Shown one piece after another: positions 1 to 64,000 of a stretch of 64,000 nt of DNA. The stretch is from Enhydrobacter aerosaccus (lineage in GTDB: Bacteria > Pseudomonadota > Alphaproteobacteria > Reyranellales > Reyranellaceae), in assembly GCA_903915535.1 (NCBI GenBank), contig CAIWTJ010000052.1, forward strand, positions 1 to 64,000. Direction: 5' to 3'. Position 1 is the first letter of the stretch, and the number at the start of each line of letters is the position of its first letter. The notes beneath the pieces were generated by a model. It was not told where the DNA came from. It made no database searches and was given only the letters and a program-made list of their open reading frames with translations. The translations under genes and the position numbers were made by a program.

Positions 1-1
1 C

Positions 2-106
2 CCGGCGGTCATCGCCGAGGACGAGACCACGACCATCGTCCCGAAGAGTTTCACCGCGCGGATCACCCCGATCGGCGCCATCCTGTTGGAAAAGGTGGGA
101 ACATGA
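2..106 (+). CDS. hyuA: Hydantoinase/oxoprolinase subunit A, C-terminal end (partial)
   Basis: The window opens inside a plus-strand gene. The last 34 codons read PAVIAEDETTTIVPKSF..., ending GAILLEKVGT and TGA at 104-106. This 'PAVI-E-TTTIVP' tail resembles the C-terminus of the HyuA family, ATP-dependent hydantoinase/5-oxoprolinase A subunits that open cyclic amides. The stop overlaps the ATG of the B subunit (ATGA, 103-106), so the two subunits are probably translationally coupled and act as a heteromer in the cytoplasm. Only the tail is visible, so the call rests largely on the neighbour. Confidence 0.75.
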   Translation, partial: PAVIAEDETTTIVPKSFTARITPIGAILLEKVGT

Positions 107-1839
107 GCATCAACGATCCGCTGTCGCCCATTCGCCTGCAACTGATGTGGGACCGCCTGATCGCGGTCGTCGAGGAGCAGGCGCTGGCGCTGATGCGCAC
201 GGGCTTCTCCACGTCGACGCGTGAAGCGGGCGACCTGTCCGCCGGCGTGTTCGATCTCTCGGGCGCGATGCTGGCGCAGGCCGTGACCGGCACGCCGGGC
301 CACATCAACTCGATGGCCCGCGCCGTCTATCACTTCCTCGACCGCTTTCCGGCGAAGACGATGAAGGAAGGCGACATCTACCTGACCAACGATCCGTGGA
401 AGGGCACCGGCCATCTCCACGACTTCACCTTCGTCACGCCGACCTTCCGCCAGGGCAAGATGGTCGCCCTCTTCGCCTCGACCTGCCACGTGGTCGACAT
501 CGGCGGCCGCGGCATGGGCGCCGATGCGCGCCAGGTCTACGAGGAAGGCCTCTACATCCCGCTGATGCACTTCGCGCGCGAAGGCAAGGTCGACCAGACC
601 CTGACCGACATCGTGGCGGCCAACGTGCGCGAGCCGGTCCAGGTCGTGGGCGATCTCTACTCGCTGGCGACCTGCAACGAGATCGGCTGCCGCCGCCTGA
701 TCGAGATGATGGACGAGTTCGGCATCGACGACCTCGACCGCCTGGGCGCGCACATCCTGGCCAAGTCCAGGCAGGCTTCGCTCGAGGCGATCTCCAAGAT
801 CACGCCGGGCGAATACAAGTTCTCGATGACGGTCGACGGCTACGACAAGCCGATCGACCTCGTGGCCACAATGAAGATCGGCCCGACCGGCATCGACGTC
901 GACTTCACCGGCACATCCGGCGTGTCGGCCTTCGGCATCAACGTGCCGCACTGCTACACCGAGGCCTACGCGTCGTTCGGCGTGAAGTGCATCGTGTCGC
1001 CCAAGGTGCCGAACAACGAAGGCTCTCTCGAGGTGATCCGCATCACCGCGCCGGAGGGCTGCATCCTGAATGCCAAGCATCCCTCGCCCGTCGCGGCCCG
1101 CCACGTCACCGGCCAGATGCTGCCCGACGTGATGTTCGGCTGCCTGCACCAGGCCCTGAAGGGAGGCGTGCCGGCCGAAGGCGCCTCGTGCCTGTGGAAT
1201 CTCTCGGCGACCGGCGGCCCGGGCCGCGTCGACGGCGATCCGTCCGAGACGGCCAACGCCATCGCCTTCAACATCATGAGTTTCCATGCCGGCGGCACCG
1301 GCGCCCGTCCGGGACGCGACGGTCTCTCGGCCACCGCGTTCCCCAGCGGCGTGCGCAACGTGCCGGCCGAGGTCAACGAGACGATCTCCCCGATCGTCAT
1401 CTGGAAGAAGGAATACCGGCAGGATTCCGGCGGCCCCGGCGAGTTCCGCGGCGGCCTCGGCCAGATCATGGAGGTCTCGACCCTCGATACCGCACCGTTC
1501 GCCATCAGCGCCTACTACGACCGAGTCGACCATCCGCCGCGCGGCCGCGACGGCGGCCATGACGGCATGGCGGGCAAGGTAACGCTCGACGACGGCACCA
1601 AGCTGCGCGGCATGGGCCAGCAGACCGTGCCGAAGAAAAACCGCCTCATCATCTCGATGCCGGGCGGCGGCGGACTGGGCAGCCCGCGCAAGCGGCCCGC
1701 CGCGACCGTGGCCGAGGACGTGCGCCAGGGCTTCATCTCGTCCGACGCCGCGCGCCGCGACTACGGCGTCGCCGTCAACGACGACTTCTCGGTCGACGAG
1801 AGTGCGACGGCAAAGCTGCGTGCCCAGGCGGCTGAATAG
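103..1839 (+). CDS. hyuB: Hydantoinase B/oxoprolinase family protein
   Basis: This 578-residue protein has the usual length and layout of HyuB subunits. It starts with 'NDPLSPIRLQLMWDRLIAVVEEQA', carries the family 'GDIYLTNDPWKGTGHLHDFTF' segment near residue 90, and a glycine-rich end (MPGGGGLGSP). With HyuA it forms an ATP-dependent enzyme that hydrolyses hydantoin, N-methylhydantoin, 5-oxoproline or similar cyclic amides, or carboxylates ketones in the acetone/acetophenone carboxylase branch. The substrate cannot be read from sequence. The start is fixed by the ATGA overlap with hyuA. A palindromic repeat follows the stop. Confidence 0.9.
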   Translation: MSINDPLSPIRLQLMWDRLIAVVEEQALALMRTGFSTSTREAGDLSAGVFDLSGAMLAQAVTGTPGHINSMARAVYHFLDRFPAKTMKEGDIYLTNDPWKGTGHLHDFTFVTPTFRQGKMVALFASTCHVVDIGGRGMGADARQVYEEGLYIPLMHFAREGKVDQTLTDIVAANVREPVQVVGDLYSLATCNEIGCRRLIEMMDEFGIDDLDRLGAHILAKSRQASLEAISKITPGEYKFSMTVDGYDKPIDLVATMKIGPTGIDVDFTGTSGVSAFGINVPHCYTEAYASFGVKCIVSPKVPNNEGSLEVIRITAPEGCILNAKHPSPVAARHVTGQMLPDVMFGCLHQALKGGVPAEGASCLWNLSATGGPGRVDGDPSETANAIAFNIMSFHAGGTGARPGRDGLSATAFPSGVRNVPAEVNETISPIVIWKKEYRQDSGGPGEFRGGLGQIMEVSTLDTAPFAISAYYDRVDHPPRGRDGGHDGMAGKVTLDDGTKLRGMGQQTVPKKNRLIISMPGGGGLGSPRKRPAATVAEDVRQGFISSDAARRDYGVAVNDDFSVDESATAKLRAQAAE

Positions 1840-1860
1840 CAAGCGTCGATCAACATTTCC

Positions 1861-1965
1861 CTCATGCTGAGGAGCGAGCGCAGCGAGCGTCTCGAAGCAT
1901 GGGAACGAGCACCTTGCCCGTTGCCCATCCTTCGAGACGGCCCTGCGGGCCTCCTCAGGATGAGG
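1861..1965. repeat. Dispersed REP-like long hairpin, copy 1
   Basis: This intergenic element has nested inverted arms. CTCATGCTGAGGAG at the left pairs with CTCCTCAGGATGAG at the right with one mismatch. Inside, GTCTCGAAGCATGGG pairs with CCCATCCTTCGAGAC, also with one mismatch. The same element, in the opposite orientation, lies at 38746-38867. It sits between hyuB and an LLM gene read in the same direction, so it may attenuate transcription or protect an mRNA end. Confidence 0.8.
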
Positions 1966-1990
1966 TTTGGACTGTAAGGGGAGCGAAGAG

Positions 1991-2998
1991 ATGCGTGTAA
2001 GTGCCGGCCTGCCGACCGGGATGGAAGGGTTGACCTATCCCATCCCCTTCTCCGATCCCGAAAACGTCATCAAGATCGCCCAGGCCGCCGAGAAGTTCGG
2101 CTACGACTCGGTCTGGGGCAACGACCACATGACGACCCAGAACTACGTGCGCGCCGAGTTCCCGGTGCCGCCGCGCTTCTGGGAGCCGCTGATCACCTAC
2201 GCCTTCGTGCTGTCGGAGACCAAGAAGATCAAGGTCGGCACCGGCATCCTGGTCCTGCCGATGCGCCACGACATCGTGGTCGCCGCCAAGCAGATCGTGA
2301 CCCTCGACCACTTCGGCAAAGGCCGGCTCGAGCTCGGCATCGGCATCGGCGCCTATCGCGAGGAATTCAAGGCGCTGCAGCCCGACGCCACGATCGACCG
2401 CGGCGATATCGTCGACGAGGGCCTGCAGGCGCTGAACCTGCTATTCAAGGACCGCGTCTGCTCCTTCGACGGCAAGTACTACAAGTTCAAGGACGTCGAG
2501 CTCTTCCCCAAGCCGTTCCAGAAGAAGCTGCCGATCTATGTGAGCGGCAACCACGTGAACAACATCGAGCGCACGGTGAAGTGGGCCGACGGCTGGCTGC
2601 CCGCCGGCATGCACGTCGACCGCATCCGCGCCGGCGTGAAGAGCCTGCGCGAGCAGGCGGAGAAGGCCGGCCGCGACTGGAAGCAGATCGAGGTCTGCCC
2701 GCAGTTCGTCGTCCACGTCGGCAAGACGCGCGAGGCCGCGCTCGAGAGCTTCCGCAAGAGCCAGATGAACAAGCACCTGATCTCGCTCGGCAAGTCGACA
2801 CTGAAAGGCCAGGGCACGGCGACGCACGAAGAGATCAACCTGATCGGCACGCCGGCGGAGATCATCGACAAGGCGATGGCCTTCAAGGAGGCCGGCGTCA
2901 CCCACCTGCTCGGCCTCTACTTCGCCGCCAACTCCGTGCCCGAGTTGCTGGACCAGATGCAGGTCTTCGCCGAAGAGGTCATGCCGAAGGTAGTCTAG
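1991..2998 (+). CDS. LLM class flavin-dependent oxidoreductase
   Basis: This cytoplasmic luciferase-like monooxygenase or F420-dependent oxidoreductase is 335 residues long and a single TIM-barrel domain. Visible hallmarks are 'GYDSVWGNDHM' near residue 37, 'IKVGTGILVLPMR' and 'GKGRLELGIGIGAYREEF'. I chose the ATG at 1991 because a GA-rich ribosome site (GGGGAGCGAAGAG) precedes it and because the paralogue at 12951-13946 begins in the same way (MKFSISLPTGFEG against MRVSAGLPTGMEG). Its stop shares the CTAG at 2995-2998 with the convergent neighbour. Substrate unknown. Confidence 0.9.
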   Translation: MRVSAGLPTGMEGLTYPIPFSDPENVIKIAQAAEKFGYDSVWGNDHMTTQNYVRAEFPVPPRFWEPLITYAFVLSETKKIKVGTGILVLPMRHDIVVAAKQIVTLDHFGKGRLELGIGIGAYREEFKALQPDATIDRGDIVDEGLQALNLLFKDRVCSFDGKYYKFKDVELFPKPFQKKLPIYVSGNHVNNIERTVKWADGWLPAGMHVDRIRAGVKSLREQAEKAGRDWKQIEVCPQFVVHVGKTREAALESFRKSQMNKHLISLGKSTLKGQGTATHEEINLIGTPAEIIDKAMAFKEAGVTHLLGLYFAANSVPELLDQMQVFAEEVMPKVV

Positions 2999-4068
2999 GC
3001 GAACGCCTTCGCGATCCTGCCCCAATCCTCGATCGCCCTTTCCTGGCCGGGGACGATCTGGATCGTGAACTGGGTGTAGCCGGCATCGCGCAGCGTGCCG
3101 ATGCGCTGCTTCAGTTCGCGTTCGGTCGCGGTCCACGACGTCATCTTGACGAGGTCGGCCGTCACGAACTTGCGCTCCTCCGGCTTTACGAACATCAGAT
3201 GGCCGCGGTGGTTGTTGAGGTAGGGCGCGTCCTTGGGCTCGAAGCCCTTGGCCAGCTCAAGATAGCCCTCGACCTCCGGGTGCTGCCGCGCAGGCATTGC
3301 CGTCGTGCCGGGCTTGAAGCCCATCATGGCCTCGTCGGCCGCGCGATGCAGCATCACGGCGGCGCGCGGGCCGGCCTGGGCCATGGCGCGTTCAGAGTCC
3401 GCCGGTTCGCCGTCCTGCAGCACGCAGCCCAGCGCGAAGGCCGTCGCCTGCAGGTCGCCGACGGCGTGGCCGGCCTTGGTCCACGCCTCGCGCATGTCGG
3501 TCACTTCCTTCACGCCGTGCGCCACGTTGGAGACGAAGTCGATCCATCCGGCTTTGAGCTTGGCGGTGAGGTCGCGCGTACGCGGCCCGAAGGCCGAGAG
3601 GTGGAGCGCGATCGGATCCTGCGTGTTGAACAGCGGCAGCTCGGGATTGAGGAAGCGGATTTTCTTCTTTTGACCTTCCATCTCGAAATCGACGGTCTCG
3701 CGCCGCAGGAGCGCATAGACCTGCGCGATATAGGTCTCCATGTCCGCGACCTTCATCGCGCCGAAGCCCATCGCGCGCCGGGCCGTGAAGCCCGTGCCGA
3801 CGCCGAAGTCGATGCGGCCGGGGGCCAGCTGGTTCAGCGTCGCGAGCGCATTGGCCGCGACCGGCGCGATGCGGTTGGAGGGCACCAGCACGCCGGTGCC
3901 GAGGCGGATCTTCCTGGTGTTCACGGCGGCAGCGCCCATGGCCACGAAGCAGTCGGCCGAGAGCATCTGCGTGTCGTAGAACCAGGCGTGGCTAAAGCCC
4001 AGTTCCTCGGCCCGCTGCGCCACCTTCCACGAATCGGCCGCCGTCGCGACCGCGATACCGAAGTCCAT
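2995..4068 (-). CDS. LLM class flavin-dependent oxidoreductase
   Basis: This is a 357-residue luciferase-like enzyme. The N-terminus MDFGIAVATAADSW leads into 'AEELGFSHAWFYDTQML', then 'IRLGTGVLVPSNRIAPVAAN' and 'APGRIDFGVGTGFTARRAMGF', the usual flavin-binding strands of the family. The start at 4068 is preceded by AGGAGAACGAGG. It lies 11 bp downstream of another minus-strand LLM gene, so the two form an operon. The stop overlaps that of the convergent LLM gene. No clue fixes the substrate or shows whether FMN or F420 is used. Confidence 0.88.
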   Translation of the reverse strand: MDFGIAVATAADSWKVAQRAEELGFSHAWFYDTQMLSADCFVAMGAAAVNTRKIRLGTGVLVPSNRIAPVAANALATLNQLAPGRIDFGVGTGFTARRAMGFGAMKVADMETYIAQVYALLRRETVDFEMEGQKKKIRFLNPELPLFNTQDPIALHLSAFGPRTRDLTAKLKAGWIDFVSNVAHGVKEVTDMREAWTKAGHAVGDLQATAFALGCVLQDGEPADSERAMAQAGPRAAVMLHRAADEAMMGFKPGTTAMPARQHPEVEGYLELAKGFEPKDAPYLNNHRGHLMFVKPEERKFVTADLVKMTSWTATERELKQRIGTLRDAGYTQFTIQIVPGQERAIEDWGRIAKAFA

Positions 4069-4079
4069 CCTCGTTCTCC

Positions 4080-4940
4080 TCAGGTGTCCGCCAAGGCCGC
4101 CAGCATGCGGTCGCGGGCGGCGAAGTCGCCGTCGGCATGCACAGGCTGCAGGCAGACATGGGTGGCGCCGGCGTCGAAGTGCGCGCGCAGGCCCTTCTTG
4201 ATCGTGGCGGTGTCGCCCCACAGGCACATGGCGTCGATGAACCGGTCGCTGCCGCCATCGGCGAGATCGGCCTCGCTGAAGCCCTCGCGCAGCCAGTTGT
4301 TGCGGTAGTTCGGCAGTACCATGTAGCGGCTGAGTTCCTTGCGGCCGAGCGCGCGCGCCTTCACCGGATCCGTCTCGATCGTGACCTTCTGCTCGACCGC
4401 CAGGATCTTCTTCGGCCCGAGGATCTTCGCCGCCTGCGCCGTGTGCTTGGGCGTCACGTTGTAGGGCACGGCGCCCATCGACTTCTCGGCGCTGAGTTCC
4501 AGCATCTTGGGCCCGAGCGCCGCCACGACGACCGGCGCTTCAGTACCCGGCGGCAGGTCCTTGTGAACGCCCTCCAGATAGGCGCGCATCGTGCCGAGCG
4601 GCTTGTCATAGCGATGGCCGCGCAGGCCCTCGACCATCGGTATGTGGCTGACGCCGAGGCCCAGAATGAAGCGGCCGCCGAACCAGTCGTTCAGCGACAC
4701 CATCGCGCGGCGCGCGGTATAGGGATCGCGGGCGTAGATGTTGGCGATCGAGCTGCCGATCACGAGCTTCTCGCTTTTCGACAGGAGATACGTGGCCAGC
4801 GACATCGATTCGTAGCCGCGCGATTCGGGGTACCAGAACGCCGAATAGCCGTTCTTTTCGATGGTCTTGGCAAGTTCGCCGAGCTGCGCGCCGTTCAACT
4901 TGTCGGTCGAGTACCAGACTCCGAGGCGTCCGAGCTTCAT
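4080..4940 (-). CDS. LLM class F420/flavin-dependent oxidoreductase (MSMEG_4141/TIGR03620-like)
   Basis: This 286-residue protein begins MKLGRLGVWYSTDKLNG and continues 'EKNGYSAFWYPESRGYESM', the pattern of a short LLM subfamily often annotated as probable F420-dependent. 'SLNDWFGGRFILGLGVSHIPMVEGLRG' is the conserved barrel segment. It is the first gene of a two-gene minus-strand operon and is transcribed divergently from the LLM gene at 5018 across 77 bp, which probably holds both promoters. The subfamily assignment is from memory of N-terminal patterns. Confidence 0.85.
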   Translation of the reverse strand: MKLGRLGVWYSTDKLNGAQLGELAKTIEKNGYSAFWYPESRGYESMSLATYLLSKSEKLVIGSSIANIYARDPYTARRAMVSLNDWFGGRFILGLGVSHIPMVEGLRGHRYDKPLGTMRAYLEGVHKDLPPGTEAPVVVAALGPKMLELSAEKSMGAVPYNVTPKHTAQAAKILGPKKILAVEQKVTIETDPVKARALGRKELSRYMVLPNYRNNWLREGFSEADLADGGSDRFIDAMCLWGDTATIKKGLRAHFDAGATHVCLQPVHADGDFAARDRMLAALADT

Positions 4941-5017
4941 GATGGGTCCCTCAAGCTTCTTTGCAGGTTCACGTTAGCGGACGTATCGTCCCGAAGCGAC
5001 TTCCGGAGGAAACATCA

Positions 5018-5863
5018 ATGGACGTAGGGGTTTTCTATTTTCCCGTCGATTACGGCATCGACGTCGCCGAATTGGCGAAGGCGCTGGAAGATCGCGGCTT
5101 CAGTTCGCTCTACGTGCCCGAGCACACCCATATTCCGCTCAGCAGGAAGACGCCCTTTCCCGGCGGCGGCGAGCTGCCCAAGCGCTACGCCCACACCCAC
5201 GATCCGTTCGTGGCGCTGGCCTTCGCAGCGGCCGCGACCAAGAAGCTCAAGATCGGCACCGGCATCTGCCTCGTGCCGCAGCACGAGCCGATCGTGACCG
5301 CCAAGGCGATCGCCAGCCTCGACATGCTTTCGAACGGCCGTTTCATCTTCGGCATCGGCGGCGGCTGGAACGTCGACGAGATGGAGAACCACGGCGCCAC
5401 GCACAAAGAGCGCTTCAAGATCATGCGCGAGCACGTGCTCGCCATGAAGGCGCTGTGGACGCAGGAGGAGGCGTCCTATCACGGCCAGTTCGTGAACTTC
5501 GATCCGGTCTGGTCGTACCCGAAGCCCGTCCAGCGCCCCCATCCGCCGATCGTGCTGGGCGGCGAGAGCGATCACACGCTGAAGCGCGTGGTCGAGTATT
5601 GCGACGGCTGGTTCCCGCGCACGCGCGCCGGTTTCGATCCGGTCGAGGCCAAGGCGCGTCTTGCCAAAGCCGCGAATGAAAAGGGCCGCGATCCCAAGTC
5701 GCTCACGATCACCGTGTTCGGCGCGCCCAACAAGGCCGAGGTGCTGGAGAGCTACGCCAAGGCCGGCATCGAGGGTGCGCTGTTGGCGGTGCCCGACGGC
5801 ACGCGCGACGAGATCCTGGCCTTCCTCGACAAGCAGGCGCCGCTCGCGAAGGTCGGCGCGTGA
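5018..5863 (+). CDS. LLM class F420/flavin-dependent oxidoreductase (TIGR03619-like)
   Basis: This is a 281-residue LLM enzyme. Features are 'LEDRGFSSLYVPEHTHIPLSRKTPFPGG', 'LKIGTGICLVPQHEPIVTAK', 'LSNGRFIFGIGGGWNVDEMENHG' and a C-terminal substrate-loop region. The ATG at 5018 follows CCGGAGGAAACATCA. It heads a four-gene plus-strand LLM operon (5018-8555) with gaps of 24, 12 and 1 bp. It resembles the third gene of that operon (6809-7651) more closely than the others, so the two look like a duplication pair. Confidence 0.9.
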   Translation: MDVGVFYFPVDYGIDVAELAKALEDRGFSSLYVPEHTHIPLSRKTPFPGGGELPKRYAHTHDPFVALAFAAAATKKLKIGTGICLVPQHEPIVTAKAIASLDMLSNGRFIFGIGGGWNVDEMENHGATHKERFKIMREHVLAMKALWTQEEASYHGQFVNFDPVWSYPKPVQRPHPPIVLGGESDHTLKRVVEYCDGWFPRTRAGFDPVEAKARLAKAANEKGRDPKSLTITVFGAPNKAEVLESYAKAGIEGALLAVPDGTRDEILAFLDKQAPLAKVGA

Positions 5864-5901
5864 GGGTCGCCGCGTGAGCGTCGCGCCATGAGTGTTGCAA
5901 T
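5860..5901. repeat. Degenerate 14-bp triple repeat over the gene junction
   Basis: Three units begin exactly 14 bp apart at 5860, 5874 and 5888: GTGAGGGTCGCCGC, GTGAGCGTCGCGCC and ATGAGTGTTGCAAT. The first spans the stop of the upstream LLM gene and the third is the start of the next. Because 14 is not a multiple of three, each unit puts its GTG/ATG in a different frame, and only the third opens the real gene. Confidence 0.6.
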
Positions 5902-6796
5902 CGGCCTCGGGCTGATGGACTTCCCGTTCAAGTCGGGCAGCGACTATTGGCGCTGGGTCGATCTCTGCGAGGCGGGCGGTGTCGATTCGCTGTGGCAGAC
6001 CGACCGGCTGGTGAGCAAGCAGCCCATCCTGGAATGCATGGCGACCATGGGCGCGCTGGCCGGCCGCACACGCCGGCTGCGCTTCGGCATGAACGTGGTG
6101 TCGCTGGCGCTGCGCGATCCGGTGTTGCTGGCCAAGCAGTGCGCCACCATCGACGTGCTATCGGAAGGCCGCCTGCTGCCGGCCTTCGGCATCGGCAGCC
6201 CGCTCGGTCCCGAGTGGGAAGCGCTCGATATCGACACCAAGACCCGGGGCAAGCGCACCGACGAGAGTCTCGAGATCATCGCGCGGCTGTGGCGCGAGGA
6301 CTCGGTCGACTTCGCGGGCAAGCACTATCGCCTCAAGGGCGCGTCGATCGCGCCCAGGCCGGTGCAGCCCGACCTGCCGATGTGGATCGGCGGCTCGTCC
6401 GACGCCGCGATCCGGCGCACGGCGAAGTACGGCACCGGCTGGCAGGGCGGCGGCGAGACGCTGAAAGATGCGGGCCGCGTCGTGGCCGCGATCAAGAAGG
6501 CCGTCGTCGAGGCCGGCCGCACGATCGACGAGGATCATTATGGCGCGGCCTTCCCCTTCTACTTCGGCAGCGCCTCCGACAATCTCGTGACCGGCGCGAT
6601 GGCGGCCTACGCCAAGCGCACCGGCCGTGACGCGAGCAGCTACTTCGCGATCGGCGACGCCCAGGTGATCCGCGACCGCGTCGCGCAATATGTCGCCGTC
6701 GGCATCGAGAAGTTCATCCTGCGCCCCGTCGGCTCGGGCGACGAGGTGATCGCACAAACGAAGCGGCTGATCGAAGACGTCCTGCCGCATATCTAG
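5888..6796 (+). CDS. LLM class flavin-dependent oxidoreductase
   Basis: Second gene of the LLM operon, 302 residues. It starts MSVAIGLGLMDFPFKSG and contains 'AGGVDSLWQTDRLV', 'RLRFGMNVVSLALRDPVLLAKQ' and 'LSEGRLLPAFGIGSPLGPEW'. The wording of these motifs differs clearly from its operon neighbours, so it belongs to another LLM subfamily and is not a recent duplicate of them. The start is chosen as the only start in the correct frame within the 14-bp repeat. A weak ribosome site precedes it, so translation may be coupled to the gene before. Confidence 0.87.
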   Translation: MSVAIGLGLMDFPFKSGSDYWRWVDLCEAGGVDSLWQTDRLVSKQPILECMATMGALAGRTRRLRFGMNVVSLALRDPVLLAKQCATIDVLSEGRLLPAFGIGSPLGPEWEALDIDTKTRGKRTDESLEIIARLWREDSVDFAGKHYRLKGASIAPRPVQPDLPMWIGGSSDAAIRRTAKYGTGWQGGGETLKDAGRVVAAIKKAVVEAGRTIDEDHYGAAFPFYFGSASDNLVTGAMAAYAKRTGRDASSYFAIGDAQVIRDRVAQYVAVGIEKFILRPVGSGDEVIAQTKRLIEDVLPHI

Positions 6797-6808
6797 GAGA
6801 GAGACGCC

Positions 6809-7651
6809 ATGAAACTCGGCGCCGCGATGTTCTTCACCGACTATTCCATGTCGCCCGGCGAGCTGGGCACGGCGCTGGAGGAGCGCGGCTTCGACTCGGT
6901 GTGGTCGCCCGAGCATTCGCACATCCCGCTCAGCCGCGAGTCGGCCTTCCCCAGCGGCGGCGAACTGCCGAAGAAATACTATGACGCCATGGACCCGTTC
7001 GTGGCGCTGATGGCGGCAGCGGCCGTCACCAGGACACTCATGGTCGGCACCGGCATCTGCCTGATCACCCAGCGCGACACGATCCAGACGGCCAAGCTCG
7101 TGGCCTCGATCGACCAGCTCTCGGGCGGCCGCTTCCTGTTCGGCATTGGCAACGGCTGGAACAGGGACGAGATGGCCAACCACGGCACGACGTTCGAGAC
7201 CCGCCACAAGCTCGCGCGCGAGAAGATCGAGGCGATGAAGGTGATCTGGACCAAGTCCAAGCCCGAGTATCACGGCGAGATGGTGAACTTCGATCCGATG
7301 ATGACCTGGCCCAAGCCCCTGCAGAAGCCGCATCCGCCTATATGGGTCGGCGGGGCTTATCCTTATGGCGCACGCCGGGCGGTGCGCTACGGCGACGGCT
7401 GGATGCCGCATCGGTCGCGGCCCCAGTACGAGAACGTGCGCGACAGACTGGGCGACTTCCACGCGCTCGAGGCCGAGGCCGGCCGCAGCGTGCCGGTCAC
7501 CATCTGGGGCGCGAAGGAAGACGAGGATATGCTGAAGGCCGACCGCGACGCGGGCGTCGTGCGCGTGATCGTCAGCCTCGATTCGGCGAAGTCGGACGTG
7601 ATCCTGCCGCAGCTCGATCGCTGGGCAAAGCTCTTGCAGAAGGTGGCGTGA
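6809..7651 (+). CDS. LLM class F420/flavin-dependent oxidoreductase (TIGR03619-like)
   Basis: Third gene of the LLM operon, 280 residues. MKLGAAMFFTDYSMSPG is followed by 'LEERGFDSVWSPEHSHIPLSRESAFPSGG', 'LMVGTGICLITQRDTIQTAK' and 'LSGGRFLFGIGNGWNRDEMANHG'. The parallel wording with the gene at 5018 (PEHTHIPLSR..., GTGICL..., GxGxGWNxDEMxNHG) marks them as paralogues. The ATG follows AGGAGAGAGACGCC. Probably a monooxygenase or hydride-transfer enzyme of the cytoplasm; substrate not deducible. Confidence 0.9.
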   Translation: MKLGAAMFFTDYSMSPGELGTALEERGFDSVWSPEHSHIPLSRESAFPSGGELPKKYYDAMDPFVALMAAAAVTRTLMVGTGICLITQRDTIQTAKLVASIDQLSGGRFLFGIGNGWNRDEMANHGTTFETRHKLAREKIEAMKVIWTKSKPEYHGEMVNFDPMMTWPKPLQKPHPPIWVGGAYPYGARRAVRYGDGWMPHRSRPQYENVRDRLGDFHALEAEAGRSVPVTIWGAKEDEDMLKADRDAGVVRVIVSLDSAKSDVILPQLDRWAKLLQKVA

Positions 7652-7652
7652 G

Positions 7653-8555
7653 ATGAAGATGCAACTCGGCGTGAACCTCCCTTTCAGCGACATCGGCACC
7701 GGCCCCGTCGTGATGCGCGACTATGCGCAGGCGGCCGAGGGGTTGGGGTTCGACTTCCTCGTCTGTCCCGACCACGTGCTGAACGCCGATCCCGCCAAGG
7801 CGCCGGCCGGCTCGCGCGCGGGCGGTTACGCCTCGCCCTATCAGGATCCGTTCGTGCTCTTCGCCTATCTTTCGGGCCTGACGAAGAAGATCGGCTTCGC
7901 CTCGGGCGTGCTCATCCTGGCGCAACGGCAGGCAGCGCTGGTCGCCAAGCAGGCCGCCTGTCTCGATGAGCTGAGCGGCGGCCGCTTCCGCCTCGGGGTC
8001 GGTGTCGGCTGGAACACGATCGAATTCGAAGGCCTCGGCATGGATTTCCACACCCGCGGCAGGCGCTCCGAAGAGCAGGTCCAGTACATGCAGGCGCTGT
8101 GGGCCAACCCCTCGATCAACTTCAAGGGCAAGTACCACCAGCTCACCGACGGCGGCATCAATCCGCGCCCGAAGTCGGGCAAGGTGCCGGTGTGGTTCGG
8201 CGGCCATGCCGAACAGACCCTCGAGCGCGTGGCCAAGTACGGCGACGGCTTCATCCCCAACCGCTGGCCGCCGGGCGACGAGGCGCTCGCGGTTCTCGAG
8301 AAGCTGCGCGGCCTGATCACGGCCGCGGGCCGCGACCCGAAGGATGTCGGCCTCGACGTCTGGACCTCGGTCGGCAAGGGCAACGAGGACGACTGGCGCA
8401 GGGAGATCGCCTTCTGGAAGAAGGCGGGCGTGACGCACATCACGGCGCACACGACCTTCTCGAGCGCCATCCACCAGCGCATCGCCGGCAAGACCTACGA
8501 CGATCACCTGAAGGCCATCACGCGCTACAAAGAGGCGGTGAAGGACCTGCTGTAG
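7653..8555 (+). CDS. LLM class flavin-dependent oxidoreductase
   Basis: Last gene of the LLM operon, 300 residues, starting one base after the previous stop. It has 'AEGLGFDFLVCPDHVLNADP', 'IGFASGVLILAQRQAALVAKQ', 'LSGGRFRLGVGVGWNTIEFEGLGMDF' and 'GKVPVWFGGHAEQTLERVAKYGDG', all canonical LLM segments. An in-frame ATG two codons later (7659) is an alternative start. An intergenic repeat containing an inverted CTGGGACA/TGTCCCAG pair follows the stop and may end the transcript. Confidence 0.88.
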   Translation: MKMQLGVNLPFSDIGTGPVVMRDYAQAAEGLGFDFLVCPDHVLNADPAKAPAGSRAGGYASPYQDPFVLFAYLSGLTKKIGFASGVLILAQRQAALVAKQAACLDELSGGRFRLGVGVGWNTIEFEGLGMDFHTRGRRSEEQVQYMQALWANPSINFKGKYHQLTDGGINPRPKSGKVPVWFGGHAEQTLERVAKYGDGFIPNRWPPGDEALAVLEKLRGLITAAGRDPKDVGLDVWTSVGKGNEDDWRREIAFWKKAGVTHITAHTTFSSAIHQRIAGKTYDDHLKAITRYKEAVKDLL

Positions 8556-8559
8556 GGCC

Positions 8560-8639
8560 GGAATCCCAAAATCCTGGGACAGCTAAAACGTTGGCCCGCT
8601 TGAGCGGAACGCCGTTTGTCCCAGAATCCGCCACCCCCT
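8560..8639. repeat. Mosaic intergenic repeat, copy 1
   Basis: Opens with GGAATCCC (8560-8567), has an 8-bp inverted pair CTGGGACA/TGTCCCAG, carries TAAAACGTTGGCCCGCTTG at 8584-8602, and closes with a 25-bp block (8615-8639) ending CCGCCACCCCCT. The 19-mer recurs with one change at 36636-36654. The closing block recurs at 48491-48515 with three changes. This copy therefore shares separate parts with each of the other two. Confidence 0.6.
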
Positions 8640-8664
8640 GATATCAATGATATCATTGATATCA
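8639..8664. promoter_or_regulatory. Triple TGATATCA operator (26-bp perfect palindrome)
   Basis: TGATATCA occurs at 8639-8646, 8648-8655 and 8657-8664, each an 8-bp palindrome, with single-base spacers A and T, so that the whole 26 bp is also a perfect palindrome. The 9-bp period lies in the range of operators bound cooperatively by ribbon-helix-helix dimers. It sits 29 bp upstream of a gene for exactly such a protein and overlaps the likely -35 box, which suggests autorepression. Confidence 0.75.
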
Positions 8665-8684
8665 CGCTGCCCGCTTCCTAGAGT
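8656..8684 (+). promoter_or_regulatory. Candidate sigma-70 promoter of the antitoxin gene
   Basis: TTGATA at 8656-8661 and TAGAGT at 8679-8684 are separated by 17 bp, a plausible -35/-10 pair. Transcription would begin near 8691, almost on the ATG at 8693, so the mRNA may be leaderless. No convincing ribosome site is seen before that ATG. The -35 box overlaps the third TGATATCA unit. Confidence 0.45.
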
Positions 8685-8692
8685 TGGCCACT

Positions 8693-8902
8693 ATGGCCTC
8701 CCTCCTGATTCGCCAAATCGACGACAATCTGAAGCGGCAGTTGCGGCTGCGGGCGGCCGAGAACGGCCGGTCGATGGAGGAAGAAGTACGCCGCATCCTG
8801 CGCGCGGCGCTGGCGGTGCCGTCGCCCAAGGAAGAGGGCCGCAAGAAGCTGGAAGAGCTCGCCGCCAGGGAAGTGGAATACCGGCGGCGACGCGGTCAGT
8901 AG
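8693..8902 (+). CDS. FitA/VapB-like ribbon-helix-helix antitoxin, apparently without a toxin
   Basis: This 69-residue protein starts MASLLIRQIDDNLKRQLRLR, then 'AAENGRSMEEEVRRILRAAL', the RHH fold of FitA/StbC-type antitoxins: a beta-strand with alternating residues followed by two helices. The tail is a charged helix, where such antitoxins normally grip the toxin. Partners are usually PIN-domain RNases encoded immediately downstream, but here the next gene is a convergent aminotransferase 6 bp away. A TTG at 8684 could extend the protein by three residues. It is either a solitary regulator or the remnant of a toxin-antitoxin pair. Confidence 0.82.
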   Translation: MASLLIRQIDDNLKRQLRLRAAENGRSMEEEVRRILRAALAVPSPKEEGRKKLEELAAREVEYRRRRGQ

Positions 8903-8908
8903 TCGCCG

Positions 8909-10093
8909 TCAGGCCTTGACCTCCGAGCCCAGCCAATCGATCGCGGCCTGCGCGCCCCCCTTGCCGTGCGGGATGCCGAGCGCCGCCAGACCCATCTCCA
9001 CCACGCCCAGCGTGCCCAGCATCATCGGCGCGTTGACGTGGCCCATGTGGGCGATCCGGATCGCCTTGCCCGAAAGCTCGCCGATGCCGTGGCCCACGAT
9101 GACGCCACACTTCTTGTCGCAATAGGCGCGCAGCGCCTCGGGATCGTGACCGTTGACCAGCACGCAGGTCACCGAGTCGGAGCGCTCGTGCGGCTCGACG
9201 ATGTTGAAACCGATCGCCTGGCCTTCCGCCCACACGCCGACCGCCCGTCGCACCGCTTCGGCCAGCAGCCGGTGACGGCGGTGCACATTGGCGAGGCCCT
9301 CCTCGAACAGCAGGTCGAGCGCCTGGCGCAGGCCGAACAGAAGATGCTCGGGCGGCGTGCCGGCATATTTCTGGTAGTGCTGCTCGCCTTCGCGATCGGT
9401 CCAGTCCCAGTAGGGCGTGCGCAGTCCCGCCTTCTTGTGCACCTCGCGCGCGCGGTCGTTGGCCACGACGAAGCCCAGTCCGGGCGGCGTCATCATGCCC
9501 TTCTGCGAACCCGACATCGCGACGTCCACGCCCCAGGCGTCCATTTCGAACGGCATGCAGCCCAGCGAGGCCACCGCATCGACCATCAGCAGCGCGTCGT
9601 GCCCGGCCGCCCGCATCGCCTTGCCGATCGCTGCGATGTCGTTCACCACGCCCGACGCGGTGTCGATCTGGGCCACGAGCACGGCCTTGATGGCGCCGTC
9701 CTTGTCGGCCCTGAGGCGCGCCTCGACCTCGTCGGGACGAACGGCGCGGCGCATGCTGCCTTTCAGCACCTCGACGTCCACGCCCATGCGCCGGGCATTC
9801 TCGCCCCAGCCGATCGCGAAGCGGCCGCTCTCCAGCACCAGGATCTTGTCTCCCTTGCTGAGCACGTTGGTCAGCGTGGCCTCCCAGGCGCCATGGCCGT
9901 TGGCGATGTAGATGTAGGCCCGGCCCTTCGTGCCGAAGACGCGCGCAACGTCCCGCAACAGGCCGTCCGTCAGCGCCAGCAGCGGGCCGGAGTAGATATC
10001 CATCGCCGGGCGATGCATTGCGCGCAGTACCTCGTCGGGCACCGTGGTCGGCCCCGGTATCGCCAGAAACTCACGTCCTGCACGCACGCTCAT
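8909..10093 (-). CDS. Class V aminotransferase (serine/alanine-glyoxylate type)
   Basis: This is a 394-residue PLP enzyme. It begins with 'REFLAIPGPTTVPDEVLRAMHRP', typical of the serine-glyoxylate/alanine-glyoxylate aminotransferase group. The PLP region contains 'ANGHGAWEATLTN' (about 64-76), 'LMVDAVASLG' with Asp172, and the Schiff-base lysine in 'SGSQKGMMTPPGLGF' (Lys198). It probably transfers an amino group between serine or alanine and glyoxylate, or a related aminoacid pair, in the cytoplasm. A good ribosome site (GGAGGCAAGGACAG) precedes the ATG. It stands alone, convergent with the antitoxin gene. Confidence 0.9.
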   Translation of the reverse strand: MSVRAGREFLAIPGPTTVPDEVLRAMHRPAMDIYSGPLLALTDGLLRDVARVFGTKGRAYIYIANGHGAWEATLTNVLSKGDKILVLESGRFAIGWGENARRMGVDVEVLKGSMRRAVRPDEVEARLRADKDGAIKAVLVAQIDTASGVVNDIAAIGKAMRAAGHDALLMVDAVASLGCMPFEMDAWGVDVAMSGSQKGMMTPPGLGFVVANDRAREVHKKAGLRTPYWDWTDREGEQHYQKYAGTPPEHLLFGLRQALDLLFEEGLANVHRRHRLLAEAVRRAVGVWAEGQAIGFNIVEPHERSDSVTCVLVNGHDPEALRAYCDKKCGVIVGHGIGELSGKAIRIAHMGHVNAPMMLGTLGVVEMGLAALGIPHGKGGAQAAIDWLGSEVKA

Positions 10094-10174
10094 CTGTCCT
10101 TGCCTCCGCTTTTGTCCCTTTCATCGTACCATTGGAAAGGAACACAGGCACGCAAGGCAACTCCGCCTTCGTCG

Positions 10175-10984
10175 CTAGCCCACTTGGTCGGTCCAGACCT
10201 TGAAGCTGACCAGCGCGTTCGGTCCGAAGGTATAGGCGATCGGCACGTCGGCGGCGTCGCGGCCGCGGCCGATCAGGATGCGGCCGATGCGCGGCACGTG
10301 ATTGCGCGCGTCGAACGTGAACCACTGGCCGCCGAGATAGGCCTCGAACCAGCCGGCGAAATCCATCGGCGCATCGACCGGCGGGATGCCGATGTCGCCG
10401 AGATAGCCGGTGCAGTAGCGCGCGGGAATGTTCAGGCAGCGGCAGAAAGTGATGGCGAGGTGCGCGTAGTCGCGGCACACGCCCGTCTTCTCGACGAAGG
10501 CATCCCACGCCGTCTTGGTGGGACGGGCGTATTCGTAGCCGAAGGTGATATGGGCGTGCACGAAGTCGATGATCGCCTGCACACGCGCCCAGCCCGGCGG
10601 GATGTTGCCGAACAGCTGCCACGCCGCCTCGGTCAGCCGGTCGGTCTCGCAGTAGCGGCTGCCCAGCAGGAACGAGAGCGTCTCCGCCGGGAGATCCTCG
10701 ACGGCGTGCTGCGGGGCCCACGGTGCCACGGCATCGAGAAGGCCCGAATCGCGCACGACGCCGTTCGCGGAAACGCTCACCCGGCCCGCGGGCGCCAGCA
10801 TGCGGCTGCACAGATTGCCGAAACTGTCGTGATAGGTGGCGATCGGGACGCGAGGACTGACCGTCGGATAATCCGGCGTGAGCACGTCGGCAGTGCGCGA
10901 GAAATGCGTGCCGAGCACCATGATCACCGGCGTCGGCTGCGGGAAGTCATAAACGATTTCGTAGCCGACCTGGATCTTGATCAA
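10175..10984 (-). CDS. Transglutaminase-like protein (catalytic His not evident)
   Basis: I take the TTG at 10984 as start because AGAGGA lies six bases before it and the protein then opens LIKIQVGYEIVYDFPQP, giving 269 residues. It has a transglutaminase-like core with the nucleophile in 'EKTGVCRDYAHLAITFC' (Cys170) and 'WFTFDARN' (Asp225). Where the partner gene upstream has THAW, this one has FAGW (209-212), so the canonical histidine is missing. It follows that partner by 16 bp in one operon. It may be a cysteine protease/amidase-like protein or a non-catalytic relative. Confidence 0.82.
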   Translation of the reverse strand: MIKIQVGYEIVYDFPQPTPVIMVLGTHFSRTADVLTPDYPTVSPRVPIATYHDSFGNLCSRMLAPAGRVSVSANGVVRDSGLLDAVAPWAPQHAVEDLPAETLSFLLGSRYCETDRLTEAAWQLFGNIPPGWARVQAIIDFVHAHITFGYEYARPTKTAWDAFVEKTGVCRDYAHLAITFCRCLNIPARYCTGYLGDIGIPPVDAPMDFAGWFEAYLGGQWFTFDARNHVPRIGRILIGRGRDAADVPIAYTFGPNALVSFKVWTDQVG

Positions 10985-11000
10985 GACAGTCCTCTGGTAT

Positions 11001-11915
11001 CTAGGCGCTCCGCGACGTGACGCTGACATGGACGTCCATGCCGAGCGGATCGGACGGCCCCCCGATGAAGGTGCCGTGCAGGGGAAGCGCATCGTTCGGA
11101 TCGTGCACGACGGCGACGGTCACCAAGGCGGCCTTGCCGACGCTGCCGCAGGTCGGGTCGACGTCGACCCAGCCCGCGCCCGGCAGATAGACCTGCGCCC
11201 AGGCATGGGTGGCGCCGTGCGGTCCTTCTTCCGAGGCTGAGGAAACGGTTTTTTTCGCTTCGGGTTCCAACGGCTCTTGCGACGGGCTCGCGAGATATCC
11301 GGAGGCGAAGCGTGCCGCGAACCCCAGCGTGCGCGCGGCTTCGATCATCAGCAGCGCGAAATCGCGGCAGGTGCCGCGGCCCAGCCGCAGCGTTTCCAGC
11401 GGCGACTGGATGCCCTTGGCTTCCCGGCGGCGATAGAGGAAGCCCTGCCGGATGCCGCGCGACAGGCGGCCGAGCAGGTCGAGCGTGTCGACCGGGCCGT
11501 CCGCCGGCAGGAACTGCGCGGCCCAGCCGCCGATCTCGTTGTCCGGATCGGGATGACGGCGCTGCAGGCCCTCGGCGAGGTCGGGCGCCACGATGCCGGT
11601 GTAGTCGACGGGATAGGTCCGCGCGCGTTCATCGAGCCCGCTCGCCGAGGTTTCCCCCGGCAGATGCTCCAGGCTTACGATGCTTTCGAAGCTGAGCTCG
11701 CTCGCCTGTTCCGTGAACTCGGCGATCGCCACGTGGTTGCCGAAACTGTCCTCGACAAAACGAAGACTGCTGGGCTCCGGCGTGATGCCCAGGCGCGCCT
11801 CGATGATCTTCTGGTCATGCTGCTCGCGCGGCCGCAGCATCAGGCGATGCTCGCCGAACGAGACCGGCTGCCGATAGCGGTAGGTCGTGACGTGCCGAAT
11901 GGTCAGTGACGTCAT
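11001..11915 (-). CDS. Transglutaminase family protein with N-terminal beta domain
   Basis: This 304-residue protein has the bacterial transglutaminase N-terminal domain (SLTIRHVTTYRYRQPV... MLRPREQHDQ) followed by a papain-like core. The catalytic triad is visible: Cys183 in 'RGTCRDFALLMIEAAR', His237 in 'ATHAWAQVYLPGAGW' and Asp251/253 in 'VDVDP'. Such proteins are usually cytoplasmic and poorly characterised, often encoded next to circularly permuted ATP-grasp/alpha-E partners, which are absent here. It is first in a two-gene operon with the shorter transglutaminase-like protein. Confidence 0.88.
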   Translation of the reverse strand: MTSLTIRHVTTYRYRQPVSFGEHRLMLRPREQHDQKIIEARLGITPEPSSLRFVEDSFGNHVAIAEFTEQASELSFESIVSLEHLPGETSASGLDERARTYPVDYTGIVAPDLAEGLQRRHPDPDNEIGGWAAQFLPADGPVDTLDLLGRLSRGIRQGFLYRRREAKGIQSPLETLRLGRGTCRDFALLMIEAARTLGFAARFASGYLASPSQEPLEPEAKKTVSSASEEGPHGATHAWAQVYLPGAGWVDVDPTCGSVGKAALVTVAVVHDPNDALPLHGTFIGGPSDPLGMDVHVSVTSRSA

Positions 11916-11988
11916 GACATCTCCTGACCCCCATCAAGCACGTTTCAGGCCAGGCGAATACCCGATTATGTGTCCGAAAAAAGACGAT

Positions 11989-12954
11989 TTACTCGATCAG
12001 GTCGTCGGCCTCGGCCAGCACGCTCTGGGGGATCGTGGCGCCGATCGCCCGCGCGGTCTTGAGGTTGATCGTCAGCTCGAACTTGGTGGGCTGTTCGGCC
12101 GGCAGATCGCGGGGCGGCGCGCCCGCCAGGATGCGCTTCACAAAATAGCCCGAGCGCCGGATCAGCGAATCGAGCGACGGGCCGTAGCTCAGCAGGCCTC
12201 CCGCCTCTGTCTGCTCGCGACCGGCGCCGAGCAGCGGAATCCGACGGTCGACGCAGATTTGGACGATACGGCCGACAATCGAGACCAGCATGGCGTCGAG
12301 CACCATGATCACCGCGTCGGGCTGCGGTGCCGAAGCAGGGCCGAACGCCGCGTCGATCGACGCGGGCGCAGTCACTTCGATGGCCTCGACGTCGATCCCG
12401 ACGCTGCGGGCCGAGGTGCGAATGCTTTCGAAGATCGGCCGGTTGGTGGGATTGCCGGGATTGATCAACACGGCGACCCGCCGCGCCGCCGGTAATGCCC
12501 TGTGCATCATGTCCACGAGCTTCGGCGCGGCCTGGTCGCTCATGGTCGCGACTCCGGTCGTATTCCCGCCCGGACGGGCGAGACTGTCGATCAGGCCGGC
12601 GCCCACCGGGTCGTTGGTGCCGACGAACACGATCGGAAGGGTCTTCGTCGCCTGCTGGGCGGCGCGCACCGAGAGAATTGTCGTGACCAACAGGACGGTC
12701 GGATGCGTGTCCATGGCTTTCTGGACGACGGCGGGAAAGCGCTGATAGTCGCCATCCGCTGCAAAGACTTCGAGGACATAGTCCCGTCCTTCGATCAGGC
12801 CGTTATCCGCCAGGCCCTGGCGCATCGCCGCAAGCCGGGGCACCCCGGACGCGGCACTGCCGGGCTCGATCCAGGCGAGGCGCACGGGAGACTGCGCCTC
12901 GGCACGCGCGGCAAGCACGACGCCGAGAGCCGCGAGCAGATCGCGACGCCTCAT
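11989..12954 (-). CDS. ABC transporter substrate-binding protein, TrpX/COG2984 type
   Basis: This 321-residue protein opens MRRRDLLAALGVVLAARAEAQS, a short twin-arginine-like export signal. The mature part has 'VRLAWIEPG', 'PIVFVGTNDPVGAGLIDSLARPGGNTTGV' and 'RRVAVLINPGNPTNRPIF', characteristic of the ABC_sub_bind (COG2984) family. Its ATG overlaps the previous LLM stop (ATGA, 12951-12954), making it the fourth member of a coupled operon. No permease or ATPase of this class is nearby, so it would have to serve a transporter encoded elsewhere. The start is set by the overlap and the signal peptide. Confidence 0.88.
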   Translation of the reverse strand: MRRRDLLAALGVVLAARAEAQSPVRLAWIEPGSAASGVPRLAAMRQGLADNGLIEGRDYVLEVFAADGDYQRFPAVVQKAMDTHPTVLLVTTILSVRAAQQATKTLPIVFVGTNDPVGAGLIDSLARPGGNTTGVATMSDQAAPKLVDMMHRALPAARRVAVLINPGNPTNRPIFESIRTSARSVGIDVEAIEVTAPASIDAAFGPASAPQPDAVIMVLDAMLVSIVGRIVQICVDRRIPLLGAGREQTEAGGLLSYGPSLDSLIRRSGYFVKRILAGAPPRDLPAEQPTKFELTINLKTARAIGATIPQSVLAEADDLIE

Positions 12955-13946
12955 GCCATCACGGTCTTGGCGAACCACTCCACCTGGTCCTCGTATTCCG
13001 ACATCGTGTCCGCCGGGATCATCAGGGCGCAGGCATGGTCGACGCCGATCTTGCGCAGGCCCTCGACCTTCTCCCGGATGAGGTCGGGCGAGCCGATGAG
13101 GTTCGCCACCATCTGCTTGGACAGGTCGCGGCCGGTATAGGCCAGCGACTTGCGATGATGGACGAGGCCCGATGCCATGTAGCGCTTCTCGGCTTCCTCG
13201 GTGGTCTTGGCGATCGTGATGGAGAACTGCGGCGCGATCTCGATCTCCTTCGGGTCGCGGCCGAGTTCATGGGCGCGATTCTTCAGGATCTTGACCCACT
13301 CCTCGAGCTCCGGCCACGGCCGCCAGCCCGGCAGCCAGCCGGTGGCATGGCGCGCGGTGCGCTCGATGGTGGGCTTGTTGTGCCCGCCCAGCCACAGCGC
13401 GAACGGCTCGCGCTTGGGCTTGGGATACATCTCGATGTCTTTCACCGCGTAGTACTTGCCCTCGTGCGTGACGCGGCGCTCGGTGAACAGCCGCTTCATC
13501 AGGTCGAGGCCCTCGTCCATCATCTCGCCGCGCTGCGCCGTGGCCGCGATGCGCGGCGCCCAGGCGGCGAACTCCTCGCGATAGGCGCCGATGCCCAGGG
13601 CCAGGATCAGCCGGCCGCCCGAGAGCTGGTCGATCGTGGAGGCGGTCTTGGCCAGCCAGAACGGATCGCGCATCGGCTGCACCGCCAGCGCCGTGCCCAC
13701 TTCGAGCGTCGTCGTGGCGGCGGCGCAGAACGACAGCACGGTCAGCAGCTCGTAGAAGTTGGGCGGCGAGTCGGGATAGAGCTCGCGCACATAGTTCTGG
13801 CTCTGGATGTGATCGTTGCCCCACACCGAGTGGTAGCCGAGCTTCTCGGCAAGCTTGGCCATGCGCACGAAGTCGGTCGGATCGACGAACGGCACGGGAT
13901 ACATGACGCCTTCGAAGCCGGTGGGAAGCGAGATACTGAACTTCAT
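12951..13946 (-). CDS. LLM class flavin-dependent oxidoreductase (paralogue of the gene at 1991)
   Basis: This 331-residue LLM enzyme matches the protein at 1991-2998 along its N-terminus (SLPTGFEGVMYPVPFVDP; LGYHSVWGNDHIQSQNYVRELYP) and in 'LSGGRLILALGIGAYREEF'. It is the third gene of the operon threonine synthase-like, LLM, LLM, TrpX, overlapping both neighbours by ATGA. The paralogue lies 10 kb away on the other strand, so the duplication is not simple tandem copying. Substrate unknown. Confidence 0.9.
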   Translation of the reverse strand: MKFSISLPTGFEGVMYPVPFVDPTDFVRMAKLAEKLGYHSVWGNDHIQSQNYVRELYPDSPPNFYELLTVLSFCAAATTTLEVGTALAVQPMRDPFWLAKTASTIDQLSGGRLILALGIGAYREEFAAWAPRIAATAQRGEMMDEGLDLMKRLFTERRVTHEGKYYAVKDIEMYPKPKREPFALWLGGHNKPTIERTARHATGWLPGWRPWPELEEWVKILKNRAHELGRDPKEIEIAPQFSITIAKTTEEAEKRYMASGLVHHRKSLAYTGRDLSKQMVANLIGSPDLIREKVEGLRKIGVDHACALMIPADTMSEYEDQVEWFAKTVMA

Positions 13947-14869
13947 TTGTTGACCGCCTCCAATGCGGCCGCGATGGATGTGGCGTCGTCGAGGCCGCCC
14001 AGCACGATCTCGTCGACGCCGATGGCACGATATTCGTCGAGCTTGTCGCGCACCTGTTGCGGCGTGCCGCAGGCGGTGTGGCGGCGCACGACATCGTCGC
14101 TGACCAGCCGGTCGACCTCGCTCCAGTTTTCCGCGGCATAGGCCACGGCCAGCGCCTGCTGGTCGAGATTGGTGCCGCCCAGCCGCACGTTCTCGGCATG
14201 GTGCGCGCCGCGCAGCACGAAGCCGATCGGACGGCGGATCGAATCGAGGGATCCGAGCTTGGTGTAGACGAGGCAGGACTTGCGGCCCGCTCCCACCTGA
14301 TCGAGGCAGGCCTTCACGAACGGCGGCGAGGTCGCGGCCGAGATCAACACGCCGTCGCTTTCACGGCCTGCCAGCTTCAGCATGGCCGGCCGCGATGCGG
14401 CGACAGTGATCGGGATGCGCGCGCCACCGTTCGCGAGGCGGCGGCCCGCGACCTTGAACATCTGCCCCTCGAAGCCCGCCATCTCGCCGGCGAAGAGCTG
14501 GCGGCAGATTTTTATCGCCTCGCCGATCGCGACCAGCGGCTTGGGCGACTCGATGCCGGCGGCCTTGAGATCGGCCGGCGCGCCCGCCCCCAGGCAGAGG
14601 ATCACGCGGCCGGGATATTTTTCTTCCAGGCTGGCCGCCGCCATCGCGATATAGACCGGATGGATCGAATAGGGGCTCATCGCCATCAGGGCGATCCTGA
14701 TCTTCTTCGTCGCCGCGAGCGCCAGCGCCGCGGTGGTGACTGGATCGCGCAGGAAAAGATGACAGGCGATCCACAGCGTCGTGGCGCCGCCCTCTTCCGC
14801 CGCCCGCGCCTGCGCCTCGATCTCGGAAAGCGGCGCGCGGCCGTCGATGGAAACGCCCAGATCCTTCAT
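13943..14869 (-). CDS. LLM class flavin-dependent oxidoreductase
   Basis: This 308-residue LLM protein has MKDLGVSIDGRAPLSEIEAQ, then 'AAEEGGATTLWIACHLF', 'IRIALMAMSPYSIHPVYIAM' and 'PGRVILCLGAGAPADLKAAG'. The segments are divergent from the other LLM genes here and close to Mer/luciferase-like reductases of unknown substrate. It overlaps the threonine synthase-like gene before it and the next LLM gene after it by ATGA, so it is translated from a coupled polycistronic mRNA. Confidence 0.86.
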   Translation of the reverse strand: MKDLGVSIDGRAPLSEIEAQARAAEEGGATTLWIACHLFLRDPVTTAALALAATKKIRIALMAMSPYSIHPVYIAMAAASLEEKYPGRVILCLGAGAPADLKAAGIESPKPLVAIGEAIKICRQLFAGEMAGFEGQMFKVAGRRLANGGARIPITVAASRPAMLKLAGRESDGVLISAATSPPFVKACLDQVGAGRKSCLVYTKLGSLDSIRRPIGFVLRGAHHAENVRLGGTNLDQQALAVAYAAENWSEVDRLVSDDVVRRHTACGTPQQVRDKLDEYRAIGVDEIVLGGLDDATSIAAALEAVNK

Positions 14870-16116
14870 GGCACGAACCCGTAGGCGTTCTTGAGGCCGG
14901 CCAGTAGTTCCGGCAGGCCACCGCTCACCAGCGGCGGCTCGGGCAGGGCCTGCTCGATCGGACCCGGGTCTTTTAGTCCCGCCGCCGTCAGCAGCGCGAC
15001 GCAGCGCTCGTGCGGCTTGATCGTGCCGTCGGCGCGCAGGCGTTCGATCGCGGCAAAGGGCGCGGCGGAAGAAGCCTCGGGCCAGATCCCCTCCTTGGCC
15101 GCGAGCATCACCACCCAGCGCCGGAGATCGTCATCTTCGATGGTGACCGCGAGGCCGCGCGAACGTCGCAGCGTCTCCAGCCCCTGCACGGTGGCCTGCG
15201 CCGCGCCGATGGAGGTCGCGATCGACGGCGCATTGCGCTCGACCACCGGCGGCGCCACATCGCCGCTTGCCATGCCTTGCGTCAGCGAGCCCGAGACTTC
15301 GGCGGCGACAAAGCGCGGCACGCGATCGATCCAGCCCAGCGCCTTCAAATCTTCGAAACCCTTCCACATGCCGTAGAGCGCGTCGCCGTAGCACACCGGC
15401 AGCACGCACCAGTCGGGCGGCTGCCAGTCGAAGGCTTCGGCCACTTCGTAGGCGATCGTCTTGTAGCCTTCCATGCCGTAGGGATTGCTGCCGACCACGG
15501 GACCGAAGAAGGGCGAGGTCGGATACCAGCCGAACTCCTTGACGCCCAGCGACTGCAGGCGCCAGCGGTCGGCCTTGTCGTTCACTTTCACGACCATGGC
15601 GCCATAGGCGCGCATCTGCAGGACGAGCGGTCCTGCCGAACCCACGAAGGTGAAGACGACGCAGGGAATGCCGGCCTTGGCGGCATAGGCGGCCGCTGCC
15701 GCGCCCGCGTTGCCGGACGAACTGGAGGCGATCACCTTGGCGCCGAACTTCTTGGCCATGGTGAGCGCGCCCGAGCCCAGCCGATCCTTGAACGACCAGG
15801 TGGGATTGCGCGACTCGTCCTTGATCCAGACGTCGCCCAGTCCCAGCGCGGGCGCGGGCAGCAGCGGCGTGTTGCCCTCTCCCAGGGTGACGGCGTCGGC
15901 ACTCGACGCGTGCAGGAAGGCGTCCCAGCGCCACATCGAGCCGCGGTCGCGCCTGATGTCGTCTTTTGACGCACCCACGCCGGGTGTACCGCTATAGGCA
16001 ACAGCGAGGTTGGCGGGCGCACCTTTGGCGCGACAGGCGGGACAATCCTGAGCGTAGGAATCGACGGAAAAAGCTGCGCTGCAACGAACGCAGACCAGCG
16101 CACTGGGAGTAGGCAT
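14866..16116 (-). CDS. Threonine synthase-like PLP enzyme with zinc ribbon
   Basis: This 416-residue enzyme of PLP fold type II has an N-terminal zinc ribbon (Cys9, Cys12, Cys25, Cys28 in CVRC...CPAC). The PLP lysine is Lys110 in 'NPTWSFKDRLG', with the phosphate loop 'SSSSGNAGAAAAAYA'. Threonine synthases convert O-phosphohomoserine to threonine; relatives are diaminopropionate or hydroxy-amino acid lyases. Leading an operon of two LLM oxygenases and a binding protein argues for a catabolic relative. I chose ATG 16116; an in-frame ATG at 16149 would overlap the start of the divergent HDAC-like gene. Confidence 0.85.
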   Translation of the reverse strand: MPTPSALVCVRCSAAFSVDSYAQDCPACRAKGAPANLAVAYSGTPGVGASKDDIRRDRGSMWRWDAFLHASSADAVTLGEGNTPLLPAPALGLGDVWIKDESRNPTWSFKDRLGSGALTMAKKFGAKVIASSSSGNAGAAAAAYAAKAGIPCVVFTFVGSAGPLVLQMRAYGAMVVKVNDKADRWRLQSLGVKEFGWYPTSPFFGPVVGSNPYGMEGYKTIAYEVAEAFDWQPPDWCVLPVCYGDALYGMWKGFEDLKALGWIDRVPRFVAAEVSGSLTQGMASGDVAPPVVERNAPSIATSIGAAQATVQGLETLRRSRGLAVTIEDDDLRRWVVMLAAKEGIWPEASSAAPFAAIERLRADGTIKPHERCVALLTAAGLKDPGPIEQALPEPPLVSGGLPELLAGLKNAYGFVP

Positions 16117-16147
16117 TGACCCCACGTTACCACTAGAGTGGCGGCGC

Positions 16148-17080
16148 ATGTCCACGCTCCTGATCACCCACCCCGCCTGCCTCGGCCACGAGCCCGGCGA
16201 GCATCATCCCGAAAGTCCGCAACGCCTGCGTGCCGTCCTGGCAGCCCTCGAGGACCAGGCCTTCGCCGCCCTGAAGCGGCAGGCCGCGCCCGTGGCCACG
16301 GCCCAGGAGCTGACGCTCGTGCATCCGCCCGAGTATGTGGAAGCGATCCTGAACATCCGTCCCGAAGGCGACGACCTCGCGATGATCGACGGCGACACGC
16401 TGATGAGCGCGGGCAGCGCCGAGGCGGCCCTGCGGGCGGCCGGCGCTGTCGTGGCCGCCGTCGATGCCGTCGTCACCGGCCAGGTCGACAACGCCTTCGC
16501 CGCGGTTCGGCCGCCCGGCCATCACGCGACACCGACGGTGCCGGGCGGCTTCTGCCTCTTCAGCAACGTCGCGATCGGCGCGCGCCACGCGCAGATCAAG
16601 CACGGCATCGGCAAGGTCGCGATCCTCGATTTCGACGTCCATCACGGCCAGGGCACGCAAGCCACGGTCGAGATCGATCCGTCGCTGTTCTATGGCTCGA
16701 CGCACCAGTCGCCCTTCTATCCCGGCACCGGCTCGCCGCGCGAACGCGGCATCGAGGACAACGTGGTCAACGTGCCCTTGAGCGCCAATAGCGGCAGCGC
16801 CGAGTTCCGCGCCGCCTGGGCCGACCGCATCCTGCCTCAACTCGACCGCTTCGCGCCGGACCTGGTGATCGTGTCGGCGGGCTTCGACGCACACCTGCGC
16901 GATCCGCTGGCCCAGCTTCGGGTGACAACGGAGGATTTCGCCTGGATCACCGGCGAGTTGATGACCATCGCGCGGCGTCACGCGAAAGGCCGCTTGGTCT
17001 CGGCACTGGAAGGCGGCTACGACCTAGAGGCGCTGGCCGATTCAGCCGCTGCGCATGTTCGCGTGCTGATGGGTAACTAA
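16148..17080 (+). CDS. Histone deacetylase family protein (acetylpolyamine/acetoin-type amidohydrolase)
   Basis: This is a 310-residue arginase-fold deacetylase. Catalytic landmarks are 'RPPGHHATP' (His125, His126), 'DFDVHHGQGTQ' (zinc ligands Asp163 and His165) and 'VIVSAGFDAHLRDP' (third zinc Asp). Bacterial class II HDAC homologues remove acetyl groups from small amides such as acetylpolyamines, or act on unknown acyl-lysines, in the cytoplasm. It is divergent from the threonine synthase-like gene with only 31 bp between starts, so both promoters must be compact or lie within the genes. Confidence 0.92.
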   Translation: MSTLLITHPACLGHEPGEHHPESPQRLRAVLAALEDQAFAALKRQAAPVATAQELTLVHPPEYVEAILNIRPEGDDLAMIDGDTLMSAGSAEAALRAAGAVVAAVDAVVTGQVDNAFAAVRPPGHHATPTVPGGFCLFSNVAIGARHAQIKHGIGKVAILDFDVHHGQGTQATVEIDPSLFYGSTHQSPFYPGTGSPRERGIEDNVVNVPLSANSGSAEFRAAWADRILPQLDRFAPDLVIVSAGFDAHLRDPLAQLRVTTEDFAWITGELMTIARRHAKGRLVSALEGGYDLEALADSAAAHVRVLMGN

Positions 17081-17148
17081 TCCGACGCAAAACTGGAATA
17101 GATGGCAGCGAAGTTGCGTAGTCTTGTCGGCGTGCTACGGAAGAAACA

Positions 17149-19116
17149 ATGAATCTGCTTCGATTTTGGGGACTTTGCGCGGGCACGGCCGTGCTGGCGG
17201 CCGCCCTGCCGGCATCGGCGGATCCCGTGCAGCCGGGATCGGCCTTCTATGTCGGTGGCAACGTCGGCTACGGCTTCGGCACCGCGACCGCGACCTTGAG
17301 CGATCCCGGCGGTGGCGCTGCGGGCGGCGCGAACCGGACCGGCACGTTGTTCGGCGGCGCGCAGGCCGGGTACGAGCACTATTTCTCCAATCGCCTCATG
17401 CTGGGCGTCGAACTCGATGCCTCGTTCACGGGCTACATGGATTTCGCACAGGTCATGTCCTATCGCGCGACGGCGGCCGGCGGCGCCAACGAGCAGCTCG
17501 AATATCTCGCGACGGCGCGCGGTCGCATTGGGTACGCGATGGGCAGCTGGACGCCGTTCCTGACCGGCGGCTTCGCCTGGGCCAGCACGCGACTGTCGCG
17601 CACCGATTTCACCACCGGCTTCGAGGATGCGACGGCGGGCCGGCTGCGCGCGGGTTACGCGGTGGGTGCCGGTATCGATCATGCGCTCGACAAGAACTGG
17701 TCGGCGCGCTTGGAGTATCTCTACACCAACCTCGGCGCGACCAGTTACACGTTCGGCTCGGGCGCCCGTTACGATTCGCAATACGACCTGCATCGCTTCA
17801 GGGTCGGCCTCAATTACCGGTTTGGGCAAGAGGGTGAGGACAAGAGCCCGCCGGCCGACGACACCGGTCCCGGCAGCTTCGAGGTCCATGGCCAGTCGAC
17901 CTTCATCTTCCAGGGCTATCCCGCCTTCAGCGCGCCCTACGACGGACCCAACAGCCTGCCGGCCGGCGGACAGGCGCGCGAAACCTGGACGACGTCGCTC
18001 TTCCTCGGCGTACGCCTGTGGCGCGGGGCCGAGTTCTATTTCAATCCCGAGCTGCTGCAAGGCTTCGGCGTCGCCAACACGACGGGCGCCGGCGGATATC
18101 CCAACGGCGAGGCGCAGAAGTCGAACTTCCCCTACCCGCGCTTCAATCCCTCGCGCTTCTTCCTGCGCCAGGAATTCGGTCTTGGTGGAGAAACCGAGAA
18201 GGTCGAGGGCGAGTATGGCCAGCTCTCCGGCACCAAGGACGTCTCTCGCATTACCGTGCAGGTCGGCAAGTACGCCGTGCACGACCTGTTCGACACCAAC
18301 GACTACGCCCAGGACTCGCGGATCGACTTCATGAACTGGTCGATCTGGGCGTCGGGCGCCTTCGACTACGCCGCCGACCGCGTCGGCCTCACCTATGGCG
18401 CGAGCGCGGAGTTGAACCAGAAGGACTGGGCCGTGCGCGCGGGCTACTTCCTCATGCCCGCCGTGTCGAACGGCAACATCGCCGACTGGAACCTGTTCAG
18501 CCGCGGCGAATACGTCGCCGAGCTCGAGTTGCGGTTCAAGCCCTTCGGCAAGGAGGGTCAGCTGAAGGGTGGCCTCTTCCTCAACAGCGGCTTCTCCGGG
18601 TCCTACAACGATGCCGTGATCCTGGCCGCCGCCACCGGCACCGATGCCAACAGCGCGATGGCGCAGACGCGGCAGACCCGCACCAAGTACGGCTACTACC
18701 TCAACCTGCAGCAGGAGATCACCGACGATATCGGCGTGTTCGGCCGCTGGAGCTGGAACGACGGGCAAACCGAGATCATGTCGTTCACCGATATCGATGC
18801 GAGCTTGGCGCTCGGCACGTCGATCAAGGGAACGAACTGGAGCCGGCCGGACGACAGGATCGGCCTGGCCGGCGCGCTCAACATGCTGTCGTCAAATCAT
18901 AGCGCCTTCCTCGCAGCCGGCGGCCTCGGGCCGCTGGTCGGTGACGGCCAGCTGCCGCGCTACACGCCCGAAAAGGTCATCGAGGCCTATTACGCGGCCC
19001 AACTGTTCAAGGGCTTCGTCGCCACCGCCGACTATCAGCTCCTGATCGCGCCCGGCTACAATGCAGACCGCGGCCCGGCCCACGTCTTCAGCGGCCGCCT
19101 GCGCGCCAGCTTCTAA
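17149..19116 (+). CDS. Outer-membrane fusion: Omp25-like barrel plus OprB-like porin
   Basis: This 655-residue protein has a signal peptide (MNLLRFWGLCAGTAVLAAAL, cleavage near residue 24). Residues about 30-225 form an Omp25/31-type small beta-barrel with alternating strands ending 'DLHRFRVGLNYRF'. A linker rich in Pro, Asp and Gly (about 226-243) follows. From about 244 to the terminal Phe655, the 'FEVHGQSTFIFQGYPAF...' strands resemble the carbohydrate-selective OprB porins. Each half looks complete, so two pores may be tethered in the outer membrane. The frame is continuous with no stop between them. The ribosome site is GGAAGAAAC. Confidence 0.85.
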   Translation: MNLLRFWGLCAGTAVLAAALPASADPVQPGSAFYVGGNVGYGFGTATATLSDPGGGAAGGANRTGTLFGGAQAGYEHYFSNRLMLGVELDASFTGYMDFAQVMSYRATAAGGANEQLEYLATARGRIGYAMGSWTPFLTGGFAWASTRLSRTDFTTGFEDATAGRLRAGYAVGAGIDHALDKNWSARLEYLYTNLGATSYTFGSGARYDSQYDLHRFRVGLNYRFGQEGEDKSPPADDTGPGSFEVHGQSTFIFQGYPAFSAPYDGPNSLPAGGQARETWTTSLFLGVRLWRGAEFYFNPELLQGFGVANTTGAGGYPNGEAQKSNFPYPRFNPSRFFLRQEFGLGGETEKVEGEYGQLSGTKDVSRITVQVGKYAVHDLFDTNDYAQDSRIDFMNWSIWASGAFDYAADRVGLTYGASAELNQKDWAVRAGYFLMPAVSNGNIADWNLFSRGEYVAELELRFKPFGKEGQLKGGLFLNSGFSGSYNDAVILAAATGTDANSAMAQTRQTRTKYGYYLNLQQEITDDIGVFGRWSWNDGQTEIMSFTDIDASLALGTSIKGTNWSRPDDRIGLAGALNMLSSNHSAFLAAGGLGPLVGDGQLPRYTPEKVIEAYYAAQLFKGFVATADYQLLIAPGYNADRGPAHVFSGRLRASF

Positions 19117-19188
19117 AGCGTCACCAAACCGCAACGCCGCGGTCATGGGCCCTCCCTAGCGTGATCACTCCCTGTGAAGGAATGTTCC

Positions 19189-20826
19189 ATGCAACTGCGC
19201 CGCCGCCATCTGATCGCCGCCTCGGGCGTTTCTGCCGCCAGTCTCGTCCTGCCGCGCATTGCGCTGGGCCAGGTCGACCGCCGGCCGAACGTCACCATCG
19301 CCGTGCAGCAGATCGCCAACAGCGCCTCGCTGGAGCCGCTGCGCGAGCAGTCCAATGTCGGCACCCGCACCTTCTCGTTCATCTTCGAGACGCTGATCAT
19401 GCAGAACCTGCTGAGCCAACTGGAAGCCAAGCCGGGCCTGGCCGAAAGCTGGAAGCGCATCGACGAGCGCACCGTGGAGATGGCCCTGCGCAAGGGCGTG
19501 AAGTTCCACAACGGCGACGAGATGACAGCCGAGGACGTGGTCTTCACCTTCAGCCGCGAGCACATGTTCGGGCCCGACTACGACATCTCGACCAACAAGA
19601 CCCTGTTCACCTCGGTGCTGGTGCGCGACTCGGTCGACGGCAAGAAGCTGCCGCCGGAAGTGCCGGCCGTCGCCAAGCGGCTCTTCCCCGCCCTGGAAAA
19701 GGTCGAGGCGATCGACAAGTACACCGTGCGCTTCGTCAACCGCACGCCGGACGTCACTCTCGAAGGCCGCCTGGGATCGCTGGGCAGCAACATCGTCTCG
19801 CGCCGCGCCTTCGACGAGGCCAAGACCTGGCTCGACTGGTCGCGCGCACCGGTCGGCACCGGCCCCTACAAGGTCCGCGAATTCCTCGTCGACCAGTCGC
19901 TGACGCTCGATGCCCACGAGGACTACTGGGGCGGCCAGCCGCCGCTCAAGAGCATCAAGATCGTCGTCGTGCCGGAAGTGGCCTCGCGCATCAACGGCCT
20001 GCTGACCGGCCAGTTCGACTTCGCCTGCGACATGCCGCCGGACCAGATTCCCGGCATCGAGAAGAACGCGAAGTTCGAGGTGCTGGGCAGCACCATCGTC
20101 AACCATCGCCTCACGGTGTTCGACAAGCACCATCCCCAGCTCGTCGATCCGCGCATCCGCCAGGCCTTCACCCACGCGATCGATCGACAGGCCATCGTCG
20201 AGAGCCTGTGGTCCGACCGCACCAAGGTGCCGGCCGGCCTGCAGTGGGAGTTCTACGGCCCGATGTTCGTCGCCGACTGGAAGGTGCCGGAGTTCGACCT
20301 CGCCAAGGCCAAGGCGCTCCTGAAGGAGGCCAACTACAAGGGCGATCCGATCCCGTACCGCCTGCTCAGCAACTACTACACCAACCAGGTGTCGACGGCG
20401 CAGGTGCTCGTCGAGATGTGGCGCCAGGCCGGTCTCAACGTGCAGATCGAGATGAAGGAGAACTGGCAGCAGATCTTCGACACAAACACCCAGCGCGCCG
20501 TGCGCGACTGGTCGAACAGCGCGGGCTTCAATGACCCGATCTCGTCGATCGTCGCCCAGCACGGCCCGCAGGGACAGCAGCAGCAGGTCGGCGAATGGAC
20601 CAATGCGGAGATGAACAAGCTCTCCGACGCGCTCGAGATAGAGACCGACATGGGCAAGCGCAAGGCGATGTTCCGGCGCATGCTCGAGATCTGCGAACGC
20701 GAAGATCCCGCCTACACCGTGCTGCACCAGAACGCGACTTTCACGGCCAAGCGCAAGGACATCCGCTGGAAAGCCTCGCCCACCTTCGCGATGGAATTCC
20801 GCTCGACCAACTTCGCGACGAACTAA
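19189..20826 (+). CDS. ABC transporter substrate-binding protein, family 5 (peptide/opine type)
   Basis: This 545-residue periplasmic binding protein starts MQLRRRHLIAASGVSAASL, a Tat-like signal, with AAGGAA upstream. The body has the DppA/OppA pattern: 'EMALRKGVKFHNGDEMTAEDVVFTFSR', 'VGTGPYKVREF' and 'DPRIRQAFTHAIDRQAIVESLW'. It would carry peptides, opines or other large solutes to an inner-membrane importer, but no Dpp/Opp-type permease lies nearby. Its stop is 3 bp from the convergent livF stop. A GTG at 19174 is a less likely start. Confidence 0.9.
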   Translation: MQLRRRHLIAASGVSAASLVLPRIALGQVDRRPNVTIAVQQIANSASLEPLREQSNVGTRTFSFIFETLIMQNLLSQLEAKPGLAESWKRIDERTVEMALRKGVKFHNGDEMTAEDVVFTFSREHMFGPDYDISTNKTLFTSVLVRDSVDGKKLPPEVPAVAKRLFPALEKVEAIDKYTVRFVNRTPDVTLEGRLGSLGSNIVSRRAFDEAKTWLDWSRAPVGTGPYKVREFLVDQSLTLDAHEDYWGGQPPLKSIKIVVVPEVASRINGLLTGQFDFACDMPPDQIPGIEKNAKFEVLGSTIVNHRLTVFDKHHPQLVDPRIRQAFTHAIDRQAIVESLWSDRTKVPAGLQWEFYGPMFVADWKVPEFDLAKAKALLKEANYKGDPIPYRLLSNYYTNQVSTAQVLVEMWRQAGLNVQIEMKENWQQIFDTNTQRAVRDWSNSAGFNDPISSIVAQHGPQGQQQQVGEWTNAEMNKLSDALEIETDMGKRKAMFRRMLEICEREDPAYTVLHQNATFTAKRKDIRWKASPTFAMEFRSTNFATN

Positions 20827-20829
20827 GGG

Positions 20830-21546
20830 CTACTCGACGCCGAGATAGATGCGCTGGACGTCGGAGTTTCCGGCCATGGTCTTGGCCGGCCCTTCGAGCA
20901 CGGTGCGGCCGACCTGCAGCACATAGGCGTGATCGGCGGCCTCGAGGGCGAGGTCGACCGACTGCTCGGCCAACAGGATGGTCTGGCCTTCCTTGTGAAG
21001 GGCCGCAAAGCAATCGTACATCGTGTCGACGATCGCGGGTGCCAGGCCCAGGCTGGGTTCGTCGAGCAGCAGAAGCTGCGGCGCGCTCATCAGGGCACGG
21101 CCGACCGCCAGCATCTGGCGCTCGCCGCCCGACATGGTGCCGGCGCGCTGGTTGCGCCGTTCGGCAAGCCGCGGGAACACCGTGTAGACGTGATCGAGCA
21201 GTTGCGGGATGCGCTTGCGGTCGGCGAGCGGCGTGGCACCCAGCATCAGATTATTCTCGACACTCTGTTGGGCGAACAGCCGCCAGCCCTCGGGCGACAG
21301 CGCCAGCCCCTTGCGCACGATGGCATACGCCGGCTGGCCCGCGAGATCTTCGCCGGCGAAAGTCACCTTTCCGGCCGACACGCGGGCGATGCCGGCGATC
21401 GCGTTCAGGGTCGTCGTCTTGCCCGCGCCGTTTGAACCGAGCAGCGCCACGACCGAGCCCTTGGGCACCTCGAGCGACACGTCGGCCACGCCGATCAGGT
21501 CGCCGTAGCGCACTTCGAGATGTTCGATCTTGAGCAGCGGGCTCAT
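20830..21546 (-). CDS. livF: Branched-chain-type ABC transporter ATPase LivF
   Basis: This 238-residue ATPase has Walker A 'LLGSNGAGKTTTLNA', signature 'MSGGERQMLAVGRAL' and Walker B 'LLLLDEPSLGLAP'. The length, the 'LSPEGWRLFAQQSVENNLMLG' segment and the last position in the operon identify LivF. With LivG it powers import through LivHM. Its ATG overlaps the livG stop (ATGA). Substrates of this class range from leucine to short amides, urea or aromatic acids, so the leucine label is only a family name. Confidence 0.93.
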   Translation of the reverse strand: MSPLLKIEHLEVRYGDLIGVADVSLEVPKGSVVALLGSNGAGKTTTLNAIAGIARVSAGKVTFAGEDLAGQPAYAIVRKGLALSPEGWRLFAQQSVENNLMLGATPLADRKRIPQLLDHVYTVFPRLAERRNQRAGTMSGGERQMLAVGRALMSAPQLLLLDEPSLGLAPAIVDTMYDCFAALHKEGQTILLAEQSVDLALEAADHAYVLQVGRTVLEGPAKTMAGNSDVQRIYLGVE

Positions 21547-22277
21547 GCATCCCCCGCATGCTTGACGTGGCGGCGGCCGAGATAGGCCTCGATCACCTTG
21601 GGATTGCTGGTGACTTCGCGCGGCGTGCCGCGGGCGATCTCGCGGCCCTGGTGAAACACCACGACGCGGCTGGTGAGCGAGGTGATCACTTCCATGATGT
21701 GCTCGACGATCACGATGGTGATGCCGTCGCCATGGATGCGGCGCACCAGCTCGATCGCCTCTCGGACCTCGGTCGGCGTCAACCCGGCCATCGCCTCGTC
21801 GAGCAACAGGACCTTGGGCTCCGAGGCGAGCGCGCGCGCGATTTCCAGTCGCTTGCGGCCGGGCGTGCCGAGACTCCGGGACGGCGCGTCGGCCAGCCGG
21901 CCCAGCCCCACGCGGTCGAGCACGGCGCGCGCCTTCACCCTGGCGTCCCGCGCCTTGGGATAGCGCAGCAGCGCGCCGATCGTGACGTTGTCGAGCACCG
22001 ACATCGATTCGAACGTGAGCGGCACCTGGAAGCTGCGCGCGAGGCCCAGCCGCGCACGCTCTTCTGGAGCTGCGTTCGTGACATCGACACCGGCGAAATG
22101 AACCGTGCCCGACGTCGGCTGTGTGTCGCCGGTCAGGCAGTTGAAGAACGTCGACTTGCCCGCGCCATTGGGTCCGATCAGGCCCAGCATGTCGCCTTCC
22201 GCGACCGAGACCGAGGCGTCGTCGACGGCCTTGAAGGCGCCGTACGCCTTGGTGATGCCGCGCGCCTCAATCAGCAT
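21543..22277 (-). CDS. livG: Branched-chain-type ABC transporter ATPase LivG
   Basis: This is a 244-residue ATPase: Walker A 'LIGPNGAGKSTFFNCLTG', 'LGLARSFQVPLTFESMSVLDNV', Walker B 'KVLLLDEAMAGLTPTEV' and 'TIVIVEHIMEVI', typical of LivG. I take the start at 22277 (MLIEARGITKAYG), which overlaps the end of livM by 11 bp; an in-frame upstream ATG (22295) would lie deeper in livM. The signature segment reads 'SLGTPGRKRLEIARAL' rather than LSGGQ, a common LivG variation. Confidence 0.92.
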   Translation of the reverse strand: MLIEARGITKAYGAFKAVDDASVSVAEGDMLGLIGPNGAGKSTFFNCLTGDTQPTSGTVHFAGVDVTNAAPEERARLGLARSFQVPLTFESMSVLDNVTIGALLRYPKARDARVKARAVLDRVGLGRLADAPSRSLGTPGRKRLEIARALASEPKVLLLDEAMAGLTPTEVREAIELVRRIHGDGITIVIVEHIMEVITSLTSRVVVFHQGREIARGTPREVTSNPKVIEAYLGRRHVKHAGDA

Positions 22278-23262
22278 GGCCGCCCTCGGCTGCACTCGTG
22301 GGCTCGGTGGGCTTCACGGGCGCAGGCTTGCGCTCGAACAGCGACAACAGGCCGCTCGGCAGGAAGCGCGCGATCATCACGATGATCGCGCCATAGACGA
22401 CGTAGGTGATGCCGGCGCCCTGGCCGCCGAGATAGGAGTTCGACAGCTCCTCGAGGGGCACCAGGATCAGCGCGCCGACCAGCGGACCGAACAACTGGCC
22501 CGCGCCACCGAGTGCGGCCATCACCACCATCTTCACCGAGAGCAGGATGCCGAAGCCCGACTCGGGATCGATGAAGCCGAACATGCAGAGGTAAAGCGAG
22601 CCCGCGACCGAGGCGAAGCCCGCGCTCAGCATGTAGGCATAGAGCTTGTAGCGGCCGGCCGAGACGCCGAGCGAGCGCGCGGCGCGTTCGCTGTCCTTGA
22701 TGGCGCGCAGGTAGAAGCCCATGCGGCCGCGCTCGATCCCCCAGGTGACGCCCAGGACCACTCCCAGCACGACGAGGAAGATGTAGTAGTACGGCATCGC
22801 GCTCAGGAACGAGAGGTCGAGCACCGTGCGCGGCATCGGCGGCCCCCCCAGTCCCTGGGCGCCTCCCAGGAAGTCCGACGTCGAGACCATCACGCGCACG
22901 AGCTCTCCGACCGCGATGGTCGCCATGCTGAAGTAATGGCCGGAGAGACGCAGCGTCGGCACACCGATCAGGGCCGCGAGTCCGACGCTTACCGCCACGC
23001 CGAGCGGCGCGCCCACGATCGGCGGCAAGCCGACATGCACGAAGGCCACCACGGACGAATAGGCGCCGATGCCGAAGAACACCGCATGGCCGACGGACAC
23101 CTGGCCCGCATAGCCGCCGACGATGTTCCAGGCCGAGGCGCCGATGGCCGCCAGCAGCACGAGCGCTCCCATGCGCTGGTAGACGGCCGACTCCATGGTG
23201 AGCACGGGATAGATCAGTGCCAGCACGAGCAGCGCCAGCGGAACGATACGGCGCGCGTTCAT
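22267..23262 (-). CDS. livM: Branched-chain-type ABC transporter permease LivM
   Basis: This 331-residue multi-spanning inner-membrane protein starts MNARRIVPLALLVLALIYPV and contains 'WNIVGGYAGQVSVGHAVFFGIGAYS' and 'MGFYLRAIKDSERAARSLGVS', the LivM permease signature. It pairs with LivH to form the channel. The ATG overlaps the livH stop (23259-23262, ATGA). A longer open frame continues upstream but only by reading livH in the wrong frame. Confidence 0.93.
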   Translation of the reverse strand: MNARRIVPLALLVLALIYPVLTMESAVYQRMGALVLLAAIGASAWNIVGGYAGQVSVGHAVFFGIGAYSSVVAFVHVGLPPIVGAPLGVAVSVGLAALIGVPTLRLSGHYFSMATIAVGELVRVMVSTSDFLGGAQGLGGPPMPRTVLDLSFLSAMPYYYIFLVVLGVVLGVTWGIERGRMGFYLRAIKDSERAARSLGVSAGRYKLYAYMLSAGFASVAGSLYLCMFGFIDPESGFGILLSVKMVVMAALGGAGQLFGPLVGALILVPLEELSNSYLGGQGAGITYVVYGAIIVMIARFLPSGLLSLFERKPAPVKPTEPTSAAEGGHAD

Positions 23263-24122
23263 GTCTTGCCCATCAGGCCCTGCGGCCGGAACCACAGCAC
23301 CAGCACGAACAGCGCGTAGACGATCACTTCCTTGTAGATCGGCCCGATCAGATAGGCCGACAGCGACTCGACCACGCCGATCAGCAGGCCGGCGACCAGC
23401 GCACCGGTCACGCTGCCGAAGCCGCCGAAGGATACGGTCACGAAGGCCACGATCGCCAGCGACTCGCCCGCCGTGGGCGAAATCGGCAGGAAGAGCGCCA
23501 TCAGCGCCCCCGCGATGCCGGTTGCCGCCCCCGCCATCGCCCAGGCCAAAGCCTGCATGCGCTGTGGCCGAATGCCCATGAGCTGCGCCGCCGTCGCATC
23601 CTCGGACACGGCCAGCATGCGGCTGCCGATCGCCGTGCGCGTCAGGATGAGATGCAGCGCCAGGGTCACGCCGAGGCCGACGGCAGCCGCGAGCACGCGC
23701 GAACCCTCGAAGCGGATGCCGCCCAGCACGAAGGAGTGGCCCACCAGGTTGTCCGGCAGGCTCTTGAAGTTGGCGCCGAACACGTAGAGCGCGCCGTAGC
23801 GCAGGAAGAGCGCCAGGCCGAACGTGCCCAGGATCTGGGCCAGCATCGGCCCCTTCATGATGTGGCGGACCAGGAAGAAGTAGCTGATCACGCCCAGGGT
23901 CGCGATCAGGATGGCGGCCATCGGCACCGAGGCCCACGGCCCGCCGCCCAGCGCGGTCCAGACCACGACGCCGGTATACATGCCCAGCATGACGAAATCG
24001 CCGTGAGCGAAGTTCACGACGTTCATCATGCCCCAGATCAGGGTGAGCCCCGACGAGAAGAGCGCGTACACCGCGCCGAGAAGCAGGCCGCCAATCACGA
24101 CCTGCACCAGGGTCATCGACAT
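23259..24122 (-). CDS. livH: Branched-chain-type ABC transporter permease LivH
   Basis: This 287-residue permease begins MSMTLVQVVIGGLLLGAVYAL and carries 'GLTLIWGMMNVVNFAHGDFVMLGMY' and 'MRALAVSEDATAAQLMGI'-like cytoplasmic loop residues, hallmarks of LivH. It has about eight hydrophobic helices. It follows livK after 39 bp, in the order KHMGF on the minus strand. Confidence 0.93.
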   Translation of the reverse strand: MSMTLVQVVIGGLLLGAVYALFSSGLTLIWGMMNVVNFAHGDFVMLGMYTGVVVWTALGGGPWASVPMAAILIATLGVISYFFLVRHIMKGPMLAQILGTFGLALFLRYGALYVFGANFKSLPDNLVGHSFVLGGIRFEGSRVLAAAVGLGVTLALHLILTRTAIGSRMLAVSEDATAAQLMGIRPQRMQALAWAMAGAATGIAGALMALFLPISPTAGESLAIVAFVTVSFGGFGSVTGALVAGLLIGVVESLSAYLIGPIYKEVIVYALFVLVLWFRPQGLMGKT

Positions 24123-24161
24123 CCGGCGAAGCCTTTCGCCGAACTCACTGAGCCGTCCGCA

Positions 24162-25418
24162 CTACCAACCCTTGTAGGGCAGGACGAGCGGATCGGTGGC
24201 GCGCGCCTTCGGCCAAACGGCGACGTAGTTGCTGCTCTTGAGCTGCGTCACCAGGGTCGAGGCCAGGATGTTCTGGCCCTTGTCGTCGAACTTCACGCCG
24301 TCGTAGCCCGCGATGAGCTGGTCCGGCTTGAGGTCGGTGGCCTTGAGCGCCGCCTGGACCTTGGCCGGCTCCACGGAGCCCGCGCGGTTGATCGCATCGG
24401 CCACGACGAAGAAGCCCTGCAGCACGCGCGCCGACACGTCGTCGAGGCCGTCGCCGCCCGTCTTCTTCTTGTAGAGCGCGTCCATCATCGCGGCCACGCT
24501 GCCGGGCTTGCCCTGGGCGAACACCGAGCGGCTGATCAGCCCTTCGGTGACGGGGCCCATCTGCTTGGTGAAGGCCGGATCGTTGAAGCCGCCGTCGTCG
24601 GCGATCAGGATCGCGGGCTTCCAGTTCAGCTCCTTCATCGTCTTGGCGTAGAGGATGGCGTCCTGCGTGTAGGAGATGAAGATCACGACGTCGGGATTCT
24701 TCTCCTTGAGCTGCAGCACCTGTGGCTGCACGTCGGGGCCGTTGGCGCCGTAGGGCACCTTCATCGAGACGCTGAGACCGCCCTTGGTGAAGGCGTCGGA
24801 GATGACGCTCGACACCGAGTTACCGTACTCGGTGTTCTCGTGGACGATAGCGATTGAATCGACCTTCTTGCCGGCGGCCTTCTGTTCCTTGAGGAACGAG
24901 AGATAGGCGGTGGCGAAGTCGGCGGCGACCGGCGTGGTGCGGAAGAACCACTTGAAGCCGCGCTCGGTGAGGTTGGCCGCGACCGACTCGGCGTTGAGGA
25001 ATGGCACGCCGTACTTCTCGGCAACGGCGCTCGCGGTCACGGTGATGGCGGACTGGTAGCAGCAGATCAGCGCCGCCACCTTTTCCTCGGTGATGAGGCG
25101 CAGCGTCTGGTTGGCGCCGGCCTGCGGCGTGCCCTGGTTGTCGGCGATCACCATCTGGATCTTGGCGCCCTTGAGGCCCGGCAGTCCGCCGCCCTTGGCG
25201 AGCGGGAAGATCTTCGCGAGCTCGGGGTCACCGTTGTTGATGATGTCGGCACCCATCTCGAACGCCATCTTGGCGTAGTTGCCGGTGCTGGCCGAGTTGC
25301 CGGACAGCGGATAGACAGCGCCGATCTTCACGGTCTGCTGGGCGCCAGCGTCGGCCGCGAAACCAAAGGCGATGAGCGCCGCGCCCGCAAGCACGGCCTG
25401 GCGAGTGGTCTTCAACAT
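24162..25418 (-). CDS. livK: Branched-chain-type ABC transporter substrate-binding protein LivK
   Basis: This is a 418-residue periplasmic type I binding protein. MLKTTRQAVLAGAALIAFGF...AGAQQ is a Sec signal, and the mature part opens 'TVKIGAVYPLSGNSASTGNY'. The middle has 'QMVIADNQGTPQAGANQTLRL' and 'VDSIAIVHENTEYGNSV', standard for Peripla_BP_6. The ATG at 25418 follows AGGGGGAAAT. It is a longer-than-average LivK, as is common for uptake of amides or aromatic acids. The upstream enolase-superfamily gene ends 77 bp earlier on the same strand and may act on the imported compound. Confidence 0.92.
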   Translation of the reverse strand: MLKTTRQAVLAGAALIAFGFAADAGAQQTVKIGAVYPLSGNSASTGNYAKMAFEMGADIINNGDPELAKIFPLAKGGGLPGLKGAKIQMVIADNQGTPQAGANQTLRLITEEKVAALICCYQSAITVTASAVAEKYGVPFLNAESVAANLTERGFKWFFRTTPVAADFATAYLSFLKEQKAAGKKVDSIAIVHENTEYGNSVSSVISDAFTKGGLSVSMKVPYGANGPDVQPQVLQLKEKNPDVVIFISYTQDAILYAKTMKELNWKPAILIADDGGFNDPAFTKQMGPVTEGLISRSVFAQGKPGSVAAMMDALYKKKTGGDGLDDVSARVLQGFFVVADAINRAGSVEPAKVQAALKATDLKPDQLIAGYDGVKFDDKGQNILASTLVTQLKSSNYVAVWPKARATDPLVLPYKGW

Positions 25419-25495
25419 ATTTCCCCCTGAACGATGTGTTTTGCCTATCCCGGAAAAAGAGTGGCACGCCACCCCCCGAGTCAGCAAATAGGCAG

Positions 25496-26632
25496 TCAGC
25501 AAACCCGGTAGCGCTCAACCGCCGCAGGGTCGAGCTCAATGCCGAGCCCCGGACCCTCGGGCAGCAGTACATGGCCTGCGTCCAGCCGGGGTGGTGTCTT
25601 CAAGAGTCGGGTGCGCAGCTCGTTGTCGCTCATGTCGTATTCGAGCATCAACGGATGCGGCGGATGATCGACATGCGGCGTGGCGGGAAGCGCCGCAATG
25701 AAATGCAATGCCGTCGCCAGCCCCACCGCCCCGCCCCAGACATGGGGCGCGACACGCAGGTTCGACGCATGCGCCAGGGTAACGATGCGCTTGGCCTCGG
25801 TGATGCCGCCCACACCTGGGATCGAGGGCTGGACGATGTCGATGCAACGGCCGTCGATCAGCGCCCTGAAATCCCGAACGGTATGGTGTGCTTCGCCGGC
25901 TGCCAGCGGGATCGGCGACCGTGCGCGAAGCTCGGCATAGCCCCGGAGGTCTCCTGGCGGCAGCGGCTCCTCGATCCAGTGGATGCCGAACGGTTCGATC
26001 GCCCGCGCGCACTCCAGAGCCACGTCGGGCGTGTAGGCGCCGTTGATGTCGACCAGCAGCAGCTTGTCCGGACCGATCGTCTCCCGCGCCTGGCGCACGC
26101 GCGCCACGTCGCTGGCAATGCCGCGGCCGATCTTGATCTTGGTGCCGGCGTAGGGATGCGCCGCCACCTCGGCCATCATGTGGCCGAGCTGGCGGTCGGG
26201 ATCGTCGGAGAAGAAGCCGGTCGAGGCGTAGGCGGGAATGCGCGTGCGGGCGCAGCCGCCGATCAGGTCGCACACCCGCACGCCGAAGCCGCGCGCGATC
26301 GCGTCGAACAGCGCCACGTTGATCGCGGCCAGGCACGAGGTGAGCTGGTTGCCCACGCCCAGGTGATAGAGCGCGTTGCGGATGCGCGCCTCGATGTGAT
26401 CGAAGTCGAACACGCTCTTGCCGGTGAAGAACGGCTCGATCATGCGGAAGTATTCGCGCGTGACGAACGGATTGCCGAAGGCCTCGCCGATGCCCTTCAC
26501 GCCCTGGTCGGTCTCGATCTCGACCAGCCCGTTCTGGCGCTTGAAGCCGCCGCCGCGCGACATGCCGTAGGCCTTTTTGGGCGCAAAGGCATATTCAAGT
26601 CCGATGAACGAAAGGCGCCGGATGGTCGGCAT
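25496..26632 (-). CDS. Mandelate racemase/muconate lactonizing enzyme family protein
   Basis: This 378-residue enolase-superfamily enzyme has the catalytic KxK motif Lys165/Lys167 in 'AGTKIKIGRG', metal ligands Asp195 ('LLLVDINGA'), Glu221 ('IEEPLPPG') and Glu247 ('LAAGEAHH'), and His297 in 'VAPHVWGG'. These enzymes abstract a proton next to a carboxylate: racemases, sugar-acid dehydratases or cycloisomerases. The start at 26632 follows AGGAG. It is divergent from the MDR gene across 60 bp and lies upstream of livK, suggesting that it works on the Liv transporter's substrate. Confidence 0.9.
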   Translation of the reverse strand: MPTIRRLSFIGLEYAFAPKKAYGMSRGGGFKRQNGLVEIETDQGVKGIGEAFGNPFVTREYFRMIEPFFTGKSVFDFDHIEARIRNALYHLGVGNQLTSCLAAINVALFDAIARGFGVRVCDLIGGCARTRIPAYASTGFFSDDPDRQLGHMMAEVAAHPYAGTKIKIGRGIASDVARVRQARETIGPDKLLLVDINGAYTPDVALECARAIEPFGIHWIEEPLPPGDLRGYAELRARSPIPLAAGEAHHTVRDFRALIDGRCIDIVQPSIPGVGGITEAKRIVTLAHASNLRVAPHVWGGAVGLATALHFIAALPATPHVDHPPHPLMLEYDMSDNELRTRLLKTPPRLDAGHVLLPEGPGLGIELDPAAVERYRVC

Positions 26633-26692
26633 GGCAGCTCCTGCAGATTGCGCGCTATGGTGGGCCTCAATATCGCCCGGAGGCAACCGTTC

Positions 26693-27703
26693 ATGAGCAT
26701 TCCCACATCCTATCGCCGCGTCGTGCTGGTCCGCCGTCCGCCGGGCGAACCCGTCGAATCCGACTTCCGCGTCGAGGAAGTGCCGATGCCCGAGCCCAAG
26801 CACGGCCAGGTGCTGGTCAAGGTGGCCTACCTCTCGCTCGACCCCTACCAGCGCGGCCGCATGCGCGAAGCCGCGGGCTATGCGGCCAATGTCGCTCTGG
26901 GCGAGGTGATGACCGGCGGTGTGGTGGGCGAAGTCGTGAAGTCGCTGCATCCCACCTTCAAGGTGGGCGACATCGTCGAGGAGAGCCTCGGCTGGCAGGA
27001 ATACGCGATCGGTGGCGGCCCGCGCATGCGCAAGGTCGATTCCTCTCTCGCGCCGATCTCGACCGCCAACGGCGTGCTCGGCATGCCGGGCATGACCGCC
27101 TATTTCGGCCTGCTGGAATGCGGCGAGCCCAAGCCGGGCGAGACGATCGTGGTGTCGGCGGCCTCCGGCGCGGTCGGCCAGCTCGTGGGCCAGATCGGCA
27201 AGCTGATGGGCTGCCGCGTGATCGGCATCGCGGGCGGCGCGAAGAAGTGCGCCTTCGTGAAGAACGAACTCGGCTTCGACGCCTGCCTCGACTACAAGGC
27301 GGAGAAGGATCTCGACAAGGCGCTGCTGGCCGTCTGCCCCAAGGGCATCGACGTCTATTTCGACAATGTGGGCGGCGAGATCTCCGACGCCGTGCTGCGC
27401 AACATCAACTTCTTCGGCAGGGTCGCGCTCTGCGGCTCGATCTCGCAATACAACGCCAGCAGCCCGCCGATGGGCCCGCGCCTGCTCGGCACATTCGTCG
27501 GCAAGCGCGTGACGCTCCGCGGCTTCATCGTGTTCGACTTCGTCGAGCGCTATCCGACCGCGATGCGCCAGATGGGCGAATGGATCAAGGCGGGCAAGAT
27601 CAAGTACCGCGAAGACATCGTCGAGGGCATCGACAAGGCGCCGCGCGCCTTCATCGGCATGCTGCGCGGCGAGAACTTCGGCAAGATGCTGGTGAAGATG
27701 TGA
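26693..27703 (+). CDS. NADP-dependent MDR-family oxidoreductase (leukotriene B4/prostaglandin reductase type)
   Basis: This 336-residue zinc-independent medium-chain reductase opens with the MDR N-terminal barrel ('SYRRVVLVRRPPGEPVESDF', 'VLVKVAYLSLDPYQRGRM'). The Rossmann part has 'IVVSAASGAVGQLVGQIGKL' and 'IDVYFDNVGGEISDAVL', the NADPH-dependent alkenal reductase pattern that reduces the C=C of enones. The ATG follows CGGAGGCAACCGTT. It heads a plus-strand operon with hutD-like, panE-like and modA-like genes, joined by GTGA and ATGA overlaps or short gaps. Confidence 0.93.
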   Translation: MSIPTSYRRVVLVRRPPGEPVESDFRVEEVPMPEPKHGQVLVKVAYLSLDPYQRGRMREAAGYAANVALGEVMTGGVVGEVVKSLHPTFKVGDIVEESLGWQEYAIGGGPRMRKVDSSLAPISTANGVLGMPGMTAYFGLLECGEPKPGETIVVSAASGAVGQLVGQIGKLMGCRVIGIAGGAKKCAFVKNELGFDACLDYKAEKDLDKALLAVCPKGIDVYFDNVGGEISDAVLRNINFFGRVALCGSISQYNASSPPMGPRLLGTFVGKRVTLRGFIVFDFVERYPTAMRQMGEWIKAGKIKYREDIVEGIDKAPRAFIGMLRGENFGKMLVKM

Positions 27704-28239
27704 CCGTCACGCTGCTGACGCCCGACCAGTATCGCCGCATGCCGTGGAAGAACGGCGGCGGCGTGGCGACCGATGTCGCGACCGACAGCACCGGCGGCGA
27801 GGTCTGGCGCTTCGGCCGCACCGCGATCCCGGTGCCCGGGCCCTTCTCCGACTACACCGGCTACGACCGCGTGCAGGTGGTGATCGGCGGACGCGGGTTG
27901 GTGCTCGACGTGCCGGACGGCGAGATCGACCTGCGCACACCGTTCTCTGTCGTACGCTACAAGGGCGAGCTTCCGCTGGTGAGCCGCCTCGAGGCCGGGC
28001 CGGTCGAGGTCGTGAACCTGATCGGCCGACGCGACACGGTGAAGGTCGACATGCAGCTGCTCGACGCAGGTAAATCGCTGCAATTAGGCAAGGGCCTGCA
28101 CTTCGCCTATGCCCCGACCGCGCCTGCCAGGGTCGACGCACACCAGTTGCCGGCCGATCACTGCTTGCGCATCGAGGCTGCCCATCCGACGATGATCGCC
28201 TGTGGCAGCGGCCGCGTCCTGGTGGCCAGCATCTTCTAG
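27700..28239 (+). CDS. HutD/Ves family protein
   Basis: This 179-residue cupin-like protein starts with GTG at 27700, overlapping the MDR stop (GTGA). 'LTPDQYRRMPWKNGGGVATDVA' and 'PFSDYTGYDRVQVVIGGRGLVLD' are the HutD/Ves signature. HutD is encoded with histidine-utilisation genes and proposed to modulate them, but no hut genes occur in this window, so the role here is open. It is followed 15 bp later by the PanE-like gene. Confidence 0.85.
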   Translation: MTVTLLTPDQYRRMPWKNGGGVATDVATDSTGGEVWRFGRTAIPVPGPFSDYTGYDRVQVVIGGRGLVLDVPDGEIDLRTPFSVVRYKGELPLVSRLEAGPVEVVNLIGRRDTVKVDMQLLDAGKSLQLGKGLHFAYAPTAPARVDAHQLPADHCLRIEAAHPTMIACGSGRVLVASIF

Positions 28240-28254
28240 GGGCAGGATCGGTTC

Positions 28255-29178
28255 ATGCGGATTGCGGTGGTTGGCGCGGGCGGCGTCGGAGGCGGATTTG
28301 GCGCGGCGCTGGCGCAGGCGGGCGCCGACGTGATCTTCATCGCGCGCGGCGCGCATCTCGCCGCCATGAAGAACCAAGGCCTGCGGATCGACAGCCCGCG
28401 CGGCAACACGCATCTCGTGCCCACGCAAGCGACCGACGATCCAAAGACCGTCGGGCCGGTCGACTACGTGCTGTTCTGCGTGAAGCTCTGGGACGTCGAG
28501 AGCGCGGGCGAACACATCAAGCCGATGGTCGGGCCCAATACGGCGGTGATCCCGCTGCAGAACGGCATCGACGCGCCCGAGCGGTTGCTGCCGATCCTGG
28601 GCGAGAAGGCGGTGATGGGCGGCGTCGCGCAGATCAGCGCCTCGATCACCGCGCCCGGCGTCGTCACCCAGGTCGGCACCTTCATGCGGCTGGTGTTCGG
28701 CGAACTCAACGGCAGCAAGAGCCCACGCGGTGAGGCCTTTTTCGACATGTGCAAGAAGGCGGGCTTCGATGCCACGCATTCCGACCAAATCGTCACCGAT
28801 CTCTGGATGAAGTTCATCCTGCTCGCCACCAACGCCAGCATGACGGCGCTGACCCGCCAGCCGATCGGCAGGCTGCGCGACGATCCCGACATCCGGCCGC
28901 AGTTCATTGCCGCCTACAAGGAAGTGATCGACGTCGGCCGCGCCAGGGGCGTGAAGCTGCCGGACAACGCGCTCGACACCATGCTGGCCTTCAACGCCGG
29001 CGCACCCGCCGGCATGAAGGCCTCGATGGCGCTCGACCTCGACCGCGGCAACCGCATCGAGCTGCCGTGGCTGGGCGGCAAGGTGGTGGAACTGGGCCGC
29101 CAGCTCGGCGTGCCGACGCCCACCCATGCGCTGATGCATGCCGCGCTCAAGCCCTATATCCTCGGCACGCCCGCATGA
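28255..29178 (+). CDS. Ketopantoate reductase family protein (PanE/ApbA)
   Basis: This 307-residue NADPH enzyme begins MRIAVVGAGGVGGGFGAALA, a Rossmann GxGxxG. 'DYVLFCVKLWDVESAGEHI', 'VIPLQNGIDAPERL' and 'DLWMKFILLATNASMTALTRQPIG' follow the ketopantoate reductase pattern, in which Lys in 'WMKF' is the catalytic lysine. It may make pantoate from ketopantoate, but many alphaproteobacteria hold several homologues acting on other 2-oxo acids. Its stop overlaps the next ATG (29175-29178). Confidence 0.88.
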   Translation: MRIAVVGAGGVGGGFGAALAQAGADVIFIARGAHLAAMKNQGLRIDSPRGNTHLVPTQATDDPKTVGPVDYVLFCVKLWDVESAGEHIKPMVGPNTAVIPLQNGIDAPERLLPILGEKAVMGGVAQISASITAPGVVTQVGTFMRLVFGELNGSKSPRGEAFFDMCKKAGFDATHSDQIVTDLWMKFILLATNASMTALTRQPIGRLRDDPDIRPQFIAAYKEVIDVGRARGVKLPDNALDTMLAFNAGAPAGMKASMALDLDRGNRIELPWLGGKVVELGRQLGVPTPTHALMHAALKPYILGTPA

Positions 29179-29915
29179 TCCGCTTCCTCCTCGCCTCGCT
29201 CTTCGTCCTCGTCGCCGGCACTGCTTCGGCGGACGAGATCAAGGTCCTGGCCGCCGTCGGCTACAAGCCGATCCTGAACGAGCTCGGCCCCTCCTACGAA
29301 AAGCAGAGCGGCCACAAGGTGAAGATCGAATACGACTCGCCCAGCGCCATCACGCGCCGCCTCGCCGCCAACGAGAAGTTCGACCTGCTGATCACGACAC
29401 AGGACGCAATCGAGAAGCTGCTCGGCGAGCGCAAGATGATCGACGATTCGCTCACTGTGCTCGCCAAGGTGGGCGTCGGCGTGGCCACCAGGCTGCAGGA
29501 CCCGTGGCCCCAGGTCGGCAATATGGAAGTCCTGCGCCGCACGCTCCTGAAGGCGCATGCCGTTGCCTATGCGAGCCCGAGTGCGGGCGGCGGCTTCTAC
29601 CCGCAGCTGTTCCAGCGGCTGGGCGTGCTGAGCGAAGTCCAGCGCAAGAGCGTGACCGTCGTGGGCGGTCTCGCCGCCCAGCGCGTCGCCAGCAACCAGG
29701 CCGACGTGGCGCTGGCCCTCTCGAGCGAGATTGTGTCGGTGCCCGGCGTGCGCTTCGCCGGCGCCATCCCGGCGCCGTTGCAGAGCTACATCGTCTACGC
29801 CGCCGTGATGGGATTGCAGGCCGGCAACTCGGACGCGGTCATGGGCTTGCTGGCCTGGCTCTCCAACGTCGAGCTCGATCCGCTGCTCCGCTCCAAGGGC
29901 ATGGAGATGCCCTAG
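29175..29915 (+). CDS. Substrate-binding domain protein (molybdate/ModA-like)
   Basis: This 246-residue exported protein has a Sec signal (MIRFLLASLFVLVAGTASAD) and a type II binding fold: 'IKVLAAVGYKPILNELGPSYEKQSGHKVKIEYDS', 'KFDLLITTQDAIEKL' and 'AYASPSAGGGFYPQLFQRLG'. This resembles the ModA-like branch found as orphans in many alphaproteobacteria. No permease accompanies it, so it may be a sensor or an odd solute scavenger. It overlaps the PanE-like gene by ATGA. Its stop shares CTAG (29912-29915) with the convergent DUF1501 gene. Confidence 0.85.
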   Translation: MIRFLLASLFVLVAGTASADEIKVLAAVGYKPILNELGPSYEKQSGHKVKIEYDSPSAITRRLAANEKFDLLITTQDAIEKLLGERKMIDDSLTVLAKVGVGVATRLQDPWPQVGNMEVLRRTLLKAHAVAYASPSAGGGFYPQLFQRLGVLSEVQRKSVTVVGGLAAQRVASNQADVALALSSEIVSVPGVRFAGAIPAPLQSYIVYAAVMGLQAGNSDAVMGLLAWLSNVELDPLLRSKGMEMP

Positions 29916-31147
29916 GCCCGGACGAAGCCCACTTTCTTCGGCGTGAAGTTCGGAAAGCAGGCGGCCGCCGCTCCCGGCGTGCCGAGGGGGCCCGCCATAA
30001 GCTCCGCCAGGATGCTGCGGATATCGGTGGTCATCGCGAGGTCGACGGCATTGTCGAGCTGATCCGACGCGAGGCCCGGCCACGTACCGTGGATCCTGCC
30101 CCCGACGATCTTCGGTGCCGACACGATGGTGAGGCCCGCGTGGCCGTGGTCCGTGCCGTTGCTCTTGTTGGAGCGCAGACGGCGGCCGAATTCGCTCATC
30201 ACCACCAGCACGACATTGCCGAGCTGCGCCTGCAGGTCCTCGTGGAACGCGCCCAGAGCCCGCGAGAGCTGGCCCGCAAGCGACGCCAGACGGCCGGGCT
30301 GGTTCTCGTGCGTGTCCCACCCGCCCATGTCGACGGCAAAGGCGCGAATGCCGAGATCCATGCGGATCACCCGGGCCACGGTCATCAGGCCGCGGCCGAT
30401 CTCGGTTTCCTCGTAGGAGACTTTGCCGGTCGGCTGGTAGGACATCACCTTGCCGTCCGGCGCGCGCAGGTGGCCGTCGATCAGATCGATGCCCTGCAGG
30501 GTGCGCCGCCCGGCCTGCTCGAAGGCGCCGGTGCCGTCGCGGTAGAGATGGCTCAGCACTGTATGCGCCTGCTTGCCGCCCGGCACGCTCATGCCGCCGC
30601 GCAGGTCGCCCGCGGCGATCGTGTCGGTATGCATCGCCAGTTCCTCCGGCACGCCGTTGCCCGCGACGAAGGCCGCCCGCTTGGCCTCGCCCGTCGCGGC
30701 GAGCCAGCGCGCCATCCATCCGCCGCTCACGCGGCCGGTCTCGTCGGGGGCGCCGATGCCGCGCTCGATCAGCTCTTGAGCGCCGAAATGGCTGCGCGTG
30801 CCATTGGCGATGCCCGAGGCATGGATGAGGGCAATGCGGTCGGATTGGTAGAGGTCGCGCAATGCTCCCATCTCGGGATGCAGGCGGAAGTCGAGTTTGG
30901 CCGGTCCATTGTCGAGGCGCAGCGCGGGCTTGTCGCCGTCGGCGAGCAGCCGCATCTCCGGCGGCCGGTCGGCGATGTAGTTGGGATCGTCCACTGGCGC
31001 CACGACGCCCAGCGAATCCATACCGCCGCGCAGGAACACGGTGACGAGCACGGGTCCTGGCGACGGCGTCGGCGCAGCAAAGGCGCGAACGGAGGGCGTG
31101 AGCGAGAGCGCGGCCGTAGTGGTAAGCAGGTTGCGGCGAGTCAGCAT
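29912..31147 (-). CDS. DUF1501 protein, Tat-exported
   Basis: This 411-residue protein opens MLTRRNLLTTTAALSLTPSVRAFA, a twin-arginine signal with cleavage after an Ala-rich stretch. DUF1501 proteins have an alkaline phosphatase/sulfatase-like fold. Visible pieces are 'VTVFLRGGMDSLGVVAPVDDPNY', 'MGGWDTHENQPGRLASLAG' and 'VMSEFGRRLRSNKSNGTDHGHA'. The start is preceded by GAGGTGA and lies 4 bp after the DUF1800 stop. DUF1800 and DUF1501 nearly always occur together. The activity is unknown, and export to the periplasm is likely. Confidence 0.9.
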   Translation of the reverse strand: MLTRRNLLTTTAALSLTPSVRAFAAPTPSPGPVLVTVFLRGGMDSLGVVAPVDDPNYIADRPPEMRLLADGDKPALRLDNGPAKLDFRLHPEMGALRDLYQSDRIALIHASGIANGTRSHFGAQELIERGIGAPDETGRVSGGWMARWLAATGEAKRAAFVAGNGVPEELAMHTDTIAAGDLRGGMSVPGGKQAHTVLSHLYRDGTGAFEQAGRRTLQGIDLIDGHLRAPDGKVMSYQPTGKVSYEETEIGRGLMTVARVIRMDLGIRAFAVDMGGWDTHENQPGRLASLAGQLSRALGAFHEDLQAQLGNVVLVVMSEFGRRLRSNKSNGTDHGHAGLTIVSAPKIVGGRIHGTWPGLASDQLDNAVDLAMTTDIRSILAELMAGPLGTPGAAAACFPNFTPKKVGFVRA

Positions 31148-31151
31148 GACA

Positions 31152-32708
31152 TCACCTCGTCTGGAACGCGGGCGACATGGCGCAGTAGGCCAGCATGCGC
31201 CGGGCGAGCGGCACGGCATCCTTGCGCGTTTCGAGCGCGATACCGGGCTTGAGGCCCATCCCGCCCAGGATCGCCGCCGTCACCTGGGGCGGCGGCGCGC
31301 TGCCCAACAGCCGCTGGTGCGCGACAGCGACCGCGGCCTCCGGTGTCGGCCGGTCCGCGATCGCGGAGGCAACGGCGGGAGCGCCCGCCTTCCAGGCATC
31401 GTCGGACAGTCCGAACAGCAGGCCCCAGCGCGCCCGCATCATGCTGGAAGCCAGCCAGTAGTCGCTCTCGTCGGGATGCCCGGTCGGCGGCCCCCAGCCG
31501 AACAAACGCTGGCCGCTGCCGTCGAGCGTGCCCATCAGCGCCGCCGTCGGCACGACATCGATGCCGGCCGCGCGCGCGAACGAGGCATAGAGCTCGAGCG
31601 GCCGCTTGATCTTGCTGCCGGCGGAGCGGTGGAAGGCGTCGGAGCGCACGATCGCTTCGACGGTGCGCGCGATCTGGTCGGGCTTGCGGCGATTGTCGGT
31701 CCAGGCCTTCACGGCGGCGGCGATCACGGCCTTGTCGGGCGTATCGGAGACCAGCCGCGTGCAGAGCTTGCCGCAGACATATTGCGCGGTTGCGGGATGA
31801 TCGGCCACGAGGTCCAGCACCTTGTTGCCGTCGGCCATCGGCGATTGATAGGGATCGAATTCCGCGGCCAGCACGCGCTTCTGGTAGTTGTCGTGAAAGG
31901 TCTCGACATAGGTGAACTTGCCGGTGGTCGGCAGGCGGCGGCCCGCGCCGATGCCCGTGCCGTCCTCGATCGTCCAGCCGGTGAAGGCGCGCGCGGCCTC
32001 GTAGACATCCTGGTCGATATAACCCTGCGGCTTGCCCTGCGCAGCGCCGGGCACGTCGCGCCACTTGTTGTAGAGCGCATTGAGATAGGCGGGGCGCCCG
32101 AGCGTATGCAGCTCGAACAGTTCGCGCGCATAGTTCTCGTTGGCCGCGCCGCCGCGCGACGAGCGGTTGTTCAGGTAGACCTGCATGGCGGCGCTCTTGG
32201 CCACGCTTTCGAGCATCTCGCGGAAGTTGCCCAGCGCATGGGCGCGGATCACGTCGCGATCGTAGGACGGCAGCGCCACAGCGACCGTCGCGTCGCCGGC
32301 GGCATTGACGTTGAAGTGGTTGTGCCAGAAGTCGACCAGCAGCTCGCGCAGTTGCCAGCGGCTGTGCACGGTGCGGATAAGCGTCGCGCCCAGCACGGCG
32401 GTGCGCAGGAACATGCGCTCCTGGTTGGGCACGCTCTTGTCGAGCAGCTTCCAATGCTCCTCGATCGGCTGGTCGATCACGCCGAGCGAGCGGTCCTCGT
32501 CGACCTCGGCATCGGGGTTCTTGGCCGTGTACTTGAGATGGATTTTCGCGGCCTTGATGCGCGCGGCGCAGTCGTCGCCCTCCTCGGGCTTGAGCTGGCG
32601 CATGAACCAGGCCTCGGTGCCCGACTTGCGCACTTCGCCCAGCTCGGCCTCGGTCGGGCCGAAGGCCAGCTTGTTCAACGCCACACGAGGATCGAGATCG
32701 AAAGCCAT
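31152..32708 (-). CDS. DUF1800 family protein
   Basis: This 518-residue protein opens MAFDLDPRVALNKLAFGPTEAE, the standard DUF1800 N-terminus, with 'RTVHSRWQLRELLVDFWHNHFNVNA' and 'NENYARELFELHTLG' further in. The end shows 'ARRMLAYCAMSPAFQTR', the family's C-terminal segment. No signal peptide is evident, though its partner DUF1501 is Tat-exported, so it could travel with that partner or act from the inner face. It is transcribed with DUF1501 as a pair. Function unknown. Confidence 0.9.
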   Translation of the reverse strand: MAFDLDPRVALNKLAFGPTEAELGEVRKSGTEAWFMRQLKPEEGDDCAARIKAAKIHLKYTAKNPDAEVDEDRSLGVIDQPIEEHWKLLDKSVPNQERMFLRTAVLGATLIRTVHSRWQLRELLVDFWHNHFNVNAAGDATVAVALPSYDRDVIRAHALGNFREMLESVAKSAAMQVYLNNRSSRGGAANENYARELFELHTLGRPAYLNALYNKWRDVPGAAQGKPQGYIDQDVYEAARAFTGWTIEDGTGIGAGRRLPTTGKFTYVETFHDNYQKRVLAAEFDPYQSPMADGNKVLDLVADHPATAQYVCGKLCTRLVSDTPDKAVIAAAVKAWTDNRRKPDQIARTVEAIVRSDAFHRSAGSKIKRPLELYASFARAAGIDVVPTAALMGTLDGSGQRLFGWGPPTGHPDESDYWLASSMMRARWGLLFGLSDDAWKAGAPAVASAIADRPTPEAAVAVAHQRLLGSAPPPQVTAAILGGMGLKPGIALETRKDAVPLARRMLAYCAMSPAFQTR

Positions 32709-32772
32709 ACGCTCTTATACGGCTCTCTCTTTGGCAGGATTACGGCTTACAACAGCCTGACATCGCCTAGGC

Positions 32773-34053
32773 CTACAGCAGATTCAGCGCCTCGTCCCAC
32801 GCCTTGATCGTCTGGTCGATGTCGGCCTGGGTGTGCGCGAGACTGACGTAGTATTTCGACTCGCCCTTCATCAGACCGCGCTCGCGCAGGAGCTTGTTGA
32901 ACTTCGTGGCCATCGCCTTGTCGGCCTTGAGGGTGTCGCGATAGTCCTTGATCGGCTGGTCGGTGAACAGGATGTCGAACAGCGGCGGCTCGCCGATCAC
33001 CTGCGCCTTCACGCCGTGCTTCTTCAGGAGGTCCGACAGTGCCGACATCAGCGTGCGGCCGGTCTTGAAGACCTGCTCGTAGGCGCCGGGGCGCTTCAGC
33101 ACTTCGAGCGTGGCGAGGCCCGCGATCGAGGCCACGGGATTGCCCGAGAGCGTGCCGACCTGGAACAGGAAATCCTCGTCGGCCATGGCGAGGCGATCGA
33201 AGTGCTTCATGATGTCGGCGTTGCCCGCGATCGCCGCCAGCGCAAAGCCGCCGCCCACGATCTTGCCCAGGGTGCAGAGATCGGGCGTCACGCCGTAGTA
33301 CTCTTGCGCGCCGCCATAGGAGAAGCGGAAACCGGTCACGACCTCGTCGAAGATCAGCGGCAGGCCGTACTCTTTAGTGATCTTCCGCACGCCCTGCAGG
33401 AAGCCGGGCTTGGGCGGGATCAGCCGCTGGAACGGCTCGATGATCACGCCTGCGAGCTCGTCCGCATGTTCCTTCACCAGGCTCTCGAACATCTCGAGAT
33501 CGTTGAAGGCGCACACCAGCATCTCGTCGGCGACGCTCTTGGGAATGCCGGCCGAATCGGGCGTCGCGCGCGGAAAGTTGCCGGGGTTCTTGGGCGCCAG
33601 CGACATCAGCGCATAGTCGCTCATGCCGTGATAGCCGCCCTCGAACTTCAGGATCTTGTCGCGCTTACGATAGGCGCGCGCGGCCCGCATCGCGTAGAGA
33701 TCCGCCTCGGTGCCCGAGCAGACGAAGCGTACCTGGTCGGCACAGGGCAGGGCCTCGCAGATCGCCTTGGCGAGCGCGATGCCGTGGCGGTTGTTGCCGA
33801 AGTAGGTGGTGCCGAGCGGCACCTGCTCCTGGATCGCCGCGGTCACCTCGGGATGGGCATGGCCGATGAACATCGGGCCCGAGCCCAAGAGGTAATCGAC
33901 ATACTCGCGTCCAGCCTCGTCCCAGATGTGCCCCGCCTTGCCCTCGCGCAGGATCACCTCTGCCGGCATGTTGCCGAAGCTGCCGCCGGGCAGGACCTTC
34001 TTTGCTTCTTCGACGAGGCCCGGAGTGGGATCGACGATGGTCTGGACGCTCAT
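32773..34053 (-). CDS. Glutamate-1-semialdehyde aminomutase-like aminotransferase
   Basis: This 426-residue class III PLP enzyme contains 'CSGTEADLYAMRAARAYRKRDKILKFEGGYHGMSDYAL', 'LIFDEVVTGFRFSYGG' and PLP lysine Lys264 in 'CTLGKIVGGGF'. HemL-type enzymes make 5-aminolevulinate in the heme path, but the coupling with a small cupin-like gene and no heme genes suggests a catabolic transaminase. The SGTEA motif is kept, while flanking residues differ from classical HemL. The ATG follows AGGAGTTCCC and the gene starts 8 bp after the cupin-like stop. Confidence 0.88.
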   Translation of the reverse strand: MSVQTIVDPTPGLVEEAKKVLPGGSFGNMPAEVILREGKAGHIWDEAGREYVDYLLGSGPMFIGHAHPEVTAAIQEQVPLGTTYFGNNRHGIALAKAICEALPCADQVRFVCSGTEADLYAMRAARAYRKRDKILKFEGGYHGMSDYALMSLAPKNPGNFPRATPDSAGIPKSVADEMLVCAFNDLEMFESLVKEHADELAGVIIEPFQRLIPPKPGFLQGVRKITKEYGLPLIFDEVVTGFRFSYGGAQEYYGVTPDLCTLGKIVGGGFALAAIAGNADIMKHFDRLAMADEDFLFQVGTLSGNPVASIAGLATLEVLKRPGAYEQVFKTGRTLMSALSDLLKKHGVKAQVIGEPPLFDILFTDQPIKDYRDTLKADKAMATKFNKLLRERGLMKGESKYYVSLAHTQADIDQTIKAWDEALNLL

Positions 34054-34061
34054 GGGAACTC

Positions 34062-34412
34062 CTACTCGATGGGAACAAAGATAGAGTGGCGCAGCTTGCC
34101 TTCGATCGCCTTGGAACAATGGCCCTTGCCGCTGGTGTCTTCGACGAGGATCACCTCGCCCGCGCCGATGACGCGGGTTTCGCCGTCGCTGGCCGAGATC
34201 GCGACGCCGGCGTCGAGATTGATGATGTACTGCCGGCGCGGCGCCGGATGCCATTCGTAATCGTAACTGCCGGGCGTCTCGCGGAAGATGATGCCGGTCG
34301 CGGGCAGGGTCGCGGAGGTCTTGCCGCCGCGGCCTTCGTTCTTCCATTCGACTTCGATGTCACGGAAGTGAGTTTCGCCCTTATCGTCGACATAAAGGTT
34401 ATGGATGCGCAT
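34062..34412 (-). CDS. Small cupin-like protein
   Basis: This 116-residue protein begins MRIHNLYVDDKGETHFRDIEVEW and has 'YDYEWHPAPRRQYIINLDAGVAIS' and 'GAGEVILVEDTSGKGHCSKAI', the beta-barrel rhythm of a single cupin domain with candidate metal residues His and Glu. I place the start at the ATG at 34412, next to the divergent HAD gene across 51 bp. It probably accompanies the aminotransferase as a binding or isomerising cupin. The exact activity is unknown. Confidence 0.8.
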   Translation of the reverse strand: MRIHNLYVDDKGETHFRDIEVEWKNEGRGGKTSATLPATGIIFRETPGSYDYEWHPAPRRQYIINLDAGVAISASDGETRVIGAGEVILVEDTSGKGHCSKAIEGKLRHSIFVPIE

Positions 34413-34463
34413 GAATTTTTCTCCCCACTTGGACGTTTCCCGAGAACACACTAGAACGAAACC

Positions 34464-35129
34464 ATGTTCAGGAAACCCGTCAAAGCCGCCCTTTTCGACA
34501 TGGATGGCCTGCTGATCGACAGCGAGGCCGTTTACATCGTGGCCATGCAGGCCGCCGCCCGCCACTTCAAGCGCGAGATGACGCTCGACTTCTGCCACTC
34601 GATGGTCGGCATTCCGCGAGCCGAGTGCAACGTCATGCTCCAGGAGCTCTATGGCGAGGGCTTCGACCTCCAGGAATTCCGCGGGGTCTATTCCGCCAAC
34701 GTCCAGCAGGCGATGGCAGCCGGCGTTCCGGTCAAATCGGGAGTTGTCGAGGTCCTGTCCCTGCTGGCCGAGCGCGGCGTGCCCTGCGCTGTCGCCACCT
34801 CGGCGTTGCGCGAGGTCGCCGAGAGTCATCTCGGCCGCGCTGGTCTTTTGCCCCGCTTCGCCGCCCTGGTGGGACGCGACGACGTCGAGCGTGCCAAGCC
34901 CTTCCCCGACATCTACCTCGAAGCCGCCCGCCGCCTCGGCGTACCGCCTGATCATTGCATCGCCTTCGAGGATTCGAGCCCCGGCCTCACCGCCGCCCAT
35001 GCCGCCGGCACGATGGCGATCATGGTGCCCGACATCCTGCAGCCCAGCGACGAGGTGCGCGCCAAGGCCCTGCACGTCGCGCCGGACATGGTCGCGGTCG
35101 AGCGGCTGCTGCGCGAGCATCTGAACTAG
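34464..35129 (+). CDS. HAD family phosphatase
   Basis: This 221-residue HAD hydrolase (subfamily IA, beta-phosphoglucomutase/phosphoglycolate phosphatase type) has the nucleophile motif 'FDMDGLLIDSE' (Asp12, Asp14), motif II 'AVATSAL', Lys in 'VERAKPFPDIYLEAARRLG' and motif IV 'CIAFEDSSPGLTAAHAAG'. It dephosphorylates small sugar phosphates in the cytoplasm. Substrate unresolved. It ends just before the CTCGCGAG-rich stretch. Confidence 0.92.
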   Translation: MFRKPVKAALFDMDGLLIDSEAVYIVAMQAAARHFKREMTLDFCHSMVGIPRAECNVMLQELYGEGFDLQEFRGVYSANVQQAMAAGVPVKSGVVEVLSLLAERGVPCAVATSALREVAESHLGRAGLLPRFAALVGRDDVERAKPFPDIYLEAARRLGVPPDHCIAFEDSSPGLTAAHAAGTMAIMVPDILQPSDEVRAKALHVAPDMVAVERLLREHLN

Positions 35130-35140
35130 AAAATCAGCGG

Positions 35141-35219
35141 CTCGCGAGGATTGGCCTGAAATGCCGTCCCTGCGGCCTTTAACCCGATTCCTCGCGAGGC
35201 CTCGCGAGTGACTCGCGAG
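35141..35219. repeat. Array of four CTCGCGAG palindromes
   Basis: CTCGCGAG occurs at 35141-35148, 35191-35198, 35201-35208 and 35212-35219. The last three start 10 and 11 bp apart, one helical turn, so bound proteins would face the same side. The middle pair also makes an 18-bp perfect palindrome (CTCGCGAGGCCTCGCGAG). The array lies between the HAD stop and the decayed membrane-protein gene, whose neighbours converge here. It may be an operator, terminator or methylation target. Confidence 0.6.
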
Positions 35220-35222
35220 CCA

Positions 35223-35249
35223 GTGCGTTCCCGCAAACGCACGTGCGTT
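35223..35249. repeat. GTGCGTT/AACGCAC alternating repeats
   Basis: GTGCGTT at 35223-35229 is followed after six bases by its inverse AACGCAC (35236-35242) and then directly by GTGCGTT again (35243-35249). It abuts the CTCGCGAG array and the end of the pseudogene. A hairpin here could end minus-strand transcription. Confidence 0.45.
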
Positions 35250-35483
35250 CACGTGCAACAGATCGGGTCGACATCGATGAACGTACCGACAATGCCCCAG
35301 AAAATTTCGAACACGATAAATCCGATTGCCCTGGCGTTTCATCTGCATGGTTGGAGGGGCCGGCGCTTTTCGTGGATGACGATCCCAGAACAAAAGCGTC
35401 CAGTAGGCGATCGATCTCAGCCGCCGCTGCCACGGGCGTGCTGGACGATCGTCACCAGATGGCACTTCCGAAACGTCCGTCAT
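35249..35483 (-). pseudogene. Decayed tandem copy of the small membrane protein
   Basis: An ATG at 35483 overlaps the stop of the upstream membrane-protein gene (ATGA) and reads MTDVSEVPSGDDRPARPWQ, then a hydrophobic segment beginning 'RLRSIAYWTLLFW', parallel to that gene's 'GWRSLAYWLLLAYF'. After this the reading frame is lost. In the next frame the end is recovered: after an internal TGA comes NARAIGFIVFEIFWGIVG, then TFIDVDPICCT and the stop at 35249-35251, close to the intact gene's ITVICCT stop. About 120 bp of middle are missing. It is therefore a frameshifted, shortened duplicate. Confidence 0.75.
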
Positions 35484-35836
35484 GTGCAGCAAATCACGGT
35501 GATGTTGAATATTTGATCCGCGACCGCAAATCCGAGATCCAACACAAGAACCGCGAGTACGAACGGAGAGAGCCTTTTCTCGCGCCAACCGGCGGCGTGA
35601 TAGGCAAGCGCCACGGCGGCGAGCGGCCCGAAGAACAGGTTCAGCGCTATGACCAGAACGGGATCGCCATAAACCTGATGGTAGGTCTGCGGATCGGAAA
35701 AGTAGTCTTGAACGACGAGAGCGCTGGAGCCGATATGCAAGAGAAAGTAGGCAAGAAGCAACCAGTAGGCGAGTGAGCGCCAGCCTTTCCGGGGAGCCTG
35801 GTGGTCTTTTTCGTCCCGCATCATCGCTTCCGTCAT
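35480..35836 (-). CDS. Small three-helix membrane protein, candidate immunity protein
   Basis: This 118-residue protein has a charged N-terminus (MTEAMMRDEKDHQAPRKGW) and hydrophobic segments starting near 'SLAYWLLLAYFLLHIGSSAL', 'VLVIALNLFFGPLAAVALAY' and 'PFVLAVLVLDLGFAV', so an inner-membrane location is likely. No family is recognised. It lies 31 bp downstream of the Tlde1-like gene on the same strand and is followed by a decayed copy of itself; effector immunity genes often occupy this position and often duplicate. The start is uncertain: an ATG at 35896 would overlap the effector end. Confidence 0.7.
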   Translation of the reverse strand: MTEAMMRDEKDHQAPRKGWRSLAYWLLLAYFLLHIGSSALVVQDYFSDPQTYHQVYGDPVLVIALNLFFGPLAAVALAYHAAGWREKRLSPFVLAVLVLDLGFAVADQIFNITVICCT

Positions 35837-35867
35837 CCCTCGTCTTTCATGGGAAATTTTGGCGATG

Positions 35868-36566
35868 TCATGGCGGTATCTTGCTATAGTCGACATACAA
35901 CTTCAGGTCGCGGCCGAGAGATTTGAAAGTCTTGGCAAAGCTCGACATATTGCCGGTCAGGTCGATGCATCCCGCCGAGCCGGGCACCCACCCACCGTGA
36001 ATCGCCATATCTTTCCGGCCGAAAGTGAGGCCATTTTCGACGGTCTCTTTCGTCGGATCGGCCCACACTCTTTCCGAGCCCCAGCTATAAAGGGATCCAG
36101 GCCATTTTCCGCTCCAGTCCTTATTGACCAAGACCATGGCGCCTTGCGCGGCGCTGAGAGGATCAATCGACTGGTAGCGGCTTTGCTTGATGTCGTACGT
36201 GCCCTCGGGCATCGGACCAACATTCACCTTCTCCTGATCCTTGCCGCTGCCGAAATTCTCGCGTCCCGACACGCCCGGCCACTGCGCCACGACGTTGTCG
36301 CCGTCGTACAGGCTGAGCGCGCGGCCGTTGAACTTCAGATACATCTTCGATGGATCACGTCCCGCGAGGCTTGCCGTGTCCGATGGCACGCTTTGCGCCG
36401 GCTTTTGCCGTGCGCCTTGCACGTCGTCGTTCGAAGCGGCCGGGTCGCTGCCGCCCGAGACCTGGATCAGATTCGGATCGCGGCCCGTCAGCAGGGTCGG
36501 CGATGCTGCCGCATCGGATGGCGGGACATAGGCGTTGCGTTTGGCGATAGGTGAAAAGATGCCCAT
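35868..36566 (-). CDS. Tlde1/DUF2778-like peptidoglycan-targeting protein, candidate effector
   Basis: This is a 232-residue protein. Residues 1-75 are low-complexity and polar with no signal peptide. From about 76 the DUF2778/Tlde1 domain runs: 'MYLKFNGRALSLYDG', 'GPMPEGTYDIKQSRYQSID', and the active site HGGWVPGSAGC (His190, Ser197, Cys200) then IDL. The His-to-Cys distance of ten is the L,D-transpeptidase-like spacing. Known Tlde1 proteins are type VI effectors that cut or alter peptidoglycan in a rival's periplasm. AGGAGACATCC precedes the ATG. Base composition is visibly less GC-rich than in the flanks. No secretion genes are near. Confidence 0.8.
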   Translation of the reverse strand: MGIFSPIAKRNAYVPPSDAAASPTLLTGRDPNLIQVSGGSDPAASNDDVQGARQKPAQSVPSDTASLAGRDPSKMYLKFNGRALSLYDGDNVVAQWPGVSGRENFGSGKDQEKVNVGPMPEGTYDIKQSRYQSIDPLSAAQGAMVLVNKDWSGKWPGSLYSWGSERVWADPTKETVENGLTFGRKDMAIHGGWVPGSAGCIDLTGNMSSFAKTFKSLGRDLKLYVDYSKIPP

Positions 36567-36605
36567 GGATGTCTCCTTGTGCGATCATTCCTAGGCGCAT
36601 GAGTC

Positions 36606-36654
36606 GGAATCCCCTATTACGGTCGTTACTGGCGATAAAACGTTGACCCGCTTG
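36606..36654. repeat. Mosaic intergenic repeat, copy 2
   Basis: GGAATCCC (36606-36613) is followed by TAAAACGTTGACCCGCTTG (36636-36654), which matches the element at 8584-8602 at 18 of 19 bases. It lies just upstream of the Tlde1-like gene, inside a 155-bp gap that holds no gene. Confidence 0.55.
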
Positions 36655-36721
36655 GAACGGCTGGAGGTTGGCCGGCGCTGCCATTGGCACTCTCGGAAGC
36701 GCCCGCGGACATTTTCCGCGC

Positions 36722-37303
36722 CTACTGCGTCGTGAGACCCGCGTTGCGCGCCGTGCGGCCCCCGACCGGCGTGCAGGCGCCGCTTTGGCAGAGCTCGGCC
36801 TTGTCGTTGTAGAAATACATCATCCACTTGTTGCTCGGCAGGTGGATCCACTTCTCCATCAGCGTCCGGTCGACATCGGGCACACGATGGACGATCCAGT
36901 CGCGCAGCTTCTGCGGTGCTTCCGGCAACAGACCGCCGCCGCTCGCGTAGTTGCCGTGCAGCCCGACCCGCGAAGTCGGCCCGTCCAGCGTGCGCTCGAC
37001 ACCGCCCAGCCACATGCGCGAGCAGGAGGAGGCGCAGCGGCCGCGGATCATGGTCGCGAGCCCGCGCGCGCGGACCAGGTCGCCGACGCAGTAGCCCGCC
37101 CGCGCATCGCCGCCGCCGGAGTTGGTGAGCACGACGCGCTTGATCGCGTTCTGCGATAGCAGTGTCTCGAGATCGGCGCATTCGGAGCCGACGACCGAAC
37201 CCGACAGGGTGACTGTGTCGCCCTCGACTTTCATGTCCATAGCCTCGGCCGGCGCGAGCGCGGCGAAGACGAACAGTGCTGCGGCTAGAACTTCTCGACC
37301 CAC
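36722..37303 (-). CDS. Exported ClpP/crotonase-like protein of unknown function (COG3904-like)
   Basis: This 193-residue protein starts at GTG 37303, chosen because GGAGG lies seven bases before it and because this start gives a clean signal peptide (MGREVLAAALFVFAALAPAEA). The mature part has 'IKRVVLTNSGGGDARAGYCVGD' and 'IRGRCASSCSRMWLGG', the glycine loop and CASxC segment of periplasmic ClpP-like proteins in which a serine may be catalytic. The C-terminal third is Cys-containing and unassigned. Its start overlaps the end of the SDR gene by 19 bp. Confidence 0.78.
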   Translation of the reverse strand: MGREVLAAALFVFAALAPAEAMDMKVEGDTVTLSGSVVGSECADLETLLSQNAIKRVVLTNSGGGDARAGYCVGDLVRARGLATMIRGRCASSCSRMWLGGVERTLDGPTSRVGLHGNYASGGGLLPEAPQKLRDWIVHRVPDVDRTLMEKWIHLPSNKWMMYFYNDKAELCQSGACTPVGGRTARNAGLTTQ

Positions 37304-37986
37304 GGCCGCACCTCCACTTCCCAGCTCCAGGCGCTGCGGTGCTGCATCAAGGTGCTCCAGTAGACCTCGGCGATGGCGTCGGGATCGAGCAGGCTGTCCG
37401 GCGCGTCGGCCGGGACGGGACGCGCGGCGCTCCGAATGCCGCCGTCGATCACGAAGTGCGCCACGTGCACACCCTTGGGACTGAGCTCGCGCGCCATCGA
37501 TTGCGCGAGGCCACGCAGTGCGAACTTGCCCATCGCGAAGGTTGCCGACAAGGCAAAGCCCTTCACGCCGGCGGTCGCGCCCGAGAGCAGGATCGCGCCG
37601 TGGCCTTTGGGCACCATGCGTTTGGCGGCCTGCTGCGACACCAGGAAGGCGCCGAAGGCGCTGATCTCGATCGCGCGTTTCACGTCTTCGGGGGGCAGGT
37701 CGACGATCGAGCCGCGCACACGCGAGCTCGCGTTGTAGACCACGATGTCGGGGGCGCCCGACCCCGCCTCGACCGCGTCGAAGAGGGCCGCAACGTCCTT
37801 CGCATCGGCGGCGTTGCACTTGTGAACCTGCGCGCCCGTCTCCTGGGCGAGCGCCGCCAGTTTGTCCGTGGTGCGCGAGGCGATCGAAACCTTGAGGCCG
37901 TTCTTGGCGAACAGCCGGGCCAGCGAGGCGCTGAGGCCGGGGCCGGTGCCCACGATCAGGGCGGAGGTGTACTTGGGCTTTTCCAT
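37285..37986 (-). CDS. Short-chain dehydrogenase family protein lacking the catalytic Tyr
   Basis: This 233-residue Rossmann protein has 'ALIVGTGPGLSASLARLF' (nucleotide loop) and 'PDIVVYNASSRVRG' (NAG-like). The usual YxxxK is replaced by Phe150-Ala-Met-Gly-Lys154 in 'SATFAMGKFALRGLAQ', so the proton-donating tyrosine is absent, while Ser135 and Lys154 remain. It may bind NAD(P) without normal reductase chemistry, or use another donor. An atypical SDR branch with this substitution is known to me from memory only. Confidence 0.85.
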   Translation of the reverse strand: MEKPKYTSALIVGTGPGLSASLARLFAKNGLKVSIASRTTDKLAALAQETGAQVHKCNAADAKDVAALFDAVEAGSGAPDIVVYNASSRVRGSIVDLPPEDVKRAIEISAFGAFLVSQQAAKRMVPKGHGAILLSGATAGVKGFALSATFAMGKFALRGLAQSMARELSPKGVHVAHFVIDGGIRSAARPVPADAPDSLLDPDAIAEVYWSTLMQHRSAWSWEVEVRPWVEKF

Positions 37987-38055
37987 CGGGATGGCCTCGT
38001 TGTTCGGGTGGGATCAGAGGTATAGGCTAGACGAACTCTCGGGAAAGGAAATGCC

Positions 38056-38727
38056 ATGGATACAATCGCGCCCGTCGCCCGCATCGACGTGATTTCCGAC
38101 TCGATCTGCCCATGGTGCTACATCGGCAAGCGCAACCTCGAAGGCGCGCTGAAGATTCTGGCCGCCGAAGGGCTTCACTTCAGCGTGATGTGGCATCCCT
38201 TCCAGCTCAATCCGGACATGCCGGCCGAGGGCGTCGAACGCAAAGCCTATCGCGAGGCCAAGTTCGGCGGGCCGGAGAAGGCCAAGGCGATCGACGAACG
38301 CATTACCGCCACCGCCGCGACCGTGGGTCTCGAGTTCCATCTCGACCGGCTGACGCGCACGCCCAACACCGTGAATTCCCATCGCCTGATCCGCATGGCC
38401 GGACAGGAAGGCGTGCAGGACGCCGTCGTCGAGGCGCTGTTCAAGGCCTACTTCTGCGAGGGCGCGGACATCGGCGACCCCGAGATCCTGGCCGGCGTCG
38501 GCGGCGCGGGCGGCCTCGATCCCGATGCCGTGTTCAAGATGCTGAAGAGCGAGGAGCATCGCCGCGAAGTGCTGGGCGGCGACCAGATGGCCCGCAACGC
38601 CGGCATCCAGGGCGTGCCGAGCTTCGCGCTGCAGGGCCACGTGCTGTTCTCCGGCGCCCAGCCGCCCGAGGAGATGGCCAAGGCCTTCAGCCACGCCTGG
38701 GGCATCCTCAAGAACCAGGCGGCCTAA
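38056..38727 (+). CDS. DsbA family oxidoreductase (FrnE type)
   Basis: This 223-residue thioredoxin-fold protein has Cys18-Pro-Trp-Cys21 in 'DSICPWCYIGKRNL' and the FrnE/2-hydroxychromene isomerase-like pattern 'MWHPFQLNPDMPAEGVERKAY', 'NSHRLIRMAGQEG' and 'AGIQGVPSFALQG' (cis-Pro loop). No signal peptide is present, so it acts in the cytoplasm as a disulphide/isomerase-type protein. It stands alone and converges with the AsmA gene across a palindromic repeat. Confidence 0.92.
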   Translation: MDTIAPVARIDVISDSICPWCYIGKRNLEGALKILAAEGLHFSVMWHPFQLNPDMPAEGVERKAYREAKFGGPEKAKAIDERITATAATVGLEFHLDRLTRTPNTVNSHRLIRMAGQEGVQDAVVEALFKAYFCEGADIGDPEILAGVGGAGGLDPDAVFKMLKSEEHRREVLGGDQMARNAGIQGVPSFALQGHVLFSGAQPPEEMAKAFSHAWGILKNQAA

Positions 38728-38745
38728 CCGCCGCCAACCCACCGT

Positions 38746-38867
38746 CCTCATCCTGAGGAGGCGCGCAGCGCCGTCTCGAAGGATGGGCAACAGACAAGGT
38801 GCTCGAGACAAGGTGCTCGTTCCCATCCTTCGAGACGCAGCCCTTCGGGCCGCTTCTCAGGATGAGG
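38746..38867. repeat. Dispersed REP-like long hairpin, copy 2 with internal duplication
   Basis: This element matches the inverse of 1861-1965. The outer arms are CCTCATCCTGAGGAG and its inverse with few changes; the inner arms GTCTCGAAGGATGGG and CCCATCCTTCGAGAC pair perfectly. Between them AGACAAGGTGCTCG is repeated in tandem (38792-38805 and 38806-38819), which explains the extra length. It separates convergent DsbA-type and AsmA genes and could serve as a bidirectional terminator. Confidence 0.85.
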
Positions 38868-38875
38868 TTGTGCCG

Positions 38876-41800
38876 CTACTTCGATTCGGCTGAAATATCC
38901 GGCGACGAGAGCTTGCCGGTGACCTTGGCCACGTACTGGCGATTGCCGGTGGTCACGCTGATCGTCGTATTCGTCGTGCCGTCGGCCATGCGGTTCTGTC
39001 CGGAGATGACCGCGGTCGCGCCGGCCCCTTGCACGGTCTGATCCTGCAGGACGATCGTACCGCCGCCCAGAACCACACCGCCCGCAATCGTGTTCTCGTG
39101 ATTGATGAAGCCCGACAGGATGGCCCGGTCGAAAGCCAAGGTGTCGCTGAAGATGCTGCCGAGGCCCGTCGCGAATTGCGCGAACGACTGCGCGCCGCCG
39201 GACATGCCGGCGCGCACGGTGCCGCTCACCGTCGTGGCGGTCGACAGGCTTTCGCGCAGCTCCGCCGCCGAGGCGCCCTTGCCCGTGAGGCGGATGCCGC
39301 GCGCGTCGAGCTTGCCGTCGACGGTGATACGGCGGGATGACGTGCCAAAGCCATTGTCGCCCACCGTGCCGCGCAGCAGTTCGTCGACATGGATTCCGAG
39401 AAGAGAGCCATGAGCGTCGACGCCGAGCGCCGGGCCCGACGCGTCGATCACGCCCGCGAAATCGACCGCGCCCTTGTAGAACTGTCCGGTCAGCTTGTTG
39501 ATCTTGAACACGCCGCGGGCGAGCGTGGCGTCGAGATCGGCATAGTCGACCGTCAACGCCGCCATCGACATCGCCTTGGCCGAGATGATCAGGGTCGCAT
39601 CGAACGAGCGGATCGCCGTCAGATTGATCGGCTTGGGCGTCGCCTTGCGTGCCGGCTGGGCGTGACGCACTTCGGACGGCGCCTCGTCGGGCGAAAGCGG
39701 CGCGGGCGCCGAGTCGTCCTCGATGCCGAGCAAGGCGTCGATATCCAGCGTCTTCGGCACGTTCAACCTGGCCGCCAGCTTCGGCCGCTTGCCGAGGGTG
39801 GCGTCGAGGGTGCCGTTCATGTCGCTGCCGCGAATCGCCAGGTCGCCGGTGAACGCCGCGCGATCGGAGTTGCCCTTGAGCGCACCGCTCGCCGTGAGCG
39901 GCCCGAGGCTGCCGGTCGCGTGCCCGCTGGCCACCGAGACGAACTTGCCGGCATCCGCCGTCTGCAGGTGGAACGTCCGGAAATCGAACGGCACGGGATC
40001 GGCGAAGCCCAGCGTGCCGGCGATCCGCGCATCGGTATCGAGCACGTGCACCGCGACATCGCGCAGGGCCACCGACTCGCGCGTGCCGGCCGCGGCGCCG
40101 CTGGCCGTGCCGGGCCCGATCGTGCCGTTCATGAATTTCGGGAGACCCGCGTAGTCGAGCAGCTTGTCGGTGTCGGGCGCAGCGACCGTGAAGGAGAGGT
40201 CGAAGCGCGGTGCGGCGCCGTAATCGGCCACCAGGCCGTTCAATCCGAGCTTGGCGCCCAGCAGATTGGCCACTCGCAGGTCCTGCAGCTTCAGCAGGTC
40301 GCTGGTCAGCGTGGCACCGCCCGTCACGCCGGTCATCGTCTGGCCGCGATAGACGAGCTTGCGGATGTCGAGCTTGAGGCCGAGGCTCGGGGCATCCTTG
40401 GGAATGTCCGCCGGCATCCTGGCCGTGCTCGCCGCCGCCGCCGACGGAGGCGGGTCGGATTCCGCGGGCACGAGCGATTTCGGGATGTAGTCGTCGAGGT
40501 TGAACTTCTCCATGCCGACGTTGAGCGCGGCACTGAACGGAACCTTGAGGGACAGCATGCCGGCGATGGTGCCGGGCACATCGTCGAGCAAGAAGGTGCC
40601 GTCGCTCAGATCGAGCGCGCCGGCCTTGGTCGCGAGCTTTCCGTCGATCGCCAGCTTCTCGAGCCGCCCGGGCGGAATGCCCGAGATGTCGACGCCCAGC
40701 CAGCGGAAGGTCTCGCGTAGATGCGGGCCCGCCGCCCTGAGCGTGCCCTTGGCCGCATCGACATCGATCGTCATGGCGCCCGGCAGCGCAGCCCTGAGCT
40801 GGGGTACGGTCGCCACGCCCTTGCGCATGGCAAAGACAGCCGACAGATCGCGGATGGTGTCGTTGTTGTAGATCGCCTCGGCAATCTGCAGGTTGAGATC
40901 GGCATCGATGGCCGACCAGGGCGACGGCCCGACCACCGCCGTTGCCGCTTTTGCGGCGGCGGCCTCCGGTGTCGGCGCCGTGGCGACGGCCTTCACCGGA
41001 TCGGCCGCGAAATCTATCGGCCGGGCGAAGATCTTCACCCATTTGCCGATGTCGAGGCGGGTGAGCGCCAGTTTTCCGCTCACGGCAGGATGGGCGCCCA
41101 GTGTGAGCTTCACGCTGCCCTTGGCGTCGTCCTTGCCCATCGACATGTCGAAGGCCGTGGCCGCCAGGTGATCGGGGCCGGTATCGATATCGCCCTCGAA
41201 GGAAAAGCGGCCGGCGCCGGAAGTGTCGAAGGCCGGTCTGGCGACACCGATGGCACCGGACACCGCGGTCACGAAATCGCTCAACACGCCGGTCTTCAGG
41301 GAAACATGGCCCTGGATCTTCGTGTCGAGCTTGACCCCCGCGATGCCGCCCCTGAAGTCGAGTTCGCCGCTCGAGACCTTGAGGTTGAGCCGCGCGCGAT
41401 GGCCCGACGGCGTGTTCTCCCCCACCGCCACGTCGAGCTTGAGCGGCACACCGTTCACGGTGGCGTCCCCGTCGATCTCGAAGGGTCCCTCGAAGGAGCG
41501 CACCGTGGCGCCCGCATTCACGTTTTCGGCCTTGAACACCGATTTGGTCTCGGGATTGGTGTAGGTGATCGTGCCCCGCACGATCTGCAGGCGGCCGATA
41601 GCGAGATGAAAGCCACCACTGGGCGCTCCCTCGGCCTGTTGCGCATTCTCGCCGGGCCCGAATTCCCAGTTCGGGATTCCCTTCGCGTCGGTCTCGAGCA
41701 CGATCGTGGGCTGGTAGAGCGTGAGCGTGCCGACCTCGACTTTCCCCTTGAGCAGCGCACTCCAGGACGGACGCACGGAAACCCAGCGTACGTCGATCAT

Positions 41801-42061
41801 CTGCGCACCCGTGGCGCCCACGGCGTTGGCGAAGCGCACGGTACCCGCACCCACGCCCGGCACCGGGAACATGCGCAGGCGCATCGGCCCGTCGATCACC
41901 AGCTCGCGGCCAGTGGCATCGCGTACCGCCTGGATCAGGCCGGGCTTGTAGGCCTCGACATTGACCAGTCCGGGCACGCTCGACAACAGGGCAACGATTC
42001 CGCCCATTACCGCGACCGCGATCAGACCGATCTCCAGCCAGCGAATACGCGTGCGTGTCAT
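38876..42061 (-). CDS. AsmA family protein
   Basis: This 1061-residue protein has an N-terminal membrane anchor ('WLEIGLIAVAVMGGIVALLSSVPG') and the AsmA pattern 'PGLIQAVRDATGRELVIDGPMRLRMFPVPGVGAG'. The rest is a long repetitive beta-rich groove region (lipid-bridge fold) with the C-terminal AsmA_2 domain and 'GNRQYVAKVTGKL' near the end. AsmA proteins span the periplasm to move phospholipids towards the outer membrane. The start follows directly on the end of a divergent-free stretch; the permease start lies 10 bp downstream of its own 5' side. A Thr-Pro-Glu-Ala-rich insertion lies near residue 365. Confidence 0.9.
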   Translation of the reverse strand: MTRTRIRWLEIGLIAVAVMGGIVALLSSVPGLVNVEAYKPGLIQAVRDATGRELVIDGPMRLRMFPVPGVGAGTVRFANAVGATGAQMIDVRWVSVRPSWSALLKGKVEVGTLTLYQPTIVLETDAKGIPNWEFGPGENAQQAEGAPSGGFHLAIGRLQIVRGTITYTNPETKSVFKAENVNAGATVRSFEGPFEIDGDATVNGVPLKLDVAVGENTPSGHRARLNLKVSSGELDFRGGIAGVKLDTKIQGHVSLKTGVLSDFVTAVSGAIGVARPAFDTSGAGRFSFEGDIDTGPDHLAATAFDMSMGKDDAKGSVKLTLGAHPAVSGKLALTRLDIGKWVKIFARPIDFAADPVKAVATAPTPEAAAAKAATAVVGPSPWSAIDADLNLQIAEAIYNNDTIRDLSAVFAMRKGVATVPQLRAALPGAMTIDVDAAKGTLRAAGPHLRETFRWLGVDISGIPPGRLEKLAIDGKLATKAGALDLSDGTFLLDDVPGTIAGMLSLKVPFSAALNVGMEKFNLDDYIPKSLVPAESDPPPSAAAASTARMPADIPKDAPSLGLKLDIRKLVYRGQTMTGVTGGATLTSDLLKLQDLRVANLLGAKLGLNGLVADYGAAPRFDLSFTVAAPDTDKLLDYAGLPKFMNGTIGPGTASGAAAGTRESVALRDVAVHVLDTDARIAGTLGFADPVPFDFRTFHLQTADAGKFVSVASGHATGSLGPLTASGALKGNSDRAAFTGDLAIRGSDMNGTLDATLGKRPKLAARLNVPKTLDIDALLGIEDDSAPAPLSPDEAPSEVRHAQPARKATPKPINLTAIRSFDATLIISAKAMSMAALTVDYADLDATLARGVFKINKLTGQFYKGAVDFAGVIDASGPALGVDAHGSLLGIHVDELLRGTVGDNGFGTSSRRITVDGKLDARGIRLTGKGASAAELRESLSTATTVSGTVRAGMSGGAQSFAQFATGLGSIFSDTLAFDRAILSGFINHENTIAGGVVLGGGTIVLQDQTVQGAGATAVISGQNRMADGTTNTTISVTTGNRQYVAKVTGKLSSPDISAESK

Positions 42062-42070
42062 CGATACCCT

Positions 42071-43723
42071 TCAGGACAATTCGTAGCGGCGCACCAGCCT
42101 ATAGAGGAAAACGATCGGCAGCAGGCTCACCACAATGAGGAAAGAGGCCGCCGCCGTGGCAATCCCGGCCCCGCCGCTCTCCAGCGCCTGGAACATGACC
42201 ACCGTGAGGGTGCTCCAGGGCCCACTATAAAGCACAACCGTGGCCGAAAGTTCCGAAGCCACAGTGACCCAGCTCAGCACCAGGCCGCTCAGGATGCCCC
42301 CCAGCATCAGCGGCACGACGATCCTCAGGAAAGTCTGCAACGGCGAGCGGCCGAGGCTGATCGAGGCCTCCTCCAGCGAGGCGTCGATCTGGTGGACGAT
42401 GGCGCTGGCCGACCGAACCGCGAACGGCACCTTTCGCACGGTATAGGCCAGCACGAGGATCAACGGCCCCCCGGTCAGAATCAGCGGACCGGAGTTGAAG
42501 GAGACGATAAATCCGATGGCGAGCACGGTGCCGGCCACCGCGAACGGCAGGGTCGCCACGACGTCGAGCAGGCTCGCCACGCCCGAGCGATAGCGCGTCA
42601 CGACGTAACCGACCGGCACGCCGATGATCGTGACGAAAAGTGACGCCGCCGTGGCGAAGATGAGGGTGTTGAGCAGCGGCCGCACATGGCGCCCGAACAG
42701 CACGCTGAAATTCTCGAGGCTGAAGTGCGGATGCAGCACCGGGCCACGGAACTCGAGGAACGACAGCACGACGATCGAGAAGAACGGCACCAGGGCCAGG
42801 ATCACGACCGCCCAGCAATAGAAGGTGGCCAGCGCCTGAAGGCCCCGGCCAATCTTGAGCTGCGGCGGCGCCTGGCGGGCATTGGTCGCGAAGCGGCGCG
42901 CGCCCAGGAAGCGGCGCTGGACCAGCAGTACCGCGGCCGTCGTCAGGATCAGCAGCACGCCCAGCACGCCGGCCGACGAGGGATTGGGTGCGGTCTCGCC
43001 GATGAAGAGCTTGAACGCCTCGACCGCGAAGATCGGCATGTCCTCGGCCAGCACGAAGGGCACGCCGAAATTTTCCAGCGTCTCGATCAGCACCAGCAGC
43101 CCTCCCGCAAGGATCGCCGGCATCACGATCGGCAGGGTCACCGTCCAGACCGTGCGCGCGGGCGAGGAGCCGAGATTTTGCGCGGCTTCTTCCATCGACA
43201 CGTCGACCGCCTTGAAGGCCGCGACCGTGGGCAGCAGCACGTAGGGGTAGAGCGTGAGCGCGTAGACCGTCACGATGCCGCCCGCCCCGTAGATCGAGGT
43301 GAAGGCCACACCGTGCGCCTGCAGCCACTGCGTCACGATGCCGGAGCGGCCGAGCAGGAGGACCAGCGCATAGGCGCTCACGAACGAGGGAAGGATCAGC
43401 GGCAGCGACGCCATGGCAAGAATCGCCGATTTTCCCGGGATCGGCAGCCGCGCCAGTGCGAAGGCGAGCGGCACCGCGAGCACGGTCGTGATGATCGTTG
43501 CGGCCGCGCCGATCTCGAGCGTGTTGACGATGGCCGTGCGATAGAACGGCCGACCCAGCATCTTGGTGTAGTTGGCGAAGGTGAGCGCCGTGCCTTCGGA
43601 ATCGAGGAAGCTCGCGCTGAAGACCTGGAACAGCGGCAGGAGCAGGAACAGCCCCAGGAACGCGAAAGCCAGCGCCGCGATCCCGAGCGGCAGCCGCTGC
43701 CGGTACGGGATCGCGAGGCTCAC
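42071..43723 (-). CDS. ABC transporter permease, Fe3+/phosphonate type (fused two-domain)
   Basis: This 550-residue permease contains two six-helix BPD_transp_1 domains. The coupling loops are 'EEAAQNLGSSPARTVWTVTLP' in the first half and 'EEASISLGRSPLQTFLRIVVP' in the second, so it forms the whole channel by itself, as FbpB does. It follows the ATPase (overlap ATGA, 43720-43723) and is the last gene of set A with the ATPase and binding protein upstream on the minus strand. Confidence 0.92.
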   Translation of the reverse strand: MSLAIPYRQRLPLGIAALAFAFLGLFLLLPLFQVFSASFLDSEGTALTFANYTKMLGRPFYRTAIVNTLEIGAAATIITTVLAVPLAFALARLPIPGKSAILAMASLPLILPSFVSAYALVLLLGRSGIVTQWLQAHGVAFTSIYGAGGIVTVYALTLYPYVLLPTVAAFKAVDVSMEEAAQNLGSSPARTVWTVTLPIVMPAILAGGLLVLIETLENFGVPFVLAEDMPIFAVEAFKLFIGETAPNPSSAGVLGVLLILTTAAVLLVQRRFLGARRFATNARQAPPQLKIGRGLQALATFYCWAVVILALVPFFSIVVLSFLEFRGPVLHPHFSLENFSVLFGRHVRPLLNTLIFATAASLFVTIIGVPVGYVVTRYRSGVASLLDVVATLPFAVAGTVLAIGFIVSFNSGPLILTGGPLILVLAYTVRKVPFAVRSASAIVHQIDASLEEASISLGRSPLQTFLRIVVPLMLGGILSGLVLSWVTVASELSATVVLYSGPWSTLTVVMFQALESGGAGIATAAASFLIVVSLLPIVFLYRLVRRYELS

Positions 43724-44712
43724 GCGACTACCGTGAGGCGCGCGGGATCGTAGGCGAGCGTCACCGCCTGCCCGGCCTGCACGCTGAGCGAGGGCGTATC
43801 GAGCGTCGCCATGCGCACGGTCGTGCCGTTGGCCAGCCGCGCGTCGAGGCGCGTGATCGGGCCCAGCATCTCGAGGCTTTCTACGACGCAGGAAAGGCGC
43901 GGCCAGTCCGCCGGCGCCTCCTCGGCGAAGCGCAGCGCTTCGGGCCGCAGCGAGACCGAGACCGGCGCCGCGAGCCCCAGCATGCGCGCCTCGACCAGGT
44001 TGGTCGTGCCCATGAACTCCGCCGCGAAGCGTGTCGCGGGCTTGCGGTAGATCTCGACCGGCGCGCCGACCTGTTCGAGGCGGCCGGCGTTCATCATCGC
44101 GATTCGGTCGGAGACCGACATCGCCTCTTCCTGGTCGTGCGTCACGTAGATCGCCGTGATGCCCAGCGACTTCTGCAGCGCGCGGATCTCGCCGCGCATG
44201 CTGACCCGCAGGCGCGCATCCAGGTTGCTGAGCGGCTCGTCGAACAGCAGCACCTGAGGGCGGATCACCAGTGCGCGCGCGATCGCCACCCTCTGGAGCT
44301 GGCCACCCGAAAGCTGGTGCGGCTGGCGGTCGCCGAAGCCCGAGAGCTGGACCAGCGAGAGCGCCTCCTCGACACGCGCCGCGATCTCGGGCGGCGGCAC
44401 CCGCCGCGCCTTCAGGCCATAGGCGACGTTGCCCGCGACCGACAGATTCGGAAACACCGCATAGTTCTGGAACACCATGCCGATGTCGCGGCGGTGCGCC
44501 GCGAGTTTGTCGATGCGTTGACCGCCGATGCTTATCTCGCCGCCGTCGAGATCGCTGAAGCCCGCGATCATGCGCAGCAGGGTGGTCTTGCCGCAGCCCG
44601 ACGGGCCCAACAGGGTGAAGAATTCGCCCTGCGCGACCGTCAGGGTGATGTTGTCGACGGCGCGGACGGTCCCGAAGATCCGGCTCACGCCCGCAATGAC
44701 GATGCCGCTCAT
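43720..44712 (-). CDS. ABC transporter ATPase, FbpC/PotA type
   Basis: This 330-residue ATPase has Walker A 'LLGPSGCGKTTLLRMIAG', Q-loop 'GMVFQNYAVFPNLSV', signature 'LSGGQLQRVAIARAL', Walker B 'LLFDEPLSNLDARL' and H-loop 'YVTHDQEEAM'. A TOBE domain follows from about residue 245 ('VSLRPEALRF'). It is the middle gene of set A: the binding protein is 29 bp upstream, the permease overlaps downstream. Solute: Fe3+, phosphonate, thiamine or polyamine types share this layout. Confidence 0.92.
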   Translation of the reverse strand: MSGIVIAGVSRIFGTVRAVDNITLTVAQGEFFTLLGPSGCGKTTLLRMIAGFSDLDGGEISIGGQRIDKLAAHRRDIGMVFQNYAVFPNLSVAGNVAYGLKARRVPPPEIAARVEEALSLVQLSGFGDRQPHQLSGGQLQRVAIARALVIRPQVLLFDEPLSNLDARLRVSMRGEIRALQKSLGITAIYVTHDQEEAMSVSDRIAMMNAGRLEQVGAPVEIYRKPATRFAAEFMGTTNLVEARMLGLAAPVSVSLRPEALRFAEEAPADWPRLSCVVESLEMLGPITRLDARLANGTTVRMATLDTPSLSVQAGQAVTLAYDPARLTVVA

Positions 44713-44741
44713 GTGGGGCCGCTCATGTGGGCCAGCTCACG

Positions 44742-45752
44742 TCAGCGCGACTCCTGAAGCACGTCCTTGATCTGCTCCATGGTCTTGGCGCGCGCGTCGG
44801 TCCACTTCTGCTCGTCGTAGGGCACCAGCTTGACCGACGAGAGCGGCGGCAGACCGCCCGGCAGCTTGCTGAGATCGAGGTCGCTGCGCGTCGGGCGGCG
44901 GAACGTCGCCTTCAGGATCATCTCGCGCGTATCCTTGCGGTTGATGTAGTCGACGAAGACCTTGGCGTTGTCCGTGTTCGGTCCGCCCTTGATGATGCCC
45001 ACTCCCTCCATCGAGGCAGTCGTGCCGTCGGCGGGATAGATCACCTTCACCGGCGCGCCGTTGGAGGCCCACAGCGGGCCGGCATATTCGAGCGAGATGC
45101 CCAGCGGATACTCGCCGTTGCCGACGCCCTGGAACACAAGCGACGAGCGGTTCAGCACCTTCATGTTCTTGAAGAGCTGGCCCACCTTCTTCCAGCCCGC
45201 CTCGCCGCCGCCCCACATGTCGACCAGCATGGTGACGGTCTGGTAGGCCGAGCCCGAGTTGGCGGGATCGGTGAAGGCGATCTTGCCCTTCCACTTGGGG
45301 TCGAGAAGATCGGCCCAGCTCTTGGGGCCTTCGGTCTCCGGCACCAGCTTGGTGTTTTGCAGAAGCACGAGCAGGTGGAGGTTGTTGCCGATCCACAGAT
45401 CGCCCGGCTCGCGGTATTCGGCCGGCGTCGCGTCCTTGTTCTTCGACGCATAGGCCTCGAAGAAGCTCTTGTTGGTCTCGAGCAGCGAGCGCGCCACGCC
45501 CCAGATGATGTCGCCCTGCGGCCGTGCCTTCTCGGACTGCAGGCGGCGCACCAGCACGCCCGATCCGGCCGCAACCGGCTCGACCGTGATGCCGGTTTCC
45601 TTGGCGAAGGCCGCGAACACGAGATCGTTCAGCGTGCTGTCGTTGGCCGAATAGACGACAACTTTCTTCTGCGCCTGGGCGGTGCCCGCGATGCCGAACG
45701 CGCAAACGAGTGACGCCAGCGTCAGAACCCAGCGCAGTCTCGACATCGTCAT
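44742..45752 (-). CDS. ABC transporter substrate-binding protein, Fe3+/phosphonate type (set A)
   Basis: This 336-residue periplasmic protein starts MTMSRLRWVLTLASLVCAFGIAGTAQAQ (Sec signal; MSRL at 45746 is an alternative start), then 'VVVYSANDSTLNDLVFAAFAKETGITVEPVAAGSG'. 'GDIIWGVARSLLETN', 'WADLLDPKWKGKIAFTDPANSGSAY' and 'IYPADGTTASMEGVGIIKGGPN' are the type II FbpA-like pattern. It begins set A, divergent from a family 5 binding protein gene across 120 bp that must contain promoters. Confidence 0.92.
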   Translation of the reverse strand: MTMSRLRWVLTLASLVCAFGIAGTAQAQKKVVVYSANDSTLNDLVFAAFAKETGITVEPVAAGSGVLVRRLQSEKARPQGDIIWGVARSLLETNKSFFEAYASKNKDATPAEYREPGDLWIGNNLHLLVLLQNTKLVPETEGPKSWADLLDPKWKGKIAFTDPANSGSAYQTVTMLVDMWGGGEAGWKKVGQLFKNMKVLNRSSLVFQGVGNGEYPLGISLEYAGPLWASNGAPVKVIYPADGTTASMEGVGIIKGGPNTDNAKVFVDYINRKDTREMILKATFRRPTRSDLDLSKLPGGLPPLSSVKLVPYDEQKWTDARAKTMEQIKDVLQESR

Positions 45753-45790
45753 GCAATTCTCCCGGTTTGCGGTGCGGACCCGATTTGAGC

Positions 45791-45819
45791 CTGTCGCTTG
45801 TGCGGCGGCAATGTAGAAT
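45791..45819 (+). promoter_or_regulatory. Possible promoter of the family 5 binding-protein gene
   Basis: CTGTCG at 45791-45796 and TAGAAT at 45814-45819 are 17 bp apart in the divergent gap. The -10 box is good (five of six) but the -35 match is poor (three of six). Transcription would start near 45826, giving a leader of about 47 bases before the ATG at 45873. Confidence 0.3.
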
Positions 45820-45872
45820 ATCCCACGAACGACGTCGCGACTTTGATTGCGGCGCGCACAGGGAGGAAAGCA

Positions 45873-47462
45873 ATGCGGTCCATCGTCCTCGCGGGCGCCA
45901 TGGTGGCGTCACTCGTCTGCTCCACCGGCGCGGCGCTCGCGCAGAAGCCGGGCGGCATCCTCAAGATGTATCATCGCGACAATCCGCCCAGCCTGTCGAT
46001 CCACGAGGAAGCGACCAACTCGACGGTCATCCCGATGATGTCGGTGATGAACAACCTGGTGATCTTCGACCAGAACAAGCCGCAGAACAGCCCCGACGAC
46101 GTCGTTCCCGACCTCGCCAAGTCGTGGAGCTGGAGCGCCGACGGCCGCGACCTGACGTTCAAGCTGCAGGAGGGCGTCACGTGGCATGACGGCAAGCCGT
46201 TCACCGCCAAGGACGTCGTCTGCACCTTCGACATGCTGATGGGCAAGGGCGAGAACAAGCTGCGCCGCAATCCGCGCATCTACTGGTATCACAATGTCGA
46301 CAGCGTGACGGCCGACAGCGAGCTTCAGGCGACGGTGCACCTCAAGCGCCCGCAGCCCTCGATGCTGACCCTGCTCGCGTCGGGCTATTCGCCGATCTAT
46401 GCCTGCCACGTCCCGGCGGCACAGATGCGCACCAAGCCGATCGGTACAGGCCCCTTCAAGTTCGTCGAGTTCAAGCAGAACGAAGGCATCAAGCTCACGA
46501 AGAACAAGGACTACTGGAAGAAGGGCCGGCCCTATCTCGACGGCATCGAATTCACCATCGTGCCCAACCGCGGCACGGCGATGCTGAGCTTCGTCTCCGG
46601 CCGCTTCGACATCGTCTACCCCTGGGAGGTGACGATCCCGCTGCTGAAGGACCTCAAGCAGCAGAAGCCGGACCTGAACTGCGTTGTCACTTCGATGAAC
46701 AACAGCACCAACCTGATCCTCAATCGCGACGCACCGCCGTTCGACAATGCCGACCTGCGCCGCGCCCTGCAGCTCGCGATGGACCGCAAGGCCTTCATCG
46801 ATATCATCAACCAGGGCGACGCACAGGAAGGCGGCGTCATGCAGCCGCCGAAGGACGGCGTCTGGGGCATGCCGGAGGAGATGTACCGCTCGATCCCGGA
46901 ATACGGTCCGGACGTCGCGAAGAAGCGCGAGGAAGCGCGCGCGCTGATGAAGAAGGCAGGCTACGGGCCCGACAAGCACCTCAAGCTCAAGATCGCGACC
47001 CGCGGCATCTCGCTCTACAAGGATCCCGCCGTGATCCTGGCGGGCCAGCTCAAGGAGATCTGGATCGATGCCGACGTCGAGATCATCGAGACGGCGCAGT
47101 GGTATCCCAAGATCGGGCGCAAGGACTATCAGGTCGGCCTCAATACAACGGGCAACGGCGTCGACGATCCCGACCAGAACTACTACGAGAACTTCGCCTG
47201 CAAGTCGGAGCGCAACTATACCGGCTACTGCAATCCCGAGATCGAGAAGCTGTTCGACGTGCAGAGCCAGGAGAAGGATCTCGAGAAGCGGAAGAAGATC
47301 GTCTGGGAGATCGACAGGAAACTGCTCGAGGACGGCGCGCGGCCGATCATCATGTGGAACCGCGCCGCGACCTGCATGCAGCCCTACGTGAAGGATTACG
47401 TGCCGCAGGTGAACAGCGTCTACAACGGCTTCCGATTCGAGGATGTATGGCTCGACAAGTAA
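45873..47462 (+). CDS. ABC transporter substrate-binding protein, family 5
   Basis: This 529-residue periplasmic protein has a Sec signal (MRSIVLAGAMVASLVCSTGAALAQ) and the family pattern 'LQEGVTWHDGKPFTAKDVVCTFDML', 'PIGTGPFKFVEFKQNEGIKL' and 'NADLRRALQLAMDRKAFIDI'. It is close in type to the protein at 19189 but differs in sequence. The ATG follows GGGAGGAAAGCA. A TTT-type binding protein begins before it ends (16-bp overlap). No matching permease is here. Confidence 0.92.
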   Translation: MRSIVLAGAMVASLVCSTGAALAQKPGGILKMYHRDNPPSLSIHEEATNSTVIPMMSVMNNLVIFDQNKPQNSPDDVVPDLAKSWSWSADGRDLTFKLQEGVTWHDGKPFTAKDVVCTFDMLMGKGENKLRRNPRIYWYHNVDSVTADSELQATVHLKRPQPSMLTLLASGYSPIYACHVPAAQMRTKPIGTGPFKFVEFKQNEGIKLTKNKDYWKKGRPYLDGIEFTIVPNRGTAMLSFVSGRFDIVYPWEVTIPLLKDLKQQKPDLNCVVTSMNNSTNLILNRDAPPFDNADLRRALQLAMDRKAFIDIINQGDAQEGGVMQPPKDGVWGMPEEMYRSIPEYGPDVAKKREEARALMKKAGYGPDKHLKLKIATRGISLYKDPAVILAGQLKEIWIDADVEIIETAQWYPKIGRKDYQVGLNTTGNGVDDPDQNYYENFACKSERNYTGYCNPEIEKLFDVQSQEKDLEKRKKIVWEIDRKLLEDGARPIIMWNRAATCMQPYVKDYVPQVNSVYNGFRFEDVWLDK

Positions 47463-48421
47463 TCGCGTTTTTCATCGCGTTCATCACCCTCCTGGCGGGC
47501 GTATTGCCGGCCGGCGCGCAAAGCTGGCCCACCAAGCCGATCAAGCTGATCAACGGCTATCCCGCCGGCGGCGGGGCCGACATCCTGGCCCGTCTCGTGG
47601 CCGAGCGGCTGACCGAGGCGCTGGGCCAGCAGGTCATCGTCGAGAATCGCACCGGCGCCACCGGCGCGATCGCGGCCCAGAGCGTCGCCGCCGCGGCACC
47701 CGACGGCTACACCCTGCTCGAATACACGATGAACATGGGCGCGAGCTCGGTCGTCATGCCCAACGCCAGGCTGGGCTACGATCCCGACAAGGAGCTGCTG
47801 CCGATCGTCAACATCGCGGGCCTCGACAACCTGATCTACGTGAACCCGAACCTGCCGTTCAAGACCGTCACCGACATCATCGACTACGCCAAGAAGAACC
47901 CCGGCAAGCTCACCTACGGCTCTTCCGGCATCGGCGGTTCCTATCACCTGTGGGCGGCGGAGTTCGCCTATCTCGCCGGCATCGACATGCTGCACGTGCC
48001 GTTCCGCGGTGGCCCGCCCGCCATCGCCGAGATCGTGGCCGGCCGGGTCGACATGATGTTCGGCAACCTGGCCGAAATCATCCAGCACGTGCGCTCGGGC
48101 GCGGTCCGGCCGATCGCCTTCACCAGCGTGCCGCCCTCGCCGCTCATTCCCGGCCTGCCGACGGTCGTGGAGTCGCTGCCGGGCTACAGCGCCGACAACT
48201 GGTTCGGCCTCGGCGCCCCCGCCGGTCTGCCGCAGCCGATCGCCGACCGGCTGAACGCCGAGGTGAACAGGATCCTGAAGGACAAGGCGTTCATCGAGAA
48301 ACTCGTCTCCCTGGGCTTCCAGCCGATCGGCGGCACGGCCGAGGAGATGAAGCGGAAGATCCAGGCCGACCGTGCGCGCTGGAAGAAGGTCATCGAGGCG
48401 GCCCACATCACCGCGGAGTAA
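47447..48421 (+). CDS. Tripartite tricarboxylate transporter substrate-binding protein (Bug family)
   Basis: This 324-residue protein has signal MARQVIAFFIAFITLLAGVLPAGAQ and the Bug hallmarks 'WPTKPIKLINGYPAGGGADILARLVAERL', 'VIVENRTGATGAIAAQSVA', 'LTYGSSGIGGSYHLWAAEF' and 'DMLHVPFRGGPPAI'. These are binding proteins for TctAB permeases that take up carboxylates or other acids; neither TctA nor TctB is in this window. Start 47447 is preceded by GAGGATGT inside the previous gene. Confidence 0.92.
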   Translation: MARQVIAFFIAFITLLAGVLPAGAQSWPTKPIKLINGYPAGGGADILARLVAERLTEALGQQVIVENRTGATGAIAAQSVAAAAPDGYTLLEYTMNMGASSVVMPNARLGYDPDKELLPIVNIAGLDNLIYVNPNLPFKTVTDIIDYAKKNPGKLTYGSSGIGGSYHLWAAEFAYLAGIDMLHVPFRGGPPAIAEIVAGRVDMMFGNLAEIIQHVRSGAVRPIAFTSVPPSPLIPGLPTVVESLPGYSADNWFGLGAPAGLPQPIADRLNAEVNRILKDKAFIEKLVSLGFQPIGGTAEEMKRKIQADRARWKKVIEAAHITAE

Positions 48422-48442
48422 AAGTTGACACGTGTGTGCACC

Positions 48443-48515
48443 GAAATCCCGGGACACCTCCGATGCCTATGGCATAAGGCTTTTGGGCCCTTTGTACCGG
48501 ATTCCGCCACCCCCT
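48443..48515. repeat. Mosaic intergenic repeat, copy 3
   Basis: Begins GAAATCCCGGGACAC (48443-48457) and ends with a 25-bp block (48491-48515) matching 8615-8639 at 22 positions. In between an ATGCC/GGCAT hairpin (48463-48475) is followed by AAGGCTTTT and could end the plus-strand transcript. The TAAAACGTTG segment of the other copies is absent. Confidence 0.5.
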
Positions 48516-48536
48516 CTTTTCACGCGGCGGGGGAAA

Positions 48537-48556
48537 TGCAGTGAATCTTCACTGCA
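48537..48556. terminator. Candidate hairpin between convergent operons
   Basis: TGCAGTGAA and TTCACTGCA (48537-48545 and 48548-48556) form a perfect inverted pair across TC. It lies just beyond the stop of the set B ATPase gene, and on the minus strand is followed by TTT and C residues. It could be the operon's terminator. T tracts are short, so this is moderate evidence. Confidence 0.4.
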
Positions 48557-48559
48557 GTT

Positions 48560-49609
48560 TCAGACACCGACCACGATCACGCCGCGCGGCGCCAGCACGA
48601 GGGCCACGGAGGCCCCCACCGGCAACGGCCGCTCTACTCGTGGGCAGGTCGCGAACAGCGTGCCCGCCGCCGTGTCGATCGAATATTCCATGTGCGTGCC
48701 GAGATAGCTGGCCTTGGCGATGGTGCCCGGCAGCGCGTTCGCGGGCCCCGGCGCCGCCTCGACGGTGATCGCCTCGGGCCGCACCGCCACGGTGGCGGCG
48801 CCCTCCTTCGCCGATGAATCCCCCACCTCGATCTCGGTCGATCCCAGCCGCACGATCACGCGGGCCCTATCGAGGCGGCGGACCTGCCCCTTGGCCGGAT
48901 TGGACTCGCCCATGAAGCGCGCCAGGAACGGCGTGGCCGGCCGCTCGTAGAGATCGCGCGGGCTGCCCTCCTGCTCGATGCGGCCCGCGTTCATCACGAT
49001 GATGCGGTCGGACACCGCCATCGCCTCCTGCTGGTCGTGCGTGACATAGACCACGGTGAGGCTGAGCCGCTGCTGCAGCTCGCGGATCTCCTCGCGCATC
49101 TGCCGCCGCAGGCGCGCGTCGAGATTGCTGAGCGGCTCGTCGAACAGCAGGACCGACGGCTTCAGCACCAGCGCCCGCGCCACGGCCACGCGTTGCTGCT
49201 GGCCGCCCGAGAGTTCCGACGGCTGGCGCTGGCCGTAGCCTTCGAGGCCGACCTGGGCCAGTCCCTCCAGCGCGCGCTGCGTCGCCTCGGCGCCCGCCAC
49301 GCCCGAGCGGCGCAGGCCATAGGCCACGTTCTCGAGCACGCTCATGTGCGGGAACAAGGCATAGGACTGGAACACCATGCTGACGTCGCGCTCTGTCGCC
49401 GAGAGGTTGGTGACGTCACGGCCCGCGATCTCGATGCGCCCCTCGCTCGGCAGTTCGAGCCCGGCGATCATGCGCAGGGTCGTGGTCTTGCCGCAGCCCG
49501 AGGGCCCCAGCAGCGTCACCAAGGTACCGCTCTCGACGATGAAGCTGATCCCCGCGACGGCAGGCGTCGCGCCGTAGCGCTTGACCACGTTGGTGAACCG
49601 GACACTCAT
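48560..49609 (-). CDS. ABC transporter ATPase, FbpC/PotA type (set B)
   Basis: This 349-residue ATPase has Walker A 'LLGPSGCGKTTTLRMIAG', 'VSMVFQSYALFPHMSV', signature 'LSGGQQQRVAVARAL', 'LLFDEPLSNLDARLRRQM' and 'YVTHDQQEAMAVSD'. The C-terminal TOBE domain begins near residue 260 and contains 'VAVRPEAITVEAAPG'. It is the last gene of the six-gene minus-strand operon that starts at 56642. It overlaps the permease stop (49606-49609, ATGA). Confidence 0.92.
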   Translation of the reverse strand: MSVRFTNVVKRYGATPAVAGISFIVESGTLVTLLGPSGCGKTTTLRMIAGLELPSEGRIEIAGRDVTNLSATERDVSMVFQSYALFPHMSVLENVAYGLRRSGVAGAEATQRALEGLAQVGLEGYGQRQPSELSGGQQQRVAVARALVLKPSVLLFDEPLSNLDARLRRQMREEIRELQQRLSLTVVYVTHDQQEAMAVSDRIIVMNAGRIEQEGSPRDLYERPATPFLARFMGESNPAKGQVRRLDRARVIVRLGSTEIEVGDSSAKEGAATVAVRPEAITVEAAPGPANALPGTIAKASYLGTHMEYSIDTAAGTLFATCPRVERPLPVGASVALVLAPRGVIVVGV

Positions 49610-51801
49610 GCGCGCACTCCCTGGATCAACGGCGCGCGCCTTCCGAGTCGGCGGCTGCCGACCAGCAGCTGGATCAGCACGATCGCCGCCAGCATCAGCA
49701 CAATCAGCGCGCAGCTGTAGGCAATGGCGAGGCCGTAGTCGCCATTGATGACGCGCAGGATGATATAGGTCGTGGCGAGATCGTATTCGGCGGTCACGAG
49801 GAACACCACGGCGCTCACCGTCGTGACCGCGCGCACGAAACCGTAGACCAGCGCGCCAACGATGGCCGGCCGCAACAGCGGCATCACGACATAGAAAAGC
49901 GTCTGCGGTGCCCGTCCGCGCAGGGTGGCCGAGGCCTCGTCCAGGCTGCGATCGATCTGGCTCATCGCCGCCATGCCGGCGCGCAGGCCCACGGTCATGT
50001 TCCGGAACACGAAGCAGAGCACGATGATCATCGCCGTACCTGTGATCTCGAGCGGCGGCACGTTGAAGGCGAAGACATAGGCCACGCCGATCACCGTACC
50101 GGGCACGGCAAAAGAGAGCATGGTCGCGAACTCGAGCGCGCCGCGGCCGGCGAAGCGCTGGCGCACCATGAGCCACGCCGCCAGCAGGCCGAGCCCCGCC
50201 GTGATCGGGGCCGCGATCGCGGCCAGTTCCACGGTGGTCCAGAAGGAGTTCCAGGCCGCGCCCGACCAGATCAAGCCTTCCGGCGTACGTTCGATCGCGA
50301 AAGCCTTGGCGTAGTGGCCGAGCGTCGGCGTGTAGTCGCGGCCCCAGATCTTCACAAACCCGCCGACGAAGACGAAGCCGTAGAGAATCATGGTGAAGCC
50401 GGCCCACGGCAGCGCAACCCACTGCGCGGCGCGGCGCGCGGCCTTCGGCAAGGGAGTGGGCAGGCCGGAGTCGCCCTTGCCCGAGATCGTCGCGTACGAG
50501 CGGGTGCCGACGACAAGGCGCTGGAGGAAGAAGGCGCCGAGCGCCAGGCTGAGCAGTACGAGCGCCAGCGCGGCGGCGCGTCCGTAGTCGAGCTGCGCGC
50601 CGACAACCGCGAAATAGATCTCTGTCGACAGCACGCCGAAGTCGCCGCCCAGCACGATCGGATTGCCGAAGTCCGCGATGCTCTCGATAAAGCCCACCAG
50701 GAACGCGTTGGCGAGACCCGGGCGCATCAGGGGCAGCGACACGGTCACGAACGTGTCCCAGCGGTTCGCGCGCAAGGTCTGCGAGGCCTCCTCCAGGGTC
50801 GGGCTCACGCCCTCGACCACGCCGATCAGCACGAGGAAGGCGACCGGCGTGAAGGCGAAGAGTTGGGCCAGGAAAACGCCGGGGAAACCGTAGATCCAGC
50901 GCGTCGAGGCGACGCCGAAACCCCAGTCGAGGAACTGATTTACAAGCCCCGAGCGGCCGAACACGAGGATCAGGGCCAGGCCGATCACGAACGGCGGCGT
51001 GATGATCGGCAGCACCGTCAGCACGCGCAGCGTCTTCTTGAAACGGAAATCAGTGCGCGTGGCGATCAGCGCGAATGCCAAGCCCAACGCGGTCGAGCCG
51101 ATGCCGCAGCACAGGGCCAATACAAGCGTGTTCCAGAACACCCCGCAGCCGCCGCCACCCCACAGGCAGCGCAGGCTCCAGATCTTGGCTTCCGCCAGCC
51201 GCTGCACGGCCAGCAACGGCTGCCAGGCGCCGTCGCCATTCTGGAAGGCCTGCGCCAGGATGTGCAGGATCGGCCAGGCCGTGAAGAGCAGGATCGAGGC
51301 CGTCACCGCGGTCATCGCACCGGCCACGAATCCGTCGCCGCCGAACGCGCCGCGCAGGGCAAGGCCAATCGCCAGCAGCGACAACAAAGCGGTCAGGACC
51401 AGCGTGGCGCCCGCGCCGATCCCCACCTGATGTTGCTCCATCTCGCCGAACAGCGCGACCAGCCATCCCGCCGTCCAGCCACGCAGGCCGACCGCGAACG
51501 CCTGCAGCCCGAACAGGACGATGCCCGCCGCCGCGCCGCCCGCGAGCAACATGCCGCGACGCTCGGCCTTCAACGGAAGGACCGCGATGACGAGGCACCA
51601 CAGCAAGGCCGCGAACACCGGCGCCAGCCACCATCGACCGTGGACCGCCATCTGCGCCACGCCATCGGCATAGTCCTCGGACGACCACAGGCCGGACAGC
51701 CAGGCCCCGGTGCCGAGCCCTTCCTGGAGCGCGTACCACGGCAATGCCATCGCGCCGAGCAGGCCCGCCAACGACCAGAGAAGGGCTGCCCGGCCGTTCA
51801 T
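49606..51801 (-). CDS. ABC transporter permease with N-terminal extension (set B)
   Basis: This 731-residue permease is longer than the usual 530-570. Two FbpB-type domains are clear: 'EEASQTLRANRWDTFVTVSLP' (first coupling loop) and 'DEASATLRGRAPQTLFYVVMP' (second). In front of them lie about 170 residues with four or five extra hydrophobic helices of unknown role (from 'AALLWSLAGLLGAMALPWYAL'). It starts 4 bp after the set B binding-protein stop. The extension is not explained by frameshift; the reading frame is continuous. Confidence 0.9.
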   Translation of the reverse strand: MNGRAALLWSLAGLLGAMALPWYALQEGLGTGAWLSGLWSSEDYADGVAQMAVHGRWWLAPVFAALLWCLVIAVLPLKAERRGMLLAGGAAAGIVLFGLQAFAVGLRGWTAGWLVALFGEMEQHQVGIGAGATLVLTALLSLLAIGLALRGAFGGDGFVAGAMTAVTASILLFTAWPILHILAQAFQNGDGAWQPLLAVQRLAEAKIWSLRCLWGGGGCGVFWNTLVLALCCGIGSTALGLAFALIATRTDFRFKKTLRVLTVLPIITPPFVIGLALILVFGRSGLVNQFLDWGFGVASTRWIYGFPGVFLAQLFAFTPVAFLVLIGVVEGVSPTLEEASQTLRANRWDTFVTVSLPLMRPGLANAFLVGFIESIADFGNPIVLGGDFGVLSTEIYFAVVGAQLDYGRAAALALVLLSLALGAFFLQRLVVGTRSYATISGKGDSGLPTPLPKAARRAAQWVALPWAGFTMILYGFVFVGGFVKIWGRDYTPTLGHYAKAFAIERTPEGLIWSGAAWNSFWTTVELAAIAAPITAGLGLLAAWLMVRQRFAGRGALEFATMLSFAVPGTVIGVAYVFAFNVPPLEITGTAMIIVLCFVFRNMTVGLRAGMAAMSQIDRSLDEASATLRGRAPQTLFYVVMPLLRPAIVGALVYGFVRAVTTVSAVVFLVTAEYDLATTYIILRVINGDYGLAIAYSCALIVLMLAAIVLIQLLVGSRRLGRRAPLIQGVRA

Positions 51802-51805
51802 GGCA

Positions 51806-52840
51806 TCAGGGCTTGGGCAGGTTGCCCACTTCGGTGTCCCAGCGCTGGATCAGGCGCTTGCGCTCGGACGACTTGCCGTACTTCGCCTGGTCGTAATCGA
51901 TCAGCTTCATGTCGGCGAACTTGGGCGCCTCCGGCGGCACCGGCGTCGCCTTGTTGGACGGCACCTGGAACTGCTTGGCCTGGGCTTCGAGCTTCTGTGC
52001 CTCGGGCGTCAGCGCCCAGTCGTAGAACTTCTTGGCATTGGCGAGGTTGCGCGCGCCCTTGACGATGCTCATCGAACCGATCTCGTAGCCGGTACCCTCA
52101 CACGGCGTCGCGGTCTTCACCGGGAATCCCGCGAGCGCTTCCGTCACGCCGTCATGGACGAAGGAGATGCTGACGCTGGTCTCGCCGCGCGCCACCGCCT
52201 TCATCGGCGCCGTGCCCGAGCGGGTATAGGCGTTGATGTTCTGGTGCAGTTTCTTGAGATAGTCGAAGGCCTTTTCCTCGCCCATCAACTGCACAAGTGT
52301 GGCGATCGCGACATAGGCCGTGCCGGACGAGTTGGGATTGGCCATCTGGATCTCGCCTTTGAACTCGGGCTTCAAGAGATCCGCCCAGCAGGCAGGCGCT
52401 GCCGCCTTCTTTTTTGCCAGAAGCTCGGTGTTGAAGCCGTAACCCAGCGCGCCGGCGTAGATGCCCACGGTCTTGCCGCCGGAGTCGGTGTTCTGCTTCA
52501 CCGCCCACGGATGCAATTCCGCGAGCTTGGGCGACTTGTAGACCTCGGTCAGGTTTTCCTCCGCGGCCTGCAGATGCGGATCGCCAGTGCCCCCGAACCA
52601 GACATCGCCCTTGGGATTCTGCGCTTCGGCCTTGAGCTGGGCGATGGTTTCGCCCGATCCCTTCTGGGTCATCGAGACCTTGATGCCCGACACCTTCTGG
52701 AACTCGGCCGCGGCCAGGGTGCACCATTCGACCTGCACCGAGCAGTAGACGTTCACCACGCCCTGTGCCGATGCGGGCACGGCGGAGGATACAAATGCCG
52801 TCGCAGCGACGGCGGCGAGCCAGCGGTGGGTTGGAATCAT
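51806..52840 (-). CDS. ABC transporter substrate-binding protein (set B)
   Basis: This is a 344-residue type II binding protein with signal MIPTHRWLAAVAATAFVSSAVPASAQ. 'VNVYCSVQVEWCTLAAAEFQKVSGIKV', 'KGSGETIAQLKAEAQNPKGDVWFGG' and 'ANPNSSGTAYVAIATLV' show the FbpA-like pattern. The region 'FKGEIQMANP' and the last third 'NLANAKKFYDWALTPEAQKLE' match the same family. It lies 9 bp downstream of the set C ATPase gene, so sets C and B share one transcript. Confidence 0.92.
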   Translation of the reverse strand: MIPTHRWLAAVAATAFVSSAVPASAQGVVNVYCSVQVEWCTLAAAEFQKVSGIKVSMTQKGSGETIAQLKAEAQNPKGDVWFGGTGDPHLQAAEENLTEVYKSPKLAELHPWAVKQNTDSGGKTVGIYAGALGYGFNTELLAKKKAAAPACWADLLKPEFKGEIQMANPNSSGTAYVAIATLVQLMGEEKAFDYLKKLHQNINAYTRSGTAPMKAVARGETSVSISFVHDGVTEALAGFPVKTATPCEGTGYEIGSMSIVKGARNLANAKKFYDWALTPEAQKLEAQAKQFQVPSNKATPVPPEAPKFADMKLIDYDQAKYGKSSERKRLIQRWDTEVGNLPKP

Positions 52841-52849
52841 GTCTTGCTC

Positions 52850-53911
52850 CTATGCCAGAAGATGGATGTTGGCGGGATCGAATTTCAGCCGGACGGGGGC
52901 GCCGACGTCGAAGGCGGCGCCGCGGAAGGCGTCGCTGCGGCAGGCCTGGATCCTGGTGTTGCCGAACTGGATGTCGTAGTCGGTCTTCTCGCCGAGAAAT
53001 GTCCGCTGCAGCACCCGGCCCGTGCCCGGCTCGCCTGGATTGGCAGCGGCGAGATCGATCATTTCCGGCCGCACGACCAGGCGCACCGTCGATCCGACCG
53101 GCCGACCCGTCGACAGCGGCAGGCGCTGGCCTTCGACCTCGACCTCGCCCGCCGACAGAACACGTCCATCGAGAAGATTGGTGCGGCCGATGAAGCGCGC
53201 GACGAACTCTGTTTTCGGCTTGTAGTAGAGATCGGGCGCGGTGCCGTCCTGCACGATCTGCCCGCGCTCCATGACGGCGATACGGTCGGAGATCGCCATC
53301 GCCTCTTCCTGGTCGTGCGTCACATAGACCGTCGTGATGCCGATGCGCTTCTGCAGAGATCGGATCTGCTCGCGCATCTCGACCCGGAGCTTGGCGTCGA
53401 GATTACTGAGCGGCTCGTCGAACAGCAGCACCTTGGGTTGGAAGACGACCGCTCGCGCGAGCGCCACGCGCTGCTGCTCCCCGCCCGACATCTGGTGCGG
53501 CTGCTGGCGTTCGTAGTTGGCGAGGCCCACCAGGCCCAGCACGCCGGTCACGTCGCGTTTGATCGATGCCTCGTCCTTGCCCTGGACGCGCAGCGCATAG
53601 GCCACGTTCTCGAACACCGACAGATGCGGGAACAGCGCGTAGTTCTGGAACACGAAGCCGATGCCGCGGCGGTTGGGCAGGACGTGCGTCACATCCTTGC
53701 CGTCGATCGAGATCGTGCCGGCGTCCGGCTCCTCGAAGCCCGCGATCATGCGCAGGGTCGTGGACTTGCCGCAGCCCGAGGGGCCCAACAAGGTCAGCAG
53801 CTCGCCTTCGGCGACGGCAAGCGTGACGTCGCGCACGGCATAGACTTCGCCCTTCACCGTGTGATCGAAGCGCTTGGAAACGCCCGAGAGCCGGATGCTG
53901 ACTTTTGCCAT
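52850..53911 (-). CDS. ABC transporter ATPase, FbpC/PotA type (set C)
   Basis: This 353-residue ATPase has 'LLGPSGCGKSTTLRMIAG', 'GFVFQNYALFPHLSV', signature 'MSGGEQQRVALARAV' and 'LLFDEPLSNLDAKLRVEM', then 'YVTHDQEEAM'. Its TOBE segment begins near residue 252 ('LDGRVLSAGEVEV'). The start is 2 bp after the permease stop, so translation is closely coupled. It belongs to set C. Confidence 0.92.
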   Translation of the reverse strand: MAKVSIRLSGVSKRFDHTVKGEVYAVRDVTLAVAEGELLTLLGPSGCGKSTTLRMIAGFEEPDAGTISIDGKDVTHVLPNRRGIGFVFQNYALFPHLSVFENVAYALRVQGKDEASIKRDVTGVLGLVGLANYERQQPHQMSGGEQQRVALARAVVFQPKVLLFDEPLSNLDAKLRVEMREQIRSLQKRIGITTVYVTHDQEEAMAISDRIAVMERGQIVQDGTAPDLYYKPKTEFVARFIGRTNLLDGRVLSAGEVEVEGQRLPLSTGRPVGSTVRLVVRPEMIDLAAANPGEPGTGRVLQRTFLGEKTDYDIQFGNTRIQACRSDAFRGAAFDVGAPVRLKFDPANIHLLA

Positions 53912-53913
53912 GC

Positions 53914-55626
53914 CTAACCCCCGAGGAAACTGCGCGCCGCGGTGCCGGCCGTCGGCGCCCGGAAGCGCGCCAGCACGGCGCTCAAGGCGGCCACGACGAT
54001 AAAGACGACCACGATCACGAACACGGAGAAGGCGGCGGCCGGACCCAGCGCGAGCTCCGTCATGTTCTCGAGGATGCGCACGGTGATCAGCGTCCAGGAG
54101 ATCGACACCAGGAAGATCGTGGCGCTGATCGCCGTCATCGAGCGGATGAAGACCACGCCCAGGCCCGCGAAGAAGGCCGGCGCGATCAGCGGCAGGGTCA
54201 CGCGGCGGAAGGTCTCGCCGCTGCCGGCGCCCAGGCTCGACGAGGCTTCTTCCAGGCTGCGGTCGATCTGCTGCAGCAATGCGACCGTCGCGCGGATGCC
54301 CGTCGGGCTGTAGCGGAAGACGTAGCAGGCGACGATGATCATCGCGCCGCCGGTCAGCGCGATCGGCGGGTCGTTGAAGGCGATGAGGTAGCCGATGCCG
54401 ACGATCGTGCCCGGCAGGGCGTAGTTGATCATCGCGACCAGTTCCATGGCGCGGCGTCCCGGGAAATTCTTGCGCGCGATCAGGTAGCCGACCAGCACGC
54501 CGTAGAAGCCGCCGAGCGGCATGCCGATCGCGGCGATGATCAGCGTGTCGCGGATCGCGGGCAGGCCCTCGGTGAAGATCACGTGGTAATGCGCGAGGGT
54601 GAAACTGTTGTTGGCGCCAAAGGCCACGACCAGCGAGGCGTAGACGAGAAGGCCGTAAAAGTAGGCGATCAGCGCCGCAACCGCGAAGCAGCCCGCGACC
54701 AGCAGCACGCCCGCCCACGGCGCCAGTGCGCGCGTACGCGAGCGTTGCCCCACCTTGCCCGTGACAGTGACGTAGGTGCGGCGGCCGACCCAATAGCGCT
54801 GCAGGAAGAAGACGAATGCCGCAGGCACCAGCAGCACCAGCGAGAGGACGGCGCCGCCCTTGAAGTCGAACAGTCCGGTGATCTGCAGATAGGCTTCCGT
54901 GGGCAGGACCGGAAAGCCGTTGCCGCCCAGGATCAGCGGTGTCGCGAAGTCGGCCAGCGATGCCGCGAACAGCAGCAGGAACGCGTTGGCGAAGCCGGGC
55001 ACGGCGAGCGGCAAGGTGACCGTGCGGAAAATGCGGCCGCGCGAGCCGCCCAGGCTGAACGCCATCTCTTCCAGGTTGGGATCGATCGCGGCGAGGATCG
55101 GCCGCAGGGTGAGATAGGCGATCGGGAAATACGTCAGGGTCTCGGCGAGTGCGGTGCTCCAGAAGCCGTAAGGCGAGACGTTGCCCAACCCGAGCAAATC
55201 GTGGCTGATGAAGCCCTTCGGTCCGAATGAGAAGATGATCGAGATCGACGTCGTGAACGGCGGCGACACCAGCGGCAGCAGCACCACGGCATCGAGCAGC
55301 GTGAGCCAGTGCCGCCCCAGCCCGGCGCGCACGGCGGTGAAGGCAAACAGGAAGCCCAACGCCGTGCCCGCGATGCCGACGGCCGTCGCCAGGATCAGGC
55401 TATTGGCGAGCGCCGTGCGGTGACCGCCGTTGCTCACGATCTCGAGCAGCGGGCCCAGCGTGACCTTGCCTTCGTCGACGAAAGCACGCGCCAGCAATTC
55501 GACCAGCGGGAAGACAACGAACAGCGCGAGCAGGACCCACACCACCAGAATGGTGGAGAGCAGCACCGGATCGCGCGCGACCCGGCGCCACGAGTGGCTC
55601 GACTGGGCGCTCGACGCTGCGGCCAC
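53914..55626 (-). CDS. ABC transporter permease, Fe3+/phosphonate type (set C)
   Basis: This 570-residue fused permease has coupling loops 'EEMAFSLGGSRGRIFRTVTLP' and 'EEASSSLGAGSGETFRRVTLP'. About twelve hydrophobic helices make the complete channel. Gene order (binding protein, permease, ATPase, then the same trio again) suggests duplication of an importer and divergence, but the permeases differ in length and sequence. The start is 2 bp from the binding-protein stop. Confidence 0.92.
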   Translation of the reverse strand: MAAASSAQSSHSWRRVARDPVLLSTILVVWVLLALFVVFPLVELLARAFVDEGKVTLGPLLEIVSNGGHRTALANSLILATAVGIAGTALGFLFAFTAVRAGLGRHWLTLLDAVVLLPLVSPPFTTSISIIFSFGPKGFISHDLLGLGNVSPYGFWSTALAETLTYFPIAYLTLRPILAAIDPNLEEMAFSLGGSRGRIFRTVTLPLAVPGFANAFLLLFAASLADFATPLILGGNGFPVLPTEAYLQITGLFDFKGGAVLSLVLLVPAAFVFFLQRYWVGRRTYVTVTGKVGQRSRTRALAPWAGVLLVAGCFAVAALIAYFYGLLVYASLVVAFGANNSFTLAHYHVIFTEGLPAIRDTLIIAAIGMPLGGFYGVLVGYLIARKNFPGRRAMELVAMINYALPGTIVGIGYLIAFNDPPIALTGGAMIIVACYVFRYSPTGIRATVALLQQIDRSLEEASSSLGAGSGETFRRVTLPLIAPAFFAGLGVVFIRSMTAISATIFLVSISWTLITVRILENMTELALGPAAAFSVFVIVVVFIVVAALSAVLARFRAPTAGTAARSFLGG

Positions 55627-55628
55627 GA

Positions 55629-56642
55629 TTACTGGCCCGGCAGCACTTCCTTGACCCAGCGCTCGACGATGCGCTTGCGGTTGGCGCCGGCGTATTCATC
55701 GTCGATCGGGAAGATCTTGGCGTCCTTCAACACTTCGGCAAGCGACGCCTCGGTCTTCACTTCGGGATTGGCCGGCACGAAGTTGACCTTGTGCTCGGCA
55801 AGCTTGGACTGCATCGCCGCACTCGTGGCGAAGTCGATGAGCTTCTTGCCCGCCTCTGGGTTCTTGGCGCCCTTGATCAGGGCGATGGCTTCGGCGGAGC
55901 TGCCGATGCCCTCCTTCGGGAAGCTCACGACGACGTCGTAGCCCTTGGCCTTGGTCTCGAGCGCGTCGACGATGAAGAAGATGCCGCCGCCCGCCTGACC
56001 GAGGCCGACCGGCAAGGTGCCGCCACCGCCGCTCTTGGTATAGACCTGCACGTTCTGGCGCAGCTTCTTCAGGTAGGCGAACGTCTTCTCCTCGTCGCGC
56101 TTGTTGACCTCGAGCACCGAGAAGATGCGCGTCACTGCCGTGCCCGACGTCCGGGCATCGGCCATCTGTAGCATGTTCTTGTAGGCCGGGTTCAGCAGGT
56201 CGTCCCACGACGCCGGCGGCTTCAGGTTGTTGGTCTTGAGGAACGCCGCGTTGGTCATGAACACCAGCGGATCGTCGGCGATCGCGGTCCACTGTCCGTC
56301 GGCCTGCTTGAAGCGCGCCGGCAGCTTGGCGAAGGACGGCGACTTGTAGGGTTCGAAGATGCCTTCCTTGATGCCGGCCGCGAAGGTCTCGACCGGGCCG
56401 CCGAACAGCACGTCGACCCGCGGATTGTTCTTCTCGGCGATGACGCGCGACAGCGCCTCGCCCGACGAGAAGCGCAGGAAGTTGACCTTGATGCCGGTCT
56501 GCTTCTCGAACTCCTGGAACATCGGCCGCGCGTAGTTCTCCGGCCAGATCGTGTAGACGTTCAGCGGATCGGCAGCCTGGGCGGCAGCCATTCCCGACAG
56601 CCAGACGGCAGCGACCGTGGCCAGCAAACGCGCGAATTTCAT
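55629..56642 (-). CDS. ABC transporter substrate-binding protein (set C)
   Basis: This 337-residue protein with signal MKFARLLATVAAVWLSGMAAAQA then 'DPLNVYTIWPENYARPMFQEFEKQTGIKV' is a type II FbpA-like binder: 'RVDVLFGGPVETFAAGIKEG', 'WDDLLNPAYKNMLQMADARTSGTAV'. It is the first gene of the six-gene operon running to 48560. Its closest relative in the window is the set B binder. AGGAAT-like sequence lies upstream; the neighbour UPF0178 gene reads the same way and ends 92 bp before this start on the genome. Confidence 0.92.
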   Translation of the reverse strand: MKFARLLATVAAVWLSGMAAAQAADPLNVYTIWPENYARPMFQEFEKQTGIKVNFLRFSSGEALSRVIAEKNNPRVDVLFGGPVETFAAGIKEGIFEPYKSPSFAKLPARFKQADGQWTAIADDPLVFMTNAAFLKTNNLKPPASWDDLLNPAYKNMLQMADARTSGTAVTRIFSVLEVNKRDEEKTFAYLKKLRQNVQVYTKSGGGGTLPVGLGQAGGGIFFIVDALETKAKGYDVVVSFPKEGIGSSAEAIALIKGAKNPEAGKKLIDFATSAAMQSKLAEHKVNFVPANPEVKTEASLAEVLKDAKIFPIDDEYAGANRKRIVERWVKEVLPGQ

Positions 56643-56734
56643 TGGTTCCTCCCCAATATGACAGTTTTATTACTTGGAGGAATATTGGCCCGCGCCGGGA
56701 GCGGCGTCCATTGGAGACGCACGCCCGCGCGACG

Positions 56735-57199
56735 TTATTTCTGGCTGCGTTTCAGCTTCTGGATGGTCTCGTCGAGCGCCGACAGGAAGCGCGACTTGTC
56801 GCGCTGGGCCATGGGCTTCGGCCCACCGGTAATCTCGCCCATCGCACGCAGGTTCGACATCAACTCGCGGTTGGCCATCGCCATGCCGATCGAGGCCTTG
56901 GTGAACGGCACACCGGTGTTGCCGATCACGGATGCGTCCGCTTTCAGACACCGGTCGGCGAGTGGAATGTCGGCGGTGACCACGATGTCGCTCGGGCCGA
57001 CCCGCTCGGCGATCCAGTTGTCCGCCGCATCGAAGCTGTCGCTCACCACGACCCGCTCGATGCGCGGGTCGCGCGGCACGTTCATGTAGGCGTTGCTGAC
57101 GACGTAGACCTTGAGGCTATAGCGCTCGGCCACGCGGTAGATCTCCGCCTTCACCGGACAGGCGTCCGCGTCGATGTAGATCGAGATCGCGTCGGTCAA
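56735..57199 (-). CDS. UPF0178 (YaiI/DUF188) family protein
   Basis: This 154-residue protein starts with TTG at 57199, overlapping the amidohydrolase stop (TTGA). From there it reads [27 protein letters not shown], the family start '[11 protein letters not shown]', then '[17 protein letters not shown]', '[15 protein letters not shown]' and '[24 protein letters not shown]'. The fold is PIN-like with aspartates that could bind metal; function is unknown across the family. No ATG lies near, hence the TTG choice. Confidence 0.88.
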
Positions 57200-58086
57200 A
57201 AGTCGTAGAGCCGTGCGGGATTGTCGACCAGGATCTTGTGGCGGATCTTCTCGTCCGGCGCCCACTTGCCCAGCAGGTCGAGCGTCGGGCCGGTCTTGAT
57301 CATGCGCTCGTAGAGATGAACGTGCGGCCAGTCGGTGCCCCACAGCATGCGGTCGGGATTGGCCGCGATCAGCGCCTGCGGCATCTCCATCGTGTCGCTG
57401 TACGTGTCGAGATCGTCGCTGTTGCGGTAGGCGCCCGAGAGCTTCACGTAGGCGCCGCCCTTCACCAGCCCGAGCAGCGCCGCGAAGGCCGGCGTCCTGA
57501 TGCCGCCCTTATGATGGATGCTGGCGATGTGATCGATCGAGACCGGCAGCGTGAGCCTTGCAATGCGAGGCGCGAATTCTATCAGGCGCTCGGGCCCGAT
57601 CAGGAACTGCAGGTGCCAGCCCATCGGCTTCAGCCGCTCGGCAAGACGATCGACGGCATCGAAGCCCACGCCGCCGCCCAGCACCAGGTTGATGCGCAGC
57701 CCGCGCACGCCCGCGTCGTGCAGCATCTTCAGCTCCGCGTCGGACACGTCGGCTGCGCACACGCCGACACCGCGCAGGCGCTTCGGGTGACGGCGCAGCA
57801 CGTCGACCACGTAGCTGTTGTCGGTGCCGTGCATGCTCACCTGCACCAGCACGCCGCGGTCCAGGCCGAGGCCGTCGAGCATCGCCAGATATTCCGCCTC
57901 GCCGGCCGGCGGCGAGGTGAAGCTGCGGGTCGCCACGAAGGGATACTTGCCGCCGTCGCCGATCACATGCGCATGCGTGCAGGTGGCGCCCGCGGGCACC
58001 TTCCACGACGGCCTGGTCATCTCCGGGAACGGCGGCAGGGTCGACGGCGCCGTCGGCGTCGCCAGCGGATGAACCGGAACCGTCAT
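57196..58086 (-). CDS. Amidohydrolase family protein (2-pyrone-4,6-dicarboxylate lactonase-like)
   Basis: This is a 296-residue TIM-barrel hydrolase. It has the HxH motif His38-Ala-His40 in '[18 protein letters not shown]' and the C-terminal aspartate region '[15 protein letters not shown]'. The pattern fits the cog3618 group (LigI-type lactonases and related hydrolases). Its ATG overlaps the stop of the enolase-superfamily gene (58083-58086), and UPF0178 follows. The gene order suggests that it opens a lactone made or used by that enzyme. Confidence 0.9.
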
Positions 58087-59186
58087 GACAGCACCGCCAT
58101 TTTCTTGCGCTCGATCAGCTTGAAGTCGATCGCGGCCCCGAGGCCGGGACCGTTCGGAACATGCACCATGCCGTCGCGGCCCACGACGATGTCCTTCTCG
58201 AGGCCGTATTTCTGCGCCCCATCAGGCAGCAGCACCTCGAAGAAGGTCGTGTTCTTGATCGAGGCGATCACGTGCAGGTTGGCGACGTTGTTCAGCGAGT
58301 TGCCGCCGTGATGGACCTCGTAGTTCATGCGGAAGGCCTCGGCCAGATGCGCGGTCTTCACCAGCGTGGTGATGCCGCCCTTCACCGCCACGTCGCCGCG
58401 CAGGTAATCCGTCGCCTTCTCCATGATCCACGGCTGGTACGATTCGAGCCCGGTAATCGGGTATTCCGTCGCCATGATCGGGATCGCGAGCTGCTGCTTC
58501 AGCTTCACGTAGTTGTAGATGTCCTGCTCGTGCAGGGGATCCTCGTACCAGTAGTAACCCATTTCCTCGACCGCCTTGCCGACCCGCAGCGCATCGGGGA
58601 AGTCGTAGGCCCAGGTCGAGTCGAGCATGATCGTGTAGTCGCCGACCGCGCGGCGCACGGCCGCGCACACCTTGATGTCCTTCTGCCACTGGGTCGGCGG
58701 ATGGATCTTGTAGGCAGCCCAACCGTATTCCTTGAACTCGAGTGCCTGCTCGGCATAGGCCTCGGGCGACGGCAACACCGCTGAACTCGCATAGGCCGGC
58801 ACCGACGTCCGGTAAGTGCCGAGGAGCCGATGGATCGGTTGGCCCATCGCCTTGCCGACGAGATCCCACAGGGCCACGTCCGCGGCGCCGATCGCGCGCA
58901 CGCCGGCATGGCGCTGCTTGCGCCAGAGATCCTGCACGATCGCCTCGCGCATCATCGGGTCGCGGCCCATCAGGAAGGGTTTCAGATGCGTGATCAGGGC
59001 CTGCCCGTCCGACGTCGCCGGGTTCGAGGCGGACCCCAGGAAGGCGTGCCCTTCGAGCCCCTGGTCGGTGACGATGCGCAGCAGGCCGAGGGAGCTCGAC
59101 CCTGAGAATTTGCTGTGCTGGCCGTATTGCGTGGGCGGAATGTCGTCCCAGGCGAAGAGCGTCAGCGTGACATCGGTGATCTTCAT
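58083..59186 (-). CDS. Mandelate racemase/muconate lactonizing enzyme family protein
   Basis: This 367-residue enolase-superfamily enzyme has Lys160 in 'WAAYKIHPPTQWQ' (KxH rather than KxK), Asp189 ('TIMLDSTWAYDF'), Glu215 ('YYWYEDPLHEQD'), Glu241 ('IMATEYPITG') and His292/293 ('YEVHHGGNSLNN'). It likely acts on a sugar acid or aromatic acid. It is the second such enzyme in this window but the catalytic motif differs from the one at 25496. GGGAGGAAAAGCA precedes the ATG; it overlaps the carboxylesterase stop and the amidohydrolase start. Confidence 0.9.
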   Translation of the reverse strand: MKITDVTLTLFAWDDIPPTQYGQHSKFSGSSSLGLLRIVTDQGLEGHAFLGSASNPATSDGQALITHLKPFLMGRDPMMREAIVQDLWRKQRHAGVRAIGAADVALWDLVGKAMGQPIHRLLGTYRTSVPAYASSAVLPSPEAYAEQALEFKEYGWAAYKIHPPTQWQKDIKVCAAVRRAVGDYTIMLDSTWAYDFPDALRVGKAVEEMGYYWYEDPLHEQDIYNYVKLKQQLAIPIMATEYPITGLESYQPWIMEKATDYLRGDVAVKGGITTLVKTAHLAEAFRMNYEVHHGGNSLNNVANLHVIASIKNTTFFEVLLPDGAQKYGLEKDIVVGRDGMVHVPNGPGLGAAIDFKLIERKKMAVLS

Positions 59187-60694
59187 TGCTTTTCCTCCCA
59201 GACCTTGCGCTCCGGACTGTACGGGTCGTTCTCGACGCGGGACACGAGGTCGAAGACCATCGTGGGGCGTTCGCTCTTCGAATAAGCGGGCCAGCCCGGC
59301 TTGCCGTCGCGCGCAAAAGCGATCCACGCCTTGGCCATCGTCTTGCCGAGCGCGAGACGGGCGGGATCGCTGCCGGTGAGTGTCGCCGTCTCGACCGTGT
59401 CGAACACGAACGGGATCTCGAGCGTATGGCAGGAACGCAAGCGGCCGCCCAGCACCGGCGTCTCCCAGGCAAAGAGGTAGACGAAAACGTCGGCCTTCTT
59501 CTGCGCCATCTTGCGCTCGGCGATGCTGAGCGAGAGGCCGCGCACGCCGAGGTCGCCCACGATGTTGAGGCCGATCTGCGCCGCATCCATTCCCGGCTGG
59601 GCCGCCCGATAGGCCGCGATCACCGGCGCCGCCGGGCGATCGCCGAGGAACGATTGCAGCGCGTCGGCCAGGTTCGCGAACGTCGCTTCCGTCACCCAGG
59701 GCCGGTGGCCATGAAACAACGTCATCTCGTCCTTGTTCGAGCCGATCATCAACGGCACGTCCGCGGAGACGTCGGGTGCTGCGGGCGCGAACGGCCCGCC
59801 CGGAAAGAACGAACCATCGATCACCGGATTGAAGCCGAAGCGTCGCCGGTCGGCGAAGGCGCCGGCCGAAACCTTCTCCTGCACGGCCGCCTGCGCGGCG
59901 AGAAGTTTCTGCGGCGACAGAGTGCGCAAGGCTGCGGCCTGGCCCGCGTCGAGGCCGAGCGCGTCGAGAAACTGCCGCGCGGTGCGGCTGCCGTCGTCGC
60001 GGTTGGCCATCTGCACGGCCGGGCCGCTCTGAATGATCGCCTTGTGGAAGAGGCCCTTGGCCGAAGGCAGCGCCATCAGCACGCTCACCTTCGCACCTCC
60101 GCCCGACTCGCCGAAGAGGGTGACGTTGCCGGGATCGCCGCCGAAGGCTGCGATGTTGGTCTTGACCCATTCGAGCACGGCCACGATATCGCGGATGCCC
60201 GCGGTGCCCGCGCCCTCGAAGCCGGGGGCGATGTCCTCGAGATGCAGATAGCCCAGGGCACCCAGGCGATGATTGAAGGTGACGACCACGACGTCGTCGA
60301 GGCGGCAGAGGTTGCCGCCGTCGTACCACGGCGACGAGCCGGAGCCCGTGAGGAAGCCACCGCCATGGCACCACAGCAGAACCGGACGCGCGGCGCCGGA
60401 AAGGCCCGATGTCCAGACGTTGAGGGTGAGGCAATCCTCGTCGCACGGCTCGGTGCCGTACAACGGCACCATCGCCAGCAGGTCGGGCGGCAGGCCGAAG
60501 ACATTGTCTTCCTGGATCGCCATGTTGCCGTAGCGGCCCGCATCGCGAACGCCAGCCCAGGGTTCGACTTTCTGCGGCGGGCGGAACCGCCTTTCGCCGA
60601 GCGGAGGGGCGGCATAGGGAATGCCCTTGAAAGCGGCGACGCCGCGCTCGTTGACGCCCTGGACGCGTCCGTCCGCCGTTTCGACGACAACCAT
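59183..60694 (-). CDS. Carboxylesterase/type B lipase family protein
   Basis: This 503-residue alpha/beta hydrolase has 'GIPYAAPPLGERRFRPP', oxyanion 'HGGGFLTGS' (110-118), nucleophile Ser197 in 'FGESGGGAKVS' and the His in 'SCHTLEIPFVFDT'. Type B carboxylesterases normally read GESAG(A/G); the second Gly here is a mild variation. It hydrolyses esters in the cytoplasm, as no signal peptide is visible. It heads the operon esterase, enolase, amidohydrolase, UPF0178, divergent from a binding-protein gene with 43 bp between. Confidence 0.92.
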   Translation of the reverse strand: MVVVETADGRVQGVNERGVAAFKGIPYAAPPLGERRFRPPQKVEPWAGVRDAGRYGNMAIQEDNVFGLPPDLLAMVPLYGTEPCDEDCLTLNVWTSGLSGAARPVLLWCHGGGFLTGSGSSPWYDGGNLCRLDDVVVVTFNHRLGALGYLHLEDIAPGFEGAGTAGIRDIVAVLEWVKTNIAAFGGDPGNVTLFGESGGGAKVSVLMALPSAKGLFHKAIIQSGPAVQMANRDDGSRTARQFLDALGLDAGQAAALRTLSPQKLLAAQAAVQEKVSAGAFADRRRFGFNPVIDGSFFPGGPFAPAAPDVSADVPLMIGSNKDEMTLFHGHRPWVTEATFANLADALQSFLGDRPAAPVIAAYRAAQPGMDAAQIGLNIVGDLGVRGLSLSIAERKMAQKKADVFVYLFAWETPVLGGRLRSCHTLEIPFVFDTVETATLTGSDPARLALGKTMAKAWIAFARDGKPGWPAYSKSERPTMVFDLVSRVENDPYSPERKVWEEKQ

Positions 60695-60737
60695 GATGCG
60701 CGTTTGCTCCCCTCTTGCGGCAGTATAGACTGGCAAC

Positions 60738-61463
60738 ATGAACGACAAAGCAAAAGCCGAGCTGGCCCCGACAGGCGTTCTGCGGGCCGGTATCAACCTT
60801 TCCAATTTCCTGCTGGTGACGGGCCGCGCCGCCAACGGCAATCCCGAAGGCGTGTCGCCCGACATGGCGCACGCGATCGCCGACAAGCTCGGCGTGCCGG
60901 TCTCGTACGTGCCGTTCAAGACGCCGGGCGAGCTGGGCGACCAGGTCGACAACAATGTCTGGGACATCGGCAACATCGGCGCCGAACCGCAGCGCGCGCA
61001 GAAGATCTCCTTCACCGCCGCCTATTGCGAGATCGAGGCGACCTACATGGTGCCGGTGGATTCGCCGATCAAATCGATGGCGGATGTCGACAGGAAGGGC
61101 GTGCGCATCGCCGTGTCGGCGCGCTCGGCCTACTGCCTGTGGCTCGAGAACAACATCAAGAACGCCACCCTGGTCCAGGTGAGCGGCCTCGACGCGGCCT
61201 ACGACAAGTTCGTCGCCGACAAATTCGAGGTCCTGGCCGGGCTGCGGCCGGGCCTGCTCAAGGACATGGAAAAGGCGCCCGGGATGAAGATCCTCGACGG
61301 CAAGTTCTCCGCCGTGCAGCAGGCCGTGGGCACGCCGAAGAAGAACACGGCCGGCGCGGAATTCCTGGCGGCTTTCGTCGAAGACGCCAAAAGGTCCGGG
61401 CTCGTGGCCAGCTTCATCGAAAAGCACAAGGTAAAGGGCCTGTCGGTCGCGCCGCTGGCCTAG
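60738..61463 (+). CDS. Family 3 substrate-binding domain protein without signal peptide
   Basis: This 241-residue SBP_bac_3-like protein reads 'VLRAGINLSNFLLVTGRAANGNPEGVSPDMAHAIADKLG', 'WDIGNIGAEPQRAQKISFTAAYCEIEATYMV' and 'VSARSAYCLWLENNIKNA'. Its N-terminus (MNDKAKAELAPTG) is hydrophilic. An in-frame TAG at 60726-60728 rules out an upstream extension, so it would stay in the cytoplasm. It is divergent from the carboxylesterase. It may bind a small acid or amino acid as a sensor rather than a transporter component. Confidence 0.87.
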   Translation: MNDKAKAELAPTGVLRAGINLSNFLLVTGRAANGNPEGVSPDMAHAIADKLGVPVSYVPFKTPGELGDQVDNNVWDIGNIGAEPQRAQKISFTAAYCEIEATYMVPVDSPIKSMADVDRKGVRIAVSARSAYCLWLENNIKNATLVQVSGLDAAYDKFVADKFEVLAGLRPGLLKDMEKAPGMKILDGKFSAVQQAVGTPKKNTAGAEFLAAFVEDAKRSGLVASFIEKHKVKGLSVAPLA

Positions 61464-61579
61464 GTCTATTGCGGGCCAGCGAAATTGGCCGATTCAAAGG
61501 CCGTTCCCGCTGCCCCGATAATAACAAAACCAACCTCCGGTGAAGTGACGCGTTCTTTCGCGACACACTGGAGGCTCTC

Positions 61580-61792
61580 ATGGTTCGCGACATCCGAACG
61601 TCGCCGCGCGGTCTGATCGCGCCCCTCAAACAGAACGAACTGGCGTCGCTGCGCGATTTGCAGGACGGCAAACTGCTGATCATGCCGGACGCGCATCGTG
61701 CGCGACTGTCCGAGCTCGAACTCATCGCCGAGATCGACGGACAGCTGGCCGTTACGGCGCTGGGCCGCGAGCGTCTGGTATCGGACCGTTAA
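61580..61792 (+). CDS. Small hypothetical protein
   Basis: This 70-residue protein (MVRDIRTSPRGLIAPLKQNE ... LGRERLVSDR) is soluble, charged, and has no recognised domain. CTGGAGGCTCTC precedes the ATG, a good ribosome site, and coding bias looks normal, so it is probably real. Its stop shares TTAA (61789-61792) with the convergent FAD oxidoreductase. Confidence 0.65.
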   Translation: MVRDIRTSPRGLIAPLKQNELASLRDLQDGKLLIMPDAHRARLSELELIAEIDGQLAVTALGRERLVSDR

Positions 61793-63120
61793 GCAAGCGT
61801 GCGATCGATCCAGTCCCGCGTGCGGTACCAGGCACCGACGAACGGCAGGATCCATTCCGGATTGCCGTTGTAGAACGGCACCGACTCGAAAGGCGTCTCA
61901 TCGAAGGCATTGATCGGCTGGTTCGACCCGCCGGCGATCTTCCGCGCCGTCTGGTAGCCGAGATAGGACATCATGGCGACACCCGAGCCGTTGCAGGCCA
62001 TCAGGTAATGCATGCCCTGCTCGGTGCCCATGTGCGGCAGGAAATCGAAGGCGAAGGCCACGTTGCCGGTCCAGGCGTGCGTCACCTTCACGCCCTTGAG
62101 CTGCGGCCAGCGCTCGAGCATGTAGCCATGCAACACCGGCGCGCTGACCTCGGGCGGCACCTGGGTGAAGCGCGCGCGACCGCCGAAGATCACCCGCTTG
62201 TTGTCGGGCGACTGCCGGTAGTAGCAGAGCACGCGCTTGGTATCGCTCACGACGCGGTTCTTCGGGATCAGGCTCTGCACCAGGTCTTCCGGAAGCTCTT
62301 CGGTCGCGATGATGTGGCTGGCCACGGGAATCAGCCGGCGCTTCAGGCTGGGCGTCACGTCCGTGGTGTACCCGTTCGTGGCGATCACGACCTCGCGCGC
62401 CTCGATCTTCCCCTTGCTGGTCAGCACGGTGAAGCCCGCCGGCTTGCGCTCGATCTTCTCCGCGTCGCACTGCGCGCAGAGCTTGGCGCCGGCACGGCTC
62501 GCGGCCTTTAGCAGCCCGCCGTAGTAGAGCGCGGGGTGAAGCTGGCCCGTACGCTCCACGACCATGCCGCCGTAGTAATAGTCCGACGCGATCTCCTCGC
62601 GCTGCTGTTCGCGCGGGACCATGTAGGTGCCGAGGCCGGCGGTGTTGTTGTAAGTGCCGACCTTGCTGGCCTGCTCGGCGTAGTGGCGCGGCGTATAGGC
62701 GCCGCTGAATCGGCCGTTCATGCGCCAATGGCACTCGATGCCCTCGCGCTGGATCACCGTCTCGACCTGGGCCAGCGAATCGGCCGCGTCGGACAGCATG
62801 CGCTGCATGATCTTCTTCCACGCCTCGGGGTCGCTACCGACGCCCTTGCCGGAAAAGCCCTTGCCCATGGTCGTGCCGCCCGAGACGCCGCCGCCATTGC
62901 GCGTCGACGCTCCCACGCCGAAATCACCACGCTCGAGCACCGTGACGTCCACTCCCGAGCGCGCGAGCTCGAGCGCCGTGGACAGGCCGCCGTAGCCGCC
63001 ACCCACCACCAGAACGTCGGTCTTGAGCGGCGGATCCTGCGACAGCTCGTTGTTGGGGTGCCACCACTCCCACCACCACGGCATGGTCTTAAAGTCCTTG
63101 TGGAAGATCGAATCGGCCAT
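61789..63120 (-). CDS. FAD-dependent amine/amino-acid oxidoreductase (DadA/PuuB type)
   Basis: This 443-residue flavoprotein has an unusual N-terminal run 'MPWWWEWWHPNNELS', then the dinucleotide fold 'TDVLVVGGGYGGLSTALELARSGVDVTVLERGDFG' and 'STRNGGGVSGG'. The substrate domain has 'ATNGYTTDVTPSLKRRLIPVASHIIATEEL' and the C-terminal 'AWTGNVAFAFDFLPHMG'. This is the pattern of gamma-glutamylputrescine oxidase or glycine/D-amino acid oxidases. Its start is 12 bp after the PotC-like permease stop, so polyamine or amino-acid import and oxidation seem linked. Confidence 0.92.
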   Translation of the reverse strand: MADSIFHKDFKTMPWWWEWWHPNNELSQDPPLKTDVLVVGGGYGGLSTALELARSGVDVTVLERGDFGVGASTRNGGGVSGGTTMGKGFSGKGVGSDPEAWKKIMQRMLSDAADSLAQVETVIQREGIECHWRMNGRFSGAYTPRHYAEQASKVGTYNNTAGLGTYMVPREQQREEIASDYYYGGMVVERTGQLHPALYYGGLLKAASRAGAKLCAQCDAEKIERKPAGFTVLTSKGKIEAREVVIATNGYTTDVTPSLKRRLIPVASHIIATEELPEDLVQSLIPKNRVVSDTKRVLCYYRQSPDNKRVIFGGRARFTQVPPEVSAPVLHGYMLERWPQLKGVKVTHAWTGNVAFAFDFLPHMGTEQGMHYLMACNGSGVAMMSYLGYQTARKIAGGSNQPINAFDETPFESVPFYNGNPEWILPFVGAWYRTRDWIDRTLA

Positions 63121-63132
63121 GGTACTCCCCTC

Positions 63133-63912
63133 TCAACGTCCCGCTGATTTCAGGCCGCGCCCGAACCGCCCGATCAGCACGAGCACGATCGAGACCAGAA
63201 GGATCTGCATCACCGACACCGCCGCGATCGTCGGGTCGATCTCCATCAGGATGTTGTCGAACATCTTCTTCGGCAGGGTCATGTTGGGGCCGGCCAGGAA
63301 CAGCGCGACGACCAGCTCGTCGAACGACGAAATGAACGCCAGCAGTCCCGCCGACACCAGGCTGGGCCGCATCAGCGGCAGGGTGATCCTGAGCAGCGTG
63401 CGCGGGCGGCTGGCGCCCAGGCCTTCGGCCGCCTGCTCCAGCCCGCGGTCGAAGTCGCGCAGGCCGGCGCTCATGACCAGCACCACGAACGGCAGCGCCA
63501 GCACCGTATGGGCGATCACCAGCCCGTACCATTCGCCGATCAGCTTCAACTTGGCGAACATGCCGTAGACGGCGATCGACAGGATGATGGTCGGCACGAT
63601 CAGCGGCGCCAGCGCGATCCGGTCGACCAGCCAGCGGCCGGCAAACCTGCCGCGCACCAGGCTGAACGACAGCGGAACGCCGAGCGCCAGGGCAAGAATT
63701 GCGGTCGCAACGCCTACATATAAAGAGCGCACCGTGGCATCGACCCATTGCGGATCGTCGATAAACCGCTCGTACCATTGCCAGCTGAGGCCGGGCGGCG
63801 GGAACTGCATATAGGCGGCCGAGCTCAGCGAAATCGGGAACACGACCAGCAGCGGCAACATCAAAAAGATGTAGATGGCCGTGCAGGCGACGACGAGGGC
63901 GCGGCGGCTCAT
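63133..63912 (-). CDS. ABC transporter permease, PotC type
   Basis: This 259-residue inner-membrane protein (MSRRALVVACTAIYIFLMLPLLVVFPISLS) has six hydrophobic helices and the coupling loop 'LEQAAEGLGASRPRTLLRITLP', as in spermidine/putrescine and related importers. It overlaps the preceding permease stop by ATGA (63909-63912). It is transcribed with the FAD oxidoreductase. Confidence 0.92.
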   Translation of the reverse strand: MSRRALVVACTAIYIFLMLPLLVVFPISLSSAAYMQFPPPGLSWQWYERFIDDPQWVDATVRSLYVGVATAILALALGVPLSFSLVRGRFAGRWLVDRIALAPLIVPTIILSIAVYGMFAKLKLIGEWYGLVIAHTVLALPFVVLVMSAGLRDFDRGLEQAAEGLGASRPRTLLRITLPLMRPSLVSAGLLAFISSFDELVVALFLAGPNMTLPKKMFDNILMEIDPTIAAVSVMQILLVSIVLVLIGRFGRGLKSAGR

Positions 63913-64000
63913 GCGGCCTCGCTCGAGCGGGTGAACCGTTGCGCCAGGGCGTATATCGCGAGCGTCACCACCAGCAGCGAGGCCGACAGTGCCGCCGCGA
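63909..64000 (-). CDS. ABC transporter permease, PotB type, C-terminal end (partial)
   Basis: The window ends inside this minus-strand gene. The visible 29 codons read AAALSASLLVVTLAIYALAQR and then FTRSSEAA before TGA at 63909-63911. The hydrophobic helix and short charged tail, next to a PotC-type gene with ATGA overlap, indicate the partner permease. The rest lies outside the window. Confidence 0.7.
   Translation of the reverse strand, partial: AAALSASLLVVTLAIYALAQRFTRSSEAA

Follow-up and report, generated by a model that had tools for sequence, protein, structure and literature searches.

The window, the whole stretch of 64,000 nucleotides that was analysed, carries on its plus strand (17149–19116) an open reading frame that runs uninterrupted from ATG to TAA and encodes a protein of 655 amino acids. 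Two Pfam domains follow each other along this protein: OMP_b-brl (PF13505) at residues 14–225, scoring 54.2 bits against a cut-off of 28.7, and OprB (PF04966) at residues 274–655, scoring 164.7 bits against a cut-off of 22.9. The only NCBIfam matches lay far below their cut-offs, one to an OmpA model (37 vs. 277 bits) and one to an AaxA model (22.4 vs. 600 bits). There is a single signal peptide, at the N-terminus, with cleavage likely after ASA. The original prediction had proposed two complete outer-membrane barrels fused in one protein, and its description of the gene (one open frame, its length and coordinates, an internal VGLNYRF at residues 219–225, a Pro/Asp-rich linker and a C-terminal Phe) agrees in every point with what we found. 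The parts of the gene are listed in Table 1.

Table 1. Parts of the double porin gene and their positions in the window.
Feature	Residues	Position	Strand	Basis
Signal peptide	1–25	17149..17223	+	Sequence; helix at 7–18 in the model, low pLDDT
First barrel, Omp25/31 type	26–225	17224..17823	+	Pfam OMP_b-brl and AlphaFold2 strands
Internal beta-signal of the first barrel, RVGLNYRF	218–225	17800..17823	+	Fits GxxPhixPhi
Linker GQEGEDKSPPADDTGPGS, 18 residues, Pro/Asp/Ser/Gly-rich	226–243	17824..17877	+	Sequence, model
Second barrel, OprB-type porin with C-terminal Phe	244–655	17878..19113	+	Pfam, model, 4gey fold match
Stop codon TAA		19114..19116	+	Sequence

Upstream of the double porin and on the same strand lies a gene for a histone-deacetylase-type protein (16148–17080), and the nearest downstream gene on that strand encodes a family-5 solute-binding protein (19189–20826), after which a branched-chain amino-acid-type ABC set is found on the minus strand. 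In 17 of 30 same-genus loci, whose flanks differ in length, a deacetylase-like gene lies nearby. Antisense to the double porin runs an open frame of 563 aa (17077–18768, minus strand), probably a mere by-product of the high G+C content. In the window's own genome, which is 97% complete, the double porin is the sole OprB-family match, and OMP_b-brl is found in six places besides it.

A structure model was obtained with AlphaFold2 on a 42-sequence alignment (mean pLDDT 81.9, pTM 0.79); a single-sequence prediction was of no use (pLDDT 29). The first barrel is modelled with eight long strands between residues 32 and 224 and two short extra elements, with a pLDDT of 80–96 in each ten-residue block from 31 to 220. 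It is followed by a poorly ordered linker, in which residues 232–236 fall below a pLDDT of 50, and then by sixteen long strands reaching up to residue 654, again with two short extra elements. Since the strand count of the first barrel is even, the linker is probably periplasmic. Among solved folds the closest was 4gey, the OprB of Pseudomonas putida, with a Z of 27.9 and 355 residues aligned at an rmsd of 3.2. Among the matches that Foldseek listed, OmpA appeared at rank 38 (217 columns, E 3e-8), as a match to the whole model that is not localised to the first barrel, and the TonB-dependent receptors among 50 matches listed gave a query TM of only 0.18–0.25 with an rmsd of 15–27 against the whole chain. 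Searches of PDB sequences with the window protein returned nothing at E 1 in one case and two matches in the other, at E 0.19 and 0.38, neither of them noteworthy.

The first half thus passes the OMP_b-brl profile cut-off, has eight predicted strands and ends in GLNYRF at 220–225, and the second half passes the curated OprB cut-off and has the OprB fold. The Pfam domains, the two-barrel model and the 4gey match, which covers residues 231–655 of the model alone, together bear out the proposal of two complete barrels in one chain; structure prediction had been named as a check on it, and the model does not show a single barrel. One large merged barrel was rejected, as the OprB half by itself accounts for the match to 4gey and the TonB-dependent receptors align to the whole chain only at the TM and rmsd given above.

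We asked how widely the fusion is shared. Eighty loci with relatives came from a scan of contigs. In the order of the window's organism some match was present in 48 of 76 genomes; within the genus, 33 of 65 genomes carry a near-full-length fused protein (in one, G039, it is in pieces), seven of these 33 have two fused copies, and none of the 11 genomes from other genera of the order gave a match. An even draw of the class yielded matches at 1e-40 in 11 of 387 genomes, with the fused protein in five, an OprB-only protein in seven and both in one, and the order of a Bradyrhizobium-like genome yielded matches in 23 of 297. The proteins of loci L038–L111 match nearly the whole chain of the window protein at 39–56% identity in the best segment (L103 and L104 partially), and these matches, with the trees of both halves, relate the window protein over both of its halves to fused proteins of Bradyrhizobium, Rhodopseudomonas and Afipia.

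The fusion itself was likewise recovered when it was sought in relatives. Of 156 frames, 147 were kept as having at least 380 matched OprB residues, identical sequences being counted once, and 129 of these 147 distinct OprB-half sequences are fused, defined as having at least 200 residues ahead of the OprB match. An N-barrel profile match was counted in 128 of the 129 (the remaining row, L060, perhaps has an N region identical to that of another row). The other 18 are not fused; in 17 relatives the OprB half is on its own, and one of the 18, L106_2483, is labelled unfused as a copy cut by a nonsense codon in the OprB part. At this locus (L106:1454–3646) a tandem copy of the double porin has one stop codon inside its OprB part, and an intact copy adjoins it.

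Conservation was measured for the two halves and for the linker. Compared with the nearest relative, L003, the window gene has a dN/dS (NG86) of about 0.14 in its N half (0.046/0.332) and of about 0.13 in its C half (0.046/0.351), with purifying selection acting on both. In 60 randomly drawn fused proteins (1770 pairs) the pairwise identities of the N halves correlate with those of the C halves (Spearman 0.89), as expected if the halves were inherited together. The linker has a median length of 21 residues among the 129 fused relatives, with 17–23 residues in the middle 80%, and is the least conserved region by mean majority fraction (0.44, compared with 0.55 for the signal peptide, 0.58 for the N half and 0.74 for the C half).

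A missed stop or frameshift at 17820–17880, for which a check of the sequencing reads had been advised, is ruled out by the relatives: both halves lie in one open frame in 110 of 111 loci, a set in which six contigs are present twice, and the exception, L002, is a single-barrel paralogue. That two separate genes were joined by an error of sequencing or assembly has, in our judgement, a negligible chance. The C half does stand alone in some relatives, but the fused ones come from many assemblies, their linkers vary little in length and both halves of the window protein are under purifying selection; moreover, this protein has no Met between residues 226 and 300, so that no ATG start for a second half is seen there. 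The double barrel is therefore a real and conserved protein of an already described type, and not a sequencing error.

The fusion was also followed on trees of the two halves. On a tree of the OprB half the fused label takes 4 changes, 3 of them forced by starred branches (this tree leaves out L106_2483, L123_1 and L084_3277), and on the tree from the 147-row set it takes 5, again with 3 forced. On the tree of the N half, one clade (95/87) holds 50 of the 58 fused representatives, the outlying plasmid/Rhodopseudomonas group included; six Methylobacterium-type rows lie outside this main fused clade on a long branch, and a Methylosinus-type pair groups among single barrels. Two double porins, L151:2217–4736 on a Methylosinus plasmid and L143, have longer linkers (103 and 34 residues) and possibly represent an independent fusion, their first barrel grouping with single barrels. 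A single origin, exchange of domains, loss and additional fusions may all be candidates.

The original prediction had noted that no free C-terminal signal is available to the first barrel, and this is correct: its end signal sits inside the chain. The beta-signal read by BAM is described as a C-terminal motif, GxxΦxΦ (PMC13067283), and in the window protein the internal and the terminal signal are both intact. At the position of Phe225, Phe is present in 16 of 17 single barrels (one of which, L197_967, is one part of a tandem protein that is split in two) vs. 40 of 128 fused first barrels, seven N domains classed as 'other' being left out of these counts. The loss is unevenly distributed over the groups. 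Phe is found in 29 of 29 proteins of the window's genus, in none of 72 Bradyrhizobium-type proteins (where Ile, Val or Leu stands instead and residue 223 is typically Arg), in none of six Methylobacterium-type proteins (Pro, with an uncertain alignment of the motif), in none of four of the plasmid/Rhodopseudomonas group, in 6 of 11 of a second Bradyrhizobium-type group, and in 3 of 4 and 2 of 2 of the other groups. Among the 129 fused proteins, 124 end the chain with Phe, 2 with Tyr and three with another residue. This distribution suggests that the internal signal was lost about three or more times across groups; losses within a clade may be one event.

Other double-barrel proteins were met in the course of the searches. 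In the window's genus a set of loci (L186–L196, L198 and L199; for example L194:859–2208) encodes two tandem Omp25/31-type barrels in about 450–500 aa or more. At 1e-20 these tandem proteins have a match in 17 of 34 chosen same-genus genomes, and none in the window's genome. In genome G030 the tandem protein is split over two frames (L197). In a distant alphaproteobacterium (L173), an open frame spanning at least 692 aa closes with two Omp-type barrels. The tandem proteins of the genus keep Phe in 12 of 14 internal barrels and in 13 of 14 second barrels.

It is conceivable, though we would sooner doubt it, that the first barrel can be inserted without a beta-signal of its own, following on from the second. 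In that case BAM would engage the terminal signal of the chain once and build first the OprB barrel and then the 8-stranded one, in C-to-N order; a two-signal state would be seen in the window's genus and a one-signal state in the Bradyrhizobium-type members. The Phe kept in the internal barrels of the tandem proteins and throughout the fused proteins of the window's genus argues against this idea, as it shows that internal signals are often kept. With the signal lost in some lineages and kept in others, the family offers relatives in which to ask whether BAM needs a signal per barrel or per chain, and if the one-signal reading were true it would amount to a natural experiment in BAM assembly.

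The chain might also be exported fused and then be cut in the linker into two separate porins. The low conservation of the linker and its disorder in the model would fit such a cut, as would the end signal that first barrels of the window's genus have kept, and the dual-barrel protein GfcD is described as degraded to two fragments of 30–35 kDa in small-micelle detergents (PMC8592465). We nevertheless regard cleavage as very improbable, because the length of the linker is well kept and the Bradyrhizobium-type first barrels are without the end signal that a freed barrel would be expected to need. We favour instead one chain that stays joined: exported by its one signal peptide, it would form two side-by-side barrels in the outer membrane, connected by a short periplasmic linker, and the 8-stranded barrel may be a covalently attached anchor or partner of the other; the beta-signal at the very end of the chain would be the chief one for BAM.

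As for the substrate of the OprB-type barrel, two lines of evidence, the neighbouring genes and the promoters, point to a divalent metal. Of 148 loci, 8 from several lineages have an Nramp gene near a family member. Six were confirmed by Pfam within about 3 kb (L037, L103, L116, L148, L153 and L155); one, near L150, is an Nramp by annotation, Pfam having given no Nramp match on the L150 fragment; and one, on contig C7 of genome G078, is 0.7 kb from the porin of L120. At L037, which belongs to the window's genus, the Nramp gene follows the fused gene at about 60 bp on the same strand. In the group-wise tally of neighbours Nramp was counted per query, and its counts of 2, 1, 6 and 2 correspond to 1, 1, 3 and 1 loci. 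In 140 of the 148 loci no Nramp gene was present in the flanks examined, many of them only 1.5 kb long. Nramp genes are scarce (six whole genomes have only 15 in all), and the two in the window's genome are on other contigs than the double porin. CNNM/CorC genes were found in 51 of the 74 loci outside the genus (L038–L111, most of them titled Bradyrhizobium, Afipia or Rhodopseudomonas).

In Bradyrhizobium-type genomes a palindrome with the consensus TATTGCGAATTAATCGCAATA lies upstream of the fused gene. Within 2 mismatches, TGCGAATNATTCGCA is found there in 44 of the 74 non-genus loci, compared with 0 of 74 control coding stretches and 0.1 expected from shuffles. A degenerate 17-mer, at no more than 1 mismatch, has 52 sites in promoter zones that add up to 36,234 bp; these sites fall in 51 of the 74 loci (the other 23 lack it), and the remaining 654,882 bp of the same loci contain none. 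A p-value for this enrichment overstates independence, since the degenerate pattern was drawn up with the sites already in view and the sequences share ancestry. The strict 17-mer, at no more than 2 mismatches, occurs at 1 to 5 places in each of five whole genomes, with 0 or 1 for a reversed control pattern, and in all five one such place precedes the fused gene by no more than about 300 bases.

Type-1 (mntH-like) Nramp genes carry the degenerate palindrome too: in 11 of 13 it coincides with the gene start or immediately precedes it. For the twelfth (L229) it is 235 bases ahead of the Nramp match, and the thirteenth, from another family, has none; among 16 type-2 Nramp genes it was found in none within 1 mismatch and in one within 2. 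The form TTGCAAATGAGTTGCAA occurs at or near the type-1 Nramp start in the Bradyrhizobium-type loci L225–L228 and L230–L236 and at L229:1266, with L235 differing by one base. Rhizobium is known to have Mur boxes ahead of mntH (PMC5575495), and the mntH of B. japonicum is described as being under Fur control (PMC11941057); by analogy the palindrome may be a Mur or Fur box. Its presence before both the fused gene and mntH in Bradyrhizobium-type genomes makes it a testable candidate operator. Upstream of the fused genes of the window's genus the palindrome is absent in all 30 loci, also within 3 mismatches, and 23 aligned same-genus upstream stretches contain no other conserved operator.

From the palindrome shared with mntH and the Nramp neighbours we consider it likely that the window gene, a double porin of the MnoP architecture, has in its OprB-type barrel a channel for a divalent metal, most probably Mn2+; for the window's organism Mn2+ is inferred from relatives, given the missing palindrome in its genus. 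The barrel would feed an Nramp-type inner-membrane importer, as for the MnoP of Bradyrhizobium. We think an ordinary porin function unlikely, in which the OprB half would admit small organic solutes such as sugars, peptides or sulfonates and have neighbouring ABC importers as its partners. Such a function would suit the name of the OprB family and the annotation of plasmid-borne members ('carbohydrate porin' in seven of eight records, 'Carbohydrate-selective porin OprB' in the eighth), as well as the SBP_bac_5 gene and the branched-chain amino-acid ABC set near the window gene, the NMT1-type binding protein and creatininase genes that are each present in 62 of the 74 non-genus loci, and an OprB-only copy in Cupriavidus that adjoins a nitrate/sulfonate-type ABC importer. 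Yet just 4 of 30 same-genus loci have the family-5 binding protein close by (flank lengths differ, many being 1.5 kb), the Nramp neighbours recur in distant lineages, the palindrome is common to mntH, and the characterised member, MnoP, is described as passing Mn2+.

How does the double porin compare with known systems? MnoP is reportedly co-regulated with mntH, a finding ascribed to Hohle 2011. It is described as a channel for Mn2+, not for Co2+ or Cu2+ (PMC3449104), that is expressed under Mn limitation, and its locus tag is given as blr0095 (PMC6011978). A survey of 2016 presents this porin of Bradyrhizobium japonicum as a fusion of Omp_b-brl and OprB with 675 aa (TC 1.B.4.2.2), and the fusion as exclusive to alphaproteobacteria, in many genera (PMC4827864, Reddy and Saier 2016). 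By that account MnoP and the window protein share an N-terminal Omp_b-brl and a C-terminal OprB in one alphaproteobacterial chain of similar length (675 vs. 655 aa), and the window protein has this order of domains in one frame of about 650–700 aa. The original prediction had called the arrangement unusual, which holds insofar as few porins are fused, but the 2016 survey had already described precisely this arrangement; the window protein is thus a new member of the MnoP-type fusion, an architecture already in print.

Two differences set the window's genus apart from Bradyrhizobium-type genomes, where the comparison is with the members found here and not with the MnoP sequence itself: its fused gene is without the palindrome common to mntH (0 of 30 same-genus vs. 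51 of 74 non-genus loci), and its protein retains the internal GxxPhixPhi that the Bradyrhizobium-type members do not. Since the operator common to mntH that marks MnoP proper is lacking, we file the window gene as MnoP-like by architecture and not as MnoP. What we think worth keeping from this analysis is the palindrome common to mntH and the finding that first barrels have lost their own assembly signal in some lineages but not in others.

Each barrel also has single-barrel counterparts. The fold of the second (residues 231–655) is that of the P. putida OprB, a single barrel with 16% identity to it. The first resembles Omp25/31-type proteins in its OMP_b-brl profile, its eight long strands and its GLNYRF end; those proteins end with the barrel, whereas here the chain continues into a second one. 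Multi-barrel outer-membrane proteins are said to have been treated by Solan et al. 2021. Proteins with several barrels per chain are described, GfcD being an example (PMC8592465, PMC11494523); GfcD is predicted to have 12- and 13-stranded barrels with a periplasmic domain between them, in contrast to the 8 strands, short linker and OprB barrel of the window protein. The double barrel is best placed with MnoP, an Mn2+ channel reported to work in proteoliposomes and, by the 2016 survey, itself a two-barrel protein.
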